Source: Bradyrhizobium sp. PSBB068
Lineage (GTDB): Bacteria > Pseudomonadota > Alphaproteobacteria > Rhizobiales > Xanthobacteraceae
DNA length: 64,000 nucleotides
Direction of reading: 5' to 3'
Assembly: GCA_016839165.1 (NCBI GenBank)
Contig: CP069300.1
Location: forward strand, 4,526,001-4,590,000
In this document: positions 1 to 64,000 of the stretch, piece after piece
Numbering within the stretch: the stretch's first letter is position 1
Layout: every line of letters begins with the position of its first letter
Made by a program: the position numbers and the translations under genes
The notes under the pieces: model-generated
Seen by the model: only the letters and a program-made list of their open reading frames with translations
Databases searched by the model: none
Told to the model about the DNA's origin: nothing

Positions 1-723
1 AAGCTCTGGAACGTGGCGCGCGTCTGCGGTCGTGACGACCAGCAGGGCCTGGTCGCCGCCGACTACATCGTGAAGAACTTCAAGGGCAAGAACGTCGCGA
101 TCCTGAACGACAAGACCACCTACGGCAAAGGCCTCGCCGACGAGACCAAGAAGGCGCTGAACAAGGCCGGCTTCCAGGAGAAGATGTTCGAGTCCTACAA
201 CAAGGGCGACAAGGACTTCAACTCGATCGTCTCGCGCCTGAAGCGCGACAACATCGATCTGGTCTATGTCGGCGGCTACCATCAGGAAGCCGGCTTGATC
301 CTGCGCCAGATGCGCGACCAGGGCCTGCAGACCATTCTGATGGCGGGCGACGCCATGAACGATAAGGAGTTCGCCTCGATCACCGGCCCGGCCGCCGAAG
401 GCACGCTGTTCACCTTCGGCCCCGATCCGCGCAACAAGCCGACCGCGAAGGCGATCGTCGAGAAGTTCAAAGCCAAGAACATCGACCCCGAAGGCTACAC
501 GCTCTACACCTACGCCGCGATGCAGGTGTGGACGCAGGCCGTCGCCAAGGCCGGCACCACCGACGCCAAGAAGGTGATGGAGACCATCAAGGCCGGCGAT
601 TGGGACACCGTGCTCGGCAAGATGGGCTTCGACGCCAAAGGCGACATCAAGGCGATCGACTACGTCGTCTACAAGTGGGACGCCAAGGGCAACTACACCG
701 AGATCAACCCGAAGGGCTCCTGA
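1..723 (+). CDS. Branched-chain amino acid-type ABC transporter substrate-binding protein, 3' part
   Basis: The reading frame is already open at base 1, so this is the C-terminal part (240 residues) of a larger periplasmic binding protein of the LivK / Peripl_BP_6 family. Visible family features are a GRDDQQG-like start to the second lobe, the KNVAILNDKTTYGKGLA strand-helix and a VYVGGYHQEAGLILRQM segment. The protein would capture branched-chain amino acids or related amides in the periplasm and pass them to a Liv permease. The true start and signal peptide lie outside the window. A strong terminator follows, so it is probably the last gene of its unit. Ligand specificity cannot be read from this fragment. 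Confidence 0.88.
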   Translation, partial: KLWNVARVCGRDDQQGLVAADYIVKNFKGKNVAILNDKTTYGKGLADETKKALNKAGFQEKMFESYNKGDKDFNSIVSRLKRDNIDLVYVGGYHQEAGLILRQMRDQGLQTILMAGDAMNDKEFASITGPAAEGTLFTFGPDPRNKPTAKAIVEKFKAKNIDPEGYTLYTYAAMQVWTQAVAKAGTTDAKKVMETIKAGDWDTVLGKMGFDAKGDIKAIDYVVYKWDAKGNYTEINPKGS

Positions 724-755
724 GCCCCCCGCGCCTGATCCGATCAGAGATACGA

Positions 756-783
756 AACGCCCCGGTCCGCCGGGGCGTTTTTC
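756..783 (+). terminator. Rho-independent terminator after the binding-protein gene
   Basis: A perfect 10-bp stem (756-765 with 770-779) closes a 4-nt loop and runs into a T-rich stretch. It lies 33 bases after the stop codon of the substrate-binding protein gene. Confidence 0.9.
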
Positions 784-840
784 TTTGGTACCGCGGCTGC
801 TATACCGGATCGATCGGACAGCAGGCGGACGGGCCCAATC

Positions 841-1836
841 GTGAAAAACCTTCTCACCGATATTGCCGGCGTTGCCGTCGGCCACGCCGACGACGCGGTG
901 ATCGCCTCGGGCGTCACCGCGATCCTGTTCGAACGGCCGGCGGTCGCCTCGATCGATGTCCGCGGCGGCGGTCCGGGCACCCGCGAGGACGCGCTGCTGT
1001 CGCCGCATAATGTCGTCGAAGCGATCGACGCCATCACGCTGTCCGGCGGCTCCGCGCTTGGGCTCGATGCCGCCGGCGGCGTGCAGGCCTGGCTTGCCGA
1101 GCGCGGCCGCGGCTTTCGCATCCGCGACGCGGTGATCCCGATCGTGCCCGGCGCGATCTGCTTCGACCTGCTCAACGGCGGCAACAAGGCGTGGGGACGC
1201 TTTCCGCCCTATCGCGATCTCGGCTATGCGGCGGCGAATGCCGCCTCCGACGACTTCGAGCTCGGCAGCGTCGGCGCCGGCATGGGCGCGACAACAGCCA
1301 ACCTCAAGGGCGGCCTCGGCTCGGCGTCTGATGTGACCGACGACGGCGTCAAGGTCGCAGCGCTCGCCGTGGTCAACGCGGTCGGCAGCGTCGCGGTCGG
1401 CAACGGCCCCTGGTTCTGGGCGGCGCCGTTCGAGGTGAACAGCGAGTTCGGCGGACGCGGCCTGCCACCCTCGTTCACACAGGACATGCTCAAGCCGCGG
1501 CTGAAGGGCGGCACGGACGCTACCGCCGCCGAGAACACGACGCTGGTCGTGGTCGTGACCGATGCGCAATTGACGAAACCGCAGGCGCGGCGGCTGGCGA
1601 TGATCGCACAGACCGGCATGGCGCGCGCGATCTACCCAGTGCACGCCCCGCTCGATGGCGATGTGGTGTTTGCCGCCGCGACCGGTGCCAAGCCGGTCGA
1701 TCCGCTGTTCGGGCTGACCAAGCTCGGTGCGATCGCCGCCAACACGGTGGCACGCGCGATCGCTCGCGGCGTCCATTCAGCGACCCCCCTGCCCTTCCCC
1801 GGCGCGCTGCCGAGCTGGCGGGACCGGTTCGGTTAG
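841..1836 (+). CDS. P1 family peptidase (DmpA / S58 type)
   Basis: A 331-residue protein with a GTG start. The N-terminal LTDIAGVAVGHADDA, the VRGGGPGTRE block and the ITLSGGSALGLDAA motif are typical of the DmpA/P1 family, whose members self-cleave to expose an N-terminal Ser or Thr nucleophile. The GAGMGATTANLKGG stretch (about 146-158) is where that cleavage falls in the family, making Thr151 or Thr152 the likely nucleophile. Related enzymes are aminopeptidases, beta-peptidases or amidases, so the substrate is unknown. No signal peptide is seen, so it is probably cytoplasmic. It stands alone between a terminator and a repeat. Confidence 0.85.
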   Translation: MKNLLTDIAGVAVGHADDAVIASGVTAILFERPAVASIDVRGGGPGTREDALLSPHNVVEAIDAITLSGGSALGLDAAGGVQAWLAERGRGFRIRDAVIPIVPGAICFDLLNGGNKAWGRFPPYRDLGYAAANAASDDFELGSVGAGMGATTANLKGGLGSASDVTDDGVKVAALAVVNAVGSVAVGNGPWFWAAPFEVNSEFGGRGLPPSFTQDMLKPRLKGGTDATAAENTTLVVVVTDAQLTKPQARRLAMIAQTGMARAIYPVHAPLDGDVVFAAATGAKPVDPLFGLTKLGAIAANTVARAIARGVHSATPLPFPGALPSWRDRFG

Positions 1837-1849
1837 ATCGTCACTCTCC

Positions 1850-1968
1850 CGTCATTGCCAGCGAAGCGAAGCAATCCATTTATCCGCACATGCGGACAGA
1901 TGGATTGCATCGTCGCTCCAGCGCAAAATTGCTTTGCAAGTTTGTCGCCGAGCTCCTCGCAATGACGA
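1850..1968. repeat. Palindromic intergenic repeat, alphaproteobacterial type
   Basis: An imperfect inverted structure: GTCATTGC plus a GCGAAGCGAAGCAATCCAT arm at the left, a matching GATGGATTGC in the middle and CTCGCAATGACG at the right. It matches the GTCATTGCGAGCGAAGCGAAGC-type repeats I remember from Bradyrhizobium intergenic DNA. It lies between the convergent stops of the P1 peptidase and the EF-hand gene and could fold in RNA from either strand. Confidence 0.6.
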
Positions 1969-1969
1969 G

Positions 1970-2797
1970 CTACGCGCTGACCGACAGCGACGATGAGGCC
2001 TGGGCCGAGATCGCCTGCGACTGGCGCTGGATCAGCTGCTCGATGAAATTGTAGGACGAGGTGGCCTTGTTGCCGGCGGAAGACGAATTCGCGCTGCTGT
2101 TGGCCGACGCCGTGGCCGGCGTCGTCATCGACACCTTGGAGCCGTCGGCATAGGTCGTCGTCGTGGTGGTCGAGCCGTCGCTGTTGGTCACCGAGGTCGA
2201 GGTTGCGCCGTCCAGCGCCTGCATCAGCGGATCGGAGCTCGAGCCACCCGAGCCGCCGCTCGAGCCGGATCCATCGGTCGAGCCGCTTTCCATGTGATGG
2301 TGATGATGGCCGCCGCCCTTGTGGCCCTGCAAGGCCTGCGACATCTCGTCGAGGCTGACGCTGCCGTCGCCGTTCTTGTCGAGCTTGGAGAACACATCGT
2401 CGGCCTGCGCGATGTTGGTACCGCCGGCGCCGAGCGCGTTCTCGAATTCGGTCTTGGTGATCTGGCCGTTGCCGTCGGCGTCGATCAGCGAGAACAGGTC
2501 CTTCAGCGCATCCGACCGGCTGGTCGGCGTTGTGCTGGTTGAAGCCGTGCCGGTCGAAGCGGTCGCCTGGCTCTGCGCGTCGAGCAGCGCACTCATGGTC
2601 TGCGGCGAAATCTGCGGGGTGCCGGCGCCCGATCCGCCGCTGGTGCTGCTCGACGTCGATGTCGCGGTCGAGAGGTCGAACAGCCCGGTGGTCTGATTTC
2701 CCTGGGTGGAGCTCCCGGTCTGGGTCGTCGACTTCGACGACATCAGCGAGCTCAAAAGATCGACGGCGGATGACGCAGCGCCAATGGCAAATAACAT
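1970..2797 (-). CDS. EF-hand calcium-binding protein with low-complexity linkers
   Basis: A 275-residue protein with two canonical 12-residue EF-hand loops: Asp106-Glu117 (DADGNGQITKTE) and Asp140-Glu151 (DKNGDGSVSLDE), both with all calcium ligands. The remainder is rich in Ser, Thr and Gly, with a five-His run just after the second loop (164-168). ATG 2797 was chosen because GGAG sits at a good distance upstream; the open frame extends further but that extension lacks protein character. No clear signal peptide, though the hydrophobic MLFAIGAASSAVDLL start could be a weak export or membrane signal. Probably a calcium sensor or buffer; partner unknown. Confidence 0.8.
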   Translation of the reverse strand: MLFAIGAASSAVDLLSSLMSSKSTTQTGSSTQGNQTTGLFDLSTATSTSSSTSGGSGAGTPQISPQTMSALLDAQSQATASTGTASTSTTPTSRSDALKDLFSLIDADGNGQITKTEFENALGAGGTNIAQADDVFSKLDKNGDGSVSLDEMSQALQGHKGGGHHHHHMESGSTDGSGSSGGSGGSSSDPLMQALDGATSTSVTNSDGSTTTTTTYADGSKVSMTTPATASANSSANSSSAGNKATSSYNFIEQLIQRQSQAISAQASSSLSVSA

Positions 2798-3048
2798 GGC
2801 AATACTCCAACAAGGCCGCGCCTGGCGGCTCAAACGCTTGTCATTGGCGGAGCAAGGGGCATGCCATGGCAAAAACCCAATAAAACCAGGCCTTGGCACA
2901 TCGACGCGGGTTCCGCGCACCCGGCAAGAACTGCCGTTGGCGGCAGGAATTTCCGGCTTCCAGCCGCCGTCCGCTCGCATTGCCCGCCACGCCTGCGCGT
3001 GTTAGGCGGGATCACCCGTCGCCCCCTGAAGTCTTCCGGAACTGCGCT

Positions 3049-3750
3049 ATGACTCAGCCATTCACCCCGCGTCCCCTCATCATCGCTCCGTCGATCCTGG
3101 CGTCGGATTTCTCAAAGCTCGGCGAGGAGGTCCGCGCCGTCGACCAGGCCGGCGCCGACTGGATCCATCTCGACGTGATGGACGGACACTTTGTGCCGAA
3201 CATTTCCTACGGCCCTGATGTCATCAAGGCGATGCGGCCGCACACCAAGAAGGTGTTCGACGCGCATCTGATGATCTCGCCCTGCGACCCCTATCTCGAG
3301 GCCTTCGCCAAGGCGGGCTGCGACCACATCACCGTGCATGCCGAGGCGGGCCCGCATCTGCATCGCTCGCTGCAGGCGATCCGCGCGCTCGGCAAGAAGG
3401 CCGGTGTCTCGATCAATCCGGCGACGCCGGCGAGCGCGATCGAATATGTGCTCGACCTGATCGACCTCGTGCTTGTCATGTCGGTCAATCCCGGCTTCGG
3501 CGGCCAGGCCTTCATCCGCTCGGCGATCGGCAAGATCTCTGACGTCAGGGCGATGGTCGCGGGCCGCCCGATCGACATCGAGGTCGATGGCGGCGTGGCG
3601 CCCGACGTCGCGGGCCAGCTCGCCGCCGCCGGCGCCAATGCCTTCGTCGCGGGCTCCGCGGTGTTCAAGGGCGGCACGCTCGAGGCCTACAAGACCAACA
3701 TCGCCGCGATCCGCCACGCCGCGGCCGAGGCGCGCGGCGAAGCGATTTAG
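3049..3750 (+). CDS. rpe: Ribulose-phosphate 3-epimerase
   Basis: A 233-residue TIM barrel of the normal length for the family. It interconverts ribulose 5-phosphate and xylulose 5-phosphate in the pentose phosphate and Calvin cycles. Diagnostic motifs are [31 protein letters not shown] (catalytic Asp and metal His), [13 protein letters not shown] and DGGV, which supplies the second catalytic Asp and the phosphate loop. The start is the ATG that puts the conserved APSILASDF strand near the N-terminus. Its last bases overlap the stop of the convergent kinase gene. Confidence 0.96.
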
Positions 3751-5204
3751 AACAAAGCGGGGGGCGTCGGCGCGGCATCCGCCGCGGCGTCGCCCGTATC
3801 CATCGCGGCCAACCGCGACGGCCGCACCACGGTCACGGTGCACGGCGCTTCCCCGGCGACCTGGGCAGACACGCTGCCGAGCAGCGCGCGCCGCATCGAG
3901 GACTGCCGCGCGCCGACGATGATGTGGTCGACCAGATTGACCGCGGCGAATTCCAGGATGGCGGCGGCCGGATCGATCGCCTCCAGGACATGCACGGTCA
4001 GCCGCCCCTCCTCGAGCCGGAACGGGCGTGCCCAATGCTGGAGCGCCACCAGGCGGTCGACATGCTTGTTCTGGCCCTGCTCGTCGTGGCTGCGGTCGAT
4101 CGCGAGGCGATTGAGCTTTAACACATTCACGCAGGCGAGCCGCGCCGACGGCGAGGTCGACAACACCTGCTCGGCGGTGACGCGGATGGTCTCGTTCAGC
4201 GCCTCGGTACCCTCGCCGAGATCGAGCGCAACGGCAACGATCGGGCTCGATGCGAGCTGCACCGCGACGTTGGACTTCGGCTGCGGCGGCGCCGCGCCGA
4301 GATTGAAACGGCGGCGCCAGACCGTACTCAGCGGGTCGCGTTTGAGCCGCTGCGCCCGAGCCGTCAGCTTGACCTGCTCTGGATGGCCGAGATCGAACGC
4401 GAGCTGCGCCGCAGTCGGGTAGCGCGCGGCCGGGTCGATCTCCAGACAGCGCAGCACGATCTCCTGCAGCCAGGGCGGATAGTCGGGCTTGAGCTCGCGC
4501 GGCGGAGTGGGATCGCGCCACAGCCGCCGGCGCATGCCGCGCAGGCTCTCGGTCTCGCCGAACGGGCGGACGCCGGTGGTGAAGAAATAGAGCAGCACGC
4601 CGAGCGAAAACAGGTCGCTGCGCGGATCGTCGCGGACGCCGAGCAGGCGCTCCGGCGCCATGTAGGGCGCGGTGCCGTAAGGCAGCCGAAACTCCTCCTG
4701 CAGCAGATCGGGCAGATGCTGGTGATGCGAGAGGCCGAAATCAATCAGCACCGCCTCGCCGCGCTCGCGGAACATGATGCTGCTCGGCTTGATGTCGTGA
4801 TGGATGACGTTCTGCCGGTGCAGGCTGGCGAGCGCGGCGGCGACCTTGCCGCCGATCACCCGCACCTCGTCGTACGGCAACGGCAGCGCGTCGAGCCGCT
4901 TGTAGAGCGTTTGGCCGGGGATGCGCTCCATCACCACATAGGCCTGGCGTTCGAAATCGCCGGTCCCGAAGCAGGCCGGCACGTGCGGCCCCGACAGCCG
5001 CGGCAGGATCATCTGCTCCATCTCGAAGCTGACGATCGCGGCCGGATCCTCGCCTTCCGAGGTGAGCGGTACCTTCATCAGCAGCGGCACGTTGATGCCC
5101 GGATGGGTGACCGTCCACAGCGTCGCCATGCCGCCACGGTGCACGCGCTCGCCGATGGTGAAGCCATCTATCTCGGCGCCGGGCTGCATCGTCAGCGCCG
5201 CCAT
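3747..5204 (-). CDS. Serine/threonine protein kinase fused to a universal stress protein domain
   Basis: A 485-residue cytoplasmic fusion. Residues about 12-275 form a Hanks-type kinase: Gly loop 18-26, Lys44, catalytic loop [10 protein letters not shown] (Asp137, Lys139), DFG at 155-157, then YMAPE and [15 protein letters not shown]. The HRD motif reads HHD, and the Asn usual in DxKPxN is Ser142, so metal binding may be altered. Residues about 315-465 form a UspA-like domain ending in a [16 protein letters not shown] nucleotide-binding signature. ATG 5204 is preceded by AGGTGA and lies 5 bases after the metallophosphoesterase stop, so the two genes are translationally linked. The likely role is stress signalling; targets are unknown. 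Confidence 0.9.
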
Positions 5205-5209
5205 GTCGG

Positions 5210-5950
5210 TCACCTGCCGATCGACAAGCGGTCGGCGAGCCAGAGCGGCAGGCCATTCGCCTTGATGCGTGCCGCGGCGGTCGCGACGTCGTAGGGCACG
5301 CGATGATAGGTGATCTCGCGGCTTGCCGTGTCGAACATCGCAAACGACGCCGCCGGATCGCCGTCGCGCGGCTGGCCGACCGAGCCGAGCACCGCAAGCC
5401 AGCGCCGCCCGGTCAGAAGCTGTACGGGCACGCCCGAGGTCGGAACGAAGCTCGTCATCTTCGCCGTCGAGGACATCGAGTAGAGGCCGGGACGATGGAT
5501 GTGGCCGCAGAAGGTGATCTGCAATTCGGTTGCCATCATGCTGCGCGCGGCATCCGACGTGTCGCGGACATAGCGCCATTTCGCGGGGTCGGAGGCCTCG
5601 GAATGCACGTAGAGCCGGTTGTCCTCCGCGCGTAGGATCGGCAGGCCGGCGAGGAAGGCCTTCTGCTCGGCGCTGAGCCGATTGCGAGTCCAGTCGATGG
5701 CGGCCTGCGCATCGGCATTCATGCTGTCGCTGGGCTCGCCGATCGCATTGTCATGATTACCGCGCACCGCAATCCCGCCGTTGGCGACGAGGTCCATCGC
5801 CGTGTCGACGGCCCATTCGGGATCGGCGCCGTAACCGACGATATCGCCGAGGCAGATCAGCCGCTCCGCGCCGCGCGCACGCGCGGCATCCAGGCAGGCG
5901 GCGAAGGCCTGCCGGTTGGCATGGATATCCGCAAGCAGTGCAAGCCGCAT
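5210..5950 (-). CDS. Metallophosphoesterase (calcineurin-like)
   Basis: About 246 residues with the full metallophosphoesterase set: LLADIHAN (Asp8, His10), CLGDIVGYGADP, RGNHD and CGHIHRPGLY. The GDIVGYGADP form is usual in stand-alone bacterial phosphodiesterases of this group. It would hydrolyse phosphomono- or diesters with two metal ions. It lies directly upstream of, and is coupled to, a Ser/Thr kinase-Usp fusion, so it could be the antagonistic phosphatase; this is inferred from position only. The start could instead be a GTG 30 bases upstream. I prefer ATG 5950 because the family begins with the MRLALLADIH strand. Confidence 0.88.
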   Translation of the reverse strand: MRLALLADIHANRQAFAACLDAARARGAERLICLGDIVGYGADPEWAVDTAMDLVANGGIAVRGNHDNAIGEPSDSMNADAQAAIDWTRNRLSAEQKAFLAGLPILRAEDNRLYVHSEASDPAKWRYVRDTSDAARSMMATELQITFCGHIHRPGLYSMSSTAKMTSFVPTSGVPVQLLTGRRWLAVLGSVGQPRDGDPAASFAMFDTASREITYHRVPYDVATAAARIKANGLPLWLADRLSIGR

Positions 5951-6072
5951 CGTGGTCCGCAGAATGATCGAGAAAAGCACGACTGATCTTGACGGATATC
6001 AAGCACACGCGGCCCCGGCCTCGCAATCGGCCGGAGGCATCAGGTCGTCAGAGGATGTTGGAAGAAAGCAGG

Positions 6073-6666
6073 CTAGTGCTTGCACACCCGCACGCCGCGC
6101 AGCAGCAGGGCGATCAGGGCATCGATCCGTGACGGGCATTCCGGCTTGGCCCATTCCTCGGCATGCGCCGGGTGATGGTAGCGGACGGTCGCGTCGAACA
6201 CGGCGCGCGCCGTCGTCTTGACGTCGTCCATCTCGAACACACCCTGCGCGACGCCGTCGGACAGGATTTTCGCGATCAGGTCGACCTGCTTGTCCTTGTA
6301 GGCTTCCACCACCTCGCGCGCGCCCTGCGCCAGCGCAAGGTAGGTCGCGAACATCTCCGGATCGTCGCAGACCTTCTTCTGCTTGATCGAGAAGGCGGTG
6401 CGCAGCCATTTCTCCAGCCGTTCCGGCGCCGGGCCGTCGCCGGCTGCGAGCTTGCAGAGCGGCTCGTTGGCGCGGTCCAGCCAGCGTTTGGCGACCGCGT
6501 CGCGCAGCGAGGCCTTGCTGGGGAAATGGCGGTAGACGCTGCCGTGGCTGACATCCAGCGCACGGGCCACGTCGACAACGGTGGCCTTGGTCAACCCGTA
6601 GCGTCTCAAGACATCCTCAGTTGCCTCGAGAATCCGCTCGGGTGTCAAAACCACCGCCTCGTTCAT
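6073..6666 (-). CDS. TetR/AcrR family transcriptional regulator
   Basis: A 197-residue repressor with an N-terminal three-helix DNA-binding domain at about 8-55 (ILEATEDVLRRYG ... VVDVARALDVSHGSVYRHF). The ligand-binding C-terminal half resembles the YbiH/TetR_C class. Its ATG overlaps the stop of a 44-residue upstream ORF as ATGA, so the two are co-transcribed and coupled. A promoter with a long palindrome lies about 220 bases upstream and is the natural autoregulatory operator. No efflux or enzyme target is adjacent, so its regulon is unknown. Confidence 0.9.
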   Translation of the reverse strand: MNEAVVLTPERILEATEDVLRRYGLTKATVVDVARALDVSHGSVYRHFPSKASLRDAVAKRWLDRANEPLCKLAAGDGPAPERLEKWLRTAFSIKQKKVCDDPEMFATYLALAQGAREVVEAYKDKQVDLIAKILSDGVAQGVFEMDDVKTTARAVFDATVRYHHPAHAEEWAKPECPSRIDALIALLLRGVRVCKH

Positions 6667-6797
6667 GCGTTTACCGTCTGGTTATCGCTGTCCTGCCCGC
6701 GGGTGAACTTGGCGGCCTGGGCAGCCAAATGGCGGGCGACGCGAAGGTTGAGCCACTGTTGAATCTGGGCGGTCAATTGAAAGATTTCTATCGTCAT
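6663..6797 (-). CDS. 44-residue ORF translationally coupled to the TetR gene
   Basis: A small reading frame beginning MTIEIFQLTAQIQQWLNLRV and ending QDSDNQTVNA. AAGGA stands 8 bases before its ATG, a good ribosome binding site, and its TGA overlaps the ATG of the TetR gene (ATGA). The N-terminal 30 residues could form an amphipathic helix. I recognise no family. It may be a leader that sets translation of the repressor, a small protein that binds it, or the remnant of a former upstream gene. The coupling and ribosome site are seen; the function is unknown. Confidence 0.5.
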   Translation of the reverse strand: MTIEIFQLTAQIQQWLNLRVARHLAAQAAKFTRGQDSDNQTVNA

Positions 6798-6891
6798 GGA
6801 GGTAGTCCTTCGAGGTGGTCAAATTAAGTACGGCTTCCCCGGCCAAACGCCGGAACAGCCACTGGGCGCCCTCCTCCCTTGGGCTGGATTG

Positions 6892-6942
6892 TGTATACAC
6901 CGTCTCGCTGACAGATTTCAATATCTGTCAGCGAGACGGTGT
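6892..6942 (-). promoter_or_regulatory. Promoter with 20-bp perfect palindromic operator for the TetR operon
   Basis: On the minus strand TTGAAA (6921-6916) and TATACA (6897-6892) are separated by 18 bases, a good sigma70-type promoter for the small ORF and TetR gene. It is embedded in a perfect inverted repeat, arms 6897-6916 and 6923-6942 around a 6-bp spacer, with core CTGACAGAT / ATCTGTCAG. A dyad this long over the promoter is typical of a repressor operator. Confidence 0.7.
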
Positions 6943-7010
6943 GAGATGACAGCCATGCACGGAGCGCGGCCTTGCTGGAAAATGCCGGTCGGGATCTGGC
7001 GGCAGAATCG

Positions 7011-7040
7011 AAAGGGGCCGCTTCACGCAGCGGCCCCTTT
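7011..7040. terminator. Terminator-like perfect hairpin
   Basis: A 12-bp perfect stem (7011-7022 with 7029-7040) around a 6-nt loop. The stem begins with AAA and ends with TTT, so it could act in both directions, although no separate T-run follows. It is well placed to end the minus-strand ExbB-like operon about 160 bases after its last stop codon. Confidence 0.55.
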
Positions 7041-7197
7041 GCCGGGAAAATGGCTTCGGGATAAAATCTAGCCCCGGTTAGCCCAAAGTCTACACGGTTC
7101 AGGCAATTGAGGAATTCCGGATGACTACTGTCCGCTCCGCTGACTGATTATTGGCGATCCCTACTTTTGTGCCATCGCCCGGCCGGCCCGCGTCGCC

Positions 7198-7806
7198 CTA
7201 TCGCTGCTCGTCCTTGGGTGGCATCCGGGGCGGCGGCAGCGGGGTGAAAACCGATCCCTGCGCGCCCGCCGGCGGGGCCACGAACGTCCCTGTCGTGGAA
7301 TCGCCGCCCGTGGTCTCCACAATCGTCTTCGGCGTGATGTACTCCCTGACGAAGTCCATGATGGTCCCGTCACCGCCGCCGAAATCCGCCGCCCGCCCGC
7401 CCTGCGGATGCCCGGCCTTGATCTCGTTGTCGGCGGTGTGGGTCTGCTCGGCCAGGGCGTCGCTGTAGGGAATGCGGAAGGCGCGCGGCACCGCGCTCGG
7501 GCGGTTGTCCTCGTCGAGCTCCTCGACCCACAGATAGATCGAGCCTGGATCGCCCTCCAGCGAGTGCGGCTCCACGATCCGCGTCGAGAGCAGCTTGAAG
7601 TTCGCCGGCAGCTTCTCCGCGGAGGCCCAGCCGAGCAGGCCGCGCATGCCGCCGAAGCTGACGAAGTAGAAGGCGCTGGTCACGACGATGACGACGGCCT
7701 TCAGCGACCAGTGCAGCCGCGCATAGACCAGCACGATCAAGAGCAGCGCGCCGACCACCGCGTAGGCGACCGCAAGCGTGAGGATGACTGATTGCAGGCT
7801 AATCAC
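7198..7806 (-). CDS. Membrane protein of unknown function, third gene of the ExbB-like operon
   Basis: A 202-residue protein with two predicted membrane segments, at about 5-28 (SVILTLAVAYAVVGALLLIV) and 34-54 (LKAVVIVVTSAFYFVSFGG). A mostly soluble, Pro- and Gly-rich tail ends in PPPRMPPKDEQR. No family is recognised. Its start lies inside the end of the preceding gene (8-base overlap), so it is translated together with the ExbB-like channel and the single-span protein. The likely role is an accessory subunit of that inner-membrane complex, which is inferred from the operon only. Confidence 0.75.
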   Translation of the reverse strand: MISLQSVILTLAVAYAVVGALLLIVLVYARLHWSLKAVVIVVTSAFYFVSFGGMRGLLGWASAEKLPANFKLLSTRIVEPHSLEGDPGSIYLWVEELDEDNRPSAVPRAFRIPYSDALAEQTHTADNEIKAGHPQGGRAADFGGGDGTIMDFVREYITPKTIVETTGGDSTTGTFVAPPAGAQGSVFTPLPPPRMPPKDEQR

Positions 7807-8488
7807 GACGGAGCACCCTCACGCCGGATCTCGGGACCCCCGTGTTCGGATCGAGATCGGCACCGTTGCGCCAGCTGCTGCGGAAAGTCTCGAGCAGCGA
7901 TTTCGGCCGCCGGTCGACGTTGATCACCTTGCCCTCGGCATCGAGACGAAATCGCACCGCGGTCTTCTCGTCGCCGGTGTGGTCGACGGTCAGCTTGTCG
8001 TCGAAGATCACCTGCGCCGTCGGATTGAGCTTCTGCACCTTGACATTGGCCTGCACCGGCTCGCCTGTCGTGGCCTGGAAATGCGAGACGTTGACGGTGT
8101 ATTCGCCGGCGACGACGCCGCGCAGGGTGACGATCTCCTCGCGGATTGGCGAAGCGATCTTCTTGCCGTTGACCACGATGAAGTCGTTGGCGCCGCCGCG
8201 ATCGTCGCGATCGAGCGTCAGGAAGCCGGCCTCGCGATGCCGGTACCAGGCGATGTTGCCGGCCGGGTCCTGCACGAACAGGTCGAGATCGTCGGGATGG
8301 TTGTCCGGCCAGTCCATCGTGATGATGAACTCCGCCTTGGATTCGATCTTGCCGTCCTTGGAGTCCGGCGACACCGCGAGCAGCGCGAGGAAGAACAGGA
8401 AGGCGATCACCTGCAGCGCCTTGAACAGCATGACACCGAGCGGATCAAACGGCTCCTCGCGCGGATAGAGCCCGAACTCGTCCATCAT
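7799..8488 (-). CDS. Single-span periplasmic protein in the ExbD position of an ExbB-like operon
   Basis: A 229-residue protein with a short cytoplasmic start, one membrane helix at about 19-39 (VMLFKALQVIAFLFFLALLAV) and a large periplasmic domain. The FDPLGVML run at the helix entrance, with Asp15, recalls the Asp of ExbD/TolR. The periplasmic part (about 55-190) is a beta-rich domain with DDLDLFVQDPAGN, WYRHREAGFLTLDRDD and GEYTVNVSHF, similar in style to YfaP/DUF2135 domains and not to ExbD. Its ATG overlaps the stop of the ExbB-like gene (ATGA). It probably replaces ExbD/MotB as the channel partner; that is inference. Confidence 0.75.
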   Translation of the reverse strand: MMDEFGLYPREEPFDPLGVMLFKALQVIAFLFFLALLAVSPDSKDGKIESKAEFIITMDWPDNHPDDLDLFVQDPAGNIAWYRHREAGFLTLDRDDRGGANDFIVVNGKKIASPIREEIVTLRGVVAGEYTVNVSHFQATTGEPVQANVKVQKLNPTAQVIFDDKLTVDHTGDEKTAVRFRLDAEGKVINVDRRPKSLLETFRSSWRNGADLDPNTGVPRSGVRVLRRD

Positions 8489-9252
8489 GGCGGCGTACCA
8501 AGGCGACGTTCGAGAGCGGGCGTGACGTGCGTCTCGGTCAGCACGACGGCATCGGAGAACACCCGCTGGGTCGCGGAATCCAGCATGTAGTACTGGATCC
8601 GGACCAGGATCGACCCGATCAACCCGGCCAGCGTCGTGTACATCGCAACCGCCATGCCGTCGCTCATCAGCCCCATCGAGGATTTCATCGCGACCTTGTC
8701 GGCGGCATCGAGCGAGGCGATCGGCGCCAGCATGATGATGAAGCCGATGATGGTGCCGAGCAGGCCGAGCTTCATCAGCGTGTCGGAGACGAAGGCGCCG
8801 AAGCCGTTCGACCCGCGCAAGCGATCCGCCAGCGTCCGCAGCAGCAGGGTCTGGTCGATGCGGCCTTTGGCTTGCGCGTCGGCCTTCTGAACCAGGCTCT
8901 TGATGTGATCGGTGACGAGGCCACCGGGCAAGCCGCGCGCATCCGGTACAAGAACCTTGGCGCCGTCAGGCGCGGCGAGGATCGTGCGGCAGGACCGCGC
9001 CACCTCGCCTTCCCGCGCGATCGCCCGCGTCCGCCAGAAGCAATGGACGCAGGTGACGACGTAGAGCACCGCGATGACGCTGGAAATGTAGGTGCGGTCG
9101 GAACTGACCATCAGGCGGATCAGCCCGTAGCGCCACAGCAGGAAGGCGGCGAACACCGAAAGACCGGTGAAGATCATCCAGAGCAGCAGCACGCTGCGCT
9201 CCGCCGCATCCGTGCCGGCCGAAGCGGCCGCGGCGCCGACCTTGGCATTCAT
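8485..9252 (-). CDS. MotA/TolQ/ExbB family proton channel protein
   Basis: A 255-residue inner-membrane protein. Two N-terminal membrane segments (about 20-41 and 53-72), a cytoplasmic loop, and two C-terminal segments carry the MotA/TolQ/ExbB signature LGLLGTIIGFIIML ... GMAVAMYTTLAGLIGS. Such proteins form the proton-conducting stator that energises a partner in the periplasm. ATG 9252 follows GGAG and excludes an upstream stretch lacking protein character. It is first in a tightly overlapping operon with a non-standard ExbD-position protein and a third membrane protein, so the machine it powers is not a plain Ton or Tol system. Confidence 0.85.
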   Translation of the reverse strand: MNAKVGAAAASAGTDAAERSVLLLWMIFTGLSVFAAFLLWRYGLIRLMVSSDRTYISSVIAVLYVVTCVHCFWRTRAIAREGEVARSCRTILAAPDGAKVLVPDARGLPGGLVTDHIKSLVQKADAQAKGRIDQTLLLRTLADRLRGSNGFGAFVSDTLMKLGLLGTIIGFIIMLAPIASLDAADKVAMKSSMGLMSDGMAVAMYTTLAGLIGSILVRIQYYMLDSATQRVFSDAVVLTETHVTPALERRLGTPP

Positions 9253-9516
9253 GCTGCGCTCGCTCCCTGTGGCGGTTGTTCCATGAGGCTCCGGGAGGGC
9301 CTCGCCTTCGGTTAGAGCAGAGCCGGCGGGCGTCGTCCAAAGACATCTGCCCAGGTTTGGTCGGGCAAATTTCCCGACCTGCATCGCTGCGCATGCTTGT
9401 CCTTGCCGGGAATGGGGTTGCTGTTAGGCTTCGCGCCGCTCTTTTGAGCGCGATCTCCGCGCAAGCGCGTGCCGCGTTTATCGCGAGGGATCATGCTCCG
9501 GCCGTGGAGTGATCAT

Positions 9517-10887
9517 ATGCGCCTCGTGCTTCAACTGGTCGCCCGCCTGCTCGTCATCGTCGCGCTGTGCCTTGGCGCCGCCACCGTCTGGGCCACGATC
9601 GATGCCTATCGCAGCGTCGATCGCGCCACGTCGGCGTCCGCCGAGCGAGTTTCGCAGGCACTGGAGGCGCTGTACTGGCGCGAATTGCTGCTGCGCAGCA
9701 ACCGGATGCGGGAACAGCTGCTGCCGGCGCCGGACTGGCGCACCATCGAAACCATGGGCCTGATCGCACCCGGGATCTGCGTGCAGTTCGAACCGGCCGG
9801 CGCCTTCGAGAGGCCGCTCTGCGGCCAGAGCAAGGGGATCGGCCAGGCGCCGCCGCGCTGGTTCGCGGCCACGGTGCAGGCGGTGCTCGGCGATCACGCC
9901 ACCGTCGAGCGGCCGATCAGCGCCCGCGCCACGACCGCGGGAGCCGTCCGCGCCATCGCCGATCCGGAGGCCGCGACCGCGCTCGCCTGGCGGCACATCC
10001 TGGACAACATCCATGTCGCGCTGCTGATGGCGCTCGCCATCGCGCTGCTCGCGTCGCTCGCGATCGCGCATACGCTGGCGCCCGCCCACTCGATCGTGTC
10101 GGCGCTGCGGCGCATGGCCGACGGCGAGTATCGTACGCCGCTGCCGCGCATCCGATCGATGGAGCTCGCGATGATCGGACGCGCCGTCGGCGATCTCGGC
10201 GATCGCCTGGCGCAGGCCGAGGAGGAGCGCACGCTGCTGACCCGGCGGCTGCTCGAAATCCGCAGCGACGAGCGTCGCGCGCTGGCCCGTGAGCTGCATG
10301 ACGAGTTCGGCCAGAATCTCACCGCGATCCTGGCCTTCGCCACCACGATCGAGGCGAGCGCCGGCGACGAATACGCCGCCGGCACTGAAATCGCGCAGGA
10401 CGCGCGGATGATCTCGCAGGCCACGCGCCGCATCATCGCCTGCCTGCGTGACACGTTGAACCGGTTGCGCCATCCGCCGGCCGAGGAGCTCGGGCTGGAG
10501 GCAAGCCTGGTCGCCCTCGTCGACAGCTGGCGGTCGCGCGCGACGCAGCCGCAGATCCAGCTCGATCTGCAGGGCGACCTCGCCGACATCAGCGGCACGG
10601 TCGCGGTCACTGCCTATCGCGTCGCGCAGGAATGCCTGACCAACGCGCTGCGCCACAGCTCGGCGCGCGAGATCGTGCTGCGGATCGAACGGCGCAGCGG
10701 AACTGAAAACGCGCTGCTGGTGCGGGTCGAGGATGACGGCGGCGGCGATGCCGCCAAGGTGGCGCAGTCGGCGGGCTTCGGCCTCACCGGCGTCAGCGAG
10801 CGCGTCGCAGCACTCGGCGGTTCGCTGTCGATCGCGCGCGCCAGCCGCGGCCTCTCCGTCGCCGCCACGATCCCGCTCGCCGCCTGA
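9517..10887 (+). CDS. Sensor histidine kinase, NarX/UhpB (HisKA_3) type
   Basis: A 456-residue membrane kinase. The first membrane segment is at about 4-27 and the second at about 165-187, enclosing a roughly 135-residue periplasmic sensor region. A HAMP linker follows. The HisKA_3 box ALARELHDEFGQNLTAIL has phospho-acceptor His261, and a HATPase_c domain carries AQECLTNALRHS, EDDGGGD and GFGLTGVSERV. ATG 9517 has GGAG seven bases upstream, better than the earlier in-frame ATG at 9493. It overlaps neither neighbour and is followed after one base by its response regulator. Signal unknown. Confidence 0.93.
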   Translation: MRLVLQLVARLLVIVALCLGAATVWATIDAYRSVDRATSASAERVSQALEALYWRELLLRSNRMREQLLPAPDWRTIETMGLIAPGICVQFEPAGAFERPLCGQSKGIGQAPPRWFAATVQAVLGDHATVERPISARATTAGAVRAIADPEAATALAWRHILDNIHVALLMALAIALLASLAIAHTLAPAHSIVSALRRMADGEYRTPLPRIRSMELAMIGRAVGDLGDRLAQAEEERTLLTRRLLEIRSDERRALARELHDEFGQNLTAILAFATTIEASAGDEYAAGTEIAQDARMISQATRRIIACLRDTLNRLRHPPAEELGLEASLVALVDSWRSRATQPQIQLDLQGDLADISGTVAVTAYRVAQECLTNALRHSSAREIVLRIERRSGTENALLVRVEDDGGGDAAKVAQSAGFGLTGVSERVAALGGSLSIARASRGLSVAATIPLAA

Positions 10888-10888
10888 G

Positions 10889-11554
10889 ATGACGACCGCG
10901 AAAACCACCGCAACCCTCCGGGGCATCTCGATCCTGCTGGTGGACGATCATCCCGTGGTCCGCCAGGGCTACCGGCGCGTGCTCGAGCATCAGGACGATT
11001 TCCGCGTGGTCGCCGAGGCCGACAACGCCGCCAACGCCTACCGTGCGTTCAAGTCGCACGGCCCCGATGTGGTGGTGATGGACATCTCGATGCCCGGCGC
11101 GAGCGGCCTGGAGGCAATCCGCAACATCCGCGCGCGCGATGCCGACGCCCGCATCCTGGTCTTCAGCATGCACAGCGAGGCCGCCCAGGTGAAGGCGGCA
11201 TTCGGCGCCGGCGCCTCCGGCTTCGTCACCAAGGGCAGCGAGCCGGCCGAGCTGATCGCGGCGATCCGCTCGGTGGCGCGCGGCGAGCACGCGATGAGCG
11301 ACGACGTCGCGCGGGTGCTCGCGCTGGAGAGCCTGGTGCCGACCAGATCGGCGCTCGACCAGCTCGGCGAGCGGGAGATCGAGATCCTGCGGCAGTTCGC
11401 GGCCGGCAGCACCAAGGAGCAGATCGCCGCCAACCTCAACCTCAGCACCAAAACCGTGCAGAACTACCATTATCTGATCAAGGCCAAGACCGGGATGCGG
11501 ACCGACGCCCAGCTGGTCCGCCTCGCCGTCGAATGCGGCCTGGCGAACCTCTAA
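10889..11554 (+). CDS. LuxR/NarL-family response regulator
   Basis: A 221-residue two-domain regulator. The receiver has the acidic pair in LLVDDHP (Asp19, Asp20), phospho-acceptor Asp65 (VVVMDISMPGA), and Lys in FVTKGSEP. The C-terminal LuxR helix-turn-helix covers about 157-205 (LGEREIEILRQFAAGSTKEQIAANLNLS plus TKTVQNYHYLIK). It starts one base after the kinase stop, so the pair is one transcription unit. It is divergent from the ExbB-like operon, which is a plausible but untested target. Confidence 0.94.
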   Translation: MTTAKTTATLRGISILLVDDHPVVRQGYRRVLEHQDDFRVVAEADNAANAYRAFKSHGPDVVVMDISMPGASGLEAIRNIRARDADARILVFSMHSEAAQVKAAFGAGASGFVTKGSEPAELIAAIRSVARGEHAMSDDVARVLALESLVPTRSALDQLGEREIEILRQFAAGSTKEQIAANLNLSTKTVQNYHYLIKAKTGMRTDAQLVRLAVECGLANL

Positions 11555-11862
11555 CTGCTCCCTCTCCCCGTTCTTGCTATCTCCGCGAAGACGTTGACAG
11601 CCGAATTTCGCGGAGGCCCCTCTCACCCCGAGCGCATCCGGCGATGCGTTCCGGCCTCTCGCCGCAAGCGGGGCGAGGCGAAACAAGGCCTCGGATATCG
11701 CTGCGCCAATCCGGGCTACCAACCGCCGGTTTCGGCCGGTTTTCCCCGCCAAATGCCCCGAAAAGGTGGCTTCGGCCGACCCGATTTGCTAAAGCGCAGC
11801 GTAAAATCGGATCGGCCGGAGCGCGTTTTGCGCGCCCCGCCCCGTCCGATTCGGAGTTCTCG
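11555..11862. other. Non-coding gap with a degenerate intergenic repeat before purB
   Basis: After the response regulator there is CTCCCTCTCCCC, then CACCCCGAGCGCATCCGG and other pieces resembling decayed CCTCTCCCC/GGGTGAGG-type intergenic repeats. The frame upstream of purB is open here but reads as low-complexity sequence. GGAG at 11853-11856 is the purB ribosome site. I see no RNA gene. Confidence 0.45.
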
Positions 11863-13170
11863 ATGATCCCCCGCTATGCCCGCCCGGAAATGGCCTCCAT
11901 CTGGGAGCCGCAAACGCGTTTCAAGATCTGGTTCGAGATCGAGGCGCATGCCGCCGACGCGCTGGCCGAGCTCGGCGTGATCCCCAAGGAAGCCGCCAAG
12001 ACGATCTGGGCCAAGGGCAAGGACGCCACCTTCGATGTGGCGCGAATCGACGAGATCGAGCGCGAGACCAAGCACGACGTCATCGCCTTCCTGACCCACC
12101 TCGCGGAGATCGTCGGCCCCGAGGCGCGCTTCGTGCACCAGGGCATGACCTCCTCCGACGTGCTCGACACCTGCCTCAATGTCCAGCTCAAGCGCGCCGC
12201 CGACCTGCTGATCGCCGATCTCGACCGGGTGCTGGCGGCGCTGAAGACCCGCGCCTTCGAGCACAAGATGACGCCGACCATCGGCCGCTCGCACGGCATC
12301 CATGCCGAGCCGGTCACCTTCGGCCTCAAGCTCGCCTATGCCCATGCCGAGTTCGCCCGCGCCCGCGCCCGGCTGGTCGCCGCGCGCGACGAGATTTCGA
12401 CCTGCGCGATTTCGGGCGCGGTCGGCACCTTTGCGCAGATCGATCCGCGGGTCGAAGAGCACGTTGCGAAAGCGATGGGGCTGCGGCCGGAGCCAGTCTC
12501 GACCCAAGTGATCCCGCGCGACCGCCACGCGATGTATTTTGCCACGCTCGGCGTGATCGCCGCGTCGGTCGAACGGCTCGCGGTGGAGGTGCGCCATCTG
12601 CAGCGCACCGAGGTGCTGGAAGCCGAGGAGTTCTTCTCCGAGGGCCAGAAGGGCTCGTCGGCAATGCCGCACAAGCGCAATCCGGTGCTGTCGGAAAATC
12701 TCTCCGGCCTGTCGCGCATGGTGCGCGCCTATGTGACGCCGGCACTGGAGAACGTCCCGCTGTGGCATGAGCGCGACATCTCGCACTCCTCGGCCGAGCG
12801 CATGATGGGCCCCGATGCCACCGTCACGCTCGACTTCGCGCTGGTCCGGCTCGCCGGCCTGATCGAGAAGCTGCTGGTCTATCCGCAGAACATGCAGAAG
12901 AACCTCGACCGGCTCGGCGGCCTGGTGCACTCGCAGCGCGTGCTGATCGCGCTGACCCAGAAGGGCGCCAGCCGCGAGGACGCCTACAAATTCGTGCAGC
13001 GCAACGCGATGCCGGTGTGGCGTGGCGAAGGCGACTTCCAGACGCTGCTGAAGAACGACCCCGACGTGACGAAATACATGACCGATGCCGAGATCGAGGA
13101 GAAGTTCGACCTTGGCTATCACCTCAAGCACGTCGACACAATTTTCAAGCGGGTGTTCGGCGAGGCCTGA
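11863..13170 (+). CDS. purB: Adenylosuccinate lyase
   Basis: A 435-residue fumarase/aspartase-superfamily enzyme of the standard bacterial PurB length. It cleaves SAICAR to AICAR and adenylosuccinate to AMP, releasing fumarate. It begins MIPRYARPEMASIWEPQTRF, a classic PurB start; TIGRSHGIHAEPVTFG holds catalytic His144 and GSSAMPHKRNP (264-274) is the mobile serine signature loop. GGAG lies six bases before ATG 11863. It stands apart from the other pur genes here (purL, purC, purS, purQ), and a second lyase of this family is encoded at 53.6 kb. Confidence 0.96.
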   Translation: MIPRYARPEMASIWEPQTRFKIWFEIEAHAADALAELGVIPKEAAKTIWAKGKDATFDVARIDEIERETKHDVIAFLTHLAEIVGPEARFVHQGMTSSDVLDTCLNVQLKRAADLLIADLDRVLAALKTRAFEHKMTPTIGRSHGIHAEPVTFGLKLAYAHAEFARARARLVAARDEISTCAISGAVGTFAQIDPRVEEHVAKAMGLRPEPVSTQVIPRDRHAMYFATLGVIAASVERLAVEVRHLQRTEVLEAEEFFSEGQKGSSAMPHKRNPVLSENLSGLSRMVRAYVTPALENVPLWHERDISHSSAERMMGPDATVTLDFALVRLAGLIEKLLVYPQNMQKNLDRLGGLVHSQRVLIALTQKGASREDAYKFVQRNAMPVWRGEGDFQTLLKNDPDVTKYMTDAEIEEKFDLGYHLKHVDTIFKRVFGEA

Positions 13171-13256
13171 GCGAGGCCGCCATTCCCGCGTGACATCGCA
13201 GCGGGTTGCGCTACGCTGACCCGTCTTACAAAGCCCACAAGAAACGGACCCTCCCC

Positions 13257-14429
13257 ATGCCCATCGTCAATCGCGTTGCCGCCCTCTCGGATGAAATGGC
13301 CGCCTGGCGCCATGACTTCCATGAGAACCCTGAATTGCTCTATGAGGTGCACCGCACCGCCGGCATCGTCGCCGACAAACTGCGCGAGTTCGGCTGCGAC
13401 GAGGTGGTGACGGGGATCGGGCGCACCGGCGTGGTCGGCGTGATCCGCGGCCGCAAGAACGGCTCGGGCAAGACCATCGGGCTGCGCGCCGACATGGACG
13501 CGCTGCCGATCGTGGAGGCGGCCGACGTGCCCTACGCCTCGAAGGTCCCCGGCAAGATGCACGCCTGCGGCCATGACGGCCACACCGCGATGCTGCTCGG
13601 CGCTGCGAAATACCTCACCGAGACGCGCAATTTCGACGGCACCGCGGTGGTGATCTTCCAGCCTGCCGAAGAAGGCGGCGCCGGCGGCAAGGCGATGGTC
13701 GACGACGGGCTGATGACCCGCTGGGGCATCCAGGAGGTCTACGGCCTGCACAACATGCCCGGCCTGCCCGAGGGCTATTTCGCGACCACGCCCGGCCCGA
13801 TGCTGGCCTCGTCCGACACCCTGAAGATCGTCGTCCGCGGCAAGGGCGGCCACGCCGGCGCCGCGCCGCACGAGGCGATCGACAGCGTCCTGATCGGCGC
13901 CCAGATCATCAATGCGCTGCAATCGATCGTGTCACGCAATCTCGACCCGCTCAAATCGGCCGTCATCTCGATCACGATGTTCGAGGCCGGCAGCGCGTTC
14001 AACGTGATCCCGGAGACCGTCACGCTGGGCGGCACCGTGCGCACGCTGGACCCCGGCGTGCGCGACATGGTCGAGCGCCGGATCGGCGAGGTCGCCTCCA
14101 GCATCGCCAAGGCTTATGGCGGATCGGCCGAGACGGATTATGGACGGATGTATCCGGTCACGCTGAACCATGCGCATCAGGCCGGCATCGCCGCCGAGAT
14201 CGCCCGCGACGTGGTCGGCGCCGACCGCGTCAACGACAATCTGGTGCCGGTGATGGGCGCCGAGGATTTCGCCTTCATGCTGGAAGCGCGCCCCGGCGCC
14301 TTCGTCTTCCTCGGCATGGGCGACGGCCCGATGTGCCACCACCCGGCCTACAAGTTCAACGACAACATCCTCGGCCACGGCGCGTCCTATTGGGTGCGCC
14401 TGGTCGAGAAGCAGATGCCGGCGGGCTAG
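13257..14429 (+). CDS. M20 family amidohydrolase (aminoacylase / hippurate hydrolase-like)
   Basis: A 390-residue metallopeptidase-fold amidohydrolase. Motifs include WRHDFHENPEL, GLRADMDALPI (metal Asp), MHACGHDGHTAMLLGAA, FQPAEEGGAGG (catalytic Glu pair) and MGAEDFAFML. The dimerisation domain starts near GGHAGAAPHEAID. The family deacylates N-acyl amino acids, hippurate or IAA-amino acid conjugates. The exact substrate cannot be read from sequence. No signal peptide; cytoplasmic. A convergent terminator separates it from aguA. Confidence 0.93.
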   Translation: MPIVNRVAALSDEMAAWRHDFHENPELLYEVHRTAGIVADKLREFGCDEVVTGIGRTGVVGVIRGRKNGSGKTIGLRADMDALPIVEAADVPYASKVPGKMHACGHDGHTAMLLGAAKYLTETRNFDGTAVVIFQPAEEGGAGGKAMVDDGLMTRWGIQEVYGLHNMPGLPEGYFATTPGPMLASSDTLKIVVRGKGGHAGAAPHEAIDSVLIGAQIINALQSIVSRNLDPLKSAVISITMFEAGSAFNVIPETVTLGGTVRTLDPGVRDMVERRIGEVASSIAKAYGGSAETDYGRMYPVTLNHAHQAGIAAEIARDVVGADRVNDNLVPVMGAEDFAFMLEARPGAFVFLGMGDGPMCHHPAYKFNDNILGHGASYWVRLVEKQMPAG

Positions 14430-14456
14430 CACCGCCCGCGCAACCGATGAACGACG

Positions 14457-14492
14457 AATGGCCCGGCCGCGATCCATCGCGGCCGGGCCATT
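14457..14492. terminator. Bidirectional terminator between the amidohydrolase and aguA
   Basis: A perfect 17-bp inverted repeat (14457-14473 with 14476-14492) with only 2 bases between the arms. It begins AAT and ends ATT, and sits midway between two convergent stop codons. It should terminate transcription from both sides. Confidence 0.85.
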
Positions 14493-14496
14493 CACA

Positions 14497-15525
14497 TCAC
14501 GAACGCGGCTGCTGTTGCGTGGTGCAGTGAATGCCGCCGCCGCCGGCGGCGATGCCGTCGATGTTGAGCTGGATGATTTCCCGGTCCGCAAACAGCTCCC
14601 GCAGGATGTCGCGCGCATTGCGGTCGGCGGCCGCATCGCCGAATTCCGGCGCGATCACGGCGCCGTTGCAGACGTAGAAGTTGATGTATCCGGCAGCGAA
14701 GTCCTTCGTACCGTGCTTGGGGCGCACCGTCGACGGGCCCTGCAACACCACGACGTCGAGATGCCGGCCCTTCGCGTCGACCGCGCCGCGCAGCAGATCG
14801 AGGTGCCGCCTGGTCACCGCGTGATCGAACGACGACGGATCCGGCTCGAGGCCGGCCACGACGACGCCTGGACCGGCAAATCGTGCGTAGAAGTCGGTAT
14901 GTCCGTCGGTGATGTCCTTGCCGGCGATCCCTGGCAGCCAGATGATCTTGTCCAACCCGAGCAGGCGCGACAGTTCGGCCTCGCATTTCTCCTTGGAGAC
15001 ACCGGAATTGCGATTGGGGTTGAGCACGCAGCTTTCGGTGACGATCGCGGTCCCCTCACCGTCGACTTCGATGCCGCCGCCTTCCAGCACCAGGCCGGCC
15101 TTGACGAACGTCGCGTTCGCGGCACGGGCGACGTATTCCGCGACCTCGGCATCGAGCGCGTGGCGCTGCTTGTTGCCCCAGCCGTTGAAGTTGAAACCGA
15201 TCGCGCCAAGCTGCCCGGACGGGTCCCTCACGAACACCGGTCCGGTGTCACGCATCCACACGTCATCGACCGGTCGAATGACGAGGCTGACCGAGGGGCC
15301 GCAGAGCCGCGCGGCAATCTCGCGGTCCTCCTCGCGCACCAGCATGTTGACGCGCTCGTAGGCCGCAATCGCCTTGGCGATGCCGGCGAGATTTTCCCGC
15401 GCCGCCGGAAGCAGCTTGCCGCCCCAGATCGCGGCGCTGGCGCCGAACGCCATCCAGGTCGCGGCATGCGGCGCGCCCTCATCCGGCATCCGCCAATTTG
15501 CATTGTCCCGTGCAAGGTCGTCCAC
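14497..15525 (-). CDS. aguA: Agmatine deiminase (PAD_porph family)
   Basis: A 342-residue guanidino-group-modifying enzyme that converts agmatine to N-carbamoylputrescine and ammonia in the arginine-to-putrescine route. Recognisable motifs are MPDEGAPHAATWMAFG at the N-terminus, DDVWMRDTGPVFV, LVLEGGGIEVDGEG, TDGHTDFYARF and GGGGIHCTTQQQP, with nucleophile Cys334 close to the C-terminus. It has a GTG start; ATG at residue 13 is possible. AguB and other polyamine genes are not visible nearby, so the downstream step must be encoded elsewhere. Confidence 0.93.
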   Translation of the reverse strand: MDDLARDNANWRMPDEGAPHAATWMAFGASAAIWGGKLLPAARENLAGIAKAIAAYERVNMLVREEDREIAARLCGPSVSLVIRPVDDVWMRDTGPVFVRDPSGQLGAIGFNFNGWGNKQRHALDAEVAEYVARAANATFVKAGLVLEGGGIEVDGEGTAIVTESCVLNPNRNSGVSKEKCEAELSRLLGLDKIIWLPGIAGKDITDGHTDFYARFAGPGVVVAGLEPDPSSFDHAVTRRHLDLLRGAVDAKGRHLDVVVLQGPSTVRPKHGTKDFAAGYINFYVCNGAVIAPEFGDAAADRNARDILRELFADREIIQLNIDGIAAGGGGIHCTTQQQPRS

Positions 15526-15654
15526 GAGCGTACCGGCCGCGATGGCCCTCCCGGCTTGACCGCCAGATTAGCCCCGTCGCCAACCCGACGCCACGATCTG
15601 ACGGTGATCCGCTCGCCCTGGGGCTGGCCGCCCAAGTCGCTTGGTGAGGCGCCT

Positions 15655-15757
15655 AAAGCGCGATGAGATTGGGTTGAATCGTCATCGCGCTTCAGCTCTT
15701 TGTTTGAGCATGATTTTTTCGGAAAACCGCTTCGCACTTTTCCGGATCATGCTTTAG
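15655..15757. repeat. Composite palindromic intergenic repeat
   Basis: Two adjoining inverted structures. The first has AAAGCGCGATGA and TCATCGCGCTT arms. The second has GAGCATGAT ... TCGGAAAACCG ... TTTTCCGG ATCATGCTT. The second half recurs at 59926-59976. The right edge supplies the stop codon of the cytochrome b561 gene. I recall this composite as common in Bradyrhizobium genomes. Confidence 0.7.
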
Positions 15758-16317
15758 CGAGCGGGGTCGGCCTCACCCGCCCCGATCATGCGAGCGGCGA
15801 CGCGGTCGCGCTTGACGAAATGATGGAAGGCGACTGCGCCGAGATGCAGCACGATCAGTGCGAGCAGCACATAGGCGAAGAAGATGTGGCGTCCCTCATA
15901 GGCATCCGCCGCCGCCTTGTCCGGCGAGGTGATCTGGGGAACGTGGAACAGGCCGAAGAAGCTCGAATAGTCCTGCGCACGGGATCCGGAATGCGCCCAG
16001 CCCAGCATCGCCACCAGGATGGTGACGGCATAGAGTGCGCCGTGGTTGACCCGGGCGGCGATCCTTTGCCAGGAGGGCATGTCGGCCGGCAGCGCCGGCG
16101 TCGGATTGACTCCGCGCCACACCAGCCTGAGCACCGTGAGCAGCAGCACCAGATAGCCGATGTCGGCATGGATCGACCGGTAGAAGAACTTGTCCGCCCG
16201 CGCCGGGATGTGGTTCATCCACCAGCCATAGGCCAGCATGCCGATGATGGTGACGCCCAGCACCCAGTGAAACGCGCGGGCGAGCGAGCCCCAGCTTGCC
16301 GTCGTATTGCGGATCAT
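15754..16317 (-). CDS. Cytochrome b561 family protein
   Basis: A 187-residue di-haem membrane protein with four predicted membrane segments. The haem-ligand His residues lie in SLARAFHWVLGV (His17), FFYRSIHADIGYLVLL, ARVNHGALYAVTIL and LLALIVLHLGAVAFHHFVKR. Cytochromes b561 (YodB/CybB type) move electrons between the quinone pool and periplasmic acceptors such as superoxide. The stop codon falls inside the adjoining repeat. It is monocistronic and divergent from murI. Confidence 0.9.
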   Translation of the reverse strand: MIRNTTASWGSLARAFHWVLGVTIIGMLAYGWWMNHIPARADKFFYRSIHADIGYLVLLLTVLRLVWRGVNPTPALPADMPSWQRIAARVNHGALYAVTILVAMLGWAHSGSRAQDYSSFFGLFHVPQITSPDKAAADAYEGRHIFFAYVLLALIVLHLGAVAFHHFVKRDRVAARMIGAGEADPAR

Positions 16318-16488
16318 GGTCGAATGCCCCGTTAGGATTTCGCACGTCGCAGCAATAGTTTGCCGAGATACTTGCAGGGATCGGTCAAGGCCATATGAAA
16401 TTCCCGCCTTCACCGCCTTTTGTCGGCCGCAGACGCTAGATAGCCAAAAACAACTGAATGGTAACCCTGGTTCGGATAGAATTTCCGC

Positions 16489-17286
16489 GTGTCCAATCCC
16501 CCGACCATCCTTGTGTTCGATTCCGGCCTCGGCGGCCTCACCGTGCTGCGCGAGATCGTCCGGGCCCGGCCCGACGCGCACTTCGTCTATGTCGCCGACG
16601 ACGCGTTCTTCCCCTATGGCCACCATGGCGAAGACGAGATCATCGCCCGCGTGGTGCCGCTGGTCGGCGAGCTGATCGAGGCCCATGCCCCCGACCTCGT
16701 CGTGATCGCCTGCAATACGGCATCGACGCTCGTGATGTCGCATCTGCGCGACGCCTATCCTTTGCCCTTCGTCGGCACGGTGCCGGCGATCAAGCCGGCC
16801 TGCGCCTCGTCGAAGACACGGCGCGTCTCGGTGCTCGGCACCAGGGGCACCGTGAAGCGGGAATATACCCGCAAGCTGATTTCCGATTTCGCGCAGGGTT
16901 GCGAGGTCACCCTGGTCGGCTCCGGCGAACTCGCCTCTCTGGCGGAAGCGGCCCTCAGCGGGAAGGCCGTGCGCGACGAGGACATCGCGGCCGAGCTCGC
17001 GCCCTGCTTCGTCGGCGATGGCGCTGACGACCCGGCCCGCACCGACACCGTGGTGCTGGCCTGCACGCATTATCCGCTGCTACTGGAGCGCCTGACGCGG
17101 CTCGCGCCCTGGCCGGTCGACTGGATCGATCCGGCGCCGGCGATCGCCCGCCGGGTCGCCGACCTGCTCGGCCCGGCAGGCGGGGAGAGCGACGAAGCCG
17201 GCGCCGAGATGATCTTCACCTCGAACCGCCCGCATGCCCTGACCGCGGCGCTGACGCCGTTCTTCGGCGGCCGCGTCCCGGCCTGA
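16489..17286 (+). CDS. murI: Glutamate racemase
   Basis: A 265-residue cytoplasmic enzyme, of the family's usual length, that makes D-glutamate for peptidoglycan. The paired catalytic cysteines are visible: VVIACNTAST (Cys75) and VVLACTHYPLLL (Cys192). The substrate-binding FDSGLGGLTVL and PYG motifs are also present. Initiation is at GTG. The gene has its own upstream region, shared divergently with cytochrome b561. Confidence 0.95.
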   Translation: MSNPPTILVFDSGLGGLTVLREIVRARPDAHFVYVADDAFFPYGHHGEDEIIARVVPLVGELIEAHAPDLVVIACNTASTLVMSHLRDAYPLPFVGTVPAIKPACASSKTRRVSVLGTRGTVKREYTRKLISDFAQGCEVTLVGSGELASLAEAALSGKAVRDEDIAAELAPCFVGDGADDPARTDTVVLACTHYPLLLERLTRLAPWPVDWIDPAPAIARRVADLLGPAGGESDEAGAEMIFTSNRPHALTAALTPFFGGRVPA

Positions 17287-17346
17287 TCCTTTCCGTCGCC
17301 ACAACGCGCTGCTAGTTTGCCCTCGCCTCACCGAGGGAGCCCTGCA

Positions 17347-18123
17347 TTGACCTCAGCACCGCTGACGCCGCTCAATCGCCTGCGCAAGGCGTGGCGCGAC
17401 AAGCGCCCGACCTTCGGCGCGATCGCGACCATTCCGAGCATCCAGACCGTGCAGATCATGGCGCAGTCGCTGGACTGGATCATCGTCGATCTCGAGCACG
17501 GCCCGATCGATCTCGGCACCGCGCATGCGATGATCGTGGCGACCTCGGGAACGCCATGCGTGCCGATGGTGCGGATATCAGCCAACGAGCCGCACCTTGC
17601 CAAGGCGCCGATGGACATCGGAGCGCTCGGCATCAACTTTCCGATGATCTGCAACCGCGCCGACGCCGAGAAAGCCGTGCGCAGCGTGCGCTATCCACCA
17701 AACGGCGACCGGCTGTGGGGTCCGTTCCATGCACCGTTCCGCTGGGGCGTCTCGATGAACGATTACATGGCGACCGCCGACGACGACATGATCTGCATGA
17801 TCACGATCGAGCATGTCGATGCCGTGAATCGCATCGACGAGATCATGGCAACCTCCGGCATCGACCTCGCGGTGATCGGCCCCGGCGATCTCGCCACCTC
17901 GATCAACAAGCGCGGGCTGCCCGACGATCCCGAAGTGATCGCGCTGATGCAGCGTGCCGAGGAAGGCATCATGAGGAGCGGCGTGCCGATCGGCGGCGTC
18001 GCCCGCACCGCCGAGCAGGCCAACGCGATGATCGACCGCGGCTACCTCGCGCTCGCACTCGGCTTCGACTGGTCGCTATTCCAGCGCGGCATCGCCGCCG
18101 CGTTCGCCGGGATCAGGCGGTAG
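17347..18123 (+). CDS. HpcH/HpaI family aldolase
   Basis: A 258-residue class II pyruvate aldolase-type TIM barrel. Motifs include FGAIATIPSIQTVQIMA, DWIIVDLEHGPIDL (catalytic His and metal site), MVRISANEP and GIDLAVIGPGDLATSI. Such enzymes split 2-keto-4-hydroxy acids into pyruvate and an aldehyde. TTG 17347 is chosen because GAGGGAG lies at the right distance; no ATG fits. It may be co-transcribed with murI (60 bases apart), though no functional link is evident. The substrate is not predictable. Confidence 0.88.
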   Translation: MTSAPLTPLNRLRKAWRDKRPTFGAIATIPSIQTVQIMAQSLDWIIVDLEHGPIDLGTAHAMIVATSGTPCVPMVRISANEPHLAKAPMDIGALGINFPMICNRADAEKAVRSVRYPPNGDRLWGPFHAPFRWGVSMNDYMATADDDMICMITIEHVDAVNRIDEIMATSGIDLAVIGPGDLATSINKRGLPDDPEVIALMQRAEEGIMRSGVPIGGVARTAEQANAMIDRGYLALALGFDWSLFQRGIAAAFAGIRR

Positions 18124-18387
18124 GCGCGATGGCGAGCAAGTTCCAGCCCTGTCATGACGGAACCCCAGCACCGCCCCAGCGCGGCTGCGATGAGCCGCCG
18201 CGCCTGCACGCCGCAATTGCCTGAACAGCAGGTAAGCCCACTGTAAGCTTGGCCGCGGATAATTCCATGACGGCCAGCACGACCGGATGAACGGACTAAT
18301 CCCATTGTCGAAAGCGTACATCACACAACGCCTGCTTTTCGCCGCGATTCCACGCTGCTAGAGTTTCGCGGGTTGGGAGGAAATTGC

Positions 18388-18798
18388 ATGTTCAGGAATT
18401 TGCTGCTGGGTCTCACCGTGATTGCGTTTGCCGGCGCCGGCGCTGGTTTTGTTGGTGCTGGCGCTGCCTTGGCGCAGCAGAGCGGCATCAAGCGAACGCC
18501 GCTGCAGAAGGTCGATTTTCCGGCGGGCTACAACACGGTCACAGCGATTGCAGAGGTTCCGGCAGGGGGTGCGTCGGGGCGTCACAGCCATCCGGGTGCT
18601 GAAACCGGCTATGTGCTCGAAGGCGAGCTGGAGCTTGTGATCGACGGCAAGCCGCCGCTGAAGCTGAAGGCGGGCGATTCCTACCAGATTCCGGAAGGTG
18701 CGGTGCACGATGCCAGGACTTCCGGCGACAAGCCGCTCAAGGTGCTCGGGGTCTACGTGGTCAAGGCCGGCGAGCCCTTGGCCAAACCGGCGCCATGA
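18388..18798 (+). CDS. Exported cupin-domain protein
   Basis: A 136-residue protein with a signal peptide (MFRNLLLGLTVIAFAGAGAG, cleavage near ALAQQ) and a single cupin barrel. The metal-binding motif SGRHSHPGAETGYVLEGELE and the second motif GDSYQIPEGAVHDA are intact, so a metal such as Mn or Fe is likely bound. A strong GGGAGG lies seven bases before the ATG. It stands alone. Similar periplasmic cupins have no firmly known function. Confidence 0.85.
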   Translation: MFRNLLLGLTVIAFAGAGAGFVGAGAALAQQSGIKRTPLQKVDFPAGYNTVTAIAEVPAGGASGRHSHPGAETGYVLEGELELVIDGKPPLKLKAGDSYQIPEGAVHDARTSGDKPLKVLGVYVVKAGEPLAKPAP

Positions 18799-18916
18799 GC
18801 AGAAACCGATTGGCCTCCGGCCAATTGGTTCATGTCAGCTTCAGGTACGGCGAGCAAAGCCTGAGTTCTCCGGGCCTTTGATTTTTTGCCTGATTGCAGG
18901 GAAATGAACCGAACAA

Positions 18917-19783
18917 ATGCGCGGTGAATTTCGTCGGATCTCATTGCCGCGCCGTCTCGTCGCTGATCTGATGCACGCGTCGGCCGGCGTGCCGTTCGTC
19001 TCCCTGACGCGCTCGTTGAACGTCCGTGCAGTGGTCGAGGCCCGCGCACGCGGGGCACAGGCACCAGGCTGGGCCGCGATCTTCGTCAAGGCATTCGCGC
19101 TGGTCGCCAGGACCGAGCCAACGCTGCGAACGCTGCACGTCAAATGGCCGTGGCCCTGCCTCTACGAGTTGCCGTGCAGCGTCGGCATGGTGGCCGTTGC
19201 GCGCGTCGAGAAGGGTGAGGACTGCGTGCTGTTCGAGCGCGTCCGCGGCGCCGACCAGATGACGCTCACCGCTGTCGACGCGCTGATCCGGCGCGCCAAG
19301 ACCGCGCCGCTGCACGAGATTCCCTCGTTCCGCAAAACCCTCTGTGTGACGCGGCTGCCAATTCCGCTGCGCCGCCTGGCATGGGCGATCGGGATGAACT
19401 TCGGCCGGCAGCGCGCCAATTTCTGCGGCAGCTACGGCGTGACCTCGGTCGCCGCCTACGGCCCGGGCGAGCTGCACGCGTTGAGCCCCGGCCCGTTCCT
19501 GCTGAGCTACGGCGTGGTCAAGCCGGACGACACCATCGATGTGGTGCTGCGCTGGGACCATCTGGTCTGCGACGCCGCCCTGATCGCCCAGACCCTGACC
19601 CGGCTCGAGCAGGTGCTTGGCGGCGAAATTGCCGCGGAGCTGGATGCGATCCCGCCGCTCAACGAGGCCGACCGGCTAGGGCAGCCGCAAACCGCCCCTA
19701 AAGGGCAAAAACTGCCAAATTTTGCGCCGATTCGGCCCCAAATAGCCGGTGTTTCGTTTGACAGGACCGGACTTTCTCCTTAA
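18917..19783 (+). CDS. Stand-alone 2-oxoacid dehydrogenase E2-type acyltransferase domain protein
   Basis: A 288-residue protein resembling only the catalytic (CAT-like) domain of E2 acyltransferases, without lipoyl or subunit-binding domains. The active-site motif DHRxxDG appears as [10 protein letters not shown] (His215, Asp219): the general-base His and the Asp four residues on are kept, while the Gly is Ala. The first 60 residues ([17 protein letters not shown] ... [14 protein letters not shown]) match the N-terminal strand and helix of the fold. It may acylate a small molecule or protein. The -10 of the rpsD promoter overlaps its stop codon. Confidence 0.7.
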
Positions 19784-19786
19784 GAC
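19758..19786 (+). promoter_or_regulatory. Predicted sigma70-type promoter for rpsD
   Basis: TTGACA at 19758-19763, a 17-base spacer, then TAAGAC at 19781-19786. The -35 is a perfect consensus. The -10 overlaps the TAA stop codon of the upstream acyltransferase gene. It gives an rpsD leader of roughly 180 nt. Confidence 0.6.
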
Positions 19787-19796
19787 CACCCTTGCT

Positions 19797-19818
19797 CGCG
19801 GGCCGGTTTCGGCCCGCG
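19797..19818 (+). other. Hairpin in the rpsD leader
   Basis: A perfect 9-bp GC-rich stem (19797-19805 with 19810-19818) with a 4-nt loop close to the predicted 5' end of the rpsD transcript. S4 often controls its own mRNA, so the leader could be a regulatory target; only the hairpin is seen. Confidence 0.4.
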
Positions 19819-19971
19819 ATGCGTTTCGCGACCCGTGGTTCTCCCCGAGCTTTCGAGGCGGACCTGTCGGTACAGGCCTTTAGGCAGGTACACAGGAGGG
19901 CGCGTCTCCTCAAACCCTGGACTGACAAAACGCCGGACGCCAGACAGCGACGGCTATACAAAGAGGACGCG

Positions 19972-20589
19972 ATGACAAAGCGCAGTGAGGCGAAGTACAA
20001 GATCGATCGCCGCATGGGCCAGAACATCTGGGGCCGCCCGAAGAGCCCCGTGAACCGCCGCGAATACGGCCCCGGCCAGCACGGCCAGCGCCGCAAGGGC
20101 AAGCTCTCCGACTTCGGTGTGCAGCTGCGCGCCAAGCAGAAGCTCAAGGGCTACTACGCCAACATTTCCGAGCGTCAGTTCCACGGCATCTATGTCGAGG
20201 CCAGCCGCCTGAAGGGCGATACCGGCGAGAACCTGATCGGCCTGCTCGAGCGCCGTCTCGACACCGTGGTGTATCGCGCCAAGTTCGTCTCCACGATGTT
20301 CGCCGCGCGCCAGTTCATCAACCACGGCCACATCAAGGTGAACGGCCGCAAGGTCAACATCGGCAGCTACAAGCTGAAGGTCGGCGACGTCGTCGAGGTC
20401 AAGGAATCCTCCAAGCAGCTCACCCCGGTGCTGGAAGCAAGCCAGCTCCCCGAGCGCGACGTGCCCGACTTCATCGAAGTCGATCACTCCAAGATGACCG
20501 CGAAGTACGCGCGCACCCCCGGCCTCTCGGACGTGCCGTTCCCGGTGCAGATGGAGCCGCACCTGATCGTCGAGTTCTATTCGCGCTGA
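19972..20589 (+). CDS. rpsD: 30S ribosomal protein S4
   Basis: A 205-residue primary assembly protein of the 30S subunit, of the expected length. It begins [18 protein letters not shown] and has the [15 protein letters not shown] segment. The S4 RNA-binding domain at about 93-155 includes [29 protein letters not shown] and [15 protein letters not shown] precedes the ATG. A strong terminator follows, so it is monocistronic, as usual for alphaproteobacteria in which rpsD lies apart from the alpha operon. Confidence 0.98.
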
Positions 20590-20612
20590 TCAGTTCAGCA
20601 TTGCGAGTTCGG

Positions 20613-20641
20613 AAAGGCCCCGGTTTTGCCGGGGCCTTTTT
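20613..20641 (+). terminator. Rho-independent terminator of rpsD
   Basis: An 11-bp perfect stem (20613-20623 with 20629-20639), 5-nt loop and a run of five T, starting 23 bases after the rpsD stop codon. Confidence 0.93.
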
Positions 20642-20681
20642 GTTTGGCTAAAGTCAGGGCAAATCGACCGAGAGAAACATC

Positions 20682-21749
20682 ATGCACTACACCCCTGCCC
20701 CGCCCGATCCGAAGGCGCCCGCCGTGCGCATCAACCTGCTGTCGGACACCCAGACCAGACCGACGCCGGCGATGCGCGAGGCGATGGCGAAGGCTGAGGT
20801 CGGCGACGAGCAGGTCGGCGACGATCCGACCACCAATGAGCTCTGCGCCCGCGTCGCCGATCTGCTTGGCAAGGAAGCCGCCGTGTTCATGCCGTCGGGC
20901 ACGATGTGCAATGTCGCTGCGACGCTGGCCTATTGCCGGCCGGGCGACGAGATCCTGGCGCACGCCACCGCGCATATCATCGCGCGCGAGGGCGGCGCGC
21001 ATGCCGCGCTCGGCGGCTTCCAGATCACCCAGCTTGCGGGCGACGATGGCCAGTTCACGCCGGACACCTTCCGGGCCGCGCTGCATCCGCGTACCCGTTA
21101 CCAGCCGCCGCAGGTGCTGGTCAGCGTCGAGCAGACCGCCAATATCGGCGGCGGCACGATCTGGAAGAAGGCCGCGCTGGATGAGGTCGTTGGCATCGCC
21201 AAGGCCCATGGGCTCGTGACCCACATGGACGGCGCGCGGCTGTTGAACGCGACCGTCGCCTCCGGCATCTCTCCGCGCGACATGACGGCGGGCTGGGATT
21301 CGGCCTGGATCGACTTCTCCAAGGGCCTCGGCGCGCCGATCGGCGGCGTCATCGCCGGCACCAGAGCGTTCATCGACGACGTCTGGCGCTGGAAGCAGCG
21401 GCTCGGCGGCTCGATGCGGCAGTCCGGCGTCTGTGCCGCCGCCTGCATCCACGCGCTCGATCATCATGTCGACCGCCTTGCCGACGACCACGCCAATGCG
21501 CGGGCGCTGGCACGCGGGCTGTCGCAGATCAACGGCATCGCGGTGCAGACGCCCGAGACCAACCTCGTCTTCTTCAAGCCGGACGGTGCCGGCGTATCGG
21601 GCGACAAGATGGTCGCCGAGCTGCGCAAGCGCGGCGTGATGCTGGCGATGATGGACGGCCGGATCCGGGCCTGCACGCATCTCGACGTTACGGCGGAGAT
21701 GATCGAGGAAGCGGTCGGGCACGTCCGGGACATCGTCCGCGCGGCGTAG
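20682..21749 (+). CDS. ltaE: Low-specificity L-threonine aldolase
   Basis: A 355-residue PLP enzyme (beta-eliminating lyase family) that cleaves threonine or allo-threonine to glycine and acetaldehyde. INLLSDTQTRPTPAM, VFMPSGTMCNVAA, VTHMDGARLLNA (Asp183 pairs with the PLP nitrogen) and DFSKGLGAPIGG with Schiff-base Lys214 are all present. It stands between the rpsD terminator and the convergent hydrolase gene; the two stop codons are directly adjacent. Confidence 0.93.
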   Translation: MHYTPAPPDPKAPAVRINLLSDTQTRPTPAMREAMAKAEVGDEQVGDDPTTNELCARVADLLGKEAAVFMPSGTMCNVAATLAYCRPGDEILAHATAHIIAREGGAHAALGGFQITQLAGDDGQFTPDTFRAALHPRTRYQPPQVLVSVEQTANIGGGTIWKKAALDEVVGIAKAHGLVTHMDGARLLNATVASGISPRDMTAGWDSAWIDFSKGLGAPIGGVIAGTRAFIDDVWRWKQRLGGSMRQSGVCAAACIHALDHHVDRLADDHANARALARGLSQINGIAVQTPETNLVFFKPDGAGVSGDKMVAELRKRGVMLAMMDGRIRACTHLDVTAEMIEEAVGHVRDIVRAA

Positions 21750-23240
21750 CTACGGCTTGGCTTGCGGAACGCGTCGCGCAAGGTGATCCCTACCGTCCTG
21801 GTGGAAGATCAACTGCGTCGCTGCAGCTTCGCCGTCACCATCGAACGATAGCACCGCATCAACCACCTTGAAGAAGAAGGTGCGATCGCTCTCGGGGAAG
21901 AGCTCGCGACGCTCCTCCCCCGTCGCGTGGCTGAACAGGCGATTGCCCTCCCTGGCGACGCGGATCGCAAACTGCGGCGTGAACTGATAGGTCCCGACCA
22001 GGCGATCCAGCGCCTGCGGGTCCGCTGCGATGACTGTCTTGATCCTGGCCTGGCGATCAGGCCAGCGGTACTCATCCGCGATGCTGCGCAGGATCTCGCC
22101 CACCAGGATCTGTCCACCCCAGCTATTCGTCATCACGACCGCGCCATCACCGTTCTCGAAGATCACCATCGTGTTGACGAAGCCGTGGTTGACGCCGTTG
22201 TGCCAGAACTGCCGTTGAGGCGCGGTGCCGCGAACCAGCCAGCCCAATCCATATCGTCCGAGCCCCGGCGGAAGCCCCTCGGCGCTGCCGAGAACGGGCG
22301 AGAGCATCTCCACAGTCGTCGATTGCGAGAGCACGGAATAGCGGCGGCCCGTCAGCCCATCCAGCGTGGCGAGCAAGCAATGAGCGAGATCGGTCGGCGT
22401 CGTCCATAGTCCGGCAGCGGCAAGTTCCGGATGGATGCGGGGGCCGCCGGGCACCGGCGCGCCGTCCGAGCGGTAGGGCGTTGCGGCCATCGGCAAGCGA
22501 TCCGCGGACAATGGTTGCGCGAAACTGGAATGCGTCATCCCGAACGGCCTGAGAACGACATCGTCAAGCAACGCCGGAAACGGCCGCCCCGTCACGTCGA
22601 CCAGCAACTGCTCGATGATCGCGTAGCCGCCGCCGGAATATTGCGTCTGCTTGCCCGGCTCGTGCTCGACCAAAACCGGCGCGCTGTTCGCAGGCCGCGC
22701 GCCATTGAGGACCTCGGCAAGGGACGGCACCGGTTCGCCGGCCGGGTAGCCCTCAAAGCCCTGAACAGTCGTGCCGGCCGAATGACTGAGCAGCCCGCGC
22801 AGCGTGACCCTGGATTGGCGGCTGAACGGATGGTCAGGAATTTTCCAGCCCTTGAGCGCGAGATTGACGTCGGCATCCAGATCGAGCTTCCCGGCCTGCG
22901 CCAATGCCAACGCCGCGACGGCCGTCACCGGCTTGCTGATCGAGCCGGCCTGGAACAGCGTTTCCGGCACCACGGGCGGGCCACCGATGGCGGTGAGGCC
23001 AAAGCCGCGCGCCCATTCGATGACGCCGCCGCTGATGACCGCGATGCTGACACCCGGGACGCGGAGTTCGCCCATCCGCTCGGACAGGCTCATCGGCGCA
23101 TCGCCATCGACGATGACGGCGGTCCTCAGCCCCATCGTGACCCGTTCGATGCGCGCTGCGACATCGCTTTGACTGTTCGAACCGCCGGCAGAACCGGTTT
23201 GCGAGGAAGCGGCGTCGTCATGGCCACCGCCTCGCGCCAT
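21750..23240 (-). CDS. Serine beta-lactamase-fold hydrolase, paralogue 1
   Basis: A 496-residue class C beta-lactamase/penicillin-binding-like protein. SxxK is in QAGSISKPVTA; the YxN position reads YSGGGY. A C-terminal extension of about 120 residues (from GTYQFTPQF) resembles the lipocalin-like DUF3471 tail of these hydrolases. There is no obvious signal peptide in the chosen start. It begins 2 bases after the stop of paralogue 2, so the two are coupled. The family includes esterases, D-aminopeptidases and carboxypeptidases; the substrate is not predictable. Confidence 0.85.
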   Translation of the reverse strand: MARGGGHDDAASSQTGSAGGSNSQSDVAARIERVTMGLRTAVIVDGDAPMSLSERMGELRVPGVSIAVISGGVIEWARGFGLTAIGGPPVVPETLFQAGSISKPVTAVAALALAQAGKLDLDADVNLALKGWKIPDHPFSRQSRVTLRGLLSHSAGTTVQGFEGYPAGEPVPSLAEVLNGARPANSAPVLVEHEPGKQTQYSGGGYAIIEQLLVDVTGRPFPALLDDVVLRPFGMTHSSFAQPLSADRLPMAATPYRSDGAPVPGGPRIHPELAAAGLWTTPTDLAHCLLATLDGLTGRRYSVLSQSTTVEMLSPVLGSAEGLPPGLGRYGLGWLVRGTAPQRQFWHNGVNHGFVNTMVIFENGDGAVVMTNSWGGQILVGEILRSIADEYRWPDRQARIKTVIAADPQALDRLVGTYQFTPQFAIRVAREGNRLFSHATGEERRELFPESDRTFFFKVVDAVLSFDGDGEAAATQLIFHQDGRDHLARRVPQAKP

Positions 23241-23242
23241 TC

Positions 23243-24505
23243 CTACCGCCCCATCGCCTGGTAGATCAGCGTCTTCAGTTCCTGCTGGATCCGGCCGCGC
23301 TGCGACGGCGTCTGCACCATGAAAATTCCAAACAGATCGTCGGCGGGATCGATGAAGAAGAACGTACCGCCGACGCCGTCCCAGCGGTATTCGCCCAGCG
23401 GCCAGTTCGTGTTCGCCGGCACCGAAGTGCGGACGGCGAAGCCGAGGCCGAAGCCCGAATTCGGACCGGGATAATAGTTCTTGTCGCGGGCGACGCCGGT
23501 CTCGGGGCCGATATGGTCCGACGCCATCAGTGCGATGGTCTCCGCCTTCAGGTAGCGCCGGCCTTCATAGACGCCGCCGTTCAACAACATCTGCGCAAAG
23601 CGTGCGTAATCGCTGACGGTACCGACCATCCCGCCGCCGCCGGATCGCCATTTCAGCGGCTTCCTGGGATCGCGCACCTGTGTGGTCGGGCTGATCGCGC
23701 GATCATTGGGCATCGGCTCGGCGATCAGCGGCCACTTGGCGGGATCGGCGACATAGAACGCGGTCTCGTCCATGCCGAGCGGCTCGAGTAGCCGCTCCCT
23801 CTCGAACTGGAGCAGGGATTTTCCCGTGATCACTTCGATGACGCGGCCCAGCACGTCGGTGGAATGACCGTAGTCCCATCTCGTCCCGGGCTGTTCGGCG
23901 AGCGGCAGCGCGGTAAGCTTCGCCACGAACTCGGCATTGGAGATGTCGCTCTTGAACAGGTCGGCATCGGCATAGGCCTTGTTCACCAGCCCACCGCCAT
24001 AGTAGCCGTAGGGCAGCCCGGAAGTGTGGCGCATCAGGTCTTCGATCGTCACCGCGCGCTTGAGCGGCTCCAGTGTGAGCGCCGGCTTGCCATCTTCTCC
24101 GTGCGTCTTCACTCCGACCTTCATATCCGCAAAGGCAGGAATGTATTTCGAGACCGGATCGCTGAGCGCCAGCTTGCCCTCCTCCACCAGCATCATCGCG
24201 ACGACGGTCGTGATCGGCTTCGACATCGAATAGAGGCGGAAGATGGTATCCGCGCTCATCGACAGCTCGGTGGTGGGGTCGCGAACCCCGAAATTCTCGT
24301 AGTAGACCGGCTTGCCGTGCTGTTGCAGCAGCAGGATCGCGCCGGGAATCTTCCCGTTCGCGATCTCGTTCCTGACATAGTCGGAGACCTTGGCGAGGCC
24401 CTCCGGAGAGAATCTGTGCGCGGCCAACCCCGGGGAGCCGGCCTTCGCATCGGTTGCGACGAACGCGAGCACGAGCGCCGCGACGACAGCGCGGCATCTA
24501 CGCAT
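23243..24505 (-). CDS. Serine beta-lactamase-fold hydrolase, paralogue 2 (secreted)
   Basis: About 420 residues with a signal peptide (MRRCRAVVAALVLAFVATDA, cleavage near AKA). The catalytic SxxK is LYSMSKPITTV and the second motif is the Tyr of DYGHSTDVLGRV; HTSGLPYGYYGG is also characteristic. It closely resembles paralogue 3 (KIPGAILLLQQHGKPVYYENFG against KIPGAVVLIQQ...). An in-frame ATG at 24541 has a better AAGGA site, but that ATG and site lie inside a dispersed repeat, so I use ATG 24505, which starts the signal peptide. Probably periplasmic. Confidence 0.83.
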   Translation of the reverse strand: MRRCRAVVAALVLAFVATDAKAGSPGLAAHRFSPEGLAKVSDYVRNEIANGKIPGAILLLQQHGKPVYYENFGVRDPTTELSMSADTIFRLYSMSKPITTVVAMMLVEEGKLALSDPVSKYIPAFADMKVGVKTHGEDGKPALTLEPLKRAVTIEDLMRHTSGLPYGYYGGGLVNKAYADADLFKSDISNAEFVAKLTALPLAEQPGTRWDYGHSTDVLGRVIEVITGKSLLQFERERLLEPLGMDETAFYVADPAKWPLIAEPMPNDRAISPTTQVRDPRKPLKWRSGGGGMVGTVSDYARFAQMLLNGGVYEGRRYLKAETIALMASDHIGPETGVARDKNYYPGPNSGFGLGFAVRTSVPANTNWPLGEYRWDGVGGTFFFIDPADDLFGIFMVQTPSQRGRIQQELKTLIYQAMGR

Positions 24506-24507
24506 GA

Positions 24508-24611
24508 GAGAGCATGATCCGATCGGATTGCATCGGATCATGCTCTCATTCCTTGTTTTTGACGCGTTATCTTCACGCGAACCGGCATCCACTTCGCTCG
24601 AAAACGCTCTA
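24508..24611. repeat. Dispersed repeat between hydrolase paralogues 2 and 3
   Basis: A 16-bp perfect inverted repeat (24508-24523 with 24532-24547, core GCATGATCCGAT) adjoins TTTTTGACGCG ... CACGCGAACCGG ... CACTTCGCTCGAAAACGCTCT. I recall both parts as a frequent unit in Bradyrhizobium. It provides an AAGGA plus ATG in front of paralogue 2, and its other edge reaches the stop codon of paralogue 3. Confidence 0.6.
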
Positions 24612-25892
24612 GTTTTCCATGGCTTCGTAGACGAGCTGCTTCAACGTCCGCTGGATGCGCTGGCGCTCGGTCGGCGTCTGCTCCAGCAGGACGAAGAAGA
24701 AGTCCTGCTTGCGGTCGATGATGTAGTAGCAGCCGCTGGCGCCGTCCCATTTCAGCTCGCCGAGATCGCCGGGCGGCGGCGGCTTCGCCGTACCCGGATC
24801 GGTGCGCACCGCGATCCCCAGTCCGAAGCCGAAGCCGTCGCCGGGGAAGTAGAAGAAGTCTCGCTCGACGCCGGAGCCGGGCCCGACACGGTCGGTCATC
24901 AGTTCCTTGAACGTCTCGGGCTTCATGATGGTCTTGCCGTCGAGGGTGCCGCCATTGAGCAGCATCTGCGCGAAGCGCGAATAGTCCGCCATGGTCGAGA
25001 CCATGCCGCCAGAGGCGGACTCCCATTTCTTGACCGTGGTCGGATCGTTGATCCGGCCGACCCTGAAGTCGCTGTCGTTCGGCATCGGCTCGGCCATCAG
25101 CTTCTGCTTCTCGGGATCGGTGACGAAGAAGCCGGTGTCCTTCATCCCGAGCGGGCCGAGCAGCCTTTCCTGCTCGATGGTCGAGAGCTTCTCGCCGGTG
25201 GCCACCTCCATCACGCGCGCCAGGATGTCGGTGGAATGGCCATATTGCCAGAGCGCGCCGGGCTGGTTGTGCAGCGGCAGCTTGGCGATCCGCTCGGCGA
25301 ATTCAGCGAGATCGAAATCGCCGCCGTAGATGTTGGCCTCCTTGTAGGCCTTGCGGACCAGGCTGTCGCCGTAGAAGCCGTAGGTGATACCCGACGTATG
25401 CGTCATCAGATCGAGGATCGTGATCGGCCGCCTGGGCGGCACCAGCTCGAGCGTCTTGGTGCCGTCCTCGGCCTTCTTCTCGACGCCGACCTTCACATTG
25501 GCAAAGGACGGGATGTATTTCGAGACGGGGTCGTCGAGCTTGTATTTCCCCTCCTCCAGCAGCTGCATCGACACTACGGCGGTGATCGACTTGGACATCG
25601 ACGCCAGCCGGAAGATGGTCTGGTCGGTGATCGGCACCTTGCTGACCACGTCCTGCACGCCGAAGGCCTCGTGATAGACCGGCTTGCCGTGCTGCTGGAT
25701 CAGGACGACGGCGCCGGGAATCTTGCCGGTCGCGACCTCGTTCTTGAAGAACTCGCTGATCCTGGCAAGCTTGTCGGGGTTGAAATGCGCACCCGCCGGA
25801 ATCTCATAGGTGCCCTCGGTGTGCGAGAATGCCGGCGCCGTTAGCACGACCGCCACGGCTGCGGCCGCGCATGTCAAACGAAATGAATGCAT
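24609..25892 (-). CDS. Serine beta-lactamase-fold hydrolase, paralogue 3 (secreted)
   Basis: A 427-residue protein with a clear signal peptide (MHSFRLTCAAAAVAVVLTAP, cleavage near AFS-HTEG). SxxK is in LASMSKSITAV and the Tyr motif in WQYGHSTDILARV; HTSGITYGFYG is shared with paralogue 2. ATG 25892 has GAGGGA at 8 bases. It is first in the row of three hydrolases read leftward, so it may drive all three unless the repeat before paralogue 2 interferes. Role unknown: cell-wall or ester hydrolysis are the usual options. Confidence 0.87.
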   Translation of the reverse strand: MHSFRLTCAAAAVAVVLTAPAFSHTEGTYEIPAGAHFNPDKLARISEFFKNEVATGKIPGAVVLIQQHGKPVYHEAFGVQDVVSKVPITDQTIFRLASMSKSITAVVSMQLLEEGKYKLDDPVSKYIPSFANVKVGVEKKAEDGTKTLELVPPRRPITILDLMTHTSGITYGFYGDSLVRKAYKEANIYGGDFDLAEFAERIAKLPLHNQPGALWQYGHSTDILARVMEVATGEKLSTIEQERLLGPLGMKDTGFFVTDPEKQKLMAEPMPNDSDFRVGRINDPTTVKKWESASGGMVSTMADYSRFAQMLLNGGTLDGKTIMKPETFKELMTDRVGPGSGVERDFFYFPGDGFGFGLGIAVRTDPGTAKPPPPGDLGELKWDGASGCYYIIDRKQDFFFVLLEQTPTERQRIQRTLKQLVYEAMEN

Positions 25893-25941
25893 TCGGTCTG
25901 TCCCTCCCCGGATATCACGGGGAAGTGTAGCGGCGGTATCA

Positions 25942-26487
25942 TCAGGCACAAGGGCTCCCAAAGGCGTCCAGGACCGCCTGATGCAGCTCGCCGCTTGGAG
26001 CCGCGAAGCAGCAGAAGATCACCTGTGTGACACCGGGGGCGGATGGCAGGGCGTCCACGACCGTTCGAACGGCGATTGCCGCCGCGCGATCCGCGGGGAA
26101 ACGGTAGATCCCGGTGGAAATCGCAGGGAAGGCCACCGACGCAAGCCCGTGCTCGTCGCAGAGCTGCATCGAACGCCGATAGCACGATGCAAGCAGAGCA
26201 TCCTGGTCGAGCTTCCCGCCATTCCACACCGGGCCAACGGTATGGATCACGTGCCTGGCGGGCAGCCGATAGCCCTTGGTGATCTTTGCCTGGCCGGTCG
26301 TGCAGCCATGAAGCATACGGCATTCGGCGACGAGATCGGGTCCAGCGGCGCGATGAATCGCGCCGTCGACACCGCCGCCACCGAGCAGCGATGAATTGGC
26401 CGCGTTGACGATGGCGTCAACGCGCAGGGTCGTGATGTCGGTGACGATGACTTCGAGCCGCGCATTGCCGATCCGGCGCGCGGTCAA
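25942..26487 (-). CDS. Macro domain protein (O-acetyl-ADP-ribose deacetylase-like)
   Basis: A 181-residue single macro domain that binds ADP-ribose and in the YmdB/MacroD class removes O-acetyl or ADP-ribosyl groups. [27 protein letters not shown] carries the catalytic loop, and [10 protein letters not shown] is the diphosphate-binding loop. It begins at TTG two bases after the grxD stop, so it is co-translated with the monothiol glutaredoxin. The start is uncertain but the conserved core is near the N-terminus. Confidence 0.9.
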
Positions 26488-26489
26488 GG

Positions 26490-26822
26490 TCAGGCAGCCA
26501 CGTCGACCGGGATGCCCTTGTCGGCAAACAGCTGCTGCAATTCACCGGCCTGGAACATCTCGCGGATGATGTCGCAACCGCCGACGAACTCGCCCTTCAC
26601 GTAGAGCTGCGGAATCGTCGGCCAGTTCGAATAGACCTTGATGCCGTTGCGCAGCTCGGCCGATTCGAGAACGTTGAGGCCTTTGTAGCCGACACCGATG
26701 TGGTCGAGGATCTGAACGACCTGACCGGAAAACCCGCACTGCGGGAATTGCGGCGTGCCCTTCATGAACAGCACGACGTCGTTCGACTTCACTTCGTTGT
26801 CGATGAATTGCTCGATGCTCAT
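26490..26822 (-). CDS. grxD: Monothiol glutaredoxin, CGFS type
   Basis: A 110-residue Grx4-type protein with the active site PQCGFSGQ (Cys29) and the glutathione-binding [19 protein letters not shown] segment. CGFS glutaredoxins bind a bridging [2Fe-2S] cluster and work with BolA proteins in iron-sulfur transfer. bolA is encoded 4 kb away at 30.6-30.9 kb on the same strand and not next to it. The gene is first in a two-gene unit with the macro domain protein. Confidence 0.95.
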
Positions 26823-27116
26823 TTTCGCTTCCTTGCGTAGGCGGCGCTCTCAGGCCTTGACGGGCCGGCCCGCCCTTCTAACCCGTGACTGGCTATATAT
26901 GTAGCTCAAACCATTGTGCATCCAAAGCAAAATGGCGGAAATCCGGCATGCGGTTGGGGCCGGACGGCACCCCCAAAAGCGCCGGGATTATCTGACGGCC
27001 CCAATATCATCATGGGGGGAGGCTTTTTTCCCGTAACGGAGCCCCTATCTAGGACGAACTGTCCGTCAGGAACCAGACTGCCGAAGCAACGTTCTCCCCT
27101 GGAATCGGAGACCCAT

Positions 27117-28370
27117 GTGACGAAACCAGCCTCTGCCGCGGCCGCCAATTCCGCCGCCGCCCCGTCACCTTCCTCCGAATCCGCCCCGCTCGCGCAGCGG
27201 CTGGCGGACGCCTATCGTGCGGTCCGCGACGAGACCGAGCGCCGGGCCGCCCCGCTTTCGGCGGAAGACCAGCTGATCCAGTCGATGCCGGATGCGAGCC
27301 CTGCCAAGTGGCACCGCGCCCATACCACCTGGTTCTTCGAGCAGTTTCTGCTCGGAGAACACGTCAAGGGCTACACGCCGTTACATCCTGACTACGCCTA
27401 TCTGTTCAATTCCTATTACGTCAGCGCCGGCCCCCGGCATGCCCGCCACCAGCGCGGCCATCTGACCCGACCGACCGCCGACGAAGTCACAGCCTACCGC
27501 CGCCATGTCGACGCCGAGGTGGTGAAGTTCTTCCGGACCGCGACGCCTGAAAAGCTCGAGGCGCTGGTGCCGCTGGTCGAGGTCGGCCTCAATCACGAGC
27601 AGCAGCATCAGGAGCTGATGGTCACCGACATCCTGCATGCCTTCGCGCAGAACCCGATTCCGCCGGCCTACGATCCGGCGTGGCGCTTCCCGGCGTCGCA
27701 GCACGGGCCGCAGGAATGGGTGGCGCTCAACGAAGGCATCCACACCGTCGGCCATGCCGACGACAGCTTCCATTTCGACAATGAGAAGCCCGCGCATCGA
27801 GCCCTGGTCGGCCCGGTCAAGCTCGCCAAGAATCTCGTCACCAACGCCGAGTGGCTCGCCTTCATCAAGGACGGCGGCTATTCCACCGCGACGCTATGGC
27901 TGATGGACGGCTTCGGCACTGTCAGCAAAGAGGGCTGGCAGGCGCCCGGCCATTGGCGTGAGATCGACGGCGAATGGCAGATCATGACGCTGGGCGGCCT
28001 GCAGCCGATCGATCCGCAGGCCCCGGTCTGCCATGTCAGCTATTACGAGGCCGACGCCTTCGCCCGCTGGGCCGGCAAGCATCTACCGACCGAGATAGAA
28101 TGGGAGGTCGCCGCCCGCGCCGGCCTGCTCAGCGACGCCTATGGCATCGTCTGGCAATGGACCCGCAGCTCCTATTCGCCCTATCCGGGCTACCGCGCCA
28201 TCGAGGGCGCACTCGGTGAGTACAACGGAAAATTCATGGTGAATCAGCTCGTGCTGCGGGGGTCGTCGCTGGCGACGCCACCGGGTCACAGCCGCGTCAC
28301 CTACCGCAACTTCTTCTATCCGCACCATCGCTGGCAATTCACGGGGTTACGCCTCGCCGACTACGCCTGA
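27117..28370 (+). CDS. egtB: Ergothioneine biosynthesis sulfoxide synthase EgtB
   Basis: A 417-residue non-haem iron enzyme that joins hercynine to a thiol (gamma-glutamylcysteine or cysteine) with oxygen. The DinB-like N-terminal domain has WHRAHTTWFFEQFLL and the iron motif HEQQHQE (His160, His164). The C-terminal FGE-sulfatase domain has NEKPAHRALVGPVKLA, VCHVSYYEADAFARWAG and LPTEIEWE, ending in WQFTGLRLA. GTG 27117 follows GGAG by six bases; the longer upstream frame is not protein-like. egtD follows after 53 bases. Confidence 0.95.
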   Translation: MTKPASAAAANSAAAPSPSSESAPLAQRLADAYRAVRDETERRAAPLSAEDQLIQSMPDASPAKWHRAHTTWFFEQFLLGEHVKGYTPLHPDYAYLFNSYYVSAGPRHARHQRGHLTRPTADEVTAYRRHVDAEVVKFFRTATPEKLEALVPLVEVGLNHEQQHQELMVTDILHAFAQNPIPPAYDPAWRFPASQHGPQEWVALNEGIHTVGHADDSFHFDNEKPAHRALVGPVKLAKNLVTNAEWLAFIKDGGYSTATLWLMDGFGTVSKEGWQAPGHWREIDGEWQIMTLGGLQPIDPQAPVCHVSYYEADAFARWAGKHLPTEIEWEVAARAGLLSDAYGIVWQWTRSSYSPYPGYRAIEGALGEYNGKFMVNQLVLRGSSLATPPGHSRVTYRNFFYPHHRWQFTGLRLADYA

Positions 28371-28423
28371 TTGATTCCAGTCGACATCAAGTGCGCGCCG
28401 GTAAGCGCGTTCAGGAGAGTATC

Positions 28424-29392
28424 ATGAATGTGCATGCCGCCGCTTTGGCCAAAGCCTATCCGTTCGACGAAGCGACTGCTGCGTTTGCCGGCGACGTGAT
28501 CGGCGATCTCGCCCGTCACCCGAAACGGCTGTCGCCAAAATATTTCTACGACGCCACCGGCTCGGAGCTGTTCGAGCAGATCACGGTGCTGCCGGAATAT
28601 TATCCGACACGCACCGAACTCGGCATCCTCAGCGACCGCGGCGACGAGATCGCGGCGAACATTCCGGACGGCGCAGCGCTGGTCGAGTTCGGCGCCGGTG
28701 CGACCACCAAGGTACGCCTGCTGCTCGAGCATTGCGAATTCGCAGCCTATGTGCCGGTCGATATTTCCGGCGATTTCCTGAAAGCCCAGGCCGACGGCCT
28801 GCGGAAGGATTTCCCGGGTCTCGGCATCTATCCGGTCACGGCCGATTTCACCACGCCGTTCGCGCTGCCCGAGGCGGTCGCCGCGATGCCGAAGGTCGGC
28901 TTCTTCCCCGGATCGACGCTCGGCAATTTCGAACCGAGCGAGGCCTTGGCCTTCCTGCGCAGCGCGCGCAAGATCCTCGGCCACGGCGCGCAGATGATCA
29001 TCGGCGTCGACCTCGAGAAGGACGAGCGCGTGCTGTACGACGCCTACAACGATGCGGCCGGCGTCACCGCGCGCTTCAACCTCAATGTGCTGGTGCGGAT
29101 CAACCGCGAGCTCGGCGGCAATTTCGATCTCTCGGGCTTCACCCACCGTTCGATCTACAACCGTGACCGCCATCGCATCGAGATGCACCTGATCAGCCGC
29201 AAGGCGCAGACCGTGCGGATCCTCGGCAACACCTTCGCGTTCCGCCCCGGTGAAAGCATTCACACCGAGAACAGCTACAAATACTCGATCGAGCGTTTCA
29301 CCGCACTGGCGCGCAGCGCGGGCTGGACGGTGCGCAACAGCTGGACCGACGCCAACACGATGTTCTCGGTGCACGCGCTGATCGCGGAATAG
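28424..29392 (+). CDS. egtD: L-histidine N(alpha)-methyltransferase EgtD
   Basis: A 322-residue SAM enzyme that trimethylates histidine to hercynine, the first step to ergothioneine. Motifs are SPKYFYDATGSELFEQIT, LPEYYPTRTE, LVEFGAGATTKVRLLL (SAM loop), FFPGSTLGNFEP and IHTENSYKYS. AGGAG precedes ATG 28424. Together with egtB it forms the minimal two-gene set; egtA, egtC and egtE are not visible in the window. Confidence 0.96.
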   Translation: MNVHAAALAKAYPFDEATAAFAGDVIGDLARHPKRLSPKYFYDATGSELFEQITVLPEYYPTRTELGILSDRGDEIAANIPDGAALVEFGAGATTKVRLLLEHCEFAAYVPVDISGDFLKAQADGLRKDFPGLGIYPVTADFTTPFALPEAVAAMPKVGFFPGSTLGNFEPSEALAFLRSARKILGHGAQMIIGVDLEKDERVLYDAYNDAAGVTARFNLNVLVRINRELGGNFDLSGFTHRSIYNRDRHRIEMHLISRKAQTVRILGNTFAFRPGESIHTENSYKYSIERFTALARSAGWTVRNSWTDANTMFSVHALIAE

Positions 29393-29414
29393 ACTCGGGA
29401 GCGGACCCCGCCGG

Positions 29415-30599
29415 CTATTCTTCGGCCGAGGGATCGGACCGCAGCGAGATCGATTCCCACGCCGCGACCACGATCATGATCGCGGTGGTGACGATCGAGA
29501 GCATCAGCGGCGACATCCCGCCGGCGAAATACGCCGTGACCGCCAGCGCGACGATGCCGACGCCGTGCGAGAGCTGCAGGAAGCCGCGGATCACGTATTT
29601 GAACAGGATGGTCCCGACCAGGAACAGCATGGGGCCGCCGACCGAGCTGATGATCGTCTTCAGGTCGGAATGGCCGCCTGGATGCTTCAACACCAGCTCA
29701 TCGGCAACCGCGGTGAGGATGATGCCGCCGACGATCGGCATATGCAGATAGGTGTAGGCGATCCGCGCGACACGGCCGGATTCCTCCGCCTTCGAGATCA
29801 TCTCGGAGCCCGCCTCGGCGCCCTTGTGGAAATAGATCCACCACATCGCGATGCTGCCGACCAAAGCCGAGATGAAGGCTGTGACATTCTCCGGCGTCCA
29901 GATCAGGTCGGCGAAGGTCGCGCCGTCGACCACGATGGCCTCGCCGAGCGCAATGATGATGAAGCCGGCGCAGCGCTCGGCCATATGGCCGCCTTCGACC
30001 GACCAGGCCTCGATCGAGGACGGGCCGAGCCCCGGGGTCCAGAACCGCGCGGCGGGCGCGATATATTCGATTGTCAGCGCCGCGATCCAGAGCCACATCC
30101 GCGTCTCATGCTCGGCGAAGCCGCCTGATATCCACAGCACGGCCGAGCAAGACAGCCAGGTCAGGATCCGGATCGCATTGTGGCGCACCGCGGTGCGGCG
30201 CCGCGGCGTCGCCAGCAGCCAGAACGCGGTGCGGCCGACCTGCATCGCGGCATAGGTCCCGGCAAACCACAGCCCGCGGCCCTCGAATGCGGTCGGGATC
30301 GAGGTCGACAGCAACAGCCCGCCCAGCATCAGGACGAACAGCAGCAGGCGGACCGGCGTCAGGTCGGGATTGAGCCAGTTGGTGACCCAGGTGGTGTAGA
30401 CCCACACCCACCACACCGCGAGGAACAGCAGCGTGACCTGCACCGCGCCGAGCGGGGTGAAGTGATGCAGCAGCGTGTGCGACAGCTGCGTGACGGCGAA
30501 GACGAAGACGAGGTCGAAGAACAGCTCGGCATTGGTGACGCGGCTGTGCTGGTTCGGCACGATGACGCGAAACATGGCGCCGCGCGGATTTTCTGCCAT
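29415..30599 (-). CDS. Low temperature requirement protein A (LtrA) family membrane protein
   Basis: A 394-residue protein with about ten to twelve membrane segments. Family features are NAELFFDLVFVFAVTQLSHTLL near the start, HMAERCAGFIIIALGEAI in the middle and an AYTYLHMPIVGGII segment. LtrA was named from Listeria growth at low temperature; its biochemical role is not settled. It is read toward egtD and the two genes converge. bolA lies just upstream on the same strand. Confidence 0.88.
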   Translation of the reverse strand: MAENPRGAMFRVIVPNQHSRVTNAELFFDLVFVFAVTQLSHTLLHHFTPLGAVQVTLLFLAVWWVWVYTTWVTNWLNPDLTPVRLLLFVLMLGGLLLSTSIPTAFEGRGLWFAGTYAAMQVGRTAFWLLATPRRRTAVRHNAIRILTWLSCSAVLWISGGFAEHETRMWLWIAALTIEYIAPAARFWTPGLGPSSIEAWSVEGGHMAERCAGFIIIALGEAIVVDGATFADLIWTPENVTAFISALVGSIAMWWIYFHKGAEAGSEMISKAEESGRVARIAYTYLHMPIVGGIILTAVADELVLKHPGGHSDLKTIISSVGGPMLFLVGTILFKYVIRGFLQLSHGVGIVALAVTAYFAGGMSPLMLSIVTTAIMIVVAAWESISLRSDPSAEE

Positions 30600-30629
30600 T
30601 GCTTGCGGCCCCCGCCTGCTGGCCGGGCC

Positions 30630-30866
30630 TTAGCCTTCCGGCACCCCGGTTTGCAGCGCCAGGGCGTGCAGGACGCCGCCCATCTGGCCCTTCAGCGATT
30701 GGTAGACGATCTGGTGCTGCTGGACGCGGGACTTGCCGCGGAATGACTCGGAAACGACAGTGGCCGCATAATGGTCGCCGTCGCCGGCCAGGTCGCGGAT
30801 CGTCACCTCGGCGTCCGGGATCGCTGCCTTGATCATCGATTCGATATCACGGGCGTCCATCGGCAT
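30630..30866 (-). CDS. BolA family protein
   Basis: A 78-residue BolA/IbaG-like protein with MIKAAIPDAEVTIRDLAGDGDHYAATVVSE and the helix-turn-helix-like HQIVYQSLKGQMGGVLHALAL. BolA proteins bind [2Fe-2S] clusters with CGFS glutaredoxins, the His in HQIVYQ and the upstream Cys or His acting as ligands. GGAGG precedes ATG 30866. It is followed after 30 bases by the LtrA gene. In relatives I recall bolA next to purL and grxD; here all three are apart. Confidence 0.92.
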   Translation of the reverse strand: MPMDARDIESMIKAAIPDAEVTIRDLAGDGDHYAATVVSESFRGKSRVQQHQIVYQSLKGQMGGVLHALALQTGVPEG

Positions 30867-31093
30867 CCCAGTCCACCTCCGTCAGGTCATTCGAATCAGG
30901 GCCGATTTGGCCAGGAAAACCCAAGAAAACCCGAGTAGCCCGAGAAAATCTGCGACAACACCCAAGGCAAAACCTGGCGCCTGAGGTCTTCTAGGTCATC
31001 CCGGGCACACTATATTCCCATTCCCAGCGATTTAAACCTGCATCAATCGGTCACAAGCCATCACGTCGAAATAACCAGAAGAGGCGCAGAATC

Positions 31094-31453
31094 ATGAAGC
31101 TCCCCGGCCCCGACCATCCCATCACGATCACGCCCAATGCCAAACGCGTCCGCGTCACCGCCGACGGCGTCGTGATCGCCGAGACCACCCATGCGCTGAC
31201 CCTCAAGGAAGCGAGCTATCCGGCCGTGCAATACGTCCCCCGGCAGGACGCCAACATGGCGCTGCTCGCCCGCACCGAGCGGACCACGCATTGCCCGTAC
31301 AAGGGGGATGCGAGCTACTTCAGCATCAAGGCGAACGGCAAGACGCTGGACAATGCGATCTGGACCTATGAGGAGCCTTTCCCGGCCATGACCGAGATCG
31401 CCGGCCACCTCGCATTCTATCCCGACAAGGTGAAGATCGAGGAAGTCGCCTAG
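31094..31453 (+). CDS. DUF427 domain protein
   Basis: A 119-residue small protein with the DUF427 hallmarks: RVRVTADGVVIAETTHALTLKE, YPAVQYVPRQDAN, HCPYKGDASYFSI and WTYEEPFPAMTEIAGHLAFY. The family is beta-rich, widely conserved and without a proven function. It is monocistronic, divergent from bolA, and followed by a repeat. Confidence 0.9.
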   Translation: MKLPGPDHPITITPNAKRVRVTADGVVIAETTHALTLKEASYPAVQYVPRQDANMALLARTERTTHCPYKGDASYFSIKANGKTLDNAIWTYEEPFPAMTEIAGHLAFYPDKVKIEEVA

Positions 31454-31460
31454 GTTCAAC

Positions 31461-31560
31461 GTCGGCATTCCGGGACGATGCACAAGCATCGCCCCGGACT
31501 CTCGGGATCCCCCGAAGCGCAATCGCGCGTCGGAGGTTTGCTTCGCGCCCCGAATGACGG
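31461..31560. repeat. Degenerate intergenic repeat
   Basis: GGCATTCCGGGACGATGC ... ATCGCCCCGG ... GCTTCGCGCCCCGAATGACG has the layout of the ATTCCGGG/CCCGGAATGACG-type inverted repeats of this bacterial group. It lies between the convergent DUF427 and DUF1328 genes. Confidence 0.45.
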
Positions 31561-31583
31561 CATTTGTTGAAGCAGCTTTGCCG

Positions 31584-31757
31584 CTAGACCCTGAATATCG
31601 TGAGCCCAAGGATCAGCAGCACCAGGAAGATCACGACGAACACATAGAACAGAAAGCGTGCGATATCGGCTGAAGCGGCTGAGATACCTGTGAAGCCGAG
31701 CAAGCCCGCGATGATCGATACGACAAGGAAGACCAACGCCCATTTCAGCAGTGTCAT
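31584..31757 (-). CDS. DUF1328 / YtjA family small membrane protein
   Basis: A 57-residue protein with two hydrophobic segments, [20 protein letters not shown] and [20 protein letters not shown], separated by TGISAASAD, which is the DUF1328 pattern. GAGGAG lies five to six bases upstream of ATG 31757. It is often seen near stress genes; function unknown. Confidence 0.9.
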
Positions 31758-31950
31758 TACTTGCTCCTCAAAGGCGCGCGCCCCGTGCGCCCGCCAGCCT
31801 TCCAGACAACGCCCGCTACAAACGCCAGTTCCAAAACGAAACAGACGCGCTGAGATGACCGACCTCGACACCACGGAATCGGGACGATTGGGCCTTGCTG
31901 AATCGGGTTCCCGATTGCAACATCGGGATGCAGACCAGGCTGGGGGCACC

Positions 31951-33135
31951 ATGAAATCGATTGCTCACGCGGCTCCGGCCGTCGACATCCAGGCAGCACC
32001 GAAGCTCCACAAGCGCAATGTCGCGCTGGACCGCGCGCGCACCTTCCTGACGCTGGTCGTGCTGCTGCACCATGCGGTGATCCCCTACACCCATTTCGGG
32101 CATACCGACCCCACATCGTGGATCGGCTTCGACTGCGTGGTGCTCGCCACCGACAGCTTCTTCATGGCGATGTTCTTCTTTCTGTCCGGGCTGTTCGTCT
32201 GGCCCGGGCTCGGCCGCAAGCCGTGGCTGATCTTCCTGCGCGACCGGCTGCTGCGGCTCGGCTTGCCGTTTGTGGTCTGCGCCGTCACCGTAATTCCGAT
32301 CGCCTATTACGCGATCGCCCTGCGCGCGACGCCGGAGCTGACCTTCTCCGAGTTCTGGCGAAAAACCATGATGTTCGGGCCATGGCCAAGCGGCCCGATC
32401 TGGTTCGTCTGGGTGTTGATGACCTTCGACCTGACGGCGAGCCTGCTGTACCGGGTCTCGCCGCATCTGCTCGAGCCGATCAACCGTCTGTCGATCATGG
32501 GATTCGAACGTCCCTCGAAGTTCTGGCTGTTCCTCGTCGTCGTCAGCGCCGCCGCCTATCTGCCGATGTTGGTCCATTACGGCCAGAACTACTGGTTCGA
32601 GCTCGGGCCGTTTTCGGTGCAGGCGAGCCGCGTGCTGCTGTACGCGTCCTATTTCTTCATCGGGGCGGGCATCGGGGCGGCAAACCTCGAGGGTGGCGTG
32701 CTCAGCGCGCATGGGCGACTGACCGAGCGGCGCTGGTTCTGGACCGGCGTCACGCTGATCCCCTACGCGCTGATGTGGGTGATGATCTACATCAAGCGCC
32801 AGATCATCGGTAACCCCGATCCGCTGCCGGGCTGGTATCTTGCGGCCTATGGCAGCTTCTACGTGCTGTTCAGTGCCTCGATCCTGTTCGCGATCCTGGC
32901 CTACTTCCTGCAATCGAAAGCAGTGGGGCCGACGCTGCTCGACCGCATGCAGAGCGACGCCTACGGCATGTTCCTGGTGCACTATCCGATCGTGCTGTGG
33001 CTGCAATACTGGCTGTTCGACATGGATCTGCCGGCGATCGCAAAGGCTGCGATCGCGTTCTTCGCCACGGTGGCGCTGAGCTGGGCCGCGACAGCCGTGC
33101 TGCGCAAGCTGCCGGGCGCCAACTACGTGCTGTAG
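31951..33135 (+). CDS. Acyltransferase family 3 membrane protein
   Basis: A 394-residue integral membrane protein with about ten segments. It resembles the acyltransferase-3/OpgC group, with the N-terminal [25 protein letters not shown] (the His pair region), [27 protein letters not shown] and [19 protein letters not shown] near the end. Such proteins O-acylate sugars, glucans or other exported molecules. ATG 31951 follows a G-run; an upstream in-frame ATG at 31855 is possible. No sugar genes are adjacent, so the substrate is open. Confidence 0.85.
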
Positions 33136-33138
33136 AGA

Positions 33139-36100
33139 TCACGCAGCGATCTCGCCCCTCGCCGCCACGCTTTCGAGCCGTGGCGTGGCGGCGGCGCGAT
33201 GGTCGCGGGCGATCAGGATGTAGAAGGTCGGCAGCACGAACAGCGTGAACAGCGTGCCGATCAGCATCCCCATCACCACGACGATGCCGATCGCGAAGCG
33301 GCTCGCCGCGCCTGCGCCGTCGGCATAGAGCAGCGGCGCGAGGCCGGCGACCATCGCGGCCGTCGTCATCAGTACCGGCCGCATGCGCACGACGGCCGCC
33401 TTCTGGATCGCGGCAACGCGGTCGAGTCCTTCATGGTGCTGGATCTCGTTGGCAAAGCTCACCATCAGGATGCCGTGCTTGGAGATCAGCCCAATCAGCG
33501 TGACGAGCCCGATCTGGGTGTAGATGTTCAGCGTGGTGAAACCGAAATACAGCGGCAGCAGCGCGCCGCAGACCGCGAGCGGCACCGTGACCATGATGAC
33601 CAGCGGATCGCGAAAACTCTCGAACTGCGCCGCCAGCACCAGGAAGATCACGATCAGCGCCATGCCGAAGGTGACGATCAGGCGGTTGCCCTCCTGGACG
33701 TATTGCCGGCTGTCCGACAGCCAGTCGACCGTCATGCCCGGCGACAGCTTCTGCGCCTGCATGAAGGACACCGCCTGTCCCATGGTCACACCGGGCTTGA
33801 GCACCGCCGAGATCGTCGCCGCGTTCATCTGATTGAACTGCGGCAGCCGGTTCGGCTCCGGCTTGACGTCGATCTTGATCACCGTCGACAGCGGGAACAT
33901 CTGGCCCGAGCTGGAACGCACGTTGAAGTTTCCGAGATTCTCCGGCGTGACCCGGTCGGCCTGGCGCACCTGCGGGATCACCACGTAGGAGCGCTCGAAG
34001 AAATTGAAGCGGTTGACATAGTTCTCGCCGACCAGCACCGCGAGCGTATCGGCGATGGTCTGCATGCTGACGCCCGCCTCGGCCGCCTTGGCGTGATCGA
34101 TCGTGATCCGCGCGGTCGGGCTGTCGAAGGCGAGATCGCTGTCGACGAAGACGAACAGCCCGCTCTTCCAGGCCGCTCCCTTCAAAGTCTCGACCTCCTG
34201 ATAGATGCTGGCGAAATCGCCGGCCGAACGCACCACCATCTGGAACGGCAGGCCGCCGGTCGCCGCCGGCAGTGCGGCCGGCTGGAACGGCGTCACGCTG
34301 GCGCCGAGCACGCCGTAGGACATGCCGTAGAGCTGGTTCTGGATGTCGTCGGCGGAACGCTTGCGCTTGTCCCAGTCGGTCAGGTTGATGCCGCCGAAGG
34401 CCCGGTTCTGTCCGTCATTGCCGTTAAGCACCCAACTCGACTGATACTCCGGAAACGAGCGATACATCTGCTCGATCTGATCGGTGTAGCGCGTCGTGTA
34501 ATCCACGCTGGCATATTGCGGGGCCCTGAGCACGGTGAACACGTAACCCTGGTCTTCCGGCGGCGCGAGCTCGCGCTGGCTGCCAAGGAACAGCACCACG
34601 ATCGCGGCCAGCACGCTGACGGCAACCACCAGCACCGCGGTACGCATCCTAAGCGTCGCTGCCAAGAGCCAGCTGTAGCCGCGCGACAGCTTCGAGAACC
34701 GGTACTCGACAAAGCGGGCAAACCGGCCATGCGAGGTCGCTTCACCCAACAGCTGCGAGCTCATCATCGGCGACAGGGTCAGCGCGACCACGCCCGATAC
34801 GATCACCGAGCCCGCCAGCGTGAAGGCGAATTCGCGGAACATGCTGCCGGTGAGGCCGCCCATCAGGCCGATCGGGGCGTAGACCGCGGCAAGCGTGATC
34901 GTCATCGCGACCACGGGGCCGATGATCTCGCGCGCGCCGATCAAGGCCGCCTCGGCCGGCTTCAGCCCCTCTTCGATGTGGCGATGGATGTTCTCCACCA
35001 CGACAATGGCGTCGTCGACGACGAGCCCGATCGCGAGCACCATCGCAAGCAGGGTCAAGAGGTTGATGGAAAAGCCGAGCGCCAGCATCATCGCGGCGGT
35101 GCCGACCAGCGACAGCGGCACCGTGACGACAGGGATCAGCACCGAGCGGAACGATCCGAGGAACAACAGGATCACCACCACGACGATTACGATCGCCTCG
35201 ACCAGTGCGTGCTGGACCTCCGAGATCGAGGCCTTGACGAAGTGAACGATGTTGAAGACGTCCCTGACTTGCAGGCCGGGCGGCGCCGCCCGGTTGAGAT
35301 CCCCGATCACCTTGTTGGTGGCCGCGACGATCTCCAGCGGATTGCCGTCGGGGGTCGGCTGCACGCCGATGAACACGGTCGGCGTGCCGTTGTCGCGCGC
35401 ATTGGCATCGTAGTTCTCGCCGCCGATCTCGAGTGTCGCGACATCGCCGAGCCGCACCAAACCGCCGCTGCCGGCACCGGTCTTGATCACCATCTTGCGG
35501 AAATCGTCGAGATTCCTGAGATCGGTCTGCGCCGCGATGTTGGTGACGGTGATCTCGCCGCGCAGCCGGCCCGGCGCCGACTGCACGTTGTTGGCGCGCA
35601 GCGCCGCCGCGATATCGCCCGCGGTCAGCCCGCGCGCCGCAAGCTTGAACGGATCGATCCATACCCGCATCGCCAGCGCCGCGCCGCCCAACGTATCGGC
35701 CGACGCGACGCCGGGCACGGACGTCAACAGCGGCTGCGCCACGCGGGTGGCGAAGTCGGTGATTTCAGCGGAGCTCAGCGTCGCGCTGGTGAAGGCGATG
35801 TACTGCACCGCCGACGCGCCGTCGGTGATCTTGGTGATGACAGGGTCGAACACGCCGGCGGGCATGCGGTACTTGACCTGCTGCACCTTGGCGAGCACCT
35901 CGGTCATGGCACGGTCGGCGTTGGCGTTGAGCACCAGCTTGGCCTTGATCTGGCTCGTGCCGAGCGTCGAGTTCGAGGTCATGTACTCGATGCCATTGGC
36001 GGTCGCGATCGACTGCGCGATGACAGAGGTGACGAACCCCTGCATGACGTCCTGGGTCGCACCGGGGAACGAGACGTCGACCTGGATCGTCGCGCTCTCC

Positions 36101-36219
36101 ATGCTGGGATATTGCCGGACCGGCAGCGAGACCATCGCTGCGGTGCCGATCAGAAGGATCAGCAGGCTGACGACCGTCGCCAGGATCGGTCGGCGGATGA
36201 AGATGTCGGTGAAATGCAT
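33139..36219 (-). CDS. RND efflux transporter permease
   Basis: A 1026-residue inner-membrane pump of the AcrB/MexB superfamily with twelve membrane segments and two large periplasmic loops. It begins FTDIFIRRPILATVVSLLI. The proton-relay Asp pair is in GLVVDDAIVVVENIH (about 407-408), and the second half has GLISKHGILMV. It exports drugs or toxic compounds using the proton gradient. It lies 29 bases after the adaptor gene, and no outer-membrane factor gene is present, so a shared TolC-like channel is implied. Expression is predicted to be SoxR-controlled through the promoter at 37.4 kb. Confidence 0.95.
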   Translation of the reverse strand: MHFTDIFIRRPILATVVSLLILLIGTAAMVSLPVRQYPSMESATIQVDVSFPGATQDVMQGFVTSVIAQSIATANGIEYMTSNSTLGTSQIKAKLVLNANADRAMTEVLAKVQQVKYRMPAGVFDPVITKITDGASAVQYIAFTSATLSSAEITDFATRVAQPLLTSVPGVASADTLGGAALAMRVWIDPFKLAARGLTAGDIAAALRANNVQSAPGRLRGEITVTNIAAQTDLRNLDDFRKMVIKTGAGSGGLVRLGDVATLEIGGENYDANARDNGTPTVFIGVQPTPDGNPLEIVAATNKVIGDLNRAAPPGLQVRDVFNIVHFVKASISEVQHALVEAIVIVVVVILLFLGSFRSVLIPVVTVPLSLVGTAAMMLALGFSINLLTLLAMVLAIGLVVDDAIVVVENIHRHIEEGLKPAEAALIGAREIIGPVVAMTITLAAVYAPIGLMGGLTGSMFREFAFTLAGSVIVSGVVALTLSPMMSSQLLGEATSHGRFARFVEYRFSKLSRGYSWLLAATLRMRTAVLVVAVSVLAAIVVLFLGSQRELAPPEDQGYVFTVLRAPQYASVDYTTRYTDQIEQMYRSFPEYQSSWVLNGNDGQNRAFGGINLTDWDKRKRSADDIQNQLYGMSYGVLGASVTPFQPAALPAATGGLPFQMVVRSAGDFASIYQEVETLKGAAWKSGLFVFVDSDLAFDSPTARITIDHAKAAEAGVSMQTIADTLAVLVGENYVNRFNFFERSYVVIPQVRQADRVTPENLGNFNVRSSSGQMFPLSTVIKIDVKPEPNRLPQFNQMNAATISAVLKPGVTMGQAVSFMQAQKLSPGMTVDWLSDSRQYVQEGNRLIVTFGMALIVIFLVLAAQFESFRDPLVIMVTVPLAVCGALLPLYFGFTTLNIYTQIGLVTLIGLISKHGILMVSFANEIQHHEGLDRVAAIQKAAVVRMRPVLMTTAAMVAGLAPLLYADGAGAASRFAIGIVVVMGMLIGTLFTLFVLPTFYILIARDHRAAATPRLESVAARGEIAA

Positions 36220-36248
36220 GATGCTTGCTTCGGGCGCCGCTCGCGGAG

Positions 36249-37358
36249 CTAGCGCCCCTTCTCCTGCGTTTCGGCCATGGTCATCTGCACGGCTGCGCCG
36301 GGCACGACGCGGAGCTGGCCTGATGTGACGATGTGGTCGCCGGGTGCAAGCCCGTGCTCCACCACGACGCGCTCGCCGATCCGCTGCCCGGTTTTGACCG
36401 CGACACCGATCGCCTTGTTGTCGCGCACGACGAGCACGCTCTCGCCGGATGCGCTGGTCTGGATCGCGGTGACCGGCACCACGATCGCATCCAGCTGCGG
36501 CGGCAGCACCACGTTGACCGTCACGAACAGGCCGGGCCGCAGCAGCCGGTCGGGATTATCGAACAGGGCCTGCACGAGGACATTGCGGGTGTCCTCGGCG
36601 ACCTGCGGTTCGATGGCATTGATCTTGGCCTCGAACACCCGATCGGGGAAAGCATCGGTACGGATCGTCACCGCGCCTCCCACCTTCAGATTTGACAGGC
36701 GCTGCTGCGGAACGGTGAAATTGGCATAGAGCTGGTCGAGCGCGGTCAGCGTGGCGAGCGCATCGCCTGCGTTGACGTATTGACCGAGATTGACCTTGCG
36801 CAGGCCGATCTGGCCTGCGAACGGCGCCCGGATCGTCGTCTGCGCGATCTGCGCATCGAGCTGCTCCACCGAGGCGTCGGCCTGCTTCAGGTCTTCCTGC
36901 CGCTGTTGCAGGGTCTCCTGGGTCACGAATCCGGACGGCGCGAGCCCCTGGGAGCGCTTCTCCTGCAATTGCGCGAAGCGTCCCTTGGAGACCGCAACGG
37001 CGCGCGAGGCGCGCAGCGGCGCGTCATAGAGCTGCACCAGCGGCGCGCCCGCGGCGACGTCGGTGCCGGCGTCGAAATTGATCGCGGTGACACGCCCGGC
37101 CACTTCGGGCGACAGGATCACCTGCCGCACCGCCTGCAGCGAGCCGATCGCCTCGAGCCCGCGCGGCAGGGTTTCGGTCCGCACCACCATGGCCGCCACC
37201 GGCGTCGGCGGGGCTTCGGCGGACGGCTTGGCGACCGCTCCGCCGCCGCGCCATGCCAACAATGCAGCGGCAGCCGCGCCAACCAGGAGGACAGCAATGC
37301 CGAACGGCATTGCGCGGGCGCGCAGCGACCGGCGAGAAAAAGATGATGCGGACGGCAT
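36249..37358 (-). CDS. RND efflux periplasmic adaptor (membrane fusion protein)
   Basis: A 369-residue adaptor with an N-terminal membrane anchor (MPFGIAVLLVGAAAAALLAW). The split biotinyl-lipoyl domain (EVAGRVTAINFDAGTDVAAGAPL ... IRAPFAGQIGLRKVNLGQYV), a helical hairpin and a beta-barrel (DQLYANFTVPQQ) follow. It links the RND pump to an outer-membrane channel. ATG 37358 begins a basic stretch SFSRRSLRARA. The same 5' segment, with its SoxR-box promoter, is duplicated at 38.8-39.0 kb. Confidence 0.93.
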   Translation of the reverse strand: MPSASSFSRRSLRARAMPFGIAVLLVGAAAAALLAWRGGGAVAKPSAEAPPTPVAAMVVRTETLPRGLEAIGSLQAVRQVILSPEVAGRVTAINFDAGTDVAAGAPLVQLYDAPLRASRAVAVSKGRFAQLQEKRSQGLAPSGFVTQETLQQRQEDLKQADASVEQLDAQIAQTTIRAPFAGQIGLRKVNLGQYVNAGDALATLTALDQLYANFTVPQQRLSNLKVGGAVTIRTDAFPDRVFEAKINAIEPQVAEDTRNVLVQALFDNPDRLLRPGLFVTVNVVLPPQLDAIVVPVTAIQTSASGESVLVVRDNKAIGVAVKTGQRIGERVVVEHGLAPGDHIVTSGQLRVVPGAAVQMTMAETQEKGR

Positions 37359-37422
37359 TTTGATTCCAGAACAGCGAACCCGACGGCTTCGCCGGGTGCT
37401 TGCCCCTTGCAAGCTCGCGGAT

Positions 37423-37453
37423 GTTATAGAACCTCAAGCATGGTTGAGGTCAA
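37423..37453 (-). promoter_or_regulatory. SoxR-box promoter of the RND efflux operon
   Basis: Minus-strand TTGACC (37453-37448) and TATAAC (37428-37423) are 19 bases apart, the overlong spacing typical of MerR/SoxR-activated promoters. The spacer holds the dyad ACCTCAA-N6-TTGAGGT (37431-37450), which matches the known SoxR box CCTCAAgttaacTTGAGG closely. soxR is encoded 1.6 kb upstream. Confidence 0.88.
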
Positions 37454-37518
37454 GACCAGGCAGATTGCAGAACCTCCAATCACGGGAATTCCGACCGTCG
37501 CGTCCGCTCACATCTTCG

Positions 37519-38733
37519 TCATGCTGCTCGCCGCCCAGCCCTGAAGCCATGCGCTTTTGCCTGCCACACGGTGGCCAGCGCAGTCATGACGAGGGGAAGT
37601 AAAATCCACGGCAGCCAACCAGGTCCGGCCTGGTCGGTGACGAGTCCTCCGATCAGTCCTCCCCCGGCCACCGCGAGATTGAAGACCGTGACGAGGATGG
37701 ATTGAGCGACGTCAGCGTGGTCACCCGCCGAATCCGCCAGTGCCGTTTGCAGCAGCGTGGGTGCGCCCCCGAAAGTCAGTCCCCAGGCCGCCACGCCGAT
37801 CAGCACCAGCACGGCAGAGTGATGCGGTATCGCCAGAAGAATGGCGGCGACAGCGAAGGCAGCCAAGCTGATCAGCGTCAACGCCCGCAACTGGCGATCC
37901 ACCAGAAGTCCGGTGCCCCATATGCCGACGACCGACGCCACGCCGAAGACGAGCAGGATGAGGTCAAGGCGCAGATCCGTTCCGGTCGCACCAAGGAACG
38001 GAGCGACATAGGTGTAGAGGATGTTGTGCGCGAGTATCCATGCGAACAGCACCAACAGGACCGGCCGAACCCCGGGAATGAGAAAGACAAGGCGGACGGG
38101 CAAACGTTGATGCCGGGCTTGACCAGGAAAATCAGGGACGGCGAGCCGGACCCACGCCAACAGCAACAATGCGATGGCGGACATGATGTAAAAGACGGCC
38201 CGCCAGTCGAACATCCCGCCCAGCCATGACCCGAGCGGCACGCCGAGCGAAAGCGCGATGGGTTGCCCGACGCCGACAATCGCCATCGCCCTGCCTTGCA
38301 GGTTCTGCGGAGCCAGCCGCCGCGCATAGCCGGCGACCAGCCCCCACACCACGCCGGCCGACATGCCGGCGACAAAGCGGGCCACGAGTGTCAGCCCGTA
38401 TTGGGCAGAAACCGCCGTCATCGTGTTGAAGATCAGCAACCCCGCAATCGCCAGCAGGAACAGCGGGCGGCGATTCCAGCTCCGCGTCGCCGCAATCACC
38501 GGAACGGCGGCGACAACCGACCCGAGCGCGTAGAGCGTAACCGTCTGCCCTGCCATGGCTTCCGACACGCCGAGGCCAGTGCCGATCTGCGGAAGCAAAC
38601 CGGCGGGCATGTTCTCGGTCATGATGGCGAGGAAGCCCGCCACGGTGAACGCCAGCAATTGCCCGACCGGAAGGCGGTCTTGAGCGCTGCCAGCCTCTAG
38701 TCTGGCGGCATGAATATTCTCTGAGACAGTCAT
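37519..38733 (-). CDS. MFS transporter, DHA1 type
   Basis: A 404-residue twelve-segment exporter. Typical motifs are TENMPAGLLPQIGTGLGVS in the first helix and loop, GRAMAIVGVGQPIALSLGVPLGSWLGG (antiporter motif C region) and the GLLVDRQLRAL loop. It resembles the arabinose/drug exporter (AraJ/YdhP) branch. It begins 3 bases after the stop of a 57-residue remnant of the RND adaptor gene and lies under the second SoxR-box promoter, so redox-cycling drugs are likely inducers. Confidence 0.9.
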   Translation of the reverse strand: MTVSENIHAARLEAGSAQDRLPVGQLLAFTVAGFLAIMTENMPAGLLPQIGTGLGVSEAMAGQTVTLYALGSVVAAVPVIAATRSWNRRPLFLLAIAGLLIFNTMTAVSAQYGLTLVARFVAGMSAGVVWGLVAGYARRLAPQNLQGRAMAIVGVGQPIALSLGVPLGSWLGGMFDWRAVFYIMSAIALLLLAWVRLAVPDFPGQARHQRLPVRLVFLIPGVRPVLLVLFAWILAHNILYTYVAPFLGATGTDLRLDLILLVFGVASVVGIWGTGLLVDRQLRALTLISLAAFAVAAILLAIPHHSAVLVLIGVAAWGLTFGGAPTLLQTALADSAGDHADVAQSILVTVFNLAVAGGGLIGGLVTDQAGPGWLPWILLPLVMTALATVWQAKAHGFRAGRRAA

Positions 38734-38736
38734 GAT

Positions 38737-38910
38737 TTACTCATCAGGGTGGAGAAGAAGGTGGCGATGTCGCCTTCGCATTGACCGGCGGCGAGGATGT
38801 TCGGCCGGTCCGGCAGGCGCGGCGGGGACGGCGACCAACAAGCAGGCAATGCGAAGCAGCACTGCGCGAGCACGCAGCGGCGCGCGCGAAGGAGATGACG
38901 CGGACGGCAT
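38737..38910 (-). pseudogene. Truncated 5' copy of the RND adaptor gene (57-codon remnant)
   Basis: MPSASSPSRAPLRARA here matches MPSASSFSRRSLRARA of the intact adaptor at 37358. The matching continues upstream through the 5' untranslated region and promoter, then the frame degenerates after about 30 codons into an Arg/His-rich tail ending LLLHPDE. It stops at TAA three bases before the MFS start. It is a remnant of a duplicated segment and may now act as a leader that couples translation to the MFS gene. Confidence 0.7.
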
Positions 38911-38973
38911 TTCGATTCCAGAACGGCGAGCCGGCGGTATCAGCCGGATGCTTGCTCCTGCAAGCTGCCGAGT

Positions 38974-39004
38974 GATATAGAACCTCAAGCATAGTTGAGG
39001 TCAA
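38974..39004 (-). promoter_or_regulatory. Second SoxR-box promoter, upstream of the MFS pump and beside soxR
   Basis: Minus-strand TTGACC (39004-38999) and TATATC (38979-38974) with a 19-base spacer containing ACCTCAA-N6-TTGAGGT (38982-39001). It differs from the 37.4-kb copy by single bases in the core (GCATAG against GCATGG). It faces the MFS gene and lies 29 bases from the divergent soxR start, so SoxR bound here may also affect its own gene. Confidence 0.85.
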
Positions 39005-39029
39005 CAGGCCGAACACAGGATCGTCCGCG

Positions 39030-39506
39030 ATGGTGCCAGCCACCGAGCTTTCAGTCGGCGAAGTCGCAAGGCGCAGCGGGCTCGCAGTCTCCACTCTTCA
39101 CTTCTACGAGACCAAGGGGTTGATCGCGAGCCGGCGCACCGGCGGCAATCAGCGGCGTTATCCGCGCGGCGTGCTGCGGCGGATCGCGGTGATCCGGATC
39201 GCCCAGCGCGCCGGAATTCCGCTGGAGGAGATCAGGCAGACTTTTTCCGCGATACCACTGGAGCGCGCTCCGACGCTGCGCGAGTGGGAGCGCGCGATGC
39301 GGAACTGGACCGCTGCGTTGCAGCAGCGGATCGACGATCTCACTGATCTCAGGGACAAGCTGTTCAGCTGCATCGGCTGCGGCTGCCTGTCGCTGACTGA
39401 TTGCCCGCTACGCAATGGCGAGGACAGGCTCGGCACCCAAGGCCCCGGCCCGCGCGTCCTGATCACTGCTGCCGAACGCCGCCAGCGGCGCAAGCGGCAG
39501 GGCTGA
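39030..39506 (+). CDS. soxR: Redox-sensitive transcriptional activator SoxR
   Basis: A 158-residue MerR-family dimer. The DNA-binding helix-turn-helix is at about 7-30 (LSVGEVARRSGLAVSTLHFYE), followed by a long dimerisation helix. The [2Fe-2S] cluster motif C-X2-C-X-C-X5-C is complete (Cys114, 117, 119, 125). Oxidation of the cluster by redox-cycling compounds activates promoters with 19-bp spacers. No soxS is present; in non-enteric bacteria SoxR directly controls efflux genes, which fits the two boxes before the RND and MFS pumps here. Confidence 0.96.
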   Translation: MVPATELSVGEVARRSGLAVSTLHFYETKGLIASRRTGGNQRRYPRGVLRRIAVIRIAQRAGIPLEEIRQTFSAIPLERAPTLREWERAMRNWTAALQQRIDDLTDLRDKLFSCIGCGCLSLTDCPLRNGEDRLGTQGPGPRVLITAAERRQRRKRQG

Positions 39507-39614
39507 GACCGGACGCCACCACCGACAAGTTGCGCACAACCTGCCATTGGTCACATGCCATCGGGTGATTCTCGGTTATGCTGGCCGGACTGCTTGACCC
39601 TAGGGAGTCCCAGA

Positions 39615-39875
39615 ATGAACGACCCTCAAGTTGGATGGATCGCGGCAATCATCGTCGGCGGATTGGCCGGCTGGCTCGCCGAGATGTTCATGAAGACCGG
39701 AACCGGCATCTTCATGAATATCATCCTCGGCATCGTCGGCGCCGCGCTGGCGAACTGGCTGTTGGGTCTGCTTGGCGTATCGCTCGGCGGAGGATGGATC
39801 AGCTATCTGATCGCCGGCTTCATCGGCGCCGTCATCATCATCTTTGCGTGGCGCGCGATCCGCGGCGCAACCTAG
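39615..39875 (+). CDS. GlsB/YeaQ/YmgE (transglycosylase-associated) family membrane protein
   Basis: An 86-residue protein with three glycine-rich hydrophobic segments: GWIAAIIVGGLAGWLAEMF, GIFMNIILGIVGAALANWLL and SYLIAGFIGAVIIIFAW. This is the pattern of the YeaQ/YmgE family linked to general stress. AGGGAG precedes ATG 39615. It stands alone between soxR and the purL terminator region. Confidence 0.92.
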   Translation: MNDPQVGWIAAIIVGGLAGWLAEMFMKTGTGIFMNIILGIVGAALANWLLGLLGVSLGGGWISYLIAGFIGAVIIIFAWRAIRGAT

Positions 39876-39912
39876 CGCTTGATCCAAAAGGATCGCGCCC
39901 GGACATAAGACA

Positions 39913-39941
39913 ATAGCGCGATGATGGGTTCATCGCGCTAT
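39913..39941. repeat. Palindrome between the GlsB-family gene and purL
   Basis: A perfect 12-bp stem (39913-39924 with 39930-39941, core ATAGCGCGATGA) around a 5-nt loop. It resembles the GCGCGATGA/TCATCGCGC arms at 15.66 kb and may serve as a terminator for purL. Confidence 0.55.
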
Positions 39942-39966
39942 CAAGATTGCTGCTTCGCGCCACAGC

Positions 39967-39982
39967 GCCTGATCCATCCGGA

Positions 39983-39988
<6 letters not shown>
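39967..39988. terminator. Hairpin spanning the purL stop codon
   Basis: A 9-bp perfect stem (39967-39975 with 39980-39988) with a 4-nt loop. The purL stop codon (39985-39983) lies within the right arm. There is no T-run, so terminator activity is uncertain. Confidence 0.4.
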
Positions 39989-42226
<2,238 letters not shown>

Positions 42227-42400
42227 GGGACCCTTAATAGGTAGATCGAACGGGGGCGAAAAGGCCTTTTACGGCCCATTTCCGGCCTGTCCAGAGCTTT
42301 GCGGCGGTTGGACCCGGCTTGGGGTCGGTACCCGGGATTTGCACAATGGGGATGGATCGGATTTAAGGACCCGAACCCGACAATTGAAGGCCCAGATTTC

Positions 42401-42892
42401 GTGAACGAGCTCGCCCCGACCGCACTCAACACCGCATTCAACCGCCGCCCCGACCTGCACGTCGAAACCGAGGGCGAATTCGCCGGCTGGCGAACCTGGA
42501 CGCGGGACAATTTCGAGACCCATACCGGCCCGTTTTACCACCGGATGGACGAGACCGGCCGCATCTCCTGCGCGTTCCGGGTCGCCAGGAAGCACCTCAA
42601 CGGCTCCGGCAATGTCCATGGCGGCTGCTTCATGACCTTCGCGGATTACTGCCTGTTCGCGCTCGCCGGCTCGGTGCTCCAGGGTCCCGGCGTCACGGTC
42701 TCGTTCGCGTCGGAATTCCTCGACGCGGCCCGCGAGGGCGATCTGATCGAATGCAGCGGCGAGGTCACCCGCGCCGGCGGCTCGCTGATCTTCGTGCGTG
42801 GCATGCTGACATCGGCCGAGCGACCGCTGTTCACCTTCTCCGGCACCATCAAGCGCGTGAAGCGCAAGGCGCCGGCGGAGCCGACAGCGTAA
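42401..42892 (+). CDS. PaaI-type hotdog-fold thioesterase
   Basis: A 163-residue single hotdog domain. NGSGNVHGGCFMTFADYCLFALA is the PaaI-type active-site helix, with Asn/Gly/Asp in the usual HGG...D layout. SFASEFLDAAREGDLIECSGEVTRAGGSL follows. It hydrolyses acyl-CoA thioesters of unknown chain. The GTG at 42401 places the conserved domain at the correct depth. It is divergent from purL. Confidence 0.85.
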   Translation: MNELAPTALNTAFNRRPDLHVETEGEFAGWRTWTRDNFETHTGPFYHRMDETGRISCAFRVARKHLNGSGNVHGGCFMTFADYCLFALAGSVLQGPGVTVSFASEFLDAAREGDLIECSGEVTRAGGSLIFVRGMLTSAERPLFTFSGTIKRVKRKAPAEPTA

Positions 42893-43167
42893 GCACGCGC
42901 ACCTCGCTTCGCTTGAGAACACGCACGCGCCGTGAACACGCGTCGTCATCCGGCCGTTACATCGGCGCGGATTGAATCGAAGGCGCGGCTCTAGCGCGTT
43001 GTGTTCACGCGCGTTCTTCGTGTGAAGCAATGCGCACTGCAGTTGTGACGCGACGAGATGCTGTCGTTGCGTCGTCGCGCATGCGTCACATGCCCGTCAG
43101 CCAAGCTTCCGTAGATTGCCGAACGGTTTCGGTTTGTGCATTCGCGCAGCGAGCTTGGGGCATTCTC

Positions 43168-45399
43168 ATGACATTGAAGACGTTTGTTTCCGTCACGACG
43201 GCAATGACGCTTGTCGCATCGCTGGCCTGGACCGCAACTCCGGCGCGCGCCGGACAGGACGGCGACAATGGCGATCGCGGCAGCGACTCCCGCGGGCACG
43301 ATCAGGACCAGGATCAAGACCATGACGGCGGCCATCATGGTCGCAAGCCACGCGTGGTGCTGATCTCGCTCGACGGTGCAAAACCCGATTTCATCCAGAA
43401 ATTCATCGAGGAAGGCGTGCTGCCGCGCGACGGCGGCCTCGCCCGGCTCAGCCGGCGCGGCGCGGTGGCGCTGCAGAACGTGACGGCATCACCGTCGCTC
43501 ACCGCGGTGTCGCACATCGCGATCGCGACCGGCTCGACCGCGGTCCACAACGACATCCCCTCGAACACGTTCCAGCCGATCGTCGGGCTGATCTCCAGCA
43601 GCATCAGCGGCTTCGCGGCCCCGATCGGCGGCTACACCGAGAGCCCGCTCGGGCCGTCGGCGCACCCGACGGCCGAGCCCCTGTGGGTGCAGCTGCGCCA
43701 GCAGGGCAAGAAGGTCGTCACCGCGACCTGGCCCGGCGGCGACGGCGCCGACATCTCCATCAACAAGACCGTGGTGCAACCGGCGCAGCCGACCCGCGTG
43801 ACCGACTTCACGGTCCCGTTCGGCGCATTCGGCGGCATCGGAGCCCAGGGCTTCACGCTGTCGCGCAGCGACTTCACCGCCGATCCCGGCATCGTCGCAG
43901 CGCTGCAGGCGGCAGGTCATTTCTCGTTCAGCCCGGTGCTGGTGACCTCGGCGCCGATCGAGACGTTCTCATGTTCCGCGGCTGCAACCGCGACCTGCAC
44001 CAATGCGTCGACGCTTGACGTCAAATACTCGATCCGCGTCGCCGCGATCGACACCACGAACGATCGCAAGGTGAACTACGACACGCTGGTGTTCTTCGAC
44101 GAGAACCGCGGCATCACCGCAGGTCCGTTCCATGCACCGTCGACCGGGCCGGCTTATGCCAGGTTCGGTGGCGAGAACGCGCCGTTCTTCTTCGAGGGCA
44201 GCGGCGCCAAGGTCGGTGCCGCCTACTTCGTCTCGGCACTGTCGCCGGACCTCTCGGTGGTGCGCTTCGCCCGCTACGGTGCCAACTACATCCCGCGCAA
44301 CACGCCGGTTCTCGCCGACGTCGACGACATCAACAACAACATCGGGTTCTGGCGTGCGCAGGCCGACTTCCGCATCCCGGAGCGCCTGAGCCCGGGCTTC
44401 ACCAACTTCCCCGACGTCGAGATCGAGACGATGTACGAGGACATGGTGAAGACCTTCGTGCGCTACCAGGCCAATATCGGCGAGCGTGCCATCAAGACCC
44501 ATCCGGACGCCGACCTCGTGATGGTCTATATCGAGCAACCCGACGGCTCCGAGCACCAGTTCCTGCTCACCGATCCGCGCCAGGGCACCAACCCGGCGGA
44601 TCCGAACTCGATCGGCGCCAACCAGGACCCCGCCAAGGTCAAGCGCTACGCCTCCTACATCCGCTTCGCTTACCAGACCGCCGACAAGGCGGTGAAGCAG
44701 GTCGCCGAAGCGGCGGGCCATGACAGCAACGTCGTCGTGGTGTCGGATCACGGCTTCGCGCCGTTCCACACCTCGGTCAACCTCACCAACATCCTGCGCA
44801 ACGCGGGCATCGACACCAGCAAGGTCGGCATCCGCACCTCGGGCCCTGCGGCCGACATCTACGTCAACCTGCAGAACCGCGAGCTCGGCGGCACCGTGGA
44901 TCTTGCGACCTACCGGGCCCTGGTGACGCAGATCACCGATGCGGTGAAGAACGCGGTCGATCCCAACGCACGCTTCAACTACTCGCTCAAGGAGCAGCGC
45001 ATCTTCACCGTCGTCGAGACCCGGCCGCTGCAATGCGACGCCGGCACCGGACAGTGCACCAGCAAGACCGTCGGCCAGGACTATGGCGACGTGTTCGCGC
45101 TGATGGCGCCCGGCTACAATTTCGACGGCGTGCAGAATCCGGGCGTCGCACGCCAGGGCGATGCGCCGTTCAATTCGGCGACCACCGCGCTGTCGATGCC
45201 GAACTTCTACGGCGCCCACGGTCACGACCCCGAGCTTCCGGTGATGAGCGCGACATTCATCGCCGCGGGACCGCAGATCCGCAGGGATACCGTAGTACGG
45301 CACATGCGCAACATCGACGTGGCGCCAACCATCATGCGGATCCTCGGCACCACACCGCATCACGTCGATGGCGAGGTGCTGAACGAGGTGCTGCGCTAG
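43168..45399 (+). CDS. Secreted alkaline phosphatase-superfamily phosphodiesterase / nucleotide pyrophosphatase-like protein
   Basis: A 743-residue exported protein. Its signal peptide is MTLKTFVSVTTAMTLVASLA, with cleavage after PARA. An Asp/His-rich linker (30-60, DQDQDQDHDGGHHG) follows. The catalytic domain has metal Asp69 (LISLDGAKPDF), nucleophile Thr112 (ASPSLTAVSH), HNDIPSN at 127, VVVVSDHGFAPFHT and GAHGHDPELP, the metal set of type I phosphodiesterases. It probably scavenges phosphate from esters or nucleotides in the periplasm or outside. The linker may bind metal. A strong terminator follows. Confidence 0.85.
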   Translation: MTLKTFVSVTTAMTLVASLAWTATPARAGQDGDNGDRGSDSRGHDQDQDQDHDGGHHGRKPRVVLISLDGAKPDFIQKFIEEGVLPRDGGLARLSRRGAVALQNVTASPSLTAVSHIAIATGSTAVHNDIPSNTFQPIVGLISSSISGFAAPIGGYTESPLGPSAHPTAEPLWVQLRQQGKKVVTATWPGGDGADISINKTVVQPAQPTRVTDFTVPFGAFGGIGAQGFTLSRSDFTADPGIVAALQAAGHFSFSPVLVTSAPIETFSCSAAATATCTNASTLDVKYSIRVAAIDTTNDRKVNYDTLVFFDENRGITAGPFHAPSTGPAYARFGGENAPFFFEGSGAKVGAAYFVSALSPDLSVVRFARYGANYIPRNTPVLADVDDINNNIGFWRAQADFRIPERLSPGFTNFPDVEIETMYEDMVKTFVRYQANIGERAIKTHPDADLVMVYIEQPDGSEHQFLLTDPRQGTNPADPNSIGANQDPAKVKRYASYIRFAYQTADKAVKQVAEAAGHDSNVVVVSDHGFAPFHTSVNLTNILRNAGIDTSKVGIRTSGPAADIYVNLQNRELGGTVDLATYRALVTQITDAVKNAVDPNARFNYSLKEQRIFTVVETRPLQCDAGTGQCTSKTVGQDYGDVFALMAPGYNFDGVQNPGVARQGDAPFNSATTALSMPNFYGAHGHDPELPVMSATFIAAGPQIRRDTVVRHMRNIDVAPTIMRILGTTPHHVDGEVLNEVLR

Positions 45400-45418
45400 T
45401 ATCTCAGCTAAATTCCGT

Positions 45419-45449
45419 GCGACGGACGCCACGCGCGTCCGTCGCTTTT
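45419..45449 (+). terminator. Rho-independent terminator of the phosphatase gene
   Basis: An 11-bp perfect stem (45419-45429 with 45435-45445), 5-nt loop and four T, 19 bases after the stop codon. Confidence 0.9.
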
Positions 45450-45539
45450 CACTATTGAACCACCGCCTCTAGCCTTTCGCCCTGTGGCCAAGCTACATTC
45501 GCCCCATCGCGCGACAATGCGCGAAGGGAGCCAATCAAG

Positions 45540-46535
45540 GTGCCGAAGAGCACAGCGAACACGGGCGGCGTGACGGCTCCCGCGATCACGCCCCATCCGT
45601 CCATATCGGCGCCCGGTGCGCGCGGCTGGCGCGACTATGCGCTGCTGCTGGCGCTGGCCTGCTGCTGGAGCTCGACCTATCCGCTGACCAAGATCGGCCT
45701 CGGCTCGATCCCGCCGGTCACCTTCATTTCCGCCCGCTCGCTGGTGGCGGCAGCCTTCCTGCTCGTCGTGCTGCGGATCCGCGGCATCCGCATCCCCACC
45801 GACATCAAGGCGTGGAAGCTGTTCGCCTTCCAGCAGACCATCAACTCGACGATCCCGTTCCTGGTGATCACCTGGGCGCAGCTCTATGTGCCGGCGTCCA
45901 ACACCGTGGTGCTGGCCTCGACGACGCCGATCTTCGCCTTCCTGATCACCTGGGCGATCACGCGGCACGAGCCGGCCTCGCTGCTCAAGCTGGCCGGCGC
46001 GATCCTCGGCCTCGCCGGCACGGTCGCGATCATCGGCCTCGACGCGCTCTCGGGCTTCGGCAAGGAAATATTCGCGGAGATCGCGATCCTGCTCGCCACC
46101 ATCTCGTTCGCCTGCGCGACGATCTTCGGACTGCGGTTGTCGGATTACGATCCGATGGTGGTCGCCGCCGGCTCGCTCTTGTTCGGCGGCACCGTGCTGC
46201 TGCCGGTCGCCCTGATTATCGACCATCCCTGGACGCTGCATCCGACGCCGCAGGCGCTGGTCGCCACCGTCGTGAAGGGCATCTTCTCCAGCGCGTTCGG
46301 CCTGATGCTGTTCTACATGTGCCTGACGCGGCTCGGCACGCTGACGACCAATGCGCAAGGCTATCTGCGGATTCCGATCGGCGTCGCGCTGTCGGTGATC
46401 CTGCTCGGGGAATCCGTGCCGTCGAACCTGGCACTGGGACTCGTGCTGGTCATGTTCGGCGTCGCCGCGATGACGGTGCCGGGCGATGCGGTTAAGCGGT
46501 GGCTGCGCAGGGGTAGTCGCAGCTCAAGTCGATAG
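45540..46535 (+). CDS. DMT superfamily transporter (EamA domains)
   Basis: A 331-residue membrane protein with ten predicted segments and two EamA repeats. The first begins LALACCWSSTYPLTKIGLGSI and the second near FAEIAILLATISFACATIFG. It exports metabolites or amino acids, as in the RhaT/YdcZ/EamA group. GTG 45540 follows GGGAG. Its 3' end overlaps the convergent TPR gene by 12 bases. Confidence 0.88.
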   Translation: MPKSTANTGGVTAPAITPHPSISAPGARGWRDYALLLALACCWSSTYPLTKIGLGSIPPVTFISARSLVAAAFLLVVLRIRGIRIPTDIKAWKLFAFQQTINSTIPFLVITWAQLYVPASNTVVLASTTPIFAFLITWAITRHEPASLLKLAGAILGLAGTVAIIGLDALSGFGKEIFAEIAILLATISFACATIFGLRLSDYDPMVVAAGSLLFGGTVLLPVALIIDHPWTLHPTPQALVATVVKGIFSSAFGLMLFYMCLTRLGTLTTNAQGYLRIPIGVALSVILLGESVPSNLALGLVLVMFGVAAMTVPGDAVKRWLRRGSRSSSR

Positions 46536-47261
46536 CTGCTTCTCGGCGATCGAGAGCCATTCGGCCTGCGCATCGCGCAGGTATTTCGGCGCGCGCCGCA
46601 TCTGGATCAATAGCTCGTTGAACACCATGCGCGCCTCGGCGGTGCGGCCGACCAGCTGCAGCAGCAGGCCATAGCGGACCCGCGCCTCAGCGCCGGGGAA
46701 GTACTGCGACACCGCCTGATACTCCTCCAGTGCCTCGTCGAGCCGACCCAGTTCGGCGAGCGAACGGGCATAGAGCAGATGCCCCTCGGCGGACTCGAAA
46801 TCCGGCCAGCGCTCGCGCAAGGCGTCGAGCGTCGCCAGCGCCTCGGCCGGCTGCTTGCGGCCGAACTGGGCCTGCGCCTTGGCCAGCGCGTAAGCCGGAT
46901 CGTCGCCCTGCGGCAACCCCAACACATGGTCGTAGTGGCTCTCCGCCTCCTCGAAGCGCCCGATCGCCTGGCACTCCGCGGCCAGCGCCGCGCGGTTGGC
47001 GATCGTGTCTGATGTCGCGAGCCGGTCGGACAGTTCGCGATACCGCTTCTCGGGATCGAGCCGGTTGGCGACGCGCTTGCGCGCCTGCGCGGCGCCCGGT
47101 CCGCCCCACCATTCCGGAATCAGCTCGACGACGATGTAGGCGATCGCGCCGATCAGCGGCACCATCAGGATGATGAAGGCCCACGGCTGCAAGCGCCCGG
47201 TGCGCGAGGCGTGGTAGATCAGCGTGATGTCGAGCAGCAATATGACCAATGCAACAGGCAT
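46524..47261 (-). CDS. Membrane-anchored tetratricopeptide-repeat protein
   Basis: A 245-residue protein. Two N-terminal membrane segments (VALVILLLDITLIYH and LQPWAFIILMVPLIGAIAYIVVELI) have the arrangement of a PLDc_N-like anchor, and three to four TPR-like helical pairs span about 85-235. TPR regions are scaffolds for protein complexes. No partner is evident in the surroundings. Confidence 0.78.
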   Translation of the reverse strand: MPVALVILLLDITLIYHASRTGRLQPWAFIILMVPLIGAIAYIVVELIPEWWGGPGAAQARKRVANRLDPEKRYRELSDRLATSDTIANRAALAAECQAIGRFEEAESHYDHVLGLPQGDDPAYALAKAQAQFGRKQPAEALATLDALRERWPDFESAEGHLLYARSLAELGRLDEALEEYQAVSQYFPGAEARVRYGLLLQLVGRTAEARMVFNELLIQMRRAPKYLRDAQAEWLSIAEKQLST

Positions 47262-47512
47262 TGCGGATCCCCGCGAACCGGACAGACCATCCCAATCGCC
47301 CTCGTCATAACGTGCCCGGCACGCTGCGACAATCCCCGGTTGCCATGCCGGCCGCGCTAGCGTGAAGAGATTGTGAAACGGAGGCGATTATCCCTGCATT
47401 GGTCGCAGACCGAACAGTCCGGGTTCACGGTTCCTATTGCGCTTCGCAGCGAGCCTTGCGCTCCTCTTCAGCGCGCTTTTCCTCTTCTGATGTCGCCTGC
47501 ATTTCGGAGGCG

Positions 47513-48478
47513 CTACTTCTTGTCGTCGGCGAGCAGCGCGCGGTATTTCGCGACGTCGCGGGCCACGAGTTGCTGCAGCACCTCGGGCGCGAGCTCGTCG
47601 GCGTCCGGCGCGACCGTCGACAGATCGGCGAACCGCTTCTTCACCGCGTCGCTTGCGACCGCGGTGCGTGCGGCGGCGTTGAGCCTGGCGATGATCTCGG
47701 GCGGGGTGCCCTTCGGCGCGAACAGGCCGTTCCAGCCCTGCGCCTCGAACTCGGGCAGCCCGGCCTCGCTCGAGGTCGGCAGCTCCGGCAGCGAGGCGAG
47801 CCGCACCGTCGAGCCGACCACGACCGCCTTCACGAGCTTGTCGTCGATCGCCTGCGACACCGAGGCCGCGGCATCGCAGACGCCGTCGATCTGGCTGCCG
47901 ATCGCATCGGTCAGCGCCAGCGCGGCGCCGCGATAGCCGACCAGCTGCACGTCGATCCCGGCGGCATGCACGAAGCTCTTGCAGATCAGATAATTCGACG
48001 AGCCGACGCCGGCATGGCCGAGATTGACCTTCCCCGGGTTCTTCTTGGCGTAGTCGATGAAGTCCTTGAGGTCCCTGGCCGGAAAATCCTTGCGCAAAGC
48101 GACGATGCCGAAGGTTTTCGCCACCACCGCGATCGGCGCGAAGGAGTCCGGCGTGAACGACAGTTTTGGATAGATCGTGTAGGTCGCGGCGTTGGTGCCG
48201 GCATTGCCGATCGCGATCGTGTAGCCGTCCGGCTCGGCGCGCGCCGCGCGGGTCAGCGCGGTCGAGCCGCCCGCGCCGCCGACATTCTCGATGATGATGC
48301 TCTGGCCGAGCGCCGCGCTCATCTGGTCGGCGACCGCGCGGGCGATCACGTCGGAGGTGCCGCCGGCCGTGAACGGCACGATCATCGTGATCGGACGCTT
48401 GGGGAAGTCCTGGGCGTGAGCCGATGTCACAAGCAGCAGAACCGCGGCTGCGGCCGCGGCAAGGTACCGTCCCAGCAT
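47513..48478 (-). CDS. Bug-family (TctC) tripartite tricarboxylate transporter substrate-binding protein
   Basis: A 321-residue periplasmic binding protein. Its signal peptide is MLGRYLAAAAAAVLLLVTSA, with cleavage near HAQDF. Bug motifs follow: PKRPITMIVPFTAGGTSDVIARAVA, VENVGGAGGS-like IIENVGGAGGSTALT and GWNGLFAPKGTPPEIIARLN. It binds carboxylates or other small acids. The TctA and TctB membrane subunits are absent, as is common for this expanded family. It starts 5 bases after purQ stops, so it is co-transcribed with purine genes. Confidence 0.93.
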   Translation of the reverse strand: MLGRYLAAAAAAVLLLVTSAHAQDFPKRPITMIVPFTAGGTSDVIARAVADQMSAALGQSIIIENVGGAGGSTALTRAARAEPDGYTIAIGNAGTNAATYTIYPKLSFTPDSFAPIAVVAKTFGIVALRKDFPARDLKDFIDYAKKNPGKVNLGHAGVGSSNYLICKSFVHAAGIDVQLVGYRGAALALTDAIGSQIDGVCDAAASVSQAIDDKLVKAVVVGSTVRLASLPELPTSSEAGLPEFEAQGWNGLFAPKGTPPEIIARLNAAARTAVASDAVKKRFADLSTVAPDADELAPEVLQQLVARDVAKYRALLADDKK

Positions 48479-48483
48479 GATGG

Positions 48484-49185
48484 CTATGCCGCCTTCTCGA
48501 ACTGCTGGACCAGCCCGGCGAACAGGCCGCGGCCATCGGTGCAGCCCATGATCTCTTCGACGTGGTTTTCCGGATGCGGCATCATGCCGAGCACGTTACC
48601 GCGCTCGTTGACGATGCCGGCGATCGAATGCGCGGCGCCGTTGAAGTTGGAGGCCTCGTCGACCACGCCATCGGCCGAGCAGTAGCGGTAGAGCACCCGC
48701 CCGTCGCCCTCGAGCCGCTTCAGCGTCTCTTCGTCGGCCTCGTAATTGCCCTCGCCATGCGCCACCGGCACGCGGATCACCTGGCCGGCATTGTAGCCGC
48801 GGGTGAACGGGGTGTCGGAGCGCTCGACCTTCATGTGCACGTCACGGCAGACGAATTTCAGCCCGGCATTGCGCATCAAGACGCCCGGCAGCAGACCGGA
48901 CTCGCACAGAATCTGGAAACCGTTGCAGACGCCGAGCACCAGCCCGCCCGAGGCTGCGAAGTCGCGCACGGCGTCCATCACGGGCGCGCGCGCCGCGATA
49001 GCGCCGCAGCGCAGATAATCGCCATAGGAGAAGCCGCCGGGCACCACCACGAGGTCGGTGCCTTTTGGCAGCGCGGTCTCGGCGTGCCAGACCATTGCGG
49101 TCTCGTTGCCGGAGGCCAGTTTCAGCGCTCGCGCCATGTCGCGCTCGCGGTTGATGCCGGGGAAGACGAGGACGGCTGATTTCAT
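48484..49185 (-). CDS. purQ: Phosphoribosylformylglycinamidine synthase subunit PurQ
   Basis: A 233-residue class I glutamine amidotransferase that supplies ammonia to Pur[17 protein letters not shown] begins the fold; the nucleophile Cys is in [12 protein letters not shown], and the His and Glu of the triad lie in [17 protein letters not shown] precedes ATG 49185. It starts 4 bases after the preceding lipoprotein gene. Confidence 0.96.
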
Positions 49186-49189
49186 CGGA

Positions 49190-49768
49190 TCACCTGGTTT
49201 TGGGCGCCAGCACGAGCTTCGCTGCGGCGGCAAACTTTGCGTAATTGTCGTTGCTGGCTTTCTCGTCGCGCGCCGAACTGATCAGGCTGGCGGAGCCTTG
49301 TCCGCCGATCAGCAAGCCGCTGACTTGATACTCGCTTGCGCCATCGGCCGTCACGGTCAGACGCCGTGCCTTGAACATGCGCGGCGTCGCCGTGCCCTTG
49401 TCGCCGTCAACGCCGAGCAGCGTAATCCGCTGTCCGGGCGTCCGCTGTTCCAGCGCCTTGATGATCTGCTCCTGCCCCGCACGGAACTGGTCGAGCGTCA
49501 TCTGCTTTCCGCCGATATAGTACCGGTAGCTCACCTTGGAGCCCGCACCGCAGGACGACTGCGTGCAGCGGAACATGTGCGCATCGGAGCCGCGGCGCTC
49601 GTAGCTCCATCCGCTGACCGTGAACGGCGGCGCCTGCGTCGTGGCGGAGGGTGGCGGCGGCGCCGATTGCGCCGAGACACCGCCGCATCCAGCAACCGTC
49701 AGCAGAGCAGCCAACAACGATCGGACGACGATACGGTCACCGCCAGCAGCGAGGGTGGCTGTTGTCAT
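49190..49768 (-). CDS. Putative lipoprotein encoded between purS and purQ
   Basis: A 192-residue exported protein. The N-terminus has [14 protein letters not shown], a lipobox with the acceptor Cys at about 28. A Pro-rich linker and a compact beta-type domain with [20 protein letters not shown] and [18 protein letters not shown] follow. No family is recognised. It lies 13 bases after purS and 4 bases before purQ on the same strand, so it must be transcribed with them, yet an exported protein has no evident role in purine synthesis. Confidence 0.75.
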
Positions 49769-49781
49769 CTGGCGCGCCCGG

Positions 49782-50024
49782 CTAGCTCAGGACCTCGACC
49801 CGGTAGTTCTCGATCACGGTGTTCGCCAAAAGCTTGTCGGCGGCGGCCTTCAATGCCGCCTCCGCCTTGGCCTTGTCGGTCGCGGCGAGCTCGATGTCGA
49901 ACACCTTGCCCTGGCGAACGCTCGCGATGCCGTCGACGCCGAGCGATTTCAGCGCGCCCTCGATCGCCTTGCCCTGCGGATCGAGGATGCCCGACTTCAA
50001 CGTAACAGTGACACGTGCCTTCAC
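49782..50024 (-). CDS. purS: Phosphoribosylformylglycinamidine synthase subunit PurS
   Basis: An 80-residue small subunit that bridges PurL and PurQ. The sequence VTVTLKSGILDPQGKAIEGAL ... VRQGKVFDIEL ... LLANTVIENYRV is classic PurS. Initiation is at GTG 9 bases after purC. Confidence 0.95.
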   Translation of the reverse strand: MKARVTVTLKSGILDPQGKAIEGALKSLGVDGIASVRQGKVFDIELAATDKAKAEAALKAAADKLLANTVIENYRVEVLS

Positions 50025-50033
50025 GATAGCCCC

Positions 50034-50801
50034 TTAACTTTTCACCAGCACCGGGCCGCTTCCAGCGGGCCGCTCGTTTTCGATCAGGATGCCGAGCCGC
50101 TTCGCGACCTCGGTGTACGCTTCGAGCAGACCGCCGAGATCGCGGCGGAAACGGTCCTTGTCGAGCTTCTCGTTCGACTTGATGTCCCACAGCCGGCAGG
50201 AGTCCGGCGAGATCTCGTCGGCGACGATGATCCGCATCATCTCGTTCTCGAACAGCCGCCCGCACTCCATCTTGAAGTCGACGAGGCGGATACCGATGCC
50301 GAGGAAGAGGCCGGTCAGGAAGTCGTTGACGCGGATGGCCAGCGCCATGATGTCGTCGATCTCCTGGGGCGTGGCCCAGCCGAACGCGGTGATGTGCTCT
50401 TCCGACACCATCGGGTCGTTGAGCTGGTCGTTCTTGTAATAGAACTCGATGATCGAGCGCGGCAGCTGGGTGCCCTCCTCGATCCCGAGCCGCTGCGACA
50501 GCGAGCCGGCGGCGACGTTCCGTACCACCACCTCGAGCGGCACGATCTCGACCTCGCGAATCAGCTGCTCGCGCATGTTGAGGCGACGGATGAAGTGGGT
50601 CGGCACCCCGATGTCGTTGAGGTGCTGAAACAGGTACTCCGAAATCCGGTTGTTGAGGACGCCCTTGCCCTCGATCACCTGGTGTTTCTTGGCATTGAAC
50701 GCGGTCGCGTCGTCCTTGAAGTGCTGGATCAGGGTTCCCGGCTCGGGGCCTTCGTAAAGCACCTTGGCCTTGCCTTCATAAATGCGGCGTCGACGGCTCA
50801 T
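50034..50801 (-). CDS. purC: Phosphoribosylaminoimidazole-succinocarboxamide (SAICAR) synthase
   Basis: A 255-residue ATP-dependent ligase that joins CAIR and aspartate. Motifs are [47 protein letters not shown] and [11 protein letters not shown] ... [17 protein letters not shown] 50801 gives the conventional [10 protein letters not shown] start, but no clear ribosome site precedes it; in-frame ATG 50831 is an alternative. First gene of purC-purS-lipoprotein-purQ-Bug. Confidence 0.96.
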
Positions 50802-51148
50802 TGGGATGTACCGTGTTTTGTTGAAATCCATGAATTTGGGTGCTCCGGATGACTTGGGGTTACGACCCACGACGGAGCTGCCGCGGAGGCCTGGAACCTG
50901 AGCTATCCAACTGGAAACAGAACAAGAACCACGCCTGTTGGCAACCTATCCGATTGGCCCATCCAGCACAATCGATAGTGCCCCCTTGCGGGCACTTATA
51001 CCGCCCTATCGAAAAGGGCCGATTCCGCCTGTTTTGCCTGCGGCTTAACGGCTCGTTGTCTTGCCGATTCCTCCCAACTATCTAGGCAGGCATCGGGGCT
51101 GCCGCAACGAGCTGCGGCCCGCATTCAGCAGGGATTGGAACTTCGGCC
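50802..51148. other. Divergent intergenic region between purC and the DUF1476 gene
   Basis: No protein frame is convincing. It contains a 7-bp hairpin (50977-50983 with 50990-50996), nested inside a wider TCGATA/TATCGA pair (50972-50977 and 51007-51012), with a TATAAG-like box on the minus strand beside it. It should hold promoters for both directions; a purine-responsive element is possible but not recognised. Confidence 0.4.
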
Positions 51149-51472
51149 ATGAACGAGTTCAACAAGCGCGAGGAAGGTTTCGAGAAGAAGTTCGCCCTCG
51201 ACGAGGAGCTGAAGTTCAAGGCGGAAGCCCGCCGGAACAAGCTGCTCGGCCTGTGGGCTGCCGAGAAGCTCGGCATCACGGGCGATGCCGCCAACGCCTA
51301 TGCCAAGGAGGTGGTGGCCGCCGATTTCGAGGAAGCCGGCGACAACGACGTCCTGCACAAGGTTCTGAAGGACCTCACGGCCAAGGGCCAGCCCGCCACC
51401 GAGCGCGATATCCGCGCCAAGATGGACGAGCTGCTGGCCGTGGCGGTGGCCCAGGTCAAGGCGGGAACCTAG
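51149..51472 (+). CDS. DUF1476 protein, F1-ATPase zeta-subunit type
   Basis: A 107-residue helical protein. FNKREEGFEKKFALDEELKFKAEARRNKLLGLWAAEKLG is the DUF1476 signature. In Paracoccus this family is the zeta subunit that inhibits F1F0-ATP synthase through its N-terminal region, which is intact here. In other alphaproteobacteria inhibition is weaker. It is monocistronic and divergent from purC. Confidence 0.92.
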   Translation: MNEFNKREEGFEKKFALDEELKFKAEARRNKLLGLWAAEKLGITGDAANAYAKEVVAADFEEAGDNDVLHKVLKDLTAKGQPATERDIRAKMDELLAVAVAQVKAGT

Positions 51473-51505
51473 GTTCACGCCCCGGCTTCGCTCACCTTCG
51501 AGTTG

Positions 51506-52450
51506 CTACGCGCGCCGGACCTTGTTCCGGCGCGACGCGTTTGTGCCCCTTGCCTTGGTGAAGTCTGCGCGGATGATGTCGAGCAGGCGGCGCGACGCGG
51601 CGCTGAGGAAGCCGCCGTGCCGTGTCACCGCGACGACCTCGTGACTGGCAGTGAGATTGCCGACGCGGATGGTCGCGATCGCCGAGGTCCGCAGCTCCTC
51701 CGCCGCATTGCTGTGTGACAGCAGCGCGATCCCGAGCCCCGCCTCGACCAGCCGCTTCTGCGCCGTCAGGCTGTCGACCGGCGTCCATGCGACCTCGCCG
51801 AGCCCGTGGGTCAGGAACAGCGCGAACACATGGGAGGCCGTGATCTCGCGCCGGCCCGGCACCTCGGGAAAGGCGATCCACCGCTCGTCCCGGAGATCGG
51901 CGAGCCTGCCGACCCTCCGTCCCGCCAGCGGATGGTCCGGCGCGCAGACCACCTGGAGCGGCTCGGCGAACAGCACCTCGCATTCGAGGTCACCTGAGCG
52001 GTCGCGGTCGTAGCGCAGCCCGATCGTCGCCTCGCCGCGCCGGATCTGGTCGCTGACCTCGGCGCTGGTCGCCGTGCGCAAGGTCAGCGCGACATCCGGA
52101 TGCCGGCGGGCGAACCGCTTCAGCACCTTCGAGAGCCGCTCGCCCGCCAGCGTGCCGGTCACCGCCAGCGCCACCGGGCCGGAATTGTCGCGCAGCAGCG
52201 CGCGCACCGCGTTCTCGGCATCCTGCGCCGCCGCCACCGCGCGCTCGGCGTAGGGCACCATCACCCGCCCTGCATCGCTGAGCCGCGTCTTGCCTCCGAT
52301 GCGCTCGAACAGGGGCACGCCGAGCTCCTGCTCGAGCAGCGCGATCCGCCTAGAGATCGCCGGCTGCGAGCGATGCAGCGCCTTCGCGGCGTTCGAGATC
52401 CCGCCGCGGCGATGCACTACCAGGAACGTGTTGAGCGCGTCGCTGTCCAT
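51506..52450 (-). CDS. LysR family transcriptional regulator
   Basis: A 314-residue regulator. The N-terminal winged helix (DSDALNTFLVVHRRGGISNAAKALHRSQPAISRRIALLE) and the periplasmic-binding-like effector domain are complete. It is divergent from a PEP mutase/isocitrate lyase-family gene 112 bases away, the classic arrangement for a LysR regulator and its target. The intergenic DNA contains ACAAATTTGT (52491-52500), a small perfect palindrome suitable for LysR binding. Confidence 0.92.
   Translation of the reverse strand: MDSDALNTFLVVHRRGGISNAAKALHRSQPAISRRIALLEQELGVPLFERIGGKTRLSDAGRVMVPYAERAVAAAQDAENAVRALLRDNSGPVALAVTGTLAGERLSKVLKRFARRHPDVALTLRTATSAEVSDQIRRGEATIGLRYDRDRSGDLECEVLFAEPLQVVCAPDHPLAGRRVGRLADLRDERWIAFPEVPGRREITASHVFALFLTHGLGEVAWTPVDSLTAQKRLVEAGLGIALLSHSNAAEELRTSAIATIRVGNLTASHEVVAVTRHGGFLSAASRRLLDIIRADFTKARGTNASRRNKVRRA
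51511..51534. terminator. Hairpin at the 3' end of the LysR gene
   Basis: A 9-bp perfect stem (51511-51519 with 51526-51534) and 6-nt loop, within the last codons of the LysR gene and 38 bases after the DUF1476 stop. It may help end both convergent transcripts; no T-run. Confidence 0.4.
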
Positions 52451-52562
52451 TCTCGCCTCATGCAAAAAGCTAATGATATCGAGAGAAATAACAAATTTGT
52501 CTGATGATCGAAACCACCCTATCGCTTGCTGCCAGTCGCTTTCCCAACCATCAGGAGTTCAC

Positions 52563-53393
52563 ATGCGCACCCAGGCAGACAAGGCAGCACGGTTTCGCGA
52601 GCTGCATCAGCGGCCCGGCGCCTTCATCATTCCCAACCCCTGGGATGCCGGAACCGCGAAACTGCTCGCTGCCATGGGGTTCGAGGCGCTCGCGACCACC
52701 AGCCTCGGGGTCGCCAACACGCTCGGGCAGTCCACCATCAGCCTCGACGCTATCATCGAGAATTGCCGGATGATCGTGGAGGCCACCGACCTGCCCGTGA
52801 ACGCCGACCTCGAGAATTGCGGCGCCGATGATCCGAAGACCGCGGCAAGGGCGATCACCCGCGCAGCAGAGGCCGGCGTGGTCGGCGGCTCGATCGAGGA
52901 CTCGACCGGCAATCGCGAGCATCCGATCTACGACTTCTCGCTCGCGGTCGAGCGGGTGCAGGCGGCGGTCGAAGCGGCACGGGCGCTGCCGTTCCCGTTC
53001 ATGCTGACCGCGCGGGCGGAGAACCTGCTGCACGGCCGCAACGATCTCGACGACACCATCAAGCGGCTGCAGGCCTTCGAGGCGGTCGGCGCCGACGTGT
53101 TGTACGCACCCGGCGTGTACGACGCCAAGACCATCCGCACGGTGACGGCCTCGCTCGGCAAGCCATTCAACCTGGTGATGGGCTTTGCCGATCCGACCCT
53201 GACGGTCGATCAGATCGCCGCCGCCGGCGTCAAGCGCATCAGCACCGGCGGCGCGATGGAGCGCCACGCGCTCAACGCCTTCTTGCGCTCCGCCCGCGAG
53301 ATGAAGGACAAGGGCTCGTTCAGCTATGTCCGCGACATGGCGCCGGTGAAGGAGGTCAGGGCGGCGTTCAACGGATCCGTTCCCGCCCCGTGA
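52563..53393 (+). CDS. Isocitrate lyase / phosphoenolpyruvate mutase family protein
   Basis: A 276-residue TIM barrel. FIIPNPWDAGTAKLLAAMGFEALATTSLGVA, VNADLENCGADD, GVVGGSIEDSTGN and MLTARAENLLHGR are the metal and phosphate-region motifs of the PEP mutase/oxaloacetate decarboxylase branch. The KKCGH motif of true isocitrate lyase is absent. AGGAG precedes the ATG by five bases. Likely controlled by the divergent LysR protein. Confidence 0.88.
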   Translation: MRTQADKAARFRELHQRPGAFIIPNPWDAGTAKLLAAMGFEALATTSLGVANTLGQSTISLDAIIENCRMIVEATDLPVNADLENCGADDPKTAARAITRAAEAGVVGGSIEDSTGNREHPIYDFSLAVERVQAAVEAARALPFPFMLTARAENLLHGRNDLDDTIKRLQAFEAVGADVLYAPGVYDAKTIRTVTASLGKPFNLVMGFADPTLTVDQIAAAGVKRISTGGAMERHALNAFLRSAREMKDKGSFSYVRDMAPVKEVRAAFNGSVPAP

Positions 53394-53447
53394 TTGCGAG
53401 CAGTGCTGGCGACAATGACGTCAGCCAGTGCTGCGTGCATGCCGAAG

Positions 53448-53470
53448 CCGCCTCAGGTTGCCTGAGGCGG
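53448..53470. terminator. Hairpin after the PEP mutase-family gene
   Basis: A perfect 10-bp stem (53448-53457 with 53461-53470) and 3-nt loop in the 200-base gap before the second lyase gene. No T-run follows, so its role as a terminator is only likely. Confidence 0.5.
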
Positions 53471-53596
53471 TGCGGATCACTATCTGCTAAGGTGCCGCCA
53501 ACACCGCAAGCCCGGGCCGTGGTGCCTGCAATCTCGACGATCCATGACAGCTCTCGGCTTGCAGCCGGCACCAGGTAATGCCAAGAGAGCGGGATC

Positions 53597-55027
53597 ATGT
53601 CCCAAGATCACATTTCCAACGTCCTCGCCGAACGTTATGCCTCGCCCGCCATGCGCGCCATCTGGAGCGGCGAAGGCAAGGTCCGCCTCGAACGCGACTA
53701 CTGGATCGCCGTGCTGAAGGCCCAGCGCGATCTCGGAATTCCGGTTCCGGATGGCGTGATCGAGAGCTACGAGCGCGTGAAGGACCAGATCAACCTGGCC
53801 TCCATCATGCAGCGGGAGCGCATCACCCGCCACGACGTGAAGGCGCGCATCGAGGAGTTCTGCGAACTCGCCGGTCACGAGCACCTGCACAAGGGCATGA
53901 CCAGCCGCGATCTTACCGAGAACGTGGAGCAATTGCAGGTCTATCGCGCGTTGCAGTTGGTCGAGACCAAGAGCGTCGCCGCGCTGGTTCGATTTGCAAA
54001 GCGCGCGCAGCAATTGCGCGACGTTCCGTTTACCGCACGCACCCACAACGTGGCGGCGCAGGTCACGACGCTCGGCAAGCGCATCGCCATGTTCGGCGAG
54101 GAAACGCTGCTGGCGCATCAGAGCCTGGTCAATGTGCTTCAAACCTATCCCGCGCGCGGCCTGAAGGGCGCGGTCGGCACCCGGCTCGACCAGATCACCC
54201 TGTTCAATGGCGATGCCGGCAAGGCGCGCGCACTCGAACAGCGCATCCTCGTTCACCTCGGCCTGCCGAAAGCCCTTGATGCCGTCGGCCAGGTGTATCC
54301 GCGCAGCCTCGACTTCCGTGCCGTCAGTGCGCTCACCGAGCTTGCCAGCGGCCCCGGCAATTTCGCCAAGACCATTCGCTTGATGGCGGGCCACGAACTC
54401 GCCAGCGAAGGCTTTGCCAAGGGCCAGGTCGGCTCCTCGGCGATGCCGCACAAGATGAACAGCCGCTCCTGCGAGCGCATCAACGGCCTTCATGTGATCC
54501 TGAAGGGCTATCTCGCCATGGCCGCCGGGCTCGCCGGCGATCAGTGGAACGAAGGTGACGTCTCCTGCTCGGTCGTCCGCCGCGTGATGCTGCCCGATGC
54601 CTTCCTCGCCATGGATGGGCTCCTCGAAACCTTGCTCACCGTGCTCGATCAGATGGACGTGTTCGAGGCCGTGGTCGCGACCGAGCTCAACCGCTATTTG
54701 CCCTTCCTGCTGACCACCACGGTCATGATGGAAGCGGTCAAGAAGGGCGCCGGCCGCGAAAGCGCCCACGAGGCGATCAAGGAACATGCCGTCGCCGCCA
54801 TCGGCGACCTGCGGACCGGCAAGATCGTGCAAAACGATCTGCTGCAGCGCCTCGCCGCCGATCAGCGCCTTGGCTTGAGCGAGGCCGAGCTGCAGCTTGT
54901 GCTGGACCAGGGTCGCGCCAACTCCGGCGACGCCGCCGCTCAGGTCGATTACTTCGCCGAGCAGGTCGACGCCCTGGCGAGAGCCAAGCCCGACGCGGCG
55001 AGCTATGCGCCACGCGCGATTCTGTGA
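53597..55027 (+). CDS. Second adenylosuccinate lyase-family protein
   Basis: A 476-residue member of the fumarase/aspartase superfamily. GHEHLHKGMTSRDLTENVEQ, FTARTHNVAAQVTTLGKR (His150) and GQVGSSAMPHKMN (277-289) are the three conserved regions. It differs from the purB product at 11.9 kb in length and in motifs (THNVAAQ in place of SHGIHAEP). It resembles the long-form adenylosuccinate lyases of actinobacteria and some proteobacteria. It could be an isoenzyme or act on another aminosuccinate. It is followed by the convergent cyanase operon. Confidence 0.88.
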   Translation: MSQDHISNVLAERYASPAMRAIWSGEGKVRLERDYWIAVLKAQRDLGIPVPDGVIESYERVKDQINLASIMQRERITRHDVKARIEEFCELAGHEHLHKGMTSRDLTENVEQLQVYRALQLVETKSVAALVRFAKRAQQLRDVPFTARTHNVAAQVTTLGKRIAMFGEETLLAHQSLVNVLQTYPARGLKGAVGTRLDQITLFNGDAGKARALEQRILVHLGLPKALDAVGQVYPRSLDFRAVSALTELASGPGNFAKTIRLMAGHELASEGFAKGQVGSSAMPHKMNSRSCERINGLHVILKGYLAMAAGLAGDQWNEGDVSCSVVRRVMLPDAFLAMDGLLETLLTVLDQMDVFEAVVATELNRYLPFLLTTTVMMEAVKKGAGRESAHEAIKEHAVAAIGDLRTGKIVQNDLLQRLAADQRLGLSEAELQLVLDQGRANSGDAAAQVDYFAEQVDALARAKPDAASYAPRAIL

Positions 55028-55080
55028 GGTCGGAGGGAAGTTCCGAGCGCGCGGCGTGAAGCAGTCGCGCCGCCCTGCTC

Positions 55081-55569
55081 TCACTCCTCCTTGAAGCCGT
55101 ATTCCGGCACGTTGCCGCTGGCGCCGTAATATTTGTACGGCAGGAACTTGCCGCTCATGGTGATCTTGACGCGGTCGCCCTTCGGATTGGCGACGCGCTC
55201 CATCGCCATGTCGAAGTCGATCGCCGACATGATGCCGTCGCCGAACTCCTCCTCGATCAGCGCCTTCCATGCCGGACCGTTGACCATCACCATCTCGTAG
55301 AAGCGGTAAATCAGGGGATCGGTCGGCGGCATCGCCGTGCCGGTGCCGCGCATCGGCACCTCGTTGAGCATCGCAGTCTCAGCCTTCGACAGCCCGAATA
55401 ATTCCCCGGCGTTGGCAGCCTGCGGTTTTGTCAATTTCATCTGGCCGAGAATTGCGCCGACGATCAGGACTTCGGAATAACCGCCGATCTTCTCGCAGAT
55501 ATGCTTCCAGCTCCAGCCCTTCTCGCGCTTGATGTCGAGCAGCTTTTCGGTGAGGTCTTCGCGTTTCAT
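55081..55569 (-). CDS. cynS: Cyanate hydratase (cyanase)
   Basis: A 162-residue enzyme that converts cyanate and bicarbonate to ammonia and CO2. The catalytic triad is visible with normal spacing: Arg89 and Glu92 (PLIYRFYEMV), and Ser115 (GDGIMSAIDF). The N-terminal helical region (LTEKLLDIKREKGWSWKHI) is typical. It lies 19 bases after the ATPase gene and is the last gene of the transport operon, so cyanate is one likely transported compound. Confidence 0.96.
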   Translation of the reverse strand: MKREDLTEKLLDIKREKGWSWKHICEKIGGYSEVLIVGAILGQMKLTKPQAANAGELFGLSKAETAMLNEVPMRGTGTAMPPTDPLIYRFYEMVMVNGPAWKALIEEEFGDGIMSAIDFDMAMERVANPKGDRVKITMSGKFLPYKYYGASGNVPEYGFKEE

Positions 55570-55588
55570 CTGGTTTCCTCCTCAGGCT

Positions 55589-56500
55589 TCAGCGCGCAAT
55601 GCTCTGCGCGGGATTGGGTTCGACGACGCGCGGCGGCGAGACGATCACCGGTTCGCCCAGGCCGGGCCGCACCGTCGGCACGTGGCGCGGATCGTGTCCG
55701 GTCACCTCGGCCGCAAAGCTCTTGCTGCGGCTGACCAGGAAATCGACGATATGGTTGCGCAGCGCGTAATAATAGGGGTGGCGGTGCAGATCGATCCGGC
55801 CGCGCTCCTTCGGCAGCGGATTCTCGACGATCTCGGCCAGCACGGCGCCAGGGCCGTTGGTCATCAGGAAGATCTTGTCGGCGAGGAAGATCGCCTCGTC
55901 GACGTCATGGGTGATCATGAAGGTGGTCTGCCCGGTCTCCAGACAGATGCGCCGCACCTCGTCCTGCAACGTGCCGCGGGTCAGCGCGTCGAGCGCCGAG
56001 AATGGCTCGTCCATCAGCATGATCTTCGGCGTGATCGACAGCGCCCGCGCGATGCCGACGCGCTGCTTCATGCCGCCGGACAGCTCCGACGGATGCTTGT
56101 GCTCGGAGCCGGTGAGCCCGACCAGATCGATGAACCTTTGCGCGTGGGCCTTGACCCGGGCGCGGTCCCATTTGCGCCATTTCGAACTGACGGCGTAGCC
56201 GACGTTGCCGAGCACGGTGCGCCATGGCAGCAGCGCGTGGCTCTGGAAGATCACGGCGCGGTCGAGGCTGGTGCCCTCGATGCCCTGCCCGTCGACGATC
56301 ACGGTGCCCTCGCTCGGCTGGTCGAGGCCGGCGAGGATGTTGAGCACCGTGGTCTTGCCGCAGCCGGAATGGCCGATCACGCAGCCGAACTCGCCGCGTG
56401 CCATCGACAGCCAGAAATTCTCGAACACCGTGGTGGTGCCGCCGCCCGCGCCGGGATAGCGCCGCGCGATGCCCTCGATGGAGATGAACTTGTCGGTCAT
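55589..56500 (-). CDS. ABC transporter ATPase, nitrate/sulfonate/cyanate (NitT/TauT) type
   Basis: A 303-residue ATP-binding subunit. Walker A is IGHSGCGKTTVLN, the ABC signature LSGGMKQRVGIARAL, Walker B IMLMDEPFSAL and the H-loop ITHDVDEAIFLAD. It resembles NrtD/CmpD/TauB. A C-terminal tail of roughly 45 residues rich in Pro and Val extends past the usual end. GGAG precedes ATG 56500; the permease stop is 2 bases upstream. Confidence 0.94.
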   Translation of the reverse strand: MTDKFISIEGIARRYPGAGGGTTTVFENFWLSMARGEFGCVIGHSGCGKTTVLNILAGLDQPSEGTVIVDGQGIEGTSLDRAVIFQSHALLPWRTVLGNVGYAVSSKWRKWDRARVKAHAQRFIDLVGLTGSEHKHPSELSGGMKQRVGIARALSITPKIMLMDEPFSALDALTRGTLQDEVRRICLETGQTTFMITHDVDEAIFLADKIFLMTNGPGAVLAEIVENPLPKERGRIDLHRHPYYYALRNHIVDFLVSRSKSFAAEVTGHDPRHVPTVRPGLGEPVIVSPPRVVEPNPAQSIAR

Positions 56501-56502
56501 CG

Positions 56503-57342
56503 CTACTCCGGAAATGTCACCATGCGCGTGAACCGCGCCAGCACCTGGTCGAGCAGCATGCCGACCAGACCGATCAACAGGATCGCGATGATCACATTGG
56601 TGATCGACAGATTGTTCCACTCGTTCCAGACGAAATAGCCGATGCCGGTGCCGCCGACGAGCATCTCGGCGGCGACGATGACGAGCCAGGCGATCCCGAT
56701 CGAGATCCGCATCCCGGTCAGGATCGTCGGCGCTGCCGCCGGCAAGATCACGGTGAAGGCGCGCCTGACGGTACCGACTTCGAGCGTCCGGGCGACATTG
56801 ATCCATTCCTTGCGCACGCCGACGACGCCGAACGCGGTGTTGAGCAGCATCGGCCACACCGAGCAGATGAAGATGACGAAGATCGCCGAGATCGAGGAAT
56901 CCTTGATGGTGTAGAGCGCAAGCGGCATCCAGGCCAGCGGCGAGATCGGCTTCAACACCTGGATGAACGGATCGAGCGCCCTGCTGATCAGGGGCGACAT
57001 CCCGATCAGGAAGCCGAGCGGGATCGCGACCATGACGGCGATCAGATAGCCGAGCCCGACGCGCGCGATCGAATAGCCGAGCTGGATGCCGAGGCCCTTG
57101 TCGTTCGGTCCGTTGTCGTAGAACGGCCGCTTCAGATGCTCCCACAGCTTCGCCCCGACATCGAGCGGTCCGGGCATCGCCGACTTGCCCTGGGTCGCGG
57201 TCAGCCCCATCAGCTTCGCATACTCCGGGCTCATGTTCGCCACAGCGCCCGTGCCGCGGGTCGCCAGGTGCCAGGCGGCGAGGAAGGTCGCGAGCAGCAC
57301 GACGGAGACGATCGCGGCGCGGAAGCGGAGGGACAGCCTCAT
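56503..57342 (-). CDS. ABC transporter permease, nitrate/sulfonate/cyanate type
   Basis: A 279-residue inner-membrane subunit with six segments and the BPD_transp_1 EAA-like loop (EWINVARTLEVGTVRRAFTVILPAAAP). The N-terminus (MRLSLRFRAAIVSVVLLATF) is the first membrane anchor, and the long periplasmic loop that follows is typical of NrtB/CmpB. AGAGGG precedes the ATG. A dispersed repeat separates it from the binding-protein gene. Confidence 0.93.
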   Translation of the reverse strand: MRLSLRFRAAIVSVVLLATFLAAWHLATRGTGAVANMSPEYAKLMGLTATQGKSAMPGPLDVGAKLWEHLKRPFYDNGPNDKGLGIQLGYSIARVGLGYLIAVMVAIPLGFLIGMSPLISRALDPFIQVLKPISPLAWMPLALYTIKDSSISAIFVIFICSVWPMLLNTAFGVVGVRKEWINVARTLEVGTVRRAFTVILPAAAPTILTGMRISIGIAWLVIVAAEMLVGGTGIGYFVWNEWNNLSITNVIIAILLIGLVGMLLDQVLARFTRMVTFPE

Positions 57343-57362
57343 TCGGCGCGCCCTCTCAACCC

Positions 57363-57480
57363 GTCGTCCCGGCGAAGGCCGGGACCCATACGCCGCGCCG
57401 CCTCGGTGGGGCACGCGGGGAGACGCCGTGCACAAACACCGACGGTCGTGGTTATGGGTCCCGGCCTTCGCCGGGACGAC
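57363..57480. repeat. Inverted repeat pair with 28-bp perfect arms
   Basis: Arms 57363-57390 and 57453-57480 are exact reverse complements (core CCGGCGAAGGCCGGGACCCA) around a 62-base loop. This is the CCCGGCGAAGGCCGGGACCCAT repeat I recall from Bradyrhizobium-type genomes. It lies between the binding-protein and permease genes and may lower expression of the downstream part. Confidence 0.8.
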
Positions 57481-57502
57481 GTGGATAAGCCGGTGCCTAC
57501 CT

Positions 57503-58900
57503 TCACGACGACTTCCTGATCTTGAAGCTCGCGAGATAATCGTCGGGCTTGGCCGGATCGAAGCTCTTGCCCATCACCGAGAACGATTTGTAGGCGGTTG
57601 CCGGCGGCGAGAGCCCCATCTCGACCATCACCTTCTTCGTGTCGGTGGCAAGGTAGACCTGCTCGGCCACTGCCCGGTAGTCGACCTCGCCCTTGATCTG
57701 GCCCCAGCGCTTCATCTGGGTCAGCATCCACACCGCGAAGGATTGCCAGGGGAACGGATCGAAATCGACCCGCTTGGCGTCGGTCTTCACGCCGCCAAGG
57801 CCGTCGGCATAGGTGCCGGTCAGCACCTGCTCCAGCACCGTGACCGGCGCGTTGATGTAATTGGCCGGCGCGATCGCCTCCGCGATCTGCTTGCGGTTCT
57901 CGGCCTTCGCCGCATAGCCGGTGGCATCGACGATCGCCCGCGTCAGCGCCGCGAACGAATTCGGCGCCGCGGTGATGAACTCGCGGCTCGCGGCAAAACT
58001 GCAACAGGGATGGCCATCCCAGATCTCCTTGGAGAGGATGTGCAGGAAGCCGACACCGTCATAGATCGCGCGCTGGCAGATATTGTCCGGCGCGAGGAAG
58101 CCGTCGATGTTGTCGGCGCGTAGATTGGCGACCATCTCCGGCGGCGGCACCGAACGGAGTTGCACGTCGGTATCCGGATCGAGCCCGTGCTCGGCAAGAT
58201 AATAGCGCAGCAGATAATTGTGCATCGAATAGTCGAATGGAATGGCGAACTTCATGCCCTTCCAGTCCTTTGGATCGCGCCGATCCCTGTGCTTCATCGC
58301 CAGCGTGATGCCCTGCCCGTTGATGTTCTCGATCGCGGGCACCGTGAACGGGATCGCGTTGGCCCCTAAGCCAAGCGAGATCGCGATCGGCATCGGCGCC
58401 AGCATGTGGGCGGCGTCGTATTCCTTGTTGATGGTCTTGTCGCGAATGACCGCCCAGCCGGCGGTCTTCACCACCTCGACATTGAGCCCCTGCTTGGCAT
58501 AGAAGCCGAGCGGCGCCGCCATGATGATCGGGGTCGCGCAGGTGATCGGGATGAAGCCGATCTTGAGGTCCTTCTTCTCCGGCGACCCTGCTTCGGCGAA
58601 CGCCTCCGTCGCCGTCTTCAACGGGAAGAATTGCGACAGTGCGGCGAGCGCGGTCGCAGCCCCGACCGACTTCAGGAAGGCGCGGCGTGCGACATCCTGC
58701 GGAAACACCGCCCGCATCACCGCGGAGGCAACGATGCCTTCGTACCGCTTCTCCTCACTCACGACAGGCTCGCAGCGCAGCGGGCGCGCGGCATGATCGT
58801 GCTCGGCGGCCGAGCGATGCAGCCCGCAGGCGCAGCCCGATCGCACCAGCGCGCGGTCGGCGTCGAAGGGATCGTCTGACATGGACATGCTGCGCCCCAT
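57503..58900 (-). CDS. Tat-exported ABC substrate-binding protein, NrtA/CmpA type
   Basis: A 465-residue protein. After a 70-residue N-terminal region come a twin-arginine motif (ARRAFLKSVG, Arg72-Arg73) and a hydrophobic stretch AATALAALSQF. The mature domain has LKIGFIPITCATPIIMAAPLGFY and MHNYLLRYYLAEHGLDPDTDV, as in nitrate, bicarbonate and cyanate binders. Unusually, the pre-Tat region holds a Cys/His cluster (SGCACGLHRSAAEHDH, about 21-36). The start is uncertain, as two further ATGs follow within eight codons. Confidence 0.9.
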   Translation of the reverse strand: MGRSMSMSDDPFDADRALVRSGCACGLHRSAAEHDHAARPLRCEPVVSEEKRYEGIVASAVMRAVFPQDVARRAFLKSVGAATALAALSQFFPLKTATEAFAEAGSPEKKDLKIGFIPITCATPIIMAAPLGFYAKQGLNVEVVKTAGWAVIRDKTINKEYDAAHMLAPMPIAISLGLGANAIPFTVPAIENINGQGITLAMKHRDRRDPKDWKGMKFAIPFDYSMHNYLLRYYLAEHGLDPDTDVQLRSVPPPEMVANLRADNIDGFLAPDNICQRAIYDGVGFLHILSKEIWDGHPCCSFAASREFITAAPNSFAALTRAIVDATGYAAKAENRKQIAEAIAPANYINAPVTVLEQVLTGTYADGLGGVKTDAKRVDFDPFPWQSFAVWMLTQMKRWGQIKGEVDYRAVAEQVYLATDTKKVMVEMGLSPPATAYKSFSVMGKSFDPAKPDDYLASFKIRKSS

Positions 58901-58994
58901 TGTCGCACCGAAACGAGGAAAGCTCCGCGATCCGGTTCATTGATCGGCGTCCGGCCGCGTTTTGCGCCGCCGGACGCCGACAAACATGCAGGTT

Positions 58995-59873
58995 CTATGC
59001 CGCCTTGCCGGTCACGACGGCTGCGGTCGGCAAGCCTTCGTCGATCGGCAGCGCCGGATCGCGCGACCACTCGTTCCAGGAGCCGAAATACATCCGCACG
59101 TCCTTCACGCCGGCGTTCTTCAGCGCCAGGAAGGTGTTCGACGCGCGCGCCCCCTTGAAGCAGTAGAGATAGACCGGCGTGGTCTGCGAGATGCCGACGG
59201 TGGCGCATTCGGCAAGGATCTCGTCCTTCGACTTGAAGCGCGGGCCCTCGCCGGTCGGCTTCATCATGCGGTACCATTCCAGCCACACCGCGCCGGGAAT
59301 GCGGCCCTTGCGCGGGCAGAAATCCTTCCCGTAAGGCGACGAGCTTTCGCCGATCCACTCGTCGACGTCGCGCACGTCGAGGATCGCGACGCCCGGCTTG
59401 CCGACCGCAGCCAGCATCGCCTTGGCGTCGATCATGATGTCGCCGGCCTCCGGCACGATCGCGAACGCAGCCTTCGCCGGCACCGCGACGTCGGTGGTGA
59501 CCGGCAGGTCCGCCGCCTTCCAGGCATCGAACCCGCCATGCAGGACCTTGATCTTGGGATAGCCCAGCATCGCCAGCAGGTAATAGCCGCGGCAGGACTG
59601 GCCGAAGCCGGAATTCATCGACTGCTCGTAGATCACGGCGGTCTCCTTGCCGGACAGGCCGGCGGCGCCGAAGGCATCGGCGAACTTGGTCTTCAGCGCG
59701 TGCATGCCCTCCGGCGTCGAGGTCGCGAGGTAAGTGAAGATGTCATGCACATTGACCGCACCGGGCAGATGTCCCGCCGCATAGGCATCCGGATTACGCG
59801 TGTCGATGATGACACACGGTTCTTTCTTGACGAGCTCGGCAAGTTCGCCGGCGGTGATCAGAACGTCCGTCAT
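58995..59873 (-). CDS. Two-domain rhodanese (thiosulfate sulfurtransferase)
   Basis: A 292-residue tandem rhodanese. The N-terminal domain (IDTRNPDAYAAGHLPGAVN) lacks a catalytic Cys. The C-terminal domain has DVRDVDEWIG and the active-site loop YCFKGARAS with Cys238, close to CRKGVTA of thiosulfate:cyanide sulfurtransferases. It moves sulfane sulfur to cyanide or thiols. It is transcribed with the NrtA-like binding protein and cyanase genes, linking sulfur transfer with cyanate handling. Confidence 0.93.
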   Translation of the reverse strand: MTDVLITAGELAELVKKEPCVIIDTRNPDAYAAGHLPGAVNVHDIFTYLATSTPEGMHALKTKFADAFGAAGLSGKETAVIYEQSMNSGFGQSCRGYYLLAMLGYPKIKVLHGGFDAWKAADLPVTTDVAVPAKAAFAIVPEAGDIMIDAKAMLAAVGKPGVAILDVRDVDEWIGESSSPYGKDFCPRKGRIPGAVWLEWYRMMKPTGEGPRFKSKDEILAECATVGISQTTPVYLYCFKGARASNTFLALKNAGVKDVRMYFGSWNEWSRDPALPIDEGLPTAAVVTGKAA

Positions 59874-59925
59874 GGCAGCCTCTCCTGTTGCATGGTTGCT
59901 AGTCTTGGTGGTCCCGAACTTGTTT

Positions 59926-59976
59926 GAGCATGATCTCTTCGGAAAACCGGTCCCCGCTTTTCCGGATCATGCTTCA
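59926..59976. repeat. Palindromic intergenic repeat, second copy of the 15.7-kb type
   Basis: GAGCATGAT ... TCGGAAAACCGG ... TTTTCCGGATCATGCTT, nearly identical to the second half of the 15655-15757 repeat. Its edge supplies the stop codon of the acyl-CoA-dehydrogenase-like gene. Confidence 0.75.
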
Positions 59977-61104
59977 GCCGTCCGCCAGCATCTTGCGCAG
60001 CTGCTTGGTGGCGGGCGTGACGATGGCGACGAAATAGGCTTCGCGAAGCCTGCGCTGGGCGCGGTGGCTCATCAGGTAGCCGCGCGCGCCGCAATGGAGC
60101 ATCGCCGCATGCGCGACCGCGACGCTGGCATCGCCGATGCGCAGCCGCAGCGCGACGACCCTGCGCCAGTAGCTGTCATCGCCATTGTGGGGATCCTGCG
60201 CCAGCGTCATCGCCTCCTTCTCGAACTCGGCATAGAGCTCGCGGAATTGCAGCGGCTGCTGCGGCAGATAGCGGTTGATATGACCGAGCGGCGCATGGAC
60301 CTCGTCCATGATGTTGATGCAGTCCCGCATCAGCCCGAGGCCCATGCCGACTTGCAACAGGATGAATCCGGCACGGACCTTCTTGACGAAGGGTGCAGCC
60401 GGCTCGGCGAGGATCAATTCACCCGGCACGAAGACGTCGCGGAACTGGACGCCATAGGTACCCGTGCCGTCCATCGCCAGGAACGGCTTGCACGGCGTCA
60501 GCGTGATCGCGGGATCGGAGCAGTCGGCAAGGAACATCACCGTCTCACCAGCCTCGCCGCCTGCGATGCCGTCGTCCTCGCGCTCGAAGATCGTGCCGAA
60601 GTAATGGCCGGGCCCGAGGTTCGACACCCACGGCAGCGCGCCGCGAACGATGTAACCGCCGTCGACCTTGCGCCCCCTGAGCTTCAGCCGCTCGATGCCG
60701 AAGAAGCTCTTCATCGGGTTGGAGAGCCCGGTGCCGCCCAGCACCCGCCCGCGGGAGAAGCAGTCGCCGAAGCGCGCGGCGAGCTTCAGATTGGTGGAAT
60801 TGGCGACGTACCAGACCAGCGTGTTCTGGCACCAGGCCATGAAGGCGGTGGCGCCGCAGACCTCGCCGATCGCGGCCATCGACTGGATGGCCCAGCGCAG
60901 GTCGGCCGGGCCTTCCAGCGGCACGTGGCTGCTCCACGCGCCGATTTCGCCGAGCCGCCGCAGGAATTCGCCGGGATAGACCGAGCCGGCATCGATCGCG
61001 GATGCAAGCGGCGCCAGTTCCTGACGGGCGAGGCGCGCGACCTCGCCCGCGATCGTCGGTGCGGGATCTCGCGTTGCGACCCGCGATATTGCCAGTGAGC
61101 TCAT
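59974..61104 (-). CDS. Acyl-CoA dehydrogenase-family flavoprotein
   Basis: A 376-residue protein with the three-domain acyl-CoA dehydrogenase architecture: helical N-domain, middle beta-domain (GGTGLSNPMKSFFGIERLKL, PFLAMDGTGTYGVQFRDVFVP) and helical C-domain. The family also includes flavin-dependent monooxygenases such as DszC and SfnB. A catalytic Glu for acyl-CoA dehydrogenation is not evident to me, so a monooxygenase role is open. GGAG lies seven bases before ATG 61104. Second gene after OsmC. Confidence 0.85.
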   Translation of the reverse strand: MSSLAISRVATRDPAPTIAGEVARLARQELAPLASAIDAGSVYPGEFLRRLGEIGAWSSHVPLEGPADLRWAIQSMAAIGEVCGATAFMAWCQNTLVWYVANSTNLKLAARFGDCFSRGRVLGGTGLSNPMKSFFGIERLKLRGRKVDGGYIVRGALPWVSNLGPGHYFGTIFEREDDGIAGGEAGETVMFLADCSDPAITLTPCKPFLAMDGTGTYGVQFRDVFVPGELILAEPAAPFVKKVRAGFILLQVGMGLGLMRDCINIMDEVHAPLGHINRYLPQQPLQFRELYAEFEKEAMTLAQDPHNGDDSYWRRVVALRLRIGDASVAVAHAAMLHCGARGYLMSHRAQRRLREAYFVAIVTPATKQLRKMLADG

Positions 61105-61140
61105 GGATGATCTCCGCACCTTGAATTGCCTGCCAGGCGC

Positions 61141-61683
61141 CTAGGCGCTGACCTCGAGATTGACGGGGCGCGTGAAGGTGTTGGCGACCGGCGACCACTT
61201 CTTCACATGCGCCACCAGGGCGTCGATCTCGTCCTGTGCGACGCCTTCGCACTCCATGTCGACCTTGACGCGGACGTCGGTGAAGCCGACCGGCTTCTCA
61301 CTGACGTCGCCGGTGCCCCATACCGCTGTGATGTTGAGGTCGCCCTCGAGCTGCAGCTCGAGCTTGTTGACGATCCAGCCGCGATGCACGGCGTTGGCGT
61401 GCAGGCCGACCGCAAGGCAGGAGCCGAGTGCGGCGAGCGAGGCCTCCGAGGGATTGGGCGCGGTGTCGTCGCCGAGCAGGCCCGGCGGCTCGTCGACGAT
61501 GTAGGGCGCGAGGTTGCGGATGTAATTGGCGTGACGGAACTTGCCCTCGGCCACCGTCTTGCACTTCAAGGTCTTGACGACCTTCGGGTTGGCCTTGCCG
61601 TTGGCAATGAGCTGCTCGAGCCCGCCTCTGTCGATCGGCGCGAGACAGCCGGTCAGTGCGGTTTTTTGAGCGACAGCGGTCAT
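61141..61683 (-). CDS. OsmC family protein
   Basis: A 180-residue peroxide-reducing-type protein. Two conserved Cys are present: Cys89 (ALGSCLAVGLHANA) and Cys145 (VDMECEGV), with PNPSEASLAALGSC typical of the family. These thiols reduce organic hydroperoxides or bind reactive sulfur species. AGGGAG precedes ATG 61683. It is the first gene of the operon behind the predicted sigma54 promoter. Confidence 0.9.
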   Translation of the reverse strand: MTAVAQKTALTGCLAPIDRGGLEQLIANGKANPKVVKTLKCKTVAEGKFRHANYIRNLAPYIVDEPPGLLGDDTAPNPSEASLAALGSCLAVGLHANAVHRGWIVNKLELQLEGDLNITAVWGTGDVSEKPVGFTDVRVKVDMECEGVAQDEIDALVAHVKKWSPVANTFTRPVNLEVSA

Positions 61684-61719
61684 CAGTTTTCTCCCTAGGG
61701 CGATGGAAATGGTCAGGAT

Positions 61720-61729
61720 ACCGAACGGT
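61720..61729. promoter_or_regulatory. Predicted TetR operator near the operon start point
   Basis: The dyad ACCG-AA-CGGT, read on the minus strand within AGACCGTTCGGTAT, resembles the AGACCG/CGGTCT operators of YxaF/NemR-class TetR repressors. It lies where transcription from the sigma54 promoter would start. A TetR gene is divergent from it. Confidence 0.5.
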
Positions 61730-61737
61730 CTGTTTCC

Positions 61738-61754
61738 TGCACGAAGCGTGCCAA
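61738..61754 (-). promoter_or_regulatory. Predicted sigma54 (RpoN) promoter of the OsmC-to-cyanase operon
   Basis: The minus-strand sequence TTGGCACGCTTCGTGCA matches TTGGCACG-N4-TTGCA with one mismatch; the invariant GG and GC are exactly ten bases apart. It lies 54 bases upstream of the OsmC start. The element is partly self-complementary (GCACG/CGTGC), which could also explain it. Confidence 0.55.
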
Positions 61755-61937
61755 TCATGCCCCAGGTCAAAAGACGAAATTCCGCAGACGCTTAGGCGCG
61801 CCTGCCTGCCGATTGACCAGGGCGCTGCTGCTCAATCGCCAAGCAAATGCCGCGCGCCGGCGATTATTTTCAGCGCATCGATGCGCGCATGAAGATGCGA
61901 CTTGATGATTTTGCCGCGCTCCGATTTACTGCCGCGC

Positions 61938-62597
61938 ATGGCCAAATCGATTGCGAAGAAAAAACCTGCCGCGGCGTTCAGCGCCGGCGACGATGAATCG
62001 GCGCGCGGGCGGCTGCTGAATGCGGCGACGCATCTGTTCTGCAAGAACGGCATCAACGCCACCGGGATCGATGCGATCATCGACGAGGCCGGAACCGCGA
62101 AGACCACGCTCTACAAATTGTTCGGCTCGAAGACCAACCTCGTGCATGCGGTGCTGGAGAGTGAAGGCCGGCAGTGGCGCGACTGGTTCATCGGCGCGAT
62201 CGAGGCGGGCGGCGGCGATGCGCAGACCAAGCTGTCGCGGATATTCCCTGCCCTGAAGACCTGGTTCGGCGAGGAGCGCTTCTATGGCTGCCCCTTCATC
62301 AACGCGGTCGCCGAGCACGACAAGGACGCCAAGCAGTTCCGCAACATCGCGCTGAAGCACAAGAAGGTGGTGCTGGCGCATATCGAAAGGCTCGCCGCCG
62401 AGATGGGCGCTACCGAGCCGGCCGTGCTGGCGCACCAGCTCGCGCTGTTGATCGACGGCGCCATCGTCGCCGCGATGGTATCGGGTGATCCCGGTGTCGC
62501 CGACACCGCAGGGCTTGCCGCGGGCAACCTGTTCGCCCCGGCCAGGGCGAAGAAGGCAAAACGCGCCAGCAGCGCCGCCGAACTCGTCGCCCTCTAG
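61938..62597 (+). CDS. TetR family transcriptional regulator, divergent from the OsmC-to-cyanase operon
   Basis: A 219-residue regulator. A Lys-rich N-terminus (MAKSIAKKKPA) precedes the helix-turn-helix at about 25-68 (RLLNAATHLFCKNGINATGIDAIIDEAG and TAKTTLYKLFGSK). The effector domain resembles YxaF/LmrA (ERFYGCPFINAVAEHD). ATG 61938 is chosen; 61905 is possible and neither has a clear ribosome site. It is divergent from OsmC, its probable target. Its stop overlaps that of the convergent CNNM gene. Confidence 0.88.
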   Translation: MAKSIAKKKPAAAFSAGDDESARGRLLNAATHLFCKNGINATGIDAIIDEAGTAKTTLYKLFGSKTNLVHAVLESEGRQWRDWFIGAIEAGGGDAQTKLSRIFPALKTWFGEERFYGCPFINAVAEHDKDAKQFRNIALKHKKVVLAHIERLAAEMGATEPAVLAHQLALLIDGAIVAAMVSGDPGVADTAGLAAGNLFAPARAKKAKRASSAAELVAL

Positions 62598-63628
62598 GCG
62601 GCCGATCGCTTCTCCACGGTCGCAATGCCGCGCAACAGCCGCCCGAGCAGGTCCGAGCCGGTGATGATGCGCTTCTGCCCGCTCCACACCAGGATCAGAT
62701 CGTGCTCGATCACGTCGTCGCCCGGCGTCTCCGGCACCACCTTCATCAACCCGATGACGTCGCCGAGCCGCGCCTTGGCGTCACGCACGATGATCGGCCG
62801 GTGCCAATAGGCGGTCGGATCGCTTTCGAGTTGGTTGAACAGCGCATCGCGCAGGAAGTGGTGGGCATCGAGCACGAACACCGGTTCACCCGCGAGATCG
62901 GTCACGATCACCCATTTCATCCCCGACGCATCGATCCGGCGCAGGAACGGATCATCTGGCACGCTGTCGAATTTCGGCAGCACGCAGCGCTGATTGGCGA
63001 GCGGCAGGCTGAGGATGCTGGCGGGATCGATCGCCTCGCCCTCGTCACACACCGAGATGTCGTCGAGGTCGAGGAAGTTCTGGGCGCCGATCGCCTCCAC
63101 CTTGCTGATGTCGCCGCCGTCGACGACGTGGCGGGCGATCATCTGCCGGATATCCTGCTCGCGCAGATAGGTGATGCCTTCCGAGCCGAGCCACCAGTCG
63201 AGCACCATGGCCGTCGGCTTCGCCAGCGGAAACAGCACGATGCGATAGAAGTTCAGGAACGGCAGGAACCGCGCGGTCATCGCCAGCGCGTTGCGCGAGA
63301 AATAGGCCTGCGGGAATATCTCGCCGAGCAGCGTGATGGCGAAGGCCGAGAACAGGAACGCGCCCACGCCGGCCAACACCGAGTCCGACAACAGCGTCAG
63401 CAGCACGTTGGTGGTGACATTGCCCCAGATGATGGTGGCGAGGATCTGATTCGAATGCCGGCGAAGCTCGAGCACGCGCGCCGCGTTGGCATTGCCGCTG
63501 TCCGCCTCGATCTGCAGCCGCAACAGGCTGAGGCTGAAGACCGCGAGATTGAGGCCGGCGAACAATGCCGACTGCAGGATGCAGGCGGCGATCCCGATCC
63601 AGGTCGCGATGATCCCAAGATAGGCCAT
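62594..63628 (-). CDS. CNNM / DUF21 domain transporter-like protein with CBS region
   Basis: A 344-residue membrane protein. Its DUF21 domain of about four segments includes ACILQSALFAGLNLAVFSLSLLRLQIEADSGN and NVTTNVLLTLLSDSVL, typical of CorC/CNNM (formerly hemolysin-like) proteins linked to magnesium or cobalt transport. A CBS-like cytoplasmic region follows (LPLANQRCVLPKFDSVPDD ... VIEHDLILVWSGQKRIITGSDL). No CorC_HlyC domain is present. Ion specificity is unknown. Confidence 0.85.
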   Translation of the reverse strand: MAYLGIIATWIGIAACILQSALFAGLNLAVFSLSLLRLQIEADSGNANAARVLELRRHSNQILATIIWGNVTTNVLLTLLSDSVLAGVGAFLFSAFAITLLGEIFPQAYFSRNALAMTARFLPFLNFYRIVLFPLAKPTAMVLDWWLGSEGITYLREQDIRQMIARHVVDGGDISKVEAIGAQNFLDLDDISVCDEGEAIDPASILSLPLANQRCVLPKFDSVPDDPFLRRIDASGMKWVIVTDLAGEPVFVLDAHHFLRDALFNQLESDPTAYWHRPIIVRDAKARLGDVIGLMKVVPETPGDDVIEHDLILVWSGQKRIITGSDLLGRLLRGIATVEKRSAA

Positions 63629-63718
63629 GGATGCCCCGGCTCACTGTTGCGGCGTTTCGCCGCCATCACAGTCGAACGAGGTGACAGCCGAATGACCGCG
63701 CCGTGATCCCTCCGGCCA

Positions 63719-64000
63719 TCATCCAAACGGCGCGCCCTGCTCCGCCATCAGACCGGCGGCGGCATCGACGATCGCCGTCATCGACATCAAGTGGCAGGTC
63801 GCCGATCCGACGCGCCCGGTGCGGACAACGCCTTGCCGAACCAGCGCCTGGCCGATCCCCGGAAAGCCGTCGGGGTAGCCGGCCGCGACGTCGAAGCGAA
63901 CCCAGCGCCGCTGTCCGTCGACCGTCATGGCGGAGCCTTCCGCGATTCTCGGCAGCGACGGCCAAGCCTTCAGCTCGGACAGGTGCAGGGCCGTGCAGGC
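63719..64000 (-). CDS. Unidentified protein, 3' part
   Basis: The minus-strand frame is open to the edge of the window and ends after 93 codons, so only the C-terminus is seen. The visible sequence includes RWVRFDVAAGYPDGFPGIGQALVRQG and the tail GLMAEQGAPFG. I recognise no family. Codon use and length support a real gene. No signal peptide or membrane segment can be judged. Confidence 0.55.
   Translation of the reverse strand, partial: ACTALHLSELKAWPSLPRIAEGSAMTVDGQRRWVRFDVAAGYPDGFPGIGQALVRQGVVRTGRVGSATCHLMSMTAIVDAAAGLMAEQGAPFG

Follow-up and report, generated by a model that had tools for sequence, protein, structure and literature searches.

Organization of the soxR Locus

The window analyzed here is the whole 64,000-nucleotide stretch of Bradyrhizobium sp. 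PSBB068 DNA. It contains a soxR gene on the plus strand and, on the minus strand, genes for an MFS transporter, an RND periplasmic adaptor, and an RND inner-membrane pump, with one SoxR-type promoter between soxR and the MFS gene and a second between the MFS gene and the adaptor gene (Table 1). The cluster cysteines of the soxR product are Cys 114, 117, 119, and 125, and the protein aligns to the structure of Escherichia coli SoxR (2zhg) with an E value of 4e-47. In its phylogenetic tree, this soxR has an unusually long branch of 0.194; the eight ingroup loci have 0.013–0.064, and RND and purL from this genome have branches of 0.036. The solved structures nearest in sequence to the MFS protein are the sugar efflux transporters 6kki–6kkl (E ~1e-26). 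The protein scores below the family cut-offs for Cmx/CmrA chloramphenicol transporters (134.3 vs. 400) and PRK03545 sugar efflux transporters (160.5 vs. 401). A crude hydropathy analysis returned 15 overlapping segments for a family characterized by 12 transmembrane helices.

Table 1. Features of the soxR locus and their positions in the window.
Feature	Position	Strand	Remarks
RND inner-membrane pump gene	33139..36219	-	PF00873, 865 bits; NF033617, 1171.8 bits (below the cut-off of 1250)
RND periplasmic adaptor gene	36249..37361	-	ATG at 37361; TIGR01730, 251.7 bits (cut-off 94.9)
Left copy of duplicated segment	37276..37464	-	Adaptor-proximal; shorter branch
Left SoxR promoter	37423..37453	-	TTGACC-19-TATAAC, faces the adaptor gene; box 37432-37449, CCTCAAGCATGGTTGAGG
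soxR-leader stub	37450..37497	+	Remains between the insertion and the adaptor gene; right boundary approximate
MFS transporter gene	37519..38733	-	404 aa; PF07690, 150 bits, residues 31-355; frame intact
Leader ORF	38737..38910	-	57 codons + stop; chimera of the former adaptor start and other sequence
Candidate relic of oxidoreductase 3' end	38739..38790	-	NAD(P)-oxidoreductase gene often precedes this MFS gene elsewhere
Right copy of duplicated segment	38831..39012	-	Part of soxR leader, promoter, 5' leader, ~30 adaptor codons
Right (soxR-proximal) SoxR promoter	38974..39004	-	TTGACC-19-TATATC, faces the MFS gene; box 38983-39000, CCTCAAGCATAGTTGAGG
soxR gene	39030..39506	+	158 aa; CxxCxCx5C [2Fe-2S] motif; TIGR01950, 195.9 bits (cut-off 116.9)

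Two Copies of a SoxR Promoter

In promoters of the SoxR type, the spacer is over-long (19–20 bp), and the activated regulator compensates for the excess length through a distortion of the DNA (PMC9909328, PMC4411124). Both promoters of the locus have a palindromic box within a -35/-10 spacer of this kind. The first-pass annotation had proposed two minus-strand promoters with 19-bp spacers and matching SoxR boxes at exactly the coordinates listed in Table 1, and the boxes are indeed both exact instances of CCTCAA-N6-TTGAGG. Only two such exact sites exist in the 7.67-Mb genome, both at this locus. Genome-wide, seven boxes have one mismatch, and none of the seven is accompanied by at least four of six matches at both -35 and -10.

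The similarity extends well beyond the promoters. Local alignment of the two segments, suggested along with the proposal that they share flanks including the 5' end of the adaptor gene, gave a score of 171; the highest control scores were 39 among 500 dinucleotide shuffles and 38 between random window pairs. These scores rule out chance similarity and bear out the proposed homology. The copies are 78.8% identical in a trimmed alignment of 176 columns, and their common part comprises the first ~30 codons of the adaptor, the 5' leader, the promoter, and part of the soxR leader. A soxR-leader stub remains in the left copy, and its local alignments to nine relatives (described below) stop between 37479 and 37497; therefore, the shared segment covers both arms of the divergent promoter. 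Branch lengths are 0.27 for the right copy and 0.057 for the left. Elsewhere in the genome, no further copy of the segment was found except for one 30-bp match.

Within the segment, conservation is uneven. The 31-bp promoters agree at 29 positions, while the flanks agree at 105 of 143 when gaps are counted as differences (Fisher p 0.017) and at 105 of 139 when gap columns are dropped (p 0.028). A narrower core of 29 columns, lacking two -10 bases, gave 28/29 vs. 106/145 (p 0.0036), a comparison superseded by that of the whole promoter. With moderate confidence, the pattern fits a promoter that has been kept while a surplus adaptor start drifts.

The sequence downstream of the right promoter agrees with an earlier description of a broken adaptor start followed by the MFS gene. 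The right copy retains the adaptor start as MPSASS-SR--LRARA----IA-LLV over ~27–30 codons, with 9 of 27 residues differing between the copies (counted by eye), before the register is lost. The frame closes as the leader ORF, which stops 3 nt short of the MFS ATG and in frame with it. A novel joint linking the 5' end of a host gene to a foreign gene, as in promoter capture by tandem duplication, is present, with adaptor codons fused to sequence upstream of the MFS gene. A terminator-like site within the leader (38865-38846) was not counted, given two such sites in the region vs. 1.8 in shuffles.

The Locus in Other Bradyrhizobium Genomes

Among 265 genomes of the genus, 12 were found to encode a SoxR of this kind (10 of 195 in an earlier draw). 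The 12 comprise the window, nine other intact loci (L019–L026, L095), and two further genomes, G242 and L027. All nine intact loci have purL, a Transgly_assoc gene, soxR, one box, the adaptor, RND, and an acyltransferase gene, which is the order of the window without the MFS gene. The comparison among Bradyrhizobium genomes that the first-pass annotation called for thus shows nine relatives with a single box and no MFS gene. Its proposal that the segment was duplicated or split by insertion of the MFS gene holds for the insertion and for the extra promoter placed directly before the MFS gene, and duplication in place is favored without reaching significance (see below). In G242, SoxR is 52% identical, and none of the other genes of the locus occurs within the 9 kb fetched. 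In L027 (G042), soxR is matched from codon 18 only and adjoins RND from about codon 259; this locus looks decayed or mis-assembled because the box and adaptor are absent.

Of the 30 genomes of the genus that are nearest by purL among those listed with loci, 11, including the window, have soxR. The fetched stretches of the other 19 (L097–L115) contain no intact block. RND or soxR scars are found in three of these 19 (L102, L106, L114), between the Transgly_assoc and acyltransferase genes. The patchy occurrence of the soxR–adaptor–RND block, together with the scars, points to repeated loss of the block in this clade.

Origin of the MFS Gene

The MFS gene has a very different distribution. With the best few candidates per genome scored, it was found by DNA in one of 265 genomes of the genus, that of the window, and by protein in one of 195; an MFS gene that is common in the genus and has merely moved was rejected on these counts. 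An order-wide search found MFS matches in 14 of 397 genomes and, besides the window's own copy, the relatives are only 49–55% identical. The 90% cluster of the protein has 17 member sequences, whose sources are not given, so close copies may exist in other genomes. The closest other relatives (85–86% identity) come from Acinetobacter dispersus, Nitratireductor, and Xanthobacter, followed at 75–82% by Sphingomonadaceae, Pseudorhizobium, Brucella cytisi, and Xaviernesmea. The gene was apparently acquired from outside the usual gene set of the genus.

We compared 34 MFS loci of other bacteria, 33 from the relatives search plus L131. Of these 34, 28 have a TetR gene no more than 3.5 kb away (weak and on the opposite strand in two of the 28), and 21 have an oxidoreductase gene besides TetR, in the order TetR, oxidoreductase, MFS. 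The 13 loci lacking such an oxidoreductase are mostly the less similar ones. The three-gene operon occurs in distant hosts (L030–L062), with MFS proteins 75–85% identical in several alphaproteobacteria and one Acinetobacter, and ~60–71% identical in beta- and other gammaproteobacteria. Its scattered distribution suggests a mobile pump module. L131 (NZ_CP126033.1) is a TetR–oxidoreductase–MFS operon carried by a conjugative plasmid of B. elkanii, with genes for an IS3 transposase and an arylmalonate decarboxylase nearby. The MFS gene of the B. elkanii plasmid pK07G has 74.6% DNA identity over 76% of the query. The MFS gene of the window thus looks foreign, with relatives that often stand behind their own TetR, which the first-pass annotation had not foreseen.

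Most likely, the MFS gene was part of a TetR–oxidoreductase–MFS operon of this kind until it was captured. Both former partners are absent from the locus, and the genome has no close TetR or oxidoreductase (best matches of 36% and 29% identity). An exact SoxR box was found in none of the 34 loci, so SoxR control of this MFS family is without precedent among them, and a native SoxR-driven state elsewhere was rejected on the same count.

A trace of the former operon may survive in the leader. The oxidoreductase stop ends 4–11 nt before the MFS start in L030–L033, L036, L062, and L131. When both strands of the whole window are scanned with a DNA profile of 11 oxidoreductase tails, the best match, although weak, is at 38790-38739 (6.3 bits, E 0.37), and the next-best match scores 5.2 bits. 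Scaled to the 97 bases of the expected place, the match has a value of ~3e-4 by our own arithmetic. In pairwise comparisons, one of 14 loci gave a relic score above all 500 shuffles. This stretch is a possible relic of the oxidoreductase tail.

Probable Import of the Block and Order of Events

Phylogenetic trees place different parts of the locus with different relatives. Both copies of the segment fall into one group with L026 (100% bootstrap), separate from the eight remaining loci. AU tests reject joining the window to L021 and L024, both for the left copy taken together with the adaptor start (p 0.001) and for the right copy (p 0.007). The RND tree joins the window to L021 and L024 with 100% support, and a position of the window outside the eight loci is rejected (AU p 0.0003). 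Neither placement is singled out by the trees of soxR, purL, or the remaining part of the adaptor. Identity to the nine relatives is 73–80% in the bin at 37100 and 70–78% in the bin at 38830, compared with 82–97% in RND bins and 85–98% in purL bins. The divergent allele type of both copies, set against the RND tree, indicates that the block was probably imported by recombination, and the simplest reading is a source in an L026-like lineage. That the promoter-containing block itself seems to be an import was likewise not anticipated by the earlier annotation.

How the second copy arose is less sharply constrained. The two copies come out as sisters with 69% bootstrap and an AU p of 0.73, vs. 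0.19–0.37 for the alternatives, a difference that is not significant. Private states are shared four times by the left and right copies, six times by the left copy and L026, and twice by the right copy and L026. Duplication in place is favored by these data, not proven.

The most serious alternative is that the MFS gene came with a SoxR promoter and adaptor fragment already attached, both derived from an allele of a related Bradyrhizobium. A circle integrating through one crossover within the promoter region would be an example, and the two copies would then be two alleles rather than products of a duplication at this locus. We hold this to be possible, though not the probable course. Integration by a single crossover yields direct repeats of just this kind, the L026-like character of both copies beside an RND gene of the L021/L024 type agrees with such an arrival, and so does the low number of private states common to the two copies. 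However, no circle or donor locus with box and MFS gene was found, the 34 MFS loci have no exact SoxR box, and the likelihoods slightly favor the two copies as sisters.

It is unlikely that the right promoter is a decaying remnant, with an MFS gene that is silent or owes its expression to chance or to an unrelated promoter. A remnant would fit the decaying adaptor start of the right copy and the long branch of that copy, but conservation is higher in the promoter than in the flanks and the MFS frame is intact over 404 codons. Moreover, the region 36000–39600 contains no other promoter-like site that could serve the MFS gene, an absence that weighs little because shuffles yield 0.3 such sites on average. 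Lastly, repeats can in principle be mis-assembled, but an assembly artefact is hardly credible here, since the copies differ at ~21% of positions and lie in the interior of a 7.54-Mb contig; the genome consists of two contigs and has a completeness rating of 100%.

Proposed Mechanism

We consider it likely that a horizontally acquired MFS gene lies between two copies of a SoxR promoter and that one SoxR drives both the MFS and the adaptor–RND pumps. Redox control of the MFS gene is read from the anatomy of the right promoter and its better conservation. Since both promoters are of SoxR build, one SoxR should drive both pumps. In general terms, the proposed history and function can be rationalized into three steps. 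(i) Capture: the MFS gene would have lost TetR and nearly all of the oxidoreductase, and an extra copy of the promoter, together with the adaptor's own translation start, would have come to stand ahead of it. (ii) Activation: at either promoter, oxidized SoxR would occupy the box within the over-long spacer of 19 bp and bring -35 and -10 back into alignment, whereupon transcription would start from the right promoter into the MFS gene (near 38967, as estimated from the -10 position) and from the left promoter into adaptor–RND (near 37416, estimated likewise). (iii) Translation: ribosomes would start at the old adaptor ATG, read through the leader of 57 codons to its stop, and reinitiate at the MFS ATG 3 nt further on. 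The leader would thereby take the place of a coupling that may formerly have linked the MFS gene to the oxidoreductase gene.

Comparison with Known Systems

SoxR directly drives adaptor–RND operons in non-enteric bacteria, for instance mexGHI-opmD of Pseudomonas aeruginosa. What sets the present locus apart from mexGHI-opmD is a second pump, unrelated to the first, that it seems to drive from a copy of the promoter.

SoxR-driven MFS pumps are also already known. In Stenotrophomonas maltophilia, redox-cycling drugs induce the pump MfsA through SoxR, and an mfs-soxR arrangement occurs in other bacteria, including Agrobacterium vitis (PMC4411124, accessible part). As in the window, soxR of S. maltophilia stands head to head with the MFS pump gene, with the box in a 19-bp spacer. 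Unlike the window, it serves a 14-helix MFS; the text of that report nowhere uses the word RND, and its accessible part describes neither a promoter copy nor an adaptor relic (PMC4411124). The operon of B. elkanii plasmid pK07G has a related MFS gene but differs in that TetR and the oxidoreductase are present and the fetched stretch has no exact SoxR box. What appears new at this locus is the chimera of two pumps with a copied promoter.

Promoter capture of foreign genes has been demonstrated in the laboratory. Tandem duplication combined with promoter capture activates horizontally transferred genes in laboratory selections, in an account that cites the E. coli citrate transporter (PMC11111574, accessible part). 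As in those cases, a new joint here sets a host promoter before a silent or foreign gene; in contrast to them, the present case is natural, old as judged by divergence, and involves a redox-regulated promoter. Among the literature matches listed, none describes a natural copied SoxR promoter before a foreign pump whose relatives are otherwise regulated, which does not prove that none exists.

Implications for SoxR Regulation in Bradyrhizobium

In our judgment, it is laboratory evolution that has best shown how foreign genes become wired into the regulation of their host. Here, several steps of such a capture are readable in a wild genome, namely, the insertion-free state of the nine relatives, the frequent former operon, the joint, and the possible relic. 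It is conceivable, though doubtful, that a copied SoxR promoter, arriving together with a host translation start, transplanted a foreign pump from a ligand-specific TetR to redox control, that the broken adaptor start now acts as a leader passing ribosomes on to the pump gene, and that soxR, both promoters, the MFS gene, and the adaptor start move between Bradyrhizobium lineages as a finished chimera within one recombining block. For this strain, the locus suggests a minimal SoxR regulon of two promoters and two pump families, in which one redox sensor now probably switches on two unrelated pumps.
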